A stretch of 27,573 nt of DNA, taken from an uncultured Porphyromonadaceae bacterium (GTDB lineage Bacteria; Bacteroidota; Bacteroidia; Bacteroidales; Muribaculaceae). How positions within the stretch are numbered: position 1 is the first letter of the stretch; the number at the start of each line of letters is the position of its first letter. This document shows positions 1 to 27,573 of this stretch, piece by piece. Location of the stretch: positions 1 to 27,573 of the forward strand of contig URQP01000019.1 of NCBI GenBank assembly GCA_900550025.1, written 5' to 3'. Below the pieces are notes generated by a model. The model searched no databases and had not been told where the DNA came from. It saw nothing but the letters and a program-made list of their open reading frames with translations. The position numbers and the translations under genes are program-made.

Positions 1-221
1 GGTGCAATGGCAGGATTTATTCCGAAGAACACAGGCGGAAGTTTGACATCAAGAATGATGTTTTCAAGGTAGAACAAAGTACAACCGATAGTAGCAAACT
101 GGTATTGACCATAAACAGGCAGCCGATTGGTGAATGGTTCAAAGAACAATGGGATAAATTACGGCAAGGCTTACGAAAATCAGTAGAAGAACCAAGAAAA
201 AGCAGAGGAATGAAATTTTAG
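1..221 (+). CDS. C-terminal end of an unidentified protein (possibly mobilisation-related), 5' end outside the window
   Basis: An open frame enters from the left edge (codons in phase with base 3) and ends at the TAG at 219-221, leaving about 72 residues. The tail is charged, with an EWFKEQWDKLRQ helix-like stretch, and ends in KSRGMKF. I do not recognise the family with confidence. The style resembles C-termini of Bacteroidales conjugation or mobilisation proteins, but this is an impression and not a motif match. The DNA from here to about 890 is visibly richer in A and T than the genes after 2800, which fits acquired DNA. That the frame is coding is supported by its uninterrupted length to the window edge and coherent composition; the function is open. 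Confidence 0.5.
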   Translation, partial: CNGRIYSEEHRRKFDIKNDVFKVEQSTTDSSKLVLTINRQPIGEWFKEQWDKLRQGLRKSVEEPRKSRGMKF

Positions 222-322
222 ACTATTTATATTGCTGAATCACAAAAAGAAATGCTGTTCATTATAGACAAATGAATGGCATTTTTTGTAATTTTGTACA
301 GTTTATAAGAATATCTTCGCAT

Positions 323-562
323 ATGAAGAAGTGGCAGAAAACAGTCGGTATTATTGTATTTGCTCTGATTGCTATATATGAGTTATTGATATGGGTAAAT
401 GCCTATGTAGATATGAAATACATAGTAGAGTCCAATGGAAATAACTTTTTAGCAGAGCGTATGTATATGCGTATTGGCTCATTGTCCTTTGGAATGTGGC
501 TGAACTTTGCATTGGCAATATTCCTGTTCATATGCCTTTGGCATAAAGAAGGCAAGCAATGA
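323..562 (+). CDS. Small two-helix membrane protein, unknown function
   Basis: This is a 79-residue protein if it starts at the ATG at 323 (MKKWQKT...). An in-frame ATG at 272 would add 17 residues, but the 323 start gives the usual positive N-terminus directly before a hydrophobic helix. Two predicted membrane segments are visible: roughly residues 7-27 (GIIVFALIAIYELLIWVN) and 57-74 (MWLNFALAIFLFICLW). The stop codon overlaps the start of the next small gene (ATGA at 559-562), so the two are probably translated together. I recognise no family. It lies in the AT-rich segment beside the truncated protein at the window edge and may belong to a mobile element. Confidence 0.5.
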   Translation: MKKWQKTVGIIVFALIAIYELLIWVNAYVDMKYIVESNGNNFLAERMYMRIGSLSFGMWLNFALAIFLFICLWHKEGKQ

Positions 563-723
563 AATTCATATACCTTATATTTTTCGGCATATTGTATGTG
601 TTCAATTTTGTCATGGACTTCTCTCATTATATAGGAGCCGCCGTGCGTTATATTTTCTTCAGGGTGATAAGGCGCAAACGCTCGTACCATGATTTATTTA
701 TCCGTTTGCACCTGATTCGCTGA
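559..723 (+). CDS. Small membrane protein, probably the 5' part of a frameshifted gene
   Basis: A 54-residue frame starts at an ATG that overlaps the previous stop by four bases. The N-terminus is one hydrophobic helix (MKFIYLIFFGILYVFNFV) followed by a basic stretch (RVIRRKRS). The frame stops at 721-723, but a different frame (693-890) continues without interruption, has coherent protein-like composition and no start codon near its beginning. Joining the two near 690-715 would give one protein of about 110 residues: a membrane anchor, a basic stretch and a soluble tail rich in W, Y and D. Either this is a genuine small protein or the gene has suffered a single-base indel. Function unknown. 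Confidence 0.4.
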   Translation: MKFIYLIFFGILYVFNFVMDFSHYIGAAVRYIFFRVIRRKRSYHDLFIRLHLIR

Positions 724-890
724 TTTATTGCCGTCAATACTATGAGGGCGGACAATTGGCGGCAGAAGGTTGGATGCTTGAAGATTGGAACAGGGAATCG
801 GATTATAGCGATAATATCGGGACATGGAGATACTACACGCGCGACGGTATAATGGTAGAAAAGTGGTGGCCGTTTCGGACTAATCCCTGA
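693..890 (+). pseudogene. Probable 3' remnant of the frameshifted small membrane-protein gene
   Basis: The frame opens after the TGA at 690-692 and ends at the TGA at 888-890, about 65 residues. It has no ATG, GTG or TTG at a sensible place near its beginning; the first Met is well inside (GWMLEDWN). The peptide looks like real protein: YCRQYYEGGQLAAEGWMLED, then a W/Y-rich end (GTWRYYTRDG, EKWWPF). It is in a different frame from the 559 gene directly upstream, so the simplest reading is one ancestral gene broken by an indel around 690-715. A programmed frameshift cannot be excluded, but no obvious slippery heptamer with a following stem-loop is seen. Confidence 0.4.
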
Positions 891-936
891 AATTTACCCC
901 AAATTAGACATTTCATTGGTTGCCATAAGTAATAGA

Positions 937-1048
937 TTGTCCTCCCCTGTTCACGGAGCGCAGCGCAGTTAATAGGGGAGGTGGGTCGAAGTGAACAGCA
1001 CCCTATTTGCTCCGCAAGCTGCGCAAACAGAGGGAGACACGCGAGTGA
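937..1048 (-). repeat. Dispersed structured intergenic repeat, copy A (short form)
   Basis: The reverse complement of this stretch matches the copy at 12227-12433 at both ends: one end carries TCCCTCTGTTTGCG and GAGCAAATAGGG, the other CCTCCCCTATT and CTCCGTGAACAGG. Each end forms an imperfect stem-loop in which most mismatches would be G-U pairs in RNA. Copy A lacks roughly 95 bp of the centre present in copy B. It lies in non-coding DNA between the accessory segment and tRNA-Asp. This looks like a non-autonomous REP/MITE-type family; I see no coding capacity. Confidence 0.7.
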
Positions 1049-1125
1049 CTTCATCTTTAATACATGCTTCCCTTGTTTTCAAACAATAGTATAGCCTAAT
1101 GACCGATTCGGATTTAAAGAATACA

Positions 1126-1164
1126 AAAACACCCGGCTTTACGTCAAAGTAAAATCGGGTGTTT
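1126..1164 (-). terminator. Intrinsic terminator after tRNA-Asp
   Basis: Read on the minus strand, AAACACCCG pairs with CGGGTGTTT across a loop of about 20 bases and runs into a T-rich tail. It starts about 25 bases beyond the 3' end of tRNA-Asp, in the right orientation to end that transcript. Confidence 0.65.
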
Positions 1165-1187
1165 ATTTCGTAAAACATTGTTTATTG

Positions 1188-1261
1188 CGGTGCGGACGGG
1201 ACTCGAACCCGCGACCCCATGCGTGACAGGCATGTATTCTAACCAGCTGAACTACCGCACC
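1188..1261 (-). tRNA. tRNA-Asp (anticodon GTC)
   Basis: The reverse complement folds as a complete tRNA. The acceptor stem is GGTGCGG paired with CCGCACC, the D arm contains AGTTCAGCTGGTTAGAAT, the anticodon loop CTGTCAC gives anticodon GTC, and the T arm is GCGGG-TTCGAGT-CCCGT. The discriminator base is G, as expected for tRNA-Asp. The 3' CCA is not encoded (the next bases are CAA), so it must be added after transcription. A Bacteroidetes-type promoter lies just upstream and a terminator just downstream, so this is a single-gene unit. Its 3' end faces the accessory DNA at 1-1187, the usual geometry for elements integrated at tRNA genes. Confidence 0.97.
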
Positions 1262-1292
1262 ATTGATAGCCGCTATTTTCCGTTAGCGAGTG

Positions 1293-1324
1293 CAAAGTTA
1301 CGATGTATAGTTTATTTTGCCAAA
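1293..1324 (-). promoter_or_regulatory. Promoter of tRNA-Asp
   Basis: On the minus strand a TTTG box (1321-1324) is followed after 20 bases by TAACTTTG (1293-1300). This is a full match to the Bacteroides housekeeping pattern TTTG-N19..21-TAnnTTTG. The upstream box lies inside the last codons of the MFS gene, whose stop is at 1312-1314. The start point would be about 25-30 bases before the mature tRNA. Confidence 0.75.
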
Positions 1325-2532
1325 TTTTTTGTGTTATTTTTGTTCTGTTTTTTGAAAAACGCTTGTGGGTAGAGGCGGCGCAACAACTGGCGGAGACCGA
1401 TAAGTGCCACTAAGAGCGTTATTGTCCCTCCGACATATCCTACCCATGTTATTGACAGATAGGAGCAAACCGCCCCGCCTGTCAAGGCTCCGCAGGCTAT
1501 CCCCACGTTATAAATGCCGGAATATATCGACATTGCTATGGTGGTGCCTTCTGGCGCTACCCGTATCACTTCCGATTGGAACACGAGATTGTAGGCGGTG
1601 ATGGCTATTCCCCATAGCATACATATTGAAATCGAGGCGAGGTGGCTTGCTGCCGACAGGTGCAGCAGCATCATAAATACGGTGACGCCGATGAGGGCAA
1701 AGGTGATGAATGTGCGTGGAGTGCGGTCGAAATACCGGGAGAAGATTACGCTTCCGAGCATTCCTGATACTCCGAACGCCATAAGCGTGAATGTTACTAA
1801 TTGCTCGCTGAAACCTGCCACTTGCGACAAAAACGGCTCGATATAGCTGTAGCCGGTGAAATGGCCTGTGATGAATGTGGCTGTTATTATGTATATGCAA
1901 ATCAATGCGGGATTCTTAAGCAGTGTTGGCAGGCTGTGCAATGTTATGGTATTGCTGTTTTTCACTTTCGGAAAAACAAAAGCGAGGAATACCAGCACGG
2001 CGAAAGCGGCAGCCGCTATGCACAGGAATGTGACGCGCCAGCCAAGATGCAGCCCGATTACGCGTCCCATAGGCAATCCGAGAATCATGGCTATCGACGA
2101 GCCTGTGACAATCATTCCCAAAGCGGCGGAACTCTTCCCTTCTGGTGCTATTTTTACGGCGATAGGCGACACAATCGACCAGAAAATGGAGTGGGAACAT
2201 GCGACGCATATGCGTGAGACCATCAGCATTCCGAAACTTTGTGACAAGGATGAGAAAATGTGGCTTGCCACGAACAGGGCGACAACTGACAGCATCAGCC
2301 TGCGGTAGTCCATTTTTGCGACAAGCAGCATAAGGGGCAGCGACAGCAATGCCACGAACCATGCGTAGACAGATATTAGAAGACCTGCATGGGCTTCTGT
2401 GATTCCGAAATCGGACGCGATGTCAGACAATAGCCCGATTGGGATGAATTCCGTAGTGTTGAATATGAAAGTCGAGAATGTCAGCCCGGTGAGTGGCAAC
2501 CAGTGCTTTACAGTAGTTTTTATATCAGTCAT
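1312..2532 (-). CDS. MFS exporter, sugar-efflux (SotB/AraJ) type
   Basis: This is a 406-residue polytopic membrane protein of the major facilitator superfamily (DHA1-like), with about 12 hydrophobic helices. The start is set at the ATG at 2532 (MTDIKTTVKHWLP); a longer frame to 2634 exists but its extra 34 residues run through the promoter and repeat region. The first helix reads FSTFIFNTTEFIPIGLLSDIA, closely like E. coli SotB/YdeA sugar-efflux proteins. The loop between helices 2 and 3 (LLVAKMDYRRLML) is the degenerate MFS motif A. GLPMGRVIGLHLGWR fits the motif C region. It probably exports sugars or small molecules by proton exchange; the substrate cannot be read from sequence. It is a single gene on the minus strand, and the tRNA-Asp promoter overlaps its 3' end. 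Confidence 0.88.
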   Translation of the reverse strand: MTDIKTTVKHWLPLTGLTFSTFIFNTTEFIPIGLLSDIASDFGITEAHAGLLISVYAWFVALLSLPLMLLVAKMDYRRLMLSVVALFVASHIFSSLSQSFGMLMVSRICVACSHSIFWSIVSPIAVKIAPEGKSSAALGMIVTGSSIAMILGLPMGRVIGLHLGWRVTFLCIAAAAFAVLVFLAFVFPKVKNSNTITLHSLPTLLKNPALICIYIITATFITGHFTGYSYIEPFLSQVAGFSEQLVTFTLMAFGVSGMLGSVIFSRYFDRTPRTFITFALIGVTVFMMLLHLSAASHLASISICMLWGIAITAYNLVFQSEVIRVAPEGTTIAMSIYSGIYNVGIACGALTGGAVCSYLSITWVGYVGGTITLLVALIGLRQLLRRLYPQAFFKKQNKNNTKNLAK

Positions 2533-2600
2533 AATACCATCGATTGGCCTGTCTCTTGGTGGAGACGGCTTTACAAACCAAAAACAATCTAATTCGACGG

Positions 2601-2631
2601 CAAAGATACAGCAAATCGAGAGCAGAACAAT
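2601..2631 (-). promoter_or_regulatory. Probable promoter of the MFS exporter, carried by repeat unit 1
   Basis: On the minus strand TATCTTTG (complement of 2601-2608) matches the TAnnTTTG -7 element, with ATTG about 19 bases upstream as an imperfect -33 box. It lies about 70 bases before the chosen ATG. The second repeat unit has TATCTTTA at the same place, one base off. Confidence 0.5.
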
Positions 2632-2735
2632 CAAACTTGTTTGAAATTGTTATGCCGAGATGCAGCGTATCTTATGTAAAGATACAGCAAATCGAGGGCA
2701 GAACAATCAAACTTGTTTGAAAATGTTATGCCGAG
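2602..2735. repeat. Direct repeat, two 58-bp units with a 76-bp period
   Basis: Units at 2602-2659 and 2678-2735 are almost identical. Each runs from AAAGATACAGCAAATCGAG through CAATCAAACTTGTTTGAAA to TTATGCCGAG, with only a couple of differences. Each contains the palindrome CAAACTTGTTTG. A further decayed piece (GAAGATGCGGCAAATTCG) follows near 2777-2794. The block fills the divergent intergenic region between the MFS gene (minus) and the GNAT gene (plus). Confidence 0.85.
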
Positions 2736-2817
2736 TTACAGCCGAGTTACAGCGGATGTTATAGCGTTATCTTATCGAAGATGCGGCAAATTCGCTGTGT
2801 AGTTTTAAATTATTCGC

Positions 2818-2825
2818 TAAATTTG
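2818..2825 (+). promoter_or_regulatory. Possible -7 box for the GNAT-like gene
   Basis: TAAATTTG matches TAnnTTTG about 18 bases before the ATG at 2843. No good TTTG lies at the expected distance upstream, so this is a partial match only. Confidence 0.35.
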
Positions 2826-2842
2826 CAGCAAAAAGTAAAAAA

Positions 2843-3976
2843 ATGGCTGTAGAAATAAAGGTAGTGCCTAAAGACAGGAAGTCGTTGCGTAAATTCGTGC
2901 AATTTGCAATTGATTTATATAAAGGTAATGATTGTTATGTCCCGCCGTTGGTTTCTGACGAAGTAGCGACTCTAAGTCCTGAAAAAAATCCCGCGTTCGA
3001 TTTCTGCGAGGCAGAATATTTTATGGCTTTCCGTGCCGGTGTGCCTGTAGGTAGGATTGCAGCCATTATTCATAAGATTTCAAATGAAGAGCGTGGTAAA
3101 AAGGAAATGCGCTTCGGGTTCGTGGATTTTATCGACGATGAGGAGGTGAGCCGCGCGTTGTTCGATGCAGCCGCTGCTTGGGGCAGGTCGAAAGGCATGG
3201 AGACGATTATCGGGCCGCTCGGTTTTTCGGATATGGACTATGAGGGCATGCTTGTCGAGGGGTTTGACGAGTTGTCTACGATGGCCACTATCTATAATTA
3301 TCCGTATTATCCGCGTCATTTGGAGCGGATGGGGTTCGAGAAGAAAGCCGACTGGGTGGAATTCAGCATGAAAGTTCCTGATGCCATCCCTGACAAGCAC
3401 GTGCGCATAAGCGAGATAGTGAAACAGAAGTATGGATTGAAAGTCGTGAAATACAATAGCCGCAAGAAGGCTGTCGCGGAAATAGGGAGGCCGTTGTTCG
3501 AACTTATAAACGAGGCATATAAGGATTTGTTCGAGTTCACGCAGCTCACCGACCGCCAGATAGACCATTATGTGGATATATATATACGATTGTTGCGGCT
3601 TGACCTCTTGACGGTGATAAAAGATGCCGGCGATAATCTTGTCGGTGTGGGCGTGGCTTTGCCTTCGCTTTCCCGGGCGTTGCAGAAGTCGCGTGGCAAG
3701 ATGTTGCCGTTCGGTTGGTGGCATCTTATTAGGGCGATGTATTTCAATGTGACCGATATAGTCGATTTGTTGCTGGTGGCTGTGAAGCCGGAGTATCAGA
3801 GCAAGGGGGTTAACGCATTGTTGTTCACGGACTTGATTCCGTATTTTCAGAAATACGGATATAAGTATGCCGAAAGCAATCCGGAATTGGAACTGAATCA
3901 GAAAGTACAGTCGCAGTGGCAGTATTTCGAGACGCGCCAGCATAAACGCCGCCGTGCTTACGGAAAACGGCTTTGA
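2843..3976 (+). CDS. GNAT-like N-acetyltransferase family protein, substrate unknown
   Basis: This is a 377-residue soluble protein without signal peptide or membrane helices. It resembles the conserved Bacteroidetes protein usually annotated as a GNAT-superfamily N-acetyltransferase. The N-terminal half includes VPVGRIAAII and FIDDEEVSRALFDAAAAWGR, the pattern of a GNAT central strand followed by the CoA-binding region. A second similar arrangement is near residues 270-345, with NLVGVGVALPS and VAVKPEYQSKGVNALL, where PEYQSKGVNALL looks like the GNAT pyrophosphate loop. Two half-domains in one chain would be consistent with a tandem GNAT fold. The start is the ATG at 2843, after an A-rich run. 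It is separated from parA by 183 bases and is probably its own transcript. Confidence 0.7.
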   Translation: MAVEIKVVPKDRKSLRKFVQFAIDLYKGNDCYVPPLVSDEVATLSPEKNPAFDFCEAEYFMAFRAGVPVGRIAAIIHKISNEERGKKEMRFGFVDFIDDEEVSRALFDAAAAWGRSKGMETIIGPLGFSDMDYEGMLVEGFDELSTMATIYNYPYYPRHLERMGFEKKADWVEFSMKVPDAIPDKHVRISEIVKQKYGLKVVKYNSRKKAVAEIGRPLFELINEAYKDLFEFTQLTDRQIDHYVDIYIRLLRLDLLTVIKDAGDNLVGVGVALPSLSRALQKSRGKMLPFGWWHLIRAMYFNVTDIVDLLLVAVKPEYQSKGVNALLFTDLIPYFQKYGYKYAESNPELELNQKVQSQWQYFETRQHKRRRAYGKRL

Positions 3977-4049
3977 TGGAAGTCGCGCGATGTTTCACGC
4001 TGTTGTAAATTGTTATAGTTTTGTAATTTATGCCGTGGAACACCGGCAG

Positions 4050-4135
4050 TTATTAACAAAAATGCCGACTTATCAACAATCGGGACGTTTTTCCGGAAAA
4101 ACCTTTTGCAGTTGCCGATAAAAATAATTCCTTTG
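4050..4135 (+). promoter_or_regulatory. parA promoter region with a 16-bp perfect palindrome
   Basis: TTTG at 4105-4108 is followed after 19 bases by TTCCTTTG (4128-4135), one base off the TAnnTTTG consensus, ending 24 bases before the parA ATG. Directly upstream of the -33 box is GTTTTTCCGGAAAAAC at 4087-4102, a perfect palindrome and a plausible operator. Two 9-mers that loosely resemble DnaA boxes, TTATTAACA (4050-4058) and TTATCAACA (4070-4078), precede it; neither matches TTATCCACA exactly. Confidence 0.5.
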
Positions 4136-4159
4136 CAATGAAAAATTATACTTGACAGT

Positions 4160-4927
4160 ATGGGTAAAGTAATTGCAATAGCAAATCAGAAAGGCGGTGT
4201 CGGCAAGACGACGACTTCGATTAATTTGGCTGCTTCACTTGCCACGTTGGGCAAGAAAGTGCTGATTGTCGATGCCGACCCTCAGGCTAATGCCACTTCC
4301 GGGCTGGGTGTTGACCCGAGAAAAATGACTTCGTCTATCTATGAGTGTCTGGTTGACAATTATCCTTTGCGGGGGGCGGAGTGTAAGACTTGTGTCGAGA
4401 ATCTTGAACTGATAGGGTCGCGCATCGACCTTGTGGGCGCGGAGCTGGAATTGATAAACAAACAAAACCGTGAGCAGGTGCTTAGAAATCTTCTTGCTGA
4501 AATCCGTAACAAGTATGATTTCATAATTATCGACTGTTCGCCGTCGCTCGGGCTTATTACCGTGAATGCGCTGACGGCGGCAGATTCTGTGATAATACCG
4601 GTGCAGGCGGAGTATTTCGCACTTGAGGGCATCAGCAAGTTGCTCAATACGATACGTATAATCAAGTCGAAGCTCAACAGGAAGCTTGAGATAGAAGGGT
4701 TTCTTCTTACTATGTACGACGCGCGCTTGCGTCTTGCCAACCAGATTTATGAGGAGCTGAAAAGCCATTTCGGCGATATGGTGTTCAACACAGTCATTCC
4801 CCGCAACATCCGTTTGAGCGAGGCTCCGAGCCATGGGCTGCCCGCTATACTCTACGACCCCGACAGCCGCGGCGCAACAAGCCACGTGCAGCTTGCCAAG
4901 GAACTGCTATCGCGTAATAATATGTAA
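4160..4927 (+). CDS. parA: Chromosome-partitioning ATPase ParA (Soj)
   Basis: This is a 255-residue cytoplasmic ATPase of the ParA/MinD family. The deviant Walker A motif KGGVGKTT is at residues 11-18, the LIVDADPQANAT segment at 35-46 is the ParA signature, and Walker B is IIIDCSPSLG. The N-terminus begins directly at the ATPase domain with no helix-turn-helix extension, which is the short chromosomal Soj type and not the P1-plasmid type. Such proteins bind DNA non-specifically as ATP dimers and move ParB-parS complexes. The ATG at 4160 is fixed by the strand just before Walker A. parB follows 15 bases after the stop, so the two are co-transcribed. Confidence 0.95.
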   Translation: MGKVIAIANQKGGVGKTTTSINLAASLATLGKKVLIVDADPQANATSGLGVDPRKMTSSIYECLVDNYPLRGAECKTCVENLELIGSRIDLVGAELELINKQNREQVLRNLLAEIRNKYDFIIIDCSPSLGLITVNALTAADSVIIPVQAEYFALEGISKLLNTIRIIKSKLNRKLEIEGFLLTMYDARLRLANQIYEELKSHFGDMVFNTVIPRNIRLSEAPSHGLPAILYDPDSRGATSHVQLAKELLSRNNM

Positions 4928-4942
4928 TTAAAGCCATACGAT

Positions 4943-5833
4943 ATGTCGCATCAGAAACGTAATGCATTGGGCCGGGGGCTTGATTCCCTGATTTCGATGG
5001 ATGATATCCAGACAGGAGGCTCGTCGGCCATCAACGAAATAGAATTGTCGCAAATACAGCCTAATCCGGAGCAGCCGCGCACGTGGTTCGACGAGGATTC
5101 GCTGGAAGAGCTTGCGTCGTCGATACGCGAATTGGGTATAATCCAGCCGCTTACTCTCAGGAAGGTAGGGGCTGAGCAGTACCAGATAATATCCGGAGAA
5201 CGCCGCTACCGCGCGGCAAAACTTGCCGGGCTTGACAGCGTACCGGCATACGTGCGGACGGCCAGCGACAGCGAAATCACGGAGATGGCTCTTATAGAGA
5301 ACATCCAGCGTGAGGACCTCAATGCCATAGAAATCGCGCTTACTTTCCGTAAACTTATCGACCAGTATGAGCTTACGCAGGAGCAATTGAGCTTGCGTAT
5401 CGGTAAGAAACGCGCCACCATCGCCAATTTCTTGCGTCTGTTGAAACTGCCTGCGGAAGTGCAGCTCGGCTTGCGTGACCGGCGTGTGGACATGGGGCAC
5501 GCGAGGGCTTTGCTCGCTGTCGAGAATCCGAAATTGCAGCTTAAGCTCTATAACGAGATAATAAAGCGCGGTCTGTCGGTACGTCAGGTGGAGGAATTGG
5601 CCAAGCAATATAACGGACACGAGCCGGAAACCGGCGGAAAGGCTCCGCGCAGTCAGGGCATCTCGGAAGAGTATGAGCTGTTGAAGAACCATCTTTCACA
5701 GTCGTTCCACACGCAGGTGCAATTCACTTGCAACAGGCAAGGCCGTGGAAAAATCACATTTCCTTTCAAAAATGAGCAGGAACTTGAAAGATTAATTAGT
5801 ATCTTTGACCGCTTGAAAGGCAATCTCGACTGA
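4943..5833 (+). CDS. parB: Chromosome-partitioning protein ParB (Spo0J), CTPase and DNA-binding
   Basis: This is a 296-residue protein of ParB/Spo0J type. It begins with the conserved N-terminal KRNALGRGLDSLI box that engages ParA. The sulfiredoxin-like nuclease/CTPase domain follows, with QIQPNPEQPRTWFDEDSLEEL, SIRELGIIQPLTLR and the signature GERRYRAAKLAG. NIQREDLNAIE leads into the helix-turn-helix region (LTQEQLSLRIGKKRATIANFLRLLKL) that reads parS. A C-terminal dimerisation segment ends the protein (ELERLISIFDRLKGNLD). ParB loads at parS and spreads as a CTP-dependent clamp. No convincing parS copy was found in this window. It is downstream of parA in one operon, followed by the DUF5683 gene after 86 bases. 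Confidence 0.95.
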   Translation: MSHQKRNALGRGLDSLISMDDIQTGGSSAINEIELSQIQPNPEQPRTWFDEDSLEELASSIRELGIIQPLTLRKVGAEQYQIISGERRYRAAKLAGLDSVPAYVRTASDSEITEMALIENIQREDLNAIEIALTFRKLIDQYELTQEQLSLRIGKKRATIANFLRLLKLPAEVQLGLRDRRVDMGHARALLAVENPKLQLKLYNEIIKRGLSVRQVEELAKQYNGHEPETGGKAPRSQGISEEYELLKNHLSQSFHTQVQFTCNRQGRGKITFPFKNEQELERLISIFDRLKGNLD

Positions 5834-5919
5834 TTTTATGTCAGCGGTTGGCCTTGTACGGATGTGAGTTAAAATTAAAAATTAGAAATTTGGCAAGATT
5901 TAGATTTTTCGGGAAAGAA

Positions 5920-6726
5920 ATGCTTAAAAAAGATTTAGCTTTGTTGCTGGTCTTTGCCGTTTCATTTCCATTTTCTATATTTGCTGACGAAACCGTTGAC
6001 GGGGTGGATGGCGATGAGATAGTCGTTCCGGAGCGGAAAGAGCGTGTGTCGCCGCCTAAGCAGGGCGGAGACGCAGTTTTTATGCAGCCCGATACCGTCC
6101 CTGCCGATTCTCTGGCGCGACCGGTTGCGCTTGGTGTCGACACTCTTGCCACTGACTCGATAACGGCCGGCGCGCTTGCCGCAATGGCTGACACGGTCGA
6201 CAGGATGCCGTCGGAATTCGAATTGCGGAGGAATTTCAATCCTGACCCTATCCGTGCCGTATGGCTTTCCGCTTTATGTCCGGGCTTGGGACAGATTTAT
6301 AACAGGCGTTATTGGAAACTGCCTATCGTCATAGGAGGATATGCCGGGCTGGTTTATGCCACATCATGGAACAACCGGATGCTTACCGACTATACGCAGG
6401 CATACCGCGACATAACTGACAGCGACCCGAATACGAAAAGCTATATGGATTTATATCCACCGACAACCAAGGAAGAGGATATAGATATGGAATGGCTGGA
6501 GCGTTCGTTGAGGTCGAAAAAGAATTTCTACCGGCGTAACCGCGACTTATGTATTATCGGTATGGTCGGTTTGTATCTTGTATGTATGGTCGATGCCTAT
6601 GTCGACGCTTCGTTGTCGCATTTCGACATATCGCCCAATTTGGCGGTGGATGTGGCTCCGGCGGTCATAGGTTCGTCCGACAGGTTGTCGAATTCGTTCG
6701 GCGTGCAGTGTGCGCTGACGTTTTGA
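5920..6726 (+). CDS. DUF5683 family membrane protein linked to parAB
   Basis: This is a 268-residue protein using the ATG at 5920. A longer reading would need the TTG at 5848 and lacks a proper N-terminus, while 5920 gives a typical signal peptide (MLKKDLALLLVFAVSFPFSIFA, cleaved near residue 22). A low-complexity segment of about 90 residues rich in D, P and A follows. The conserved core is PIRAVWLSALCPGLGQIYNRRYWKLP and a membrane helix (IVIGGYAGLVYATSW), and a second helix lies near CIIGMVGLYLVCMVDAYVDA. The PGLGQIYN segment is the DUF5683 hallmark. The biochemical role is unknown. Position after parB and before a lytic transglycosylase is the arrangement I recall from other Bacteroidales, suggesting an envelope role. 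Confidence 0.8.
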   Translation: MLKKDLALLLVFAVSFPFSIFADETVDGVDGDEIVVPERKERVSPPKQGGDAVFMQPDTVPADSLARPVALGVDTLATDSITAGALAAMADTVDRMPSEFELRRNFNPDPIRAVWLSALCPGLGQIYNRRYWKLPIVIGGYAGLVYATSWNNRMLTDYTQAYRDITDSDPNTKSYMDLYPPTTKEEDIDMEWLERSLRSKKNFYRRNRDLCIIGMVGLYLVCMVDAYVDASLSHFDISPNLAVDVAPAVIGSSDRLSNSFGVQCALTF

Positions 6727-6764
6727 CGGCTTGATTTGTTGATTAAAAGAAAAGAGTTAGAATA

Positions 6765-8648
6765 ATGAAGAAAGGATTATTGGCATTATTGATGCTTGTC
6801 GGGACGGCAACTTCCGTTTTCGCCCGCCCGACGGTGTTGACGTTGAAAGAATCCATACAGGACAGTACGATTATCTATCCTGAAAGTTTCGAGACAGACA
6901 CTCAGAAACTGATGGAAAACTGGTATTTGAAGAATTATGCGGTTCTCGACGAGAGCAGTGAGGCGGCAGACGATGTCCCGACTACAAAGGAAGAGTTCAT
7001 CGAGCGTCTGCAAAATTTGCCTACTGTCATAGAGATGCCATACAATCAGGTTGTGCGGAGCTACATAGACATGTATACCCAGCGGCGGCGTGCCCTTGTG
7101 GAGGAAATGCTCGGATTGAGTATCTATTATATGCCTATATTCGAGCAGGCTTTGGAACGTGAGGGGTTGCCTCTTGAGCTGAAATACTTGCCGGTGATTG
7201 AGTCGGCCTTGAATCCTGACGCCGTTTCGCGTGCGGGCGCTACCGGTTTGTGGCAGTTTATGCTGAGCACCGCGAAAGGTCTTGGGCTGGATGTGAATTC
7301 GCTTGTCGACGAGCGGCGCGACCCTATCCGTTCTTCCGAGATGGCCGCAAAATATTTGAAGCAATTATATGGTATGTATGGCGACTGGTCGCTTGCCATA
7401 GCTTCGTATAACTGCGGGCCGGGCAATGTCAACAAGGCGATGCGCCGTGCCGGAGGCGGCAAGAAGGATTTTTGGGACATCTATTACTATCTTCCGGCAG
7501 AAACCCGCGGATATGTCCCGGCTTTTATCGCGGCAAACTACGTAATGACCTATTATCAGGACCACAATCTTGGAAAGGCGTTGGCGCGCCGTCCTGTTCT
7601 GACTGATACGGTAATGGTTAACAAACGTGTGCATTTCGACCAAATTTCGTCGGTGCTTAATATTCCTGCGGAGGAGTTGCGTGTGCTGAATCCGCAATAT
7701 CGCCGAGATATTATTCCCGGTGACATACGTCCGTATTCATTGACTCTCCCGTCACAGCAGATTTATAGCTATATTGTCAGCGAAGACAGCATTACCGGTC
7801 ACGACGCTAACCTTTATGCGCGCCGTAGCGAGGTGGTGCCCGGTGGCGTTCAGGACGACAGTGACACAAAAGTTGTCACCAAATATCACGTGGTGAAGCG
7901 TGGAGAGACCATATCGAAGATTGCCCGCCGTTATGGAGTGTCTACCACCTCGTTGAAACGCTGGAACGGTTTGCGAAGCAACCGCATACGCCGCGGGCAG
8001 CGTCTGAAAATCAACACATACGTCAAAGTTGAGGCCGATGAGGATGCAGATGTAAGTCAAAATGAATCTGTCGTTTCTGCCGATGCGGAAAAGGAAGAAA
8101 AACAAGTGGCTGAAAAGAAGCCGGTGAAGCCTAAATACCATACAGTGCGCCGTGGCGAGACTCTTTCGAGCATTTCAGAGGAATACGGAGTGACTGTCAA
8201 CGACATCAAGGAATGGAACGGATTGAGCGGGACTTCGATTGATGCGGGACAACGGCTTGCCATCGACAGCAGCGTGGCTAAGAAATCGTCGTCGAAATCA
8301 TCGAAATCTTCGGTTTCTACCCATAAGGTGCGCCGTGGCGAGACGCTTGGCTCGATTGCTGCCAAGTATGGTGTGAGTGTGTCGGATTTGCGTGATTGGA
8401 ACGGCATAACCGGCAGCAACATCAAAGCTGGGCATAAGCTCGTGGTAAAAGGCGGTTCTTCCAAGTCTTCGTCAAAATCGAAGAAGAGCAGCTCGTCTTC
8501 CTATAAGACTTACACCGTCAAGTCGGGCGAGACTCTTGGAGGTATTGCGGAGCGTAACGGCACTACGGCCGCTGCCATACGCCGTGCGAACGGAATAAAG
8601 GGGTCGATGATACGTGTAGGGCAGAAATTGAAAATCCCGAAAAATTAA
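6765..8648 (+). CDS. mltD: Membrane-bound lytic murein transglycosylase, MltD-like, SLT domain plus four LysM
   Basis: This is a 627-residue exported peptidoglycan hydrolase. A signal peptide covers residues 1-20 (cleavage after TSVFA). The SLT/lysozyme-like domain lies around 115-260, with the catalytic Glu at about 146 in LPVIESALNP, followed by GATGLWQFM (158-166) and the ASYNCGPGNV motif (213-222). These are the Glu-ES, GLWQ and AYN signatures of family 1 transglycosylases. Four LysM domains that bind glycan chains follow at about 374-416, 458-500, 519-561 and 581-624, joined by Ser/Lys-rich or acidic linkers. E. coli MltD has fewer LysM repeats, so this is a long version. The gene is last of the parA-parB-DUF5683-mltD run, 38 bases after DUF5683. 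Its stop overlaps the stop of the convergent gene. Confidence 0.93.
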   Translation: MKKGLLALLMLVGTATSVFARPTVLTLKESIQDSTIIYPESFETDTQKLMENWYLKNYAVLDESSEAADDVPTTKEEFIERLQNLPTVIEMPYNQVVRSYIDMYTQRRRALVEEMLGLSIYYMPIFEQALEREGLPLELKYLPVIESALNPDAVSRAGATGLWQFMLSTAKGLGLDVNSLVDERRDPIRSSEMAAKYLKQLYGMYGDWSLAIASYNCGPGNVNKAMRRAGGGKKDFWDIYYYLPAETRGYVPAFIAANYVMTYYQDHNLGKALARRPVLTDTVMVNKRVHFDQISSVLNIPAEELRVLNPQYRRDIIPGDIRPYSLTLPSQQIYSYIVSEDSITGHDANLYARRSEVVPGGVQDDSDTKVVTKYHVVKRGETISKIARRYGVSTTSLKRWNGLRSNRIRRGQRLKINTYVKVEADEDADVSQNESVVSADAEKEEKQVAEKKPVKPKYHTVRRGETLSSISEEYGVTVNDIKEWNGLSGTSIDAGQRLAIDSSVAKKSSSKSSKSSVSTHKVRRGETLGSIAAKYGVSVSDLRDWNGITGSNIKAGHKLVVKGGSSKSSSKSKKSSSSSYKTYTVKSGETLGGIAERNGTTAAAIRRANGIKGSMIRVGQKLKIPKN

Positions 8649-9319
8649 AAGTTGCCCATCAGCAGCGATAATGCTGACAGGATAGGTTGAGTGACCATCC
8701 ATACAATCATAGAGGCGAGTGACCAGTAAAGAGCGCGGTCGCTCGCTTTTTTCGCTTTCAGGTAATTGTTGCTGTAGAAATAGTTGGACACTTTGCTTGC
8801 GTATACAATGGCAACTATCCCTACCGGCAGACAGCACAGTATGGTTGACAATATGGCCCATACGAGGTTTGTCGGAGGGCATTTTGATATGTCGGTTTCT
8901 TTGTCAAGCATTTTCCCCTCTTCCAGTCCTTTGCGGTAGCCGCGCAGGAAGGCTTCTTCTGTCTGGGGATGGACTGGAGGTCTGAACGGCGGTATTGTGG
9001 CGTGTTGCCTTTGTGATTCGTAGTTTTCCCGGTTGAATGCCGGTGGGGCGGACATCGTAGCTTCTTGTGGCTCTGCCTGATTTTCGCTTTTGCCGCCGTC
9101 TGTGTTCGGTTGTGGTGTTATGCAGCCAGAAGATATTGTTTGGTCATCGTTCTTAGGTTGTATCAATGGAAATACCGGAGTCTCTGATGCCACAGTCCAT
9201 TCTTTCAAATCTTTATACCATATTTTAGTCTTAGGGGTGATTTCGAGAGCTTTCAGCTCTTCGATTGTGAAAGGACCGTGCATTTCGCCGTCTCTTATTA
9301 TCCAGTACTGAGTATCCAT
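8645..9319 (-). CDS. GYF_2 plus CD225/dispanin-like membrane protein
   Basis: This is a 224-residue protein. Residues 1-52 form a GYF_2 (DUF4339) domain: YWIIRDGEMHGPFTIEELKAL and IWYKDLKEWTVASE show the characteristic W, GPF and W-x-x-A pattern. A polar linker of about 95 residues rich in Q, P and E follows. The C-terminal 75 residues form a two-helix CD225/dispanin-like module (PPTNLVWAILSTILCCLPVG, then YWSLASMIVWMVTQPILSAL), with Cys residues at the membrane face. GYF_2 is thought to bind proline-rich peptides, so the protein may be a membrane adaptor; this is inference. The gene converges on mltD with a four-base stop-codon overlap, so each 3' end lies within the other gene and no terminator separates them. 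Confidence 0.82.
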   Translation of the reverse strand: MDTQYWIIRDGEMHGPFTIEELKALEITPKTKIWYKDLKEWTVASETPVFPLIQPKNDDQTISSGCITPQPNTDGGKSENQAEPQEATMSAPPAFNRENYESQRQHATIPPFRPPVHPQTEEAFLRGYRKGLEEGKMLDKETDISKCPPTNLVWAILSTILCCLPVGIVAIVYASKVSNYFYSNNYLKAKKASDRALYWSLASMIVWMVTQPILSALSLLMGNF

Positions 9320-9647
9320 ATTCTTATTGTTAGATGATTACGCAAATATAGTTATTTCTATAATACGGACTGTCACATTCCATTGTTTTTTAGCGAAGAA
9401 TGGCTTGAAACCGCCTTGTTGAGGAAAAAACTCAATTTGGTGAATATGTTATACAGCATATTGATTAGTAAATCGCATTATATTAACAAATTATCTTTTT
9501 ATATTTCGCTGTCCGTTGCCTTGTTGTTGAGTTTTTGTGAAAGTGTTTGAGAGCCGTTTTGGATGTTTGGAATATAATTTTGTAACGGAAGAATTCGAAA
9601 TGACTCCATAGATTGCAAATTTAATATTAACCATAAAAATTAGACAA
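9320..9647. other. Divergent intergenic region of 328 bases, AT-rich
   Basis: No gene is seen. Near the right end, TAATTTTG (9575-9582) matches the TAnnTTTG -7 box for the discoidin protein. The nearest TTTG (9558-9561) is only 13 bases upstream, shorter than usual, so this promoter is uncertain. A weak hairpin (TTGAG/CTCAA) lies near 9418-9436. The leader from the -7 box to the ATG would be about 60 bases. Confidence 0.4.
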
Positions 9648-12092
9648 ATGAGAATCAAAAATTACTTTTTGGCAGGTGCCGCTCTTTTAGCTGTCGGCAC
9701 TATCAATGCGCAAGAGTATGTTTCTCCGGCAGAGAACGTCGCTGTCGGCAAAACATCTACAGCCTCGTCAGGTACCGCTTCATCAGCTTTCGATGACAAT
9801 ACTGACACTCGTTGGGAAAGCTCCCAAATCGACGGACAATGGATTTACGTTGACCTTGGAAAGGATTACGCAATCGACCAGCTTCAGCTTGTATGGGAAG
9901 GAGCTTATGCAAAACAGTATAAAATATTTGTAGCATCCGAGCTTACTGAAGAGATGACAGCCGAGCTTTCGGATGATGACCTTTCCAATGATTTCTCGAC
10001 AGGTTGGACAGAGGCCGCGAGCGTTAGCGAGGAGCTTGCGGGATTTCCTTATACACAAGATGTAAATGTAAACGCAGGCACTTACGGACGCTATGTGGCG
10101 TTGCAGACTGTTGAGCGCGGCACCAACTACGGCACGAGCCTTTGGGAGTTCCGCGTGAAATCGTTCGGCGAATATGTTGCCGATGGGGCTGAAACAGCAA
10201 GCAAAATGTTTGTTTCAGCAAATCCAACCGAGATTTACACAGGAGAAACCGCCACACTCAACACTGCTGTGGTGAATGGTAAAAATCTCAGGATTGAAAA
10301 TGCCGAAGTCGCGTATTCCGTTTCTCCGGCTGATGGACTTTCAATAGAAAGCAATATCGCAACTGGCGTTGCGTCAGGCAACTACATTGTAACGGCAACT
10401 TCCGGATCTGTTTCCGCGAATTGCACGATAACAGTGCGCGAAGAGCCGGTGCTTGCTTCTATCGAAATAACAGCCGATAAGATGCAAGGCTCAACCAACG
10501 ATGTTTACACATTCACGGTAAACGGCAAAAACCAATTCGGCGAACCGTTCACTGTCGAAAATAAGGAATATAGCGCGGATGGTGCTGGCAATGCCACTTT
10601 TGATGGCGACAAAATGACAGTCGATGCCCGCGGACAATATCTTGTAACCTTGAAATCAGGCGATATCACAAGCAACACTGTCACAATCGATGTTGTTGCT
10701 GAAGGCGCAAACCTTGCTTTGGGCAAGACAATCGTTTCGAGCACCGAAGGTTCTCAAGACCCGCAAAATGCTGTGGATGGCAATGAGGACTCTATGTGGA
10801 TTGCCAATCAGCCAGCAGATGCGAAAAAAGGAGAAGGCGACTCGTGGATATATGACGCTGAAATCGTGGTGGATCTTGGTGAAGAATACGATGTGAATTG
10901 CGTGCATACTTATTGGGAAGGAGCTTCTTCTGCTGATTACACCGTTACGTTCTCTACCGGCAACTCTGTTTGGAGCGAACCGACAGAAGCATTTACATTT
11001 ACCGACGGCGCAGGAATGCAGAACCGTCACGACTGGCTGATGCAGGAAGAGGCAGTAAAAGCACGTTATGTGAAAGTACACTCCACAAGAGCTGCAACTG
11101 GTTATGGCGTGAAACTCCGCGAATTGCAGGTTTACAGCAACTCTCCGCTTGCTCCGGCAGAACTCCGCCACATTGAAATTGCAGCCGACGCTACAGCAGG
11201 ACACGTAAAGTCCAATTATAACTTCACAGTCACGATGATCGACCAATATGGAGAAACTTATACGCTTGCGCCGGATGAGACAGCAGAATGGGTAGTTTCC
11301 GGTGGTGCAATGACAGGCAATGCTTTCAAAGCCGATGCTAAGGGCGCTTATACCGTGAAATACAAAGTCGGAGAAATCGAGTCCAATGAGGTGACAATCA
11401 ACATCGTGGCAGAAGGTGAAAATATTCTTGCCGGCAAAACTATTGTCAGTGAATCGGAAGGCGATAACTACCAAATCGACCGTGACCGTCCTGTGGCTAA
11501 TGTAATAGATGGCAATGACGGAAGCGACTGGTTCATAAAGGACGTAAAAAACTCCACAACATTTACGGCTGAATTTGTTGCCGATTTCGGTGATGTGGCA
11601 AACGTTGACGCGGTACATTTGCATTTCGAGGGAGCAAACTCGTGCGATTATGAAATCTTGTTCTCTACAGACAATTTGGAATTTACCCTATGGAAGTCGT
11701 ATTCCGCAGAACCGAAAGTTGAGAACCGTCACGACTGGTTGTATGCAGAAACCACTACTCCGGTACGTTATATCAAGTTCGTTTCCAACGAGGTCTCTAA
11801 TGGCGGTTACGGATTGCGCCTTTTTGAAGTAGAAGCTTACGGCGAGGATAACGGACATCTTGCAGGCGGTATCGAAGACATTAACGTCAACGGCAATATC
11901 TATCTTGCCGGCGATGTAGTGGTGATGCCGGTTGTGATGAGCAAAGCGATGGTATTCAGCGCATCGGGCGCAATGGTGGCTACTGCCGACAATGCCGACC
12001 AAATCAATGTGTCAGGTTTGCAAAGCGGTATGTATATAGTCAAGGCTGTCGATGCAGAAGGTAATGCCTACACCGCCAAGATTGCGAAATAA
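9648..12092 (+). CDS. Secreted multi-domain protein with three F5/8 type C (discoidin) domains
   Basis: This is an 814-residue exported protein. A signal peptide ends near residue 21 (INA-QEY). Three F5/8 type C (CBM32-like) domains begin with the typical N-x-A-x-G-K-T opening: about 29-173 (NVAVGKTSTASS), 355-498 (NLALGKTIVSS) and 592-732 (NILAGKTIVSE). Each has the D-G/N-x-D-x-x-W motif and a closing strand (LRELQVYS, LRLFEVEAYG). Between them are bacterial Ig-like modules at about 185-262, 265-350 and 500-588, each with a DQYG-like or NQFG-like turn. The C-terminal 70 residues end in SGLQSGMYIVKA, like Por_Secre_tail sorting domains. No catalytic domain is visible, so a glycan-binding surface or secreted role is inferred. 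A terminator follows. Confidence 0.85.
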   Translation: MRIKNYFLAGAALLAVGTINAQEYVSPAENVAVGKTSTASSGTASSAFDDNTDTRWESSQIDGQWIYVDLGKDYAIDQLQLVWEGAYAKQYKIFVASELTEEMTAELSDDDLSNDFSTGWTEAASVSEELAGFPYTQDVNVNAGTYGRYVALQTVERGTNYGTSLWEFRVKSFGEYVADGAETASKMFVSANPTEIYTGETATLNTAVVNGKNLRIENAEVAYSVSPADGLSIESNIATGVASGNYIVTATSGSVSANCTITVREEPVLASIEITADKMQGSTNDVYTFTVNGKNQFGEPFTVENKEYSADGAGNATFDGDKMTVDARGQYLVTLKSGDITSNTVTIDVVAEGANLALGKTIVSSTEGSQDPQNAVDGNEDSMWIANQPADAKKGEGDSWIYDAEIVVDLGEEYDVNCVHTYWEGASSADYTVTFSTGNSVWSEPTEAFTFTDGAGMQNRHDWLMQEEAVKARYVKVHSTRAATGYGVKLRELQVYSNSPLAPAELRHIEIAADATAGHVKSNYNFTVTMIDQYGETYTLAPDETAEWVVSGGAMTGNAFKADAKGAYTVKYKVGEIESNEVTINIVAEGENILAGKTIVSESEGDNYQIDRDRPVANVIDGNDGSDWFIKDVKNSTTFTAEFVADFGDVANVDAVHLHFEGANSCDYEILFSTDNLEFTLWKSYSAEPKVENRHDWLYAETTTPVRYIKFVSNEVSNGGYGLRLFEVEAYGEDNGHLAGGIEDINVNGNIYLAGDVVVMPVVMSKAMVFSASGAMVATADNADQINVSGLQSGMYIVKAVDAEGNAYTAKIAK

Positions 12093-12118
12093 GGATATAC
12101 ACTACTGACAATTTCATC

Positions 12119-12156
12119 AATGCCTTTGTCTGCTGGCGCGGGCAAAGGCATTTTTA
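12119..12156 (+). terminator. Intrinsic terminator after the discoidin protein
   Basis: AATGCCTTTG (12119-12128) pairs with CAAAGGCATT (12143-12152) across a 14-base loop and runs into TTTTT. It starts 27 bases after the stop codon, so the GH81 gene is probably transcribed separately. Confidence 0.8.
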
Positions 12157-12226
12157 ACAAAATCGCTCATTAGATATACTATATTTGTTTGAAAGCGGGG
12201 AACAGGTGTGCTGGATTCATCCAAAT

Positions 12227-12433
12227 GTCTCCCTCTGTTTGCGTAGCTACGCGGAGCAAATAGGGGGAGTGGCACGGAGTGCCGAGGGGGTTGTTGCGTT
12301 GAGGGTGGAGTGTTCAGCGTTCAGTGAAAGATATCTCTCGACTCTAAACGCTAACCCTTTCCGAACCCCTCCGTCCCGACGGGACACCTCCCCTATTCAC
12401 TCCGCTAAAGCTCCGTGAACAGGAGAGGACAAT
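12227..12433 (+). repeat. Dispersed structured intergenic repeat, copy B (long form)
   Basis: This copy has two stem-loop ends. The left one is TCCCTCTGTTTGC with GAGCAAATAGGGGGA around a perfect GCGTAGCTACGC palindrome (12241-12252). The right one is CCTCCCCTATTCAC with GTGAACAGGAGAGG. About 95 bp between them are missing from copy A (937-1048, opposite orientation). It fills most of the 410-base gap between two secreted-protein genes. A 77-codon open frame across it is an artefact of the repeat. Confidence 0.75.
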
Positions 12434-12502
12434 CCAGTGCGTATGGCGATCTGTCAAATGACTAATGACGATTTGGGTTTAATAATCATAACCGTAATTT
12501 TC

Positions 12503-15500
12503 ATGAAGATAAAAAAGCTGATTTCTGTAATTGCATTTGTGGCAGGCTCGTTCTCTCTGACAGCACAGCAGCCTGTTGCAGTAGGCAGCGGCAGCTATGC
12601 CGAATACACGCCGCTGTTCAAGTCGGCTACCGACCAGCACGGCGGCGACAAAAGCCGTATTATGGAGACACGCCGCATTTATATTTCCGATAAGAAGAAA
12701 GGCGAACCTGTGCCAACCAATGATTGGTGGACAAATTTGCTTGTCGATACATATTCAGGCAATCTATGGACATATCCCCAAGTGGTGAAAGCCGAAGGCT
12801 ACGGCATATTCGTGGCATATCCTAATCATTGGAGCGATGATGGCTGTGAAATGAAATGGGACACGCAACTCACAATTAAAGGAAGGAAATTCCATCCGGA
12901 AGAAGCCATTGCCGACGATTGGAGCGACTGGGGACTGCGCATGCAGCTTGCCGACGGCGACAAGCGGATGAACGTCACGATGGCGCAAGGAGTGCCGTTC
13001 ACGTGGGTTGAGGCCGAGAATCTCGACCTGCAATTGGAAATAGGCGGCGGAGAATTGTCGATGCAAGGTGAAACCGCGGTGTTGCCCATCGAGACCGACC
13101 GCCTTGTCGTAAAGATAGGTGATGATTTGTATGCTGTATTCGCTCCTGACGCTACGTTGTTCGAACAAGGCAGTGAGGGAATAGACGTGACATTTGCGGA
13201 AGATAAGCCGCATTACCTTGCTATTTCCGTACTTCCGGATGAGGAGGCAGTTGACTTTTTTGCGCAATATGCCTCTGTAGTGCCACGGCAGACGAAAGTG
13301 GATTGGACCTATAATGAGAAAACAGGCAAGATGACTTCCACGTGGACAGTGACAACCGAAAATCTCGACGGCGAATCAGAACGGAATATCTTGCAAGGAT
13401 TCATACCGCATCATTACAAATATTCCGAGAACGACATACAATTTACGGAATATGCCTATGCCACACCACGTGGAAAAATGAAAATGGCAACAGGCAACAC
13501 GTTCTCTACTTCGTATCATTTCAGTGGCATTTTGCCATGGTTTGCAGCGCCTGAGGAGATGGCAGACCTTGCCAATCCTTACAACCGGGAACGTATGAAG
13601 CAGATGATTGCCGACTATGCCGCCAAAGGCAGTTTCGGTGCCGACACATACTGGGGAGGAAAAGGACTTATCCAGATGGCATTGAATATGGCATTCGCTA
13701 AAGAATTGGGAGAAGATGAATTGTTCGAACAATGCCGTTCGCGGTTGCGTGAAGTGATGGAAAATTGGCTCACATATACTCCCGGTGAGCAATCTTATTT
13801 TTTTGCGCGCTATGACCGTTGGGGCGCGCTTGTCGGCTATGACACAAGCTATGACAGCGACACTTTCAACGACCATCATTTCCATTATGGATATTTCACG
13901 TACGCCGGTGCGCTTTTGGCACTTGTCGACAGCGATTTCCGCGCCAAATACGGCGAGATGCTGAAACTTATAGCCAAAGACTACGCAAATTGGGACCGCG
14001 CTGACAAGCGTTTTCCGCTGTTCCGCACGTTCTCGCCGTGGTCCGGACATTCATACGCCGGAGGTTTGGGAAATACAGGCAACGGCAATGGTCAGGAATC
14101 CACGTCGGAGGCCATGCAAGGCTGGGGCGGGATGTATCTGCTCGGTGTGGCTCTCGGCGACAAGCAAATGCGCGATGCCGGAATTTTCGGCTGGGTTACA
14201 GAATCGAAAGGTGTGGCGGAGTATTGGTTCGACCGCGACAAGGAAAACATCGACCGCAGCCTGTACACGCATCCATATAACAGCAACCTCACCGCGGCCG
14301 GAATAGGCTGGTGGACATGGTTCTCGGGCGACCCTGTGTGGATGCACTCCATACAGTGGATGCCTATATCGCCGTGCTTGGACTATTTGAGCGAAGATTT
14401 GGAATTTGCCAAGTGGGACTATGAGCAGATGTGGGCAGGAAAAGAGATAGGAGGATGGGAATCTGACCCGGATTTCGCAGGCTCGGCGTTAAGCAAAGAG
14501 TCGGGATTAGGCAATGTCGTGCTGTCGTACCTGCAACGGTTCGACCCTGACGAGGCTGCAAGGATATTCGACGAGATGTGGGATGCCGGGACAAATGTGG
14601 CGAGAAGCACAGATACTAATGGCATTACATATTACATCACGCATTCTCACCGTACATACGGCGACCGTGATTTTGCGGTTAATGCGGACATTCCTACATC
14701 ATCGGCATACTGCGACGGCGAAGGGAAATATACGTATGTGGTTTTCAATCCTGAAGCATCTGAACGCACCGTGACTTTCTATCGCGACGGTGCTCCGCTG
14801 GTTTCATTCAAAGCACCGGCTGGAAAACTTACCGTATATACTTCCACGCCGGAAGTGTCGGCGATAAAAATAGAAAGCCCGGCGATAAAAACTGTAGAAC
14901 CCGGTAAAAACTTGCAACTTAAGGCGGTCGTGACAGACCAATACGGTGCCACTGTTGACGGAGCGGAATTGGAATGGAGCGTTGATGGCTCGTTTGGAAG
15001 CATTTCGGCTGACGGGTTGTTCACGGCAGGAAGCGGAAAAGCGGAATCTTGTAAGGTGAAAGCGACTTGCGGTGAACTGTCTGATGAAATAACCTTGCGT
15101 ATCGGCGACGCTCCTGTGATAGCGGATGCTGAAATAACTCCTGCATTGGACTATGTAGTGGCGGGCGAGACCGTGTCGTTTGGTTTCACGGCAACCGACC
15201 AATATGGCGACCCTGTGGTTCTTGAAAAAGAATGGCGGATAGAAAAAGACGGCAAGACGGTGAAAAACGATTCAATATTCGACCTTGACGGAATAGGAAT
15301 ATATACCGTGAAGGTTAAAGCAGGTGACAATACCTATGCCAGACAGTTCTATGCCACTCCGCAAATGGATAATCTTGCGCTGCACAAGACGGTTGATGTA
15401 AGTTCTGAAGAAAATGTCGGACTGTTGAAAGAATATGCGACTGACGGCGACATGCAGACACGTTGGAGCAGCAGTGCAACCGACAATGAATGGATTTCTG

Positions 15501-18058
15501 TGGATCTCGGCAAAACGGTATATGTCAATGATGTCACAATCCATTGGGAGGCGGCATACGCCACACGCTATACTGTGCAAATATCCGGCAATGGCGATGA
15601 TTGGGAAAATGTGGCTGATGTCAATGGGAACGGAGGCGCAGAAACGACAGAGATAAGGCAGGACGCAAGGTTTATCAGAATCGACTGTCAGGATAGGGCT
15701 ACCGACTATGGATACTCTATTTATGAGATAGAGGCACATGGGATAGACCCCGATGCCGACAAATCCCAGCTTATGGGAATGGAAATAGTCGCTCCTACAA
15801 ATCTGTTGAAAGAGGGAGAGGCTGTACAGCTTTCCGCTAAAGGCTACGACGGCAACGGCAATGAGATGGAGGTCGCTCCGCAATGGAGTGTTGACGCTTC
15901 ATCGGGAACTATAACGGCTGACGGTATATTCACGCCTGCCGGATACGGTAATGTGACAGTAACGGCAACAGCCGAAGGAAAGACGGCTACGGCAGATTTT
16001 GTAGTGGAAGAGAGCATCAAGCCTCGTTCTGTGGCAATCACGCCGGCTTACGCTCAAATCGTAAAAGGTGAAAGTATCAGCTTCGGGCTGGAAGTGCTCG
16101 ACCAATTCTCCACTCCATGCGGCGCTGAAGGCTTTACGTTCAGTTGCGAGGCAGCTTCTGATATGCTTGACGGTAATGTGTTCACCGGACTGCGCAACGG
16201 CACATACAGCGTCATTGCAAGCAATGGCGACATATCGGCTACCGCTACCGTCATAGTAGACGAATTTGCCGAAACCAATCTCGCTCTTGGAAAGGATGTA
16301 TATGCTTCGAGCTATGAAAACGACGGCACTTTGCCGGAGTTTGCCAACGACGGCGACTTGTCTACACGCTGGGGAAGCGGGTTCGAGGATAATCAATACT
16401 TAGTGATTGATTTAGGTGCGGATTATGTGCTTGACCGTGTTGTCCTGCATTGGAATGCGGCGGCTTACTCCACCGATTATCGTGTCGAAGTGTCGGCCGA
16501 CGACGACACTTGGACGGTGGTTGGAGAGGCAGCCGGCTCGGCAGGCGGAGTGCGGACACATACCTTTGGAAAAATAGCCGGACGCTACGTCAGGATTTAT
16601 TGTATGAAGCGTTCGAACATATATGGCTCGTGCTTGGACGAGGTGGAGGTCTACGGCACTGCGAAATACGAGAATCCGGAAGCTTTGTCTCTCGATATTG
16701 TTGCTGACAATGGGTTTGCGGCATATATCGGCGAGACGGTGCTGATGGAAGCGTCGATAACCGACCAGTACGGACTTGCATTCGATCCGCAATACGCTAT
16801 TGAATGGACGGTTGACAACGACTGTGCGGAGATAAGCGCGGACGGGACGTTGACTCCTTTGAAAGAAGGGGAGTGTACTGTTACGGCGGCTTATGCCGGT
16901 CTTTCTGATGCTGTTTCTGTCAGGGTGTTTCCGGAAAGAATCATATCAGGGTTGATAGTCAATCCCGCGGAAGCAGAAATTGAAGCCGGGACGGAATTGC
17001 AGTTGGAGGCAATTGCAGTCGACCAGTTCGGTAACAATACGGCAGTTGACGATTGCATATGGAGTGGTGACTTCACCGGCGGCAATGGTGTGTTTGAAGC
17101 GGATGAGGAAGGCCGGTACGAAGTGACGGCGGAATATCACGGGATGAAAGCGTCTGTGGTAATAACAGTAGTCGGAAATTTGGAAAATGTGGCATTGAAT
17201 AAGCCTATATCCGACATTAATGACGGAAATTCCGCCACAGCCGCAAACGACGGCAATGACGGCTCCCGTTGGATAGGAGCGGGAGAGGAAGACGCGCTTA
17301 CTATCGACTTGCAAGGATTCTATCATCTGATGCGCTCGTCGATTCTTTGGGAGCGCGCGGCTGCAGCCGATTACGACATTCTTGTATCTTCCGACGGCGA
17401 TAGTTGGGTCACGGCATATTCCGCGTCGGGCTATGGCGACACGGGAGCGAACCGTACCGACGAGTTCCGTATGGACTGTGTGTGCCGTTACGTCCGTCTG
17501 CTGTGTAAGCGCAAAGCCACTCAATGGGATTATTCGGTATACGAATGGCAACTGTTCGGACGCAAGATGGTCGCCGGTGAGCCGTGTGCGATAACAATCG
17601 TTGACGGTGCCACGTCGTTGGCAGTGGGTGAGACCCATTCATTCTCGGCGATTGTCACTGATTGTGACGGAGAAATGATGCCGGATGCGCAGATACGTTG
17701 GACGGCAACCGGCGGGGGTACTATTTCCGGCAACGGCGATTATGAAGGATATGTGACTGGTGAGTATTCTGTTACGGCAAGTGCTGGAATAATCTCGGCG
17801 ACTGTGCCTGTTACTGTCTCGCTTTATTCCGGAGTTGAAAATGTAGTGGGCAATGTAAGCATTGCTGCATTGCGAAAATCAGTGGCGATAAAATCATCTG
17901 AGCCGATAGGTCAAGTTTGTGTTTATGGCGTGGCCGGCAATTGTGTCTTTGCTGCTCAATACGGCTCGGCTGAGGCCGTGATGGATTTGTCGTCATTGCC
18001 CGGAGGGGTTTATATCGTGAAAGTGCTTGGAAATGCGGTTAAGGTAATGCTCTATTAG
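12503..18058 (+). CDS. Secreted GH81 endo-beta-1,3-glucanase with Ig-like and three F5/8 type C domains
   Basis: This is an 1851-residue protein using the ATG at 12503, which gives a proper signal peptide (MKIKKLISVIAFVAGSFSLTA); the frame extends to 12437 but that adds no signal-like N-terminus. Residues about 25-760 are glycoside hydrolase family 81: PVPTNDWWTNLLVDTYSG near the N-terminus, then NDHHFHYGYFTYAGA and QESTSEAMQGWGGMYLLG. By family analogy D457 is the general acid and E532/E536 lie at the general base site; the spacing (75 and 4) agrees with characterised GH81 enzymes as I recall them. GH81 enzymes cut beta-1,3-glucan internally with inversion. Bacterial Ig-like modules follow from about 785, with F5/8 type C domains at about 957-1080, 1259-1388 and 1562-1690. 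A sorting-type tail (SLPGGVYIVKVLG) ends the protein. It likely acts on fungal, algal or plant beta-1,3-glucan outside the cell. Confidence 0.92.
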   Translation: MKIKKLISVIAFVAGSFSLTAQQPVAVGSGSYAEYTPLFKSATDQHGGDKSRIMETRRIYISDKKKGEPVPTNDWWTNLLVDTYSGNLWTYPQVVKAEGYGIFVAYPNHWSDDGCEMKWDTQLTIKGRKFHPEEAIADDWSDWGLRMQLADGDKRMNVTMAQGVPFTWVEAENLDLQLEIGGGELSMQGETAVLPIETDRLVVKIGDDLYAVFAPDATLFEQGSEGIDVTFAEDKPHYLAISVLPDEEAVDFFAQYASVVPRQTKVDWTYNEKTGKMTSTWTVTTENLDGESERNILQGFIPHHYKYSENDIQFTEYAYATPRGKMKMATGNTFSTSYHFSGILPWFAAPEEMADLANPYNRERMKQMIADYAAKGSFGADTYWGGKGLIQMALNMAFAKELGEDELFEQCRSRLREVMENWLTYTPGEQSYFFARYDRWGALVGYDTSYDSDTFNDHHFHYGYFTYAGALLALVDSDFRAKYGEMLKLIAKDYANWDRADKRFPLFRTFSPWSGHSYAGGLGNTGNGNGQESTSEAMQGWGGMYLLGVALGDKQMRDAGIFGWVTESKGVAEYWFDRDKENIDRSLYTHPYNSNLTAAGIGWWTWFSGDPVWMHSIQWMPISPCLDYLSEDLEFAKWDYEQMWAGKEIGGWESDPDFAGSALSKESGLGNVVLSYLQRFDPDEAARIFDEMWDAGTNVARSTDTNGITYYITHSHRTYGDRDFAVNADIPTSSAYCDGEGKYTYVVFNPEASERTVTFYRDGAPLVSFKAPAGKLTVYTSTPEVSAIKIESPAIKTVEPGKNLQLKAVVTDQYGATVDGAELEWSVDGSFGSISADGLFTAGSGKAESCKVKATCGELSDEITLRIGDAPVIADAEITPALDYVVAGETVSFGFTATDQYGDPVVLEKEWRIEKDGKTVKNDSIFDLDGIGIYTVKVKAGDNTYARQFYATPQMDNLALHKTVDVSSEENVGLLKEYATDGDMQTRWSSSATDNEWISVDLGKTVYVNDVTIHWEAAYATRYTVQISGNGDDWENVADVNGNGGAETTEIRQDARFIRIDCQDRATDYGYSIYEIEAHGIDPDADKSQLMGMEIVAPTNLLKEGEAVQLSAKGYDGNGNEMEVAPQWSVDASSGTITADGIFTPAGYGNVTVTATAEGKTATADFVVEESIKPRSVAITPAYAQIVKGESISFGLEVLDQFSTPCGAEGFTFSCEAASDMLDGNVFTGLRNGTYSVIASNGDISATATVIVDEFAETNLALGKDVYASSYENDGTLPEFANDGDLSTRWGSGFEDNQYLVIDLGADYVLDRVVLHWNAAAYSTDYRVEVSADDDTWTVVGEAAGSAGGVRTHTFGKIAGRYVRIYCMKRSNIYGSCLDEVEVYGTAKYENPEALSLDIVADNGFAAYIGETVLMEASITDQYGLAFDPQYAIEWTVDNDCAEISADGTLTPLKEGECTVTAAYAGLSDAVSVRVFPERIISGLIVNPAEAEIEAGTELQLEAIAVDQFGNNTAVDDCIWSGDFTGGNGVFEADEEGRYEVTAEYHGMKASVVITVVGNLENVALNKPISDINDGNSATAANDGNDGSRWIGAGEEDALTIDLQGFYHLMRSSILWERAAAADYDILVSSDGDSWVTAYSASGYGDTGANRTDEFRMDCVCRYVRLLCKRKATQWDYSVYEWQLFGRKMVAGEPCAITIVDGATSLAVGETHSFSAIVTDCDGEMMPDAQIRWTATGGGTISGNGDYEGYVTGEYSVTASAGIISATVPVTVSLYSGVENVVGNVSIAALRKSVAIKSSEPIGQVCVYGVAGNCVFAAQYGSAEAVMDLSSLPGGVYIVKVLGNAVKVMLY

Positions 18059-18077
18059 AAATAGCCGCAACCGCAAT

Positions 18078-18116
18078 AAAAAAGTGTGCGCAGGGTTGTC
18101 TTGCGCACACTTTTTT
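18078..18116. terminator. Bidirectional intrinsic terminator between GH81 and the alcohol dehydrogenase
   Basis: A run of six A's, then GTGTGCGCA (18084-18092), a nine-base loop, TGCGCACAC (18102-18110) and six T's. The A and T runs allow it to end the plus-strand GH81 transcript and the minus-strand dehydrogenase transcript, whose stop codons flank it. Confidence 0.88.
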
Positions 18117-18133
18117 GTTTATGAGATTGTATT

Positions 18134-19303
18134 TTATTTGTAAGATTTCGCGTAGATGTCGATTATCTCGGCGCGGTCGAGCGGTCGCGGGTCGAAAGCG
18201 AACAGACCGCCCATCGTGTTGACAGCATTGTCTGCGAATCGCGGAAAATCATCAGGAGTGATGCCGTAATCGCTTAATTTGATGCCGTCGACACCGCATT
18301 CTTTTTGCAGGTACATAAGTGCATCCACGAAGTCGGAAGGACGCGCGCTTTTTTTCTCGGTCATTATCTCGAACATTTTCATATAGCGTTTCATACGGTC
18401 GTTCTTGAATGCCGTGAAGTATGCTTGTGAAATGGCAATCAGGCCTGCTCCGTGGGGCAGTTGCGGATAATATGCGCTCATTGCGTGTTCCATAGAATGC
18501 TCCGATGTGCATGAAGAGGTGGATTCAACCATTCCCGCTAATGTCGCTGCCCAAGCCACTTTGCAGCGTGCTTTCAGGTCGGAGCCGTTTTTGACGGCTA
18601 CCGGCAGATACTTGTAGAGCAGACGCACGGCTTCGAGTGCATAGAGGTCGCTTACCGGCGAGGCGATGGATGCTATATAGCCTTCCGCGGCATGGAAGAA
18701 AGCGTCGAATCCTTGGAATGCGGTGAACTTCGGCGGAATGGAGAGCATCAGTTCAGGGTCGACTATCGAGATTGCCGGAAAAGTCAGAGCGCATCCGAAT
18801 CCTATCTTCTCGTTCGTGTCTTCGTTCGTTATCACGGTCCATGGGTCCATTTCAGTCCCTGTTCCCGCTGTTGTCGGTATGGCTACCACTGGCAGTGCTT
18901 TGCTGACCGGCTTTCCTTTTCCGGTGCCGCCGGATATGTAATCCCAATAGTCGCCGTCGTTTACGGCCATTACGGCAATAGATTTGGCTGAGTCGATAGT
19001 GCTGCCGCCTCCGAGACCCACTACGAAGTCGCATTTTTCCTGACGGCAAAGCCCGGCGCCTTCCATGACGTGTGTCTTTATGGGATTGGCTAAAATCTTG
19101 TCGTATACGCAAGTTTCGACATTGTTCTTTTTCAATAGCTCACAAACACGGTCGAGATAGCCATATTTGCGCATCGATGTGCCGGCGGAAATCACTACCA
19201 ATGCTTTTTTCCCGGGAAGCGGGCATTCCGCCAGCTTTGACAGCTCTCCCGCTCCGAAAACCAATTTCGTGGGGATATATGCTGAAAAGTTCATCCTGTT
19301 CAT
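18134..19303 (-). CDS. Iron-containing (group III) alcohol dehydrogenase
   Basis: This is a 389-residue cytoplasmic NAD(P)-dependent dehydrogenase of the Fe-ADH family. The dinucleotide-binding GGGST motif is at residues 98-102 in VGLGGGSTIDSAKSIAV, and the family signature IPTTAGTGTEMDPWTV is at 142-157. Metal ligands by analogy with FucO are D200 and H204 (GFDAFFHAAEG), H269 (EHSMEH) and H284 (LPHGAG), with H273 also conserved. Two start codons are possible, 19303 (MNRMNF) and 19294; I use the first. Butanol- or propanediol-type substrates are common in the family, but the substrate here is unknown. It is a single gene; an inverted repeat (19337-19354) lies just upstream. Confidence 0.9.
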   Translation of the reverse strand: MNRMNFSAYIPTKLVFGAGELSKLAECPLPGKKALVVISAGTSMRKYGYLDRVCELLKKNNVETCVYDKILANPIKTHVMEGAGLCRQEKCDFVVGLGGGSTIDSAKSIAVMAVNDGDYWDYISGGTGKGKPVSKALPVVAIPTTAGTGTEMDPWTVITNEDTNEKIGFGCALTFPAISIVDPELMLSIPPKFTAFQGFDAFFHAAEGYIASIASPVSDLYALEAVRLLYKYLPVAVKNGSDLKARCKVAWAATLAGMVESTSSCTSEHSMEHAMSAYYPQLPHGAGLIAISQAYFTAFKNDRMKRYMKMFEIMTEKKSARPSDFVDALMYLQKECGVDGIKLSDYGITPDDFPRFADNAVNTMGGLFAFDPRPLDRAEIIDIYAKSYK

Positions 19304-19336
19304 ACGCTTAAAGGTTTTAATGGTTTGACTTAAAAA

Positions 19337-19354
19337 ATAATTTCTCGAAATTAT
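19337..19354. promoter_or_regulatory. Inverted repeat upstream of the alcohol dehydrogenase, possible operator
   Basis: ATAATTT-CTCG-AAATTAT is a perfect 7+7 inverted repeat about 35 bases upstream of the dehydrogenase start on the minus strand. It lacks a U-rich tail. Its AT-rich composition makes chance a real possibility. The rest of the 260-base gap holds only the promoter of the next gene. Confidence 0.3.
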
Positions 19355-19508
19355 GAAATAATTTGCTATAACCGGCTGTGTTTTGTGTTAAAAAATCATA
19401 TTCAGGCTTGTGGCAATTACAGATTGATATGTTGCCGGTTTGTTTGTCATATCAAATGTGGTGTGTTTTTGAGTGTTTTCTATAAATGTGTGATTTTTGG
19501 CTGTCATA

Positions 19509-19539
19509 TTGATAATGCTCACGATTTGCATTACCTTTG
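19509..19539 (+). promoter_or_regulatory. Probable promoter of the CNNM/CBS - DedA operon
   Basis: TACCTTTG (19532-19539) fits TAnnTTTG, with TTG at 19509-19511 some 20 bases upstream as an incomplete -33 box. The ATG at 19564 is 24 bases after the -7 element. Confidence 0.5.
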
Positions 19540-19563
19540 TCGCAAATAAAAATATCATTTTAA

Positions 19564-20850
19564 ATGACAGAAATCCTTATAATAATTATTCTTATTCTTT
19601 TGAATGGCGTTTTCGCAATGTCGGAAATTGCTGTAATTTCAGCGAGAAAATCAAGCCTTTCCACTGATGAGAAAAAAGGAAGCAGGAGTGCGCGTTATGC
19701 GTTGAAATTGGCAAACGAGCCTGACCGGTTTCTTTCCACAGTGCAGATTGGCATCACTTTGATAGGAATCCTTACCGGTATATATTCCGGAGCGCAGCTT
19801 AGCGACGATTTTGCGGAGGTGCTTATAGGCGTAGGTGTTATTCCCTCAATAGCGGATGAGATTGCTCAAATAACGATAGTAGTTGTCGTCACTTATCTTA
19901 CGCTCATATTGGGAGAGTTAGTGCCTAAGCGCATAGGTATGGCGGCTTCCGAGAAAGCTGCCAAGCTGATTGCCCGGCCTATGTATTATCTGTCAATCAT
20001 CGCGTCGCCTTTCGTGAAATTGCTTGCGGCAAGCACCGCAGGGATGTTCAATTTGTTGGGCTTGAAAGAAGCGGAAACAAAGGTTACAGAAGAAGAAATA
20101 AAGAACATAGTTCAGGAAGGCAAAGAAGACGGTGAAGTGCAGGAAGTCGAACAGGACATAGTGGAACGTGTGTTCCAGCTTGGCGATATGAAAGTGTCGT
20201 CGCTGATGACTTACCGTACTGATCTTGTCACGCTTGATGTGAATATGGACAAGCAGCAGGTTAAAGAGGTGCTGAAGGAAAAGATTTTTCAGGTTTATCC
20301 GCTTATCGACAAGAATCTGGACGTAGTGAAAGGTGTAATCCGTATAAAGGATTTGGTGCTTGAACTTGACAAACCGGATTTCAACATAAGCAATATCTGC
20401 CGTCAGGCCACTGTGTTCCATGAGAATATGAGTGTGTATAAGGCATTGGAAAAAATGAGGGACAATTCTACCGGTTCTGCGCTCGTATTCGATGAGTTCG
20501 GAAGTTGTCAAGGAATAATTACGTTGAAAGACATAATGGAAGGGCTTGTCGGAAAGTTCGAGGATATCAATACGGAACCCGATATAATAGCGCGGGCTGA
20601 TGGCAATAGCTGGCTGGTTGACGGACAATGTTCGATATATGATTTCCTTAGTTATTTTGATGTGGACGACTTGAGTGAAGAATACACGTTCAATACTGTA
20701 GGAGGGTTGATACTTAAACAATTAGGCGATATTCCGCAGTCGGGAGATGTGGTGGAATGGAATAGCTTCCGTCTGGAAGTCGTTGATATGGACGGCGCGC
20801 GCATCGATAAGATTCTTGTGACTAAGATTGAAAATAAATCCGGCGAGTGA
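19564..20850 (+). CDS. CNNM/CBS/CorC_HlyC-type membrane protein (hemolysin C family, probable Mg2+/Co2+ transporter)
   Basis: This is a 428-residue protein. The N-terminal DUF21/CNNM domain (about 1-185) has hydrophobic helices at LIIIILILLNGVFAMSEIAV and ITIVVVVTYLTLILGELVPKR, with the conserved LNGVFAMSE and LGELVPKR motifs. A CBS pair follows (about 205-335), with SLMTYRTDLVTLD and a second unit GSALVFDEFGSCQGIITLKDI. A CorC_HlyC domain (about 345-425) closes the protein, with TFNTVGGLILKQLGDIPQSGD. Related CNNM/CorC proteins transport Mg2+ or Co2+ or take part in their export, with CBS pairs sensing nucleotides; the hemolysin name is historical. Its stop overlaps the DedA start in TGATG, so the two are translationally coupled. 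Confidence 0.92.
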   Translation: MTEILIIIILILLNGVFAMSEIAVISARKSSLSTDEKKGSRSARYALKLANEPDRFLSTVQIGITLIGILTGIYSGAQLSDDFAEVLIGVGVIPSIADEIAQITIVVVVTYLTLILGELVPKRIGMAASEKAAKLIARPMYYLSIIASPFVKLLAASTAGMFNLLGLKEAETKVTEEEIKNIVQEGKEDGEVQEVEQDIVERVFQLGDMKVSSLMTYRTDLVTLDVNMDKQQVKEVLKEKIFQVYPLIDKNLDVVKGVIRIKDLVLELDKPDFNISNICRQATVFHENMSVYKALEKMRDNSTGSALVFDEFGSCQGIITLKDIMEGLVGKFEDINTEPDIIARADGNSWLVDGQCSIYDFLSYFDVDDLSEEYTFNTVGGLILKQLGDIPQSGDVVEWNSFRLEVVDMDGARIDKILVTKIENKSGE

Positions 20851-21485
20851 TGGGCGTTGCCTCGATAATCGAATGGGCGCTTGCCCACTTGAGCTATTGG
20901 GTGGTTTTTTTGTTGATGGTGATGGAGAATTCTGTGGTGCCGTTGCCTGCAGAACTCATTGTTACACCGGCTGCCTATAATGCCGCCAATGGGAAAATGA
21001 GCGTGGTGTTGCTCATAGTCGTTTCTACGGCGGGCTCTACCGTAGGTGCCATAATCAACTATTATCTTTCGTTGTGGATTGGCCGTCTGGCGATTTACAA
21101 ATTTGCGGACAGCCGCTGGGGAAAATTGCTTTTTCTAAGTCGCGGGAAAATTGAAAAGGCGGAAGAATTGTTCCGCCGTAACGGTAAAATATCCACCTTT
21201 ATCGGACGGTTGTTGCCGGCAGGCCGTCAGTTCATATCCATTCCGGCAGGCCTTGCGCGTATGGACATCGGCTCTTTTATTTTCTATACCACTTTCGGTT
21301 CTGCTATATGGAATTCGTTTCTTGTCGGGCTGGGGTACTATCTTGCATATCTTTTGCCGGAAGACCAGATTGCCGCTGAACTTGAGAAATATGGCATGCA
21401 GCTTAATGTTGCTTTTGTCGTTATCGTTGTGGTTGCCGTGTCGTGGCATTTTGTCCGTCGCCGTATGCACAAAAAGCGGCATTAA
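20850..21485 (+). CDS. DedA family membrane protein (SNARE-associated/VTT domain)
   Basis: This is a 211-residue polytopic membrane protein. The start ATG (20850) shares its A with the preceding TGA. The frame could also begin at the overlapping GTG one codon earlier, but ATG is preferred. It carries the DedA/VTT pattern: ENSVVPLPAELIVTPAAY near residue 27, then STAGSTVGAIINYYLSLWIGR, then FRRNGKISTFIGRLLPAGRQFISIPAGLARM, with the conserved F-x-GR-x-x-P-x-x-R core. DedA proteins are linked to undecaprenyl-phosphate or phospholipid flipping and to membrane potential. A membrane helix and a basic tail (RRRMHKKRH) end it. Coupling to CNNM suggests both serve the same membrane-homeostasis response; this is inference. 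Confidence 0.9.
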   Translation: MGVASIIEWALAHLSYWVVFLLMVMENSVVPLPAELIVTPAAYNAANGKMSVVLLIVVSTAGSTVGAIINYYLSLWIGRLAIYKFADSRWGKLLFLSRGKIEKAEELFRRNGKISTFIGRLLPAGRQFISIPAGLARMDIGSFIFYTTFGSAIWNSFLVGLGYYLAYLLPEDQIAAELEKYGMQLNVAFVVIVVVAVSWHFVRRRMHKKRH

Positions 21486-21527
21486 GTGCGGTTTTGCACA
21501 CTTTTCTGTTTTTTGTGTTGCACACAA
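21484..21527 (+). terminator. Weak terminator-like hairpins after dedA
   Basis: AAGTGCG (21484-21490) and GCACACTT (21496-21503) form a short stem with one mismatch, followed by a T-rich run. A second perfect stem-loop, TTGTGT-TGC-ACACAA, lies at 21513-21527. Together they could terminate the operon. Confidence 0.4.
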
Positions 21528-21604
21528 TGGCTCTAAGTGTGTAATGTTCAGTTGATTATGCAAATTTTAGCACTGTTTTCTTTTAGTTTTGGCATATTCG
21601 TATT

Positions 21605-21612
21605 TATATTTG
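21605..21612 (+). promoter_or_regulatory. Likely -7 box for the XRE-cupin gene
   Basis: TATATTTG matches TAnnTTTG, 51 bases before the ATG at 21664. The nearest TTTG (21588-21591) is 13 bases upstream, closer than the usual 19-21, so the -33 box is uncertain. Confidence 0.4.
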
Positions 21613-21663
21613 CATCCGTGTTTTGCTAAACAATCGTAAGCTAATAACTAAAAATAATTACAA

Positions 21664-22218
21664 ATGGGACATGTAGAAGAAGTTGCTCATCGTCTTAAAG
21701 GGCTTCGTGATGCGTTGGGATTGACCGCTGCGGAAATAGCGGCTGCCTGCGGTATTGACGAAGGTACTTATGTGGAATATGAATCCGGAAATGTCGATAT
21801 TCCGGTGAGCACCATACATAAGATTGCGCATACCTATGGAGTGGAAATTACGGCATTGCTTTTCGGAGAGGAGCCTAAAATGAAGTGCTATTTCGTGACT
21901 CGTAAAGGCGCGGGGGTGAGCGTGGAACGCCGTAACTGGTACAAATACCAGTCGCTTGCCGCCGGTTTTTCTAACCGTGCGATGGAGCCGTTTCTTGTCA
22001 CGGTAGAACCTGATGCCGGCAAAGAGCCGGAAGTGCATCTCAGCTCGCACGACGGGCAGGAGCTCAACTATGTGGAATCAGGCATAATGGAGCTGCATAT
22101 CGACGGAAAGGTGATTGTGCTGGAAGAAGGCGACACGATAATGTTCGATGCCCGCCGTCCGCATGGGATGCGCGCCGTAGGCGGGAAGCAATTGCGCTTC
22201 ATAGCGGTGATAGTTTGA
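21664..22218 (+). CDS. XRE-type HTH plus cupin transcriptional regulator
   Basis: This is a 184-residue protein. The N-terminal helix-turn-helix (about residues 8-65) is of XRE/HTH_3 type: RLKGLRDALGLTAAEIAAACGIDEGTYVEYESG, followed by STIHKIAHTYGVEITALLF. The C-terminal cupin_2 barrel (about 105-183) has PEVHLSSHDGQELNYVESGIMELHIDG and LEEGDTIMFDARRPHGMRAV. Such regulators sense a small molecule in the cupin pocket. The acyl-CoA synthetase gene starts 37 bases after its stop with no terminator, so they are probably one transcript, and the synthetase substrate or product is a plausible ligand. This is inferred from context. The ATG at 21664 is well placed, since residues 2-10 lead straight into the first HTH helix. 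Confidence 0.9.
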   Translation: MGHVEEVAHRLKGLRDALGLTAAEIAAACGIDEGTYVEYESGNVDIPVSTIHKIAHTYGVEITALLFGEEPKMKCYFVTRKGAGVSVERRNWYKYQSLAAGFSNRAMEPFLVTVEPDAGKEPEVHLSSHDGQELNYVESGIMELHIDGKVIVLEEGDTIMFDARRPHGMRAVGGKQLRFIAVIV

Positions 22219-22255
22219 TAAATACGTATACAATAGATAAAAACATATAGACAGT

Positions 22256-23911
22256 ATGCTCGAAAAATTTCTTGACAAGACGGAATTTGATTCGTATGAG
22301 GATTTCATGGCAAATTTCCATGTCAATGTACCTGAGAATTTTAATTTTGGATACGATGTGGTCGACGAATGGGCGCGTATCGAGCCCGGCAAGAAAGCGT
22401 TGCTGTGGACCAATGAGGAGGGAGAGGCCATACAATTCACATTTGCCGACATAAAACGTGAGAGCGACAAGGCCGCGTCGTTTTTCCTTTCGCTTGGCAT
22501 AAAGAAAGGCGATATGGTAATGCTCATATTGAAACGCCGTTATCAATTCTGGTTTTCCATCATAGCATTGCACAAGATAGGGGCGGTGACAATACCTGCC
22601 ACCCATCTGCTTACGGCAAAGGATATAGTCTACCGCTGCAATGCGGCGGACATAAAGGCCATAGTCGCGGTCGGCGACGATGTCGTCCTGAAGCATATAA
22701 TAGACGCAAAGCCCGATTGCCCTACGCTGGAACATTGCATATCCACCGGGCCTGTTGTTCCTGAAGGATGGCTGGATTTCGGTAAGGGATGTGAGGAAGC
22801 GGCACCGTTTGTGCGCCCTGACAATCCTAATAGCAACGGTGACATTTCGCTGATGTACTTCACTTCTGGAACGACAGGAGAGCCGAAGATGGTGGCTCAC
22901 GATTTCACCTATCCTTTGGGGCATATCATAACCGGCTCGTATTGGCATAACCTCCACGAAAGCAGCCTGCACCTTACGCTTGCCGACACCGGTTGGGGGA
23001 AGGCCGTATGGGGAAAACTTTACGGGCAGTGGATTGCCGGCGCCAATGTTTTCGTCTACGATTTCGAGAAATTCAAGCCGGTAGATGTGCTGCATAAAAT
23101 CCACGATTACCGCATCACCTCGTTCTGCGCACCTCCAACGGTGTTCCGTTTCCTGATACGCGAGGACTTGACCAAGTTCGACATTTCCTGTCTTAAATAT
23201 TGCACGATTGCAGGTGAGGCGTTGAACCCGAGCGTATACGATGAGTGGTTGCGCTTGACTGGCATTAAGCTGATGGAGGGTTTCGGGCAGACTGAGACCA
23301 CCCTGACTATAGCGACATATCCGTGGATTGAGCCTAAGCCCGGCTCAATGGGAAAGAAAGGGCCGGTTTACGACATTGATTTGCTGACCTCCGACGGACG
23401 ATGGGCTGAGGACGGCGAGCAGGGAGAAATCGTTGTGCGCACGCACGGCAGGAAACCGCTCGGCCTGTTCAAGGAATATTACCGCGACCCGGAGCTTACG
23501 CACGAGGCATATCACGACGGCATCTATCATACCGGCGACGTGGCTTGGCGTGACGAGGACGGATATTTCTGGTTCATAGGGAGGAAAGACGACGTGATAA
23601 AGTCGTCTGGCTACCGTATCGGCCCGTTCGAGGTGGAGAGCGCGCTGATGACACATCCGGCGGTGGTGGAATGCGCCATAACCGGCGTACCCGACGAGAT
23701 TCGCGGTCAGGTGGTGAAGGCTACCATCGTTCTTGCCCCGGCATACCGTGACCGTGATAAGGAGCAGCTCACGAAAGAGATTCAGGACCATGTGAAGCGT
23801 ACCACTGCTCCCTACAAATATCCGCGCGTAGTCGAGTTTGTCGACGAGTTGCCGAAGACCATAAGCGGCAAAATCCGCCGTGTCGAAATCCGCCAGAAAG
23901 ACAACAAATAG
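22256..23911 (+). CDS. AMP-forming acyl-CoA synthetase (ANL superfamily), substrate unknown
   Basis: This is a 551-residue cytoplasmic enzyme that activates a carboxylic acid to acyl-AMP and then to acyl-CoA. All ANL core motifs are present: the ATP-binding loop [11 protein letters not shown] (201-211), GFGQTETT (342-349), the adenine/ribose region [29 protein letters not shown] (424-452, with Asp428 and Arg443), and the catalytic lysine K539 in ISGKIRR. It resembles medium-chain or acetyl-CoA-type synthetases, but the substrate pocket cannot be assigned from sequence alone. No CoA transferase or beta-oxidation gene lies next to it. A strong terminator follows the stop. Confidence 0.92.
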
Positions 23912-23935
23912 AACTTTGTTGGATAGTGTAAATAC

Positions 23936-23969
23936 AAAAAGGATATGCCGGGCGGGCATATCCTTTTTT
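23936..23969. terminator. Bidirectional terminator between the acyl-CoA synthetase and the GGGtGRT gene
   Basis: AAAAAGGATATGCC pairs with GGCATATCCTTTTT around a four- to six-base loop, with an A run before and a T run after. It can end the plus-strand synthetase transcript and the convergent minus-strand transcript. Confidence 0.88.
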
Positions 23970-23990
23970 GATGATATTCTGTGGAGAATG

Positions 23991-25001
23991 TTACTTGTTG
24001 AGGGCGGTAGCCACGTCAACGGCGCAAGCTACTGTGCAGCCTACCATCGGGTTGTTGCCGATTCCGAGGAATCCCATCATCTCCACGTGAGCCGGTACGG
24101 ACGAAGAGCCTGCGAACTGTGCATCGCTGTGCATACGTCCCATAGTGTCGGTCATACCGTAGGAAGCAGGACCTGCAGCCATGTTGTCAGGATGGAGCGT
24201 GCGTCCTGTTCCACCGCCGGAAGCTACCGAGAAGTAAGGCTTGCCTGCGAGTGTGCGCTCTTTCTTGTATGTACCTGCTACCGGGTGCTGGAAGCGTGTC
24301 GGGTTTGTCGAGTTACCTGTGATGGAAACGTCAACGCCTTCTTTCCACATGATTGCAACGCCTTCGCGTACATCGTCAGCACCGTAGCATTTCACTTTCG
24401 CGCGCGGACCTTTTGAATAAGGTATCTCACGGACAACTTTCAATTCGCCGGTGAAATAGTCGAATTCTGTCTGTACGTATGTGAATCCGTTGATGCGGGA
24501 GATAATCATTGCAGCGTCTTTGCCGAGACCGTTGAGGATAACGCGCAACGGTTCTTTGCGCACTTTGTCGGCCTTAGCGGCGATTTTGATGGCTCCTTCA
24601 GCGGCTGCGAACGACTCGTGGCCGGCAAGGAAAGCGAAGCATTTTGTCTCTTCGCGGAGAAGGCGCGCTGCAAGATTGCCGTGTCCGAGACCTACTTTGC
24701 GGTCGTCGGCAACTGAACCCGGAATGCAGAACGACTGCAAGCCGATACCTATTGCCTCGGCAGCGTCAGCGGCATTCTTGCATCCTTTCTTCAACGCGAT
24801 TGCGCAACCTACCACGTAAGCCCATTTTGCGTTTTCGAAGCAGATTGGCTGTGTCTCCTCACAAGTCTTGTAAGGGTCGATGCCGGCAGCGTCGCAAATT
24901 GCGTTAGCCTCTTCAATATCTTTGATGCCATTTTCGTTCAAGGCAGCGAGAATCTGCTTGATACGGCGGTCCTGACTTTCAAATTTCACTTCTCTAATCA
25001 T
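23991..25001 (-). CDS. GGGtGRT family protein, function unknown, partner of an Fe-S scaffold-like protein
   Basis: This 336-residue soluble protein carries the motif that names its family, GGGTGRT, at residues 262-268 (SVASGGGTGRTLHPDNMA). It is rich in cysteine (at 36, 47, 54, 66, 74, 92, 121, 205, 322 and 326), including C-x6-C (47/54) and C-x3-C (322/326), which could hold a metal or cluster. LGHGNLAARLLREE and FLAGHESFAAAEGAIKI are other ungapped, helix-rich segments. No signal peptide or membrane helix is seen. The gene lies downstream of the scaffold-like gene with a 15-base gap and a strong AAGGAGG site. Family members occur in anaerobes and tend to sit beside such a scaffold-like gene, as I recall. 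The activity is not established. Confidence 0.9.
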   Translation of the reverse strand: MIREVKFESQDRRIKQILAALNENGIKDIEEANAICDAAGIDPYKTCEETQPICFENAKWAYVVGCAIALKKGCKNAADAAEAIGIGLQSFCIPGSVADDRKVGLGHGNLAARLLREETKCFAFLAGHESFAAAEGAIKIAAKADKVRKEPLRVILNGLGKDAAMIISRINGFTYVQTEFDYFTGELKVVREIPYSKGPRAKVKCYGADDVREGVAIMWKEGVDVSITGNSTNPTRFQHPVAGTYKKERTLAGKPYFSVASGGGTGRTLHPDNMAAGPASYGMTDTMGRMHSDAQFAGSSSVPAHVEMMGFLGIGNNPMVGCTVACAVDVATALNK

Positions 25002-25008
25002 GATCTTT

Positions 25009-25015
25009 CCTCCTT
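25009..25015 (-). promoter_or_regulatory. Strong Shine-Dalgarno sequence for the GGGtGRT gene
   Basis: On the minus strand AAGGAGG is 7 bases before the ATG at 25001. Most genes in this window lack such a match. It ties translation of the GGGtGRT gene closely to the end of its upstream partner, whose stop is one base away. Confidence 0.8.
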
Positions 25016-25016
25016 A

Positions 25017-25709
25017 TTATTCTTTACGTGGATCAATATATTTAACAGCATCCGCAAAACGTCCGTATGTGCCTTTGGCTTTTTCGATGGCTTCTTTCGG
25101 GTCGGTACCGTTCTTTATCATCTCCATCATCTTGCCGAGGTGGATGAACTCGTAGCCGATTACCTGATTCTCCTCGTCGAGGGCCATACGTGTGCAGTAG
25201 CCTTCGGCCATTTCCAAGTAGCGTGTTCCGGTTTTCGTAGTGCCGAACATCGTTCCTACTTGGCTACGCAAACCTTTGCCGAGGTCTTCCAAAGAAGCGC
25301 CGATTGCGAGACCGCCTTCGGAGAATGCCGATTGTGTGCGGCCGTAGACGATTTGCAGGAATAGTTCGCGCATTGCAGTGTTGATGGCGTCGCATACGAG
25401 GTCGGTGTTCAACGCTTCAAGCAGAGTCTTGCCCGGAAGGATTTCCGATGCCATGGCTGCCGAGTGGGTCATACCGGAGCAGCCGATAGTCTCTACCAAT
25501 GCCTCTTGGATGATTCCGTCCTTGACGTTAAGCGTCAGCTTGCACGCTCCCTGCTGCGGTGCGCACCAGCCGATACCGTGGGTAAGTCCGCTGATATCCT
25601 TGATTTCTTTCGAGCGCACCCATTTGCCCTCTTCGGGAATCGGCGCTGAAGGGTGGTTTGCACCTTTCTTTACACAGCACATTTGCTGTACTTCATGAGT
25701 GTAAATCAT
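25017..25709 (-). CDS. IscU/NifU-like iron-sulfur scaffold-type protein, first gene of the GGGtGRT operon
   Basis: This 230-residue soluble protein resembles the Fe-S scaffold-like proteins found next to GGGtGRT genes. The conserved scaffold-like segment is ETIGCSGMTHSAAMASEILPGKTLLEAL (73-100, with Cys77), similar to the G-C-x-x-S-x-A-S-x-S-x-x-x-x-x-x-x-x-G-x-x-x-x-E pattern of IscU/NifU. Further cysteines at 11/12 (MCCVKKG), 49 and 56 (GWCAPQQGACKL), 106 and 172 could be cluster ligands. The first ATG (25709) is used; a later Met at residue 10 would retain the CC pair but remove the leading residues. A TAnnTTTG promoter lies upstream. Cluster assembly is the analogy; the target protein is unknown, and the adjacent GGGtGRT protein is the obvious candidate. 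Confidence 0.82.
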   Translation of the reverse strand: MIYTHEVQQMCCVKKGANHPSAPIPEEGKWVRSKEIKDISGLTHGIGWCAPQQGACKLTLNVKDGIIQEALVETIGCSGMTHSAAMASEILPGKTLLEALNTDLVCDAINTAMRELFLQIVYGRTQSAFSEGGLAIGASLEDLGKGLRSQVGTMFGTTKTGTRYLEMAEGYCTRMALDEENQVIGYEFIHLGKMMEMIKNGTDPKEAIEKAKGTYGRFADAVKYIDPRKE

Positions 25710-25762
25710 AATGCGTTGTTTTATAGTTTAGTTCTAAAAAATCCGTATGATTTTATTTTCCG

Positions 25763-25793
25763 CAAAGTTACGCAAAATTCGGATAACCGCCAA
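25763..25793 (-). promoter_or_regulatory. Promoter of the scaffold - GGGtGRT operon
   Basis: On the minus strand TAACTTTG (complement of 25763-25770) is a full -7 match, with TTGG (25790-25793) 19 bases upstream as a near -33 box. The start codon at 25709 lies about 54 bases downstream. Confidence 0.6.
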
Positions 25794-25857
25794 CAGCCGT
25801 GTTTCTTAAATTTTCTAATTGCCAGTATTAAATGTCAAAGTTTGCCGAGATTGGAAA

Positions 25858-27246
25858 TTACAAACTTGGTGAAAAATTAATATCCGGAATGATAGTGCTT
25901 GAAAGCTTGTCCTTGATGAGGAATCCCATATAGAGCGGGATTGTTAGGACATCGCCTTCACGTCCTACATTATATTGTCCCAGCTTGATTGCGCTCTTGA
26001 TGTGATATACGTTTTTGTTCTTAAGAATCGTAGCCATACTTTTAGCCTTACTGCTCTTCGCTTTCACTTCAATTATGACGCATTCGTCTTTGAATCTCAC
26101 CAAGAAATCCAATTCCAGTCCGCTGTCTTTATGGAAATAGTATAACTTTTGTCCTGACTTGCATAAAAAATCAGCCATGAGGTTTTCGAAAATTGCTCCT
26201 TTGTATCCAAGAAGATTCCCTTTTAAAATGTCTGTCTGAGTGCCATAGTCGAGCATTGCCATAAATATTCCTATGTCTGTAGTATACAACTTGAAACAGT
26301 CTTGGATGGCATTTCCTTCTAATGGCAATTCCGTAATCCGTGTGTTGTAGCACCTTCTGACTATTCCGGCATCTTCCAGCCATTGTATGCTTCCGGAGTA
26401 TTGAGACGCTCGTCCGCCCTTTCTGACTATGGAATATTGAAATTTCTTGTTCTCCTTGGCCAATTGTTTCGGTATCGACTCAAAGCATTCCCGGATATGA
26501 GGTTTGTCTGTGTCAGCCGCGTATTTTACCATATCCTCTTCGTATTCTGCAATAAGGTTGCGTTGCAGTTTGTATATAAGCTCGATGTTTTTAGATTCAA
26601 GATAGCAATTTACAACTTCAGGGAGACCTCCGACTATGACGTATCTGTAGAGTAATTCAGTCATTGCTTTGTGGATTCCGTCAGGAACGGCTTTCTCGTT
26701 GTCGAAGTATGATTTAACGGCATCAATGATAGTGTCGCTTATGCCGTTTGCCCATAGGAACTCCTCGAAATCTAATGGATGCATATCTACGATGGTTTCA
26801 TATCCTACGGGTACAGAGTCTTGCCCTTCATCATCCTTGCTTTTATTTCTGCTTTTGCCGTAGCCTTTTACTCCTAAGAGGGAGCCTGTTGCAATGACAT
26901 CGAAACGGCCGTCTATATGAAATGACTTAAGTGCGGTTTTTGCTTCCTTGCATTCTTGAATCTCGTCAAGGATAATGCATGTTTTTCCTTCGATGAAACG
27001 GCTGCCTTTAATAAGTGCTGACAGGTTGAGGACAATGGTGTCAACATCTAAATTGCCGGTAAACGCAGCTTTTTTGTCTGGCTCAAGAATGAAGTTCATA
27101 TAAACCACGCTTTCATAATTCTCTTTTGCGAATTTCTGGACAATATATGTCTTTCCACACTGGCGTATGCCTTTTATTACAAGAGGTTTTCTGTCCGTGG
27201 ATTTCTTCCACTCGTTAAAAAAAGTTTCTATTTTTCTTCTAAGCAT
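25858..27246 (-). CDS. AAA (AAA_14) ATPase with DUF4143 domain
   Basis: This is a 462-residue protein using the ATG at 27246 (MLRRKIETFF). The longer frame to 27378 runs through the promoter and repeat array and is rejected. Walker A is GIRQCGKT (26-33), preceded by RKPLVIK, and Walker B is CIILDEIQE (90-98). HPLDFEEFLWANG (156-168) and RYVIVGGLPEVV are typical of AAA_14 proteins. The C-terminal DUF4143 part has E354 in GAIFENLMADFL, D380 in LELDFLV and E393/K395 in IIEVKAK, the layout of a PD-(D/E)XK-like fold. Family members are frequent in Bacteroidetes; their biological role is poorly defined. It is a single gene behind a four-fold repeat array. Confidence 0.9.
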   Translation of the reverse strand: MLRRKIETFFNEWKKSTDRKPLVIKGIRQCGKTYIVQKFAKENYESVVYMNFILEPDKKAAFTGNLDVDTIVLNLSALIKGSRFIEGKTCIILDEIQECKEAKTALKSFHIDGRFDVIATGSLLGVKGYGKSRNKSKDDEGQDSVPVGYETIVDMHPLDFEEFLWANGISDTIIDAVKSYFDNEKAVPDGIHKAMTELLYRYVIVGGLPEVVNCYLESKNIELIYKLQRNLIAEYEEDMVKYAADTDKPHIRECFESIPKQLAKENKKFQYSIVRKGGRASQYSGSIQWLEDAGIVRRCYNTRITELPLEGNAIQDCFKLYTTDIGIFMAMLDYGTQTDILKGNLLGYKGAIFENLMADFLCKSGQKLYYFHKDSGLELDFLVRFKDECVIIEVKAKSSKAKSMATILKNKNVYHIKSAIKLGQYNVGREGDVLTIPLYMGFLIKDKLSSTIIPDINFSPSL

Positions 27247-27269
27247 AGTTTGATTGTATTCTTGTGATG

Positions 27270-27277
27270 CAAAGTTA
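27270..27277 (-). promoter_or_regulatory. -7 promoter box of the DUF4143 ATPase gene
   Basis: TAACTTTG on the minus strand (complement of 27270-27277) is a perfect -7 element, with no TTTG at the -33 distance. Its upstream side touches the first repeat of the array, and the leader before the ATG at 27246 is only about 20 bases. Confidence 0.55.
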
Positions 27278-27392
27278 CACTTTTTCGAGCGAATATTGTC
27301 GATTGTGATACATTTTTTCAAATGAATAATCTGTGATGATTGCATTTTTTTAAGCGAATATTGCCAGTTGTGGCACATTTTTTCAAACGAAT
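27278..27392 (-). repeat. Four 17-bp direct repeats at 32-33 bp spacing upstream of the DUF4143 ATPase
   Basis: On the minus strand the unit is approximately ATTCGYTTGAAAAAATG. Copies (plus-strand coordinates) are 27278-27294, 27311-27327, 27343-27359 and 27376-27392, starting 33, 32 and 33 bases apart. The 15-16 base gaps are related but less conserved. Such regular spacing, about three DNA turns, ending exactly at a promoter -7 box suggests a cooperative regulator-binding array. Confidence 0.8.
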
Positions 27393-27505
27393 CGGATGTT
27401 TTGCACTGAAAAACTCCAATCTTTCGACAATAGTTTTAATTTGTTGTAAAACATAATGAATCAGGCAATAAGCGGATGGTTGATGGTTTTGACGTAAAAA
27501 AGTAG

Positions 27506-27513
27506 TAATTTTG
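27506..27513 (+). promoter_or_regulatory. Possible -7 box for the CvpA-like gene
   Basis: TAATTTTG fits TAnnTTTG, 20 bases before the ATG at 27534. TTTG at 27488-27491 is 14 bases upstream, shorter than typical, so the -33 box is doubtful. Confidence 0.35.
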
Positions 27514-27533
27514 CGTCGGAATTGAGAATCAGG

Positions 27534-27573
27534 ATGGCATTTATCGATTTGTTGATATTGGCTTTGATTGTAG
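27534..27573 (+). CDS. Start of a CvpA-like membrane protein, cut by the window edge
   Basis: The frame from the ATG at 27534 gives MAFIDLLILALIV before the sequence ends. This resembles the N-terminus of CvpA family inner-membrane proteins, which begin M-x-x-I-D-x-x-I-L-x-I-V. Only 13 residues are visible, so the family call is a guess; the reading is supported by the upstream -7 box and AGG before the ATG. Confidence 0.45.
   Translation, partial: MAFIDLLILALIV

Follow-up and report, generated by a model that had tools for sequence, protein, structure and literature searches.

The window, i.e., the whole stretch of 27,573 nucleotides analyzed here, carries on its minus strand a gene for a NifU-like (NifU/IscU-like) protein (25017–25709, an ORF of 230 aa) and a gene of the GGGtGRT family (PF14057; 23991–25001, an ORF of 336 aa). 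Both ORFs are found where the first-pass annotation of this DNA had placed them, 15 bases apart, and the corrected order of transcription puts the NifU-like gene first and the GGGtGRT gene second, probably in one operon. The genes on either side are outside this two-gene unit: upstream of the NifU-like gene, an AAA_14/DUF4143 ATPase is encoded at 25858–27378, and downstream, an AMP-forming acyl-CoA ligase gene convergent to the GGGtGRT gene has its stop at 23911. The ligase follows an HTH-cupin regulator (together 21664–23911), an ordinary-looking regulator-enzyme pair. No third gene recurs in the operon in a survey of immediate neighbors (219 rows grouped by BLAST, without row-by-row annotation), in which the largest neighbor groups consist of 6 rows; same-strand neighbors within 100 nt are present downstream in 17 of 106 rows and upstream in 16 of 113, with some rows duplicating one place.

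A single promoter probably serves both genes. Its putative −7 box, TAACTTTG (25770–25763, minus strand), is a match to the Bacteroidota-type consensus TAnnTTTG located 53 nt ahead of the NifU-like ATG. One such site says little by itself because the window contains 25 of them, with 18 expected. The comparison of loci is more informative: of 87 Bacteroidota-like loci, 71 have a TAnnTTTG no more than 160 nt from the NifU-like start, compared with 9.2 for mononucleotide shuffles. In the 140 nt preceding GGGtGRT, the box is absent from all 16 loci chosen for intergenic gaps of 24–472 nt, where about one would be expected by chance. The common promoter that had been proposed for the pair is thus probable from the motif and this comparison combined.

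The GGGtGRT gene has its own strong AAGGAGG sequence (25015–25009, minus strand), 7 nt ahead of the ATG, as had been noted previously, and this is probably its ribosome-binding site. Shine-Dalgarno sites are said to be little used in Bacteroidota. AGGAG or GGAGG is found within 22 nt ahead of GGGtGRT in 95 of 117 rows, mostly Bacteroidota (the window enters twice, and a few loci are duplicates), and the listed loci with at least 36 nt between the two genes are without a Shine-Dalgarno sequence. Beyond the GGGtGRT gene, a 14-bp hairpin with U-runs on both strands (23936–23968) is probably a terminator common to this gene and the convergent ligase gene; the surrounding segment (23928–23978) folds at −19.7 kcal/mol (z −6.8) on the minus strand and at −20.5 kcal/mol (z −5.6) on the plus strand, and the hairpin is absent from the output of a consensus terminator scan.

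The two proteins

The GGGtGRT protein matches PF14057 over essentially the entire profile (positions 1–326 of 327) with 638.4 bits, the curated cut-off being 27. The signature motif occupies residues 262–268, and among 94 sequences of the family, G262, G263, G264, G266, R267 and T268 are invariant and T265 is kept in at least 90%. The motif and the ten cysteines (residues 36, 47, 54, 66, 74, 92, 121, 205, 322, and 326) are as originally reported from this DNA; the portrayal of the protein as a Cys-rich cluster protein finds no support in the alignment, in which Cys205 is the sole invariant cysteine (94 of 94 members); 93 members retain Cys36, 92 retain Cys121 and 71 retain Cys92, and the remaining six cysteines vary. 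There are about 50 invariant polar residues, many of them around one loop, including R236, H239, R267, H270, D272, N273, D285, R289, H291, and D293. The predicted structure consists of a helical N-terminal part and a Rossmann-like domain, with the conserved loop (262–299) at pLDDT below 50. Fold searches in PDB and BFVD, which covered the helical N-terminal part only together with the rest of the protein, gave nothing at E ≤ 0.001, and fold identification by sequence gave no match at E ≤ 10; given this scope, we do not claim a new fold.

The NifU-like protein scores 20.4 bits against NifU_N (PF01592) over residues 56–113, which is slightly under the curated cut-off of 22; among 23 Bacteroidales relatives with NifU_N matches at E ≤ 0.001, 14 are at or just above this cut-off. 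Judging by the structural model of a relative with 81% identity together with the sequence, the protein has an IscU-type core fold, which spans residues 38–126 of the relative. The IscU/NifU-like segment with Cys77 described in the first-pass annotation is real, and Cys77 within it is the equivalent of IscU Cys63. Among 35 sequences, Cys49, Cys77, and Cys106 are invariant and Cys56 is present in 34. The IscU active-site residues Cys37 and Asp39 (E. coli numbering) correspond to Gln53 and to Ala55 or a gap, i.e., the motif is lost, and Cys49 and Cys56 flank it. Cys106 falls at the start of the matching helix, a placement derived from the ends of the structural alignment only, with the register unsure by a few residues. 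SufU could be aligned to this protein only from residue 56 on.

Pairing of the two genes across genomes

The distribution of the pair was assessed in three draws totaling 497 genomes, each centered on a genome that was picked for carrying the pair and is included in the counts; whole genomes were searched with the two proteins separately, and the counts ignore relatedness. GGGtGRT is present in 46 genomes; 44 of these, and no others, also encode a NifU-like protein that is essentially full-length: 26 and 24, respectively, in the Bacteroidales draw (149 genomes), 10 and 10 in the phylum draw around a Treponema genome (149 genomes), and again 10 and 10 in that around an Oscillospiraceae genome (199 genomes). 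All 44 NifU-like matches, which span at least residues 8–229 of 230, adjoin GGGtGRT on the same strand at distances of up to ~540 nt, and the presence and absence of the two genes are linked in two draws (Fisher p 5e-17 and 1e-25, relatedness ignored). The neighborhood survey suggested with the original annotation has therefore been carried out, and the pairing is recurrent. In G293, one of the 44, the GGGtGRT gene is split across two contigs. Two genomes have GGGtGRT and no full NifU-like gene. In G372, the contig ends within the latter. G445 retains only fragments of both genes (contig C33:34763-35456), a remnant interrupted by stops in which the first part of the NifU-like gene is joined to the last part of GGGtGRT, so that the damage affects both. 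G486 and G247 contain only N-terminal NifU-like fragments (residues 1–35 and 1–55) and no GGGtGRT.

Among the best 80 of at least 589 matching stretches on genome contigs, which are therefore close relatives, the NifU-like gene is directly upstream of GGGtGRT in 78; the exceptions are L062 and L067, whose matches begin at contig base 117 and 2, so that the upstream gene is not visible. Other IscU/SufU-type proteins in the Oscillospiraceae phylum draw reach at most 27.2 bits against the NifU-like query, so the partner of GGGtGRT is clearly set apart from them. GGGtGRT genes were observed in Bacteroidota, Bacillota, Spirochaetota, Actinomycetota (Collinsella), and gamma-proteobacteria. Their presence is patchy, given that a phylum draw around the Bacteroides fluxus genome G002 contains GGGtGRT only in G002 itself (1 of 198). 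In one Bacteroides bin, the pair is found on two different contigs (L003 and L004), which represent either a second copy or a strain mixture.

The pair is distinct from the housekeeping Fe-S system. In the Bacteroidales draw, SUFBD_core is present in 144 of 149 genomes, including all 26 genomes with the pair (SufB/D), and the five genomes without it also lack the pair. Matches to the NifU_N family occur in 25 of the 149 genomes; the NifU-like gene of the pair itself accounts for 23 of them, ordinary NifU_N proteins are encoded by G396 and G399, which are without the pair, and in G454 the pair is present with its NifU-like protein under the NifU_N threshold. It follows that none of the 26 pair-carrying genomes has a second U-type protein at E ≤ 0.001.

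Among the best 120 database hits of GGGtGRT, 26 are longer than 500 aa and contain the NifU-like and GGGtGRT parts in one chain (P0005, P0007, P0010, P0012, P0015, P0018-P0020, P0022-P0032, and others). We regard a true gene fusion as less likely because the junctions differ and 24 of the 26 are single records; they are probably frameshifts or lost stops in assemblies. One of them, P0007, a natural read-through with both parts complete, was modeled as one chain, giving a pTM of 0.55 and an interface that is not resolved. A horizontal transfer of the pair into Treponema was also considered, and the two trees disagree on it. In the GGGtGRT tree, five spirochaete rows of the Treponema type (L028, L030, L031, L032, and L048) are placed beside Bacteroidales; in the NifU-like tree, which conflicts with it, four of the five group with other spirochaetes. 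The NifU-like data reject the Bacteroidales grouping (p-AU 0.0003), and the GGGtGRT data do not reject the alternative one (p-AU 0.47), so that the conflict lacks significance for GGGtGRT.

The 3' end of the GGGtGRT gene and integrative elements

In relatives of the window locus, mobile elements appear to integrate at the 3' end of the GGGtGRT gene, judging by the tyrosine integrases nearby and the direct repeats of the last codons of the gene. Such elements are known to integrate in the 3' ends of conserved genes. The equivalent of the segment that is duplicated in relatives is located at 23991–24170 (minus strand) in the window, where it has no other match at E < 0.5. Signs of integration were seen at L007/L096/L097, L008, L021, L023, L062, L073, L084, L085, L088/L093, L090-L095, and L118; viral contigs and one genome repeat only the last 54–67 codons of the gene.

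The genome of Bacteroides fluxus (L007) encodes a 405-aa tyrosine integrase 0.37 kb downstream of GGGtGRT and contains, 24 kb after GGGtGRT, a 178-bp copy of the gene end with 94% identity, which looks like a 24-kb element at the 3' end of the gene. Ten ORFs were scanned in this stretch, with a RecE-like exonuclease, a resolvase or invertase and a DNA methyltransferase among the hits, and a weak spanin-like match as the sole phage-type one. The best 80 genome-contig loci were scanned, within the stretch retrieved for each, for repeats of the gene end and for relatives of five query integrases. L007 and L073 encode such an integrase directly downstream of GGGtGRT, and L008, L021, L023, and L062 contain a second gene end.

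A viral contig (L088/L093) has two GGGtGRT gene ends, each followed by an integrase, apparently two elements in tandem, and a Phocaeicola record (L095) retains a 2.3-kb remnant with an integrase fragment. The block encoding residues 315 to ~322 (GNNPMVG and the next residue) is identical in five of seven repeat pairs, with two base differences in L095 and one in L088/L093. Two other viral contigs encode distantly related integrases, which begin 93 (L084) and 135 (L085) bases past the stop. A 17-bp repeat at the extreme 3' end recurs on the far side of the viral record in L084/L152; no far-side repeat of at least 13 bp is present in the pieces retrieved for L085, L086, and L089. The integrase-like hits in L012 and L080, located kilobases upstream, were left out of these counts, as was a reversed match of 20 residues in L012. 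No publication naming the GGGtGRT gene as an integration site was found in the portions of the literature covered by our search.

Iron response, possible function and known systems

In published data, the pair responds strongly to iron in two phyla. For Bacteroides thetaiotaomicron, the low-iron values given for BT0173-BT0174 are −12.8 to −11 (PMC10434189). In Clostridium pasteurianum, excess iron raises GGGtGRT (F502_05012) 7.1-fold in the early phase, the top value in its table column, and the NifU-like protein (F502_05017) 2.4- to 3.7-fold; the late-phase values are 2.2-fold and 1.6- to 2.9-fold, respectively (PMC5395762). The proteins are also reported in expression studies of rumen, chicken caecum and human stool or gut (PMC7035244, PMC11204068, PMC12643325, PMC12101220, PMC13041051, PMC12014591), in one of which the two have adjacent locus tags and are both decreased (PMC12014591), and the GGGtGRT name is listed in a virulence-factor screen (PMC9942572). 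Despite this expression and the strong iron response in two data sets, the open-licence PubMed Central text that was searched yielded no activity for GGGtGRT or the pair, in line with what the first-pass annotation had stated.

Since the two genes are nearly always together in the genomes surveyed and rise with iron, their products very likely work as one unit. Building on the fixed pair, the iron response in two phyla, the IscU-type core and the signs of a single promoter, which are observed here or published, we propose, as a hypothesis to which we give not quite an even chance, that this unit is obligate and iron-dependent, in which the IscU-fold subunit carries a metal center and the Rossmann-like GGGtGRT protein provides a ligand site. 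The two proteins would contact each other in one obligate complex. The NifU-like protein would hold an Fe-S (or Fe) center via Cys49, Cys77, and Cys106, with Cys56 as the usual fourth ligand, and would no longer be a general scaffold but a fixed subunit or private carrier. The center may dock beside the glycine-rich GGGTGR loop of GGGtGRT, and the metal would therefore reside mainly on the IscU-fold partner; R236, H239, R267, H270, D272, N273, D285, R289, H291, and D293 could form a site for a phosphorylated or nucleotide ligand, so that GGGtGRT would be the catalytic or sensing subunit. The more specific claim, that an IscU-type fold has been recruited as a permanent metal-bearing subunit of an enzyme to which GGGtGRT contributes a Rossmann-like core and an active-site loop with no known counterpart, is more doubtful. 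If it is true, many gut anaerobes would carry out an iron-dependent reaction that metabolic maps do not show.

The role initially suggested for the NifU-like protein was that of a dedicated scaffold that assembles a cluster and hands it to GGGtGRT, to be carried on the cysteines of the latter. The IscU-type core, the retained Cys63 equivalent, the obligate pairing and the near-constancy of Cys36, Cys121, and Cys205 in GGGtGRT all agree with this role, but it is weakened by the replacement of the Cys37/Asp39 motif by Gln/Ala and by the fact that, with just three near-constant cysteines and Cys92 in 71 of 94 members, GGGtGRT has no conserved four-cysteine site; on balance, we consider it rather unlikely. 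The NifU-like protein might instead act like SufU, relaying persulfide sulfur from a cysteine desulfurase to GGGtGRT. Against this, no gene family occurs in more than 6 of the 219 immediate-neighbor rows, and the Asp of the metal site is missing (according to the IscU alignment only, as SufU aligns just from residue 56). Such a relay is improbable.

The strong rise with iron in two phyla could also mean that the pair is a buffer that stores surplus iron or iron sulfide in Fe-replete cells, and one paper describes strong in vivo expression of GGGtGRT in several genera of the chicken gut. However, the invariant polar residues, about 50 in number and in many cases close to a single loop, suit an active site better than a store, and the Fe-S enzymes aconitase and PFOR are also iron-raised in the same C. 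pasteurianum table (PMC5395762). Such a buffer is improbable as well. That the two genes are chance neighbors with unrelated roles is extremely improbable considering their joint presence and absence in three genome groups, with the above Fisher p values in two; in none of the three draws was there a group of genomes where NifU-like genes often lie apart from GGGtGRT, and nothing was found in favor of chance. Should the pair be an Fe-S enzyme or carrier, common gut bacteria would have an unassigned step in their iron-replete metabolism, a question that is directly testable thanks to the strict pairing, the short list of invariant residues and the modest size of both proteins.

Among known systems, residues ~118–262 of GGGtGRT share an alpha/beta arrangement with Rossmann-like folds (phosphofructokinase, UDP-GlcNAc 2-epimerase, MurG, and many others), but no E-value is below 0.02 and the GGGtGRT loop is modeled without confidence. 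The NifU-like protein resembles the IscU/NifU_N/SufU superfamily (PF01592) in the core fold, as seen in the relative, and in Cys77. It differs from this superfamily in having Cys49 and Cys56 on either side of the missing Cys37/Asp39 motif, in the absence, by eye, of the LPPVK motif, in ~100 additional C-terminal residues, and in its two gene neighbors here, the AAA_14 ATPase and GGGtGRT, neither of which is a desulfurase. The locus had been singled out as the strongest candidate in the window for an undescribed system; no activity was found in print, and the pair is abundant and not specific to the window. Compared with the PF14057 family, no difference was found: the protein matches over the full length, has the motif, carries the same name in public records and is up to 96% identical to others, and the window pair is an ordinary member of a large, widespread, already named family.
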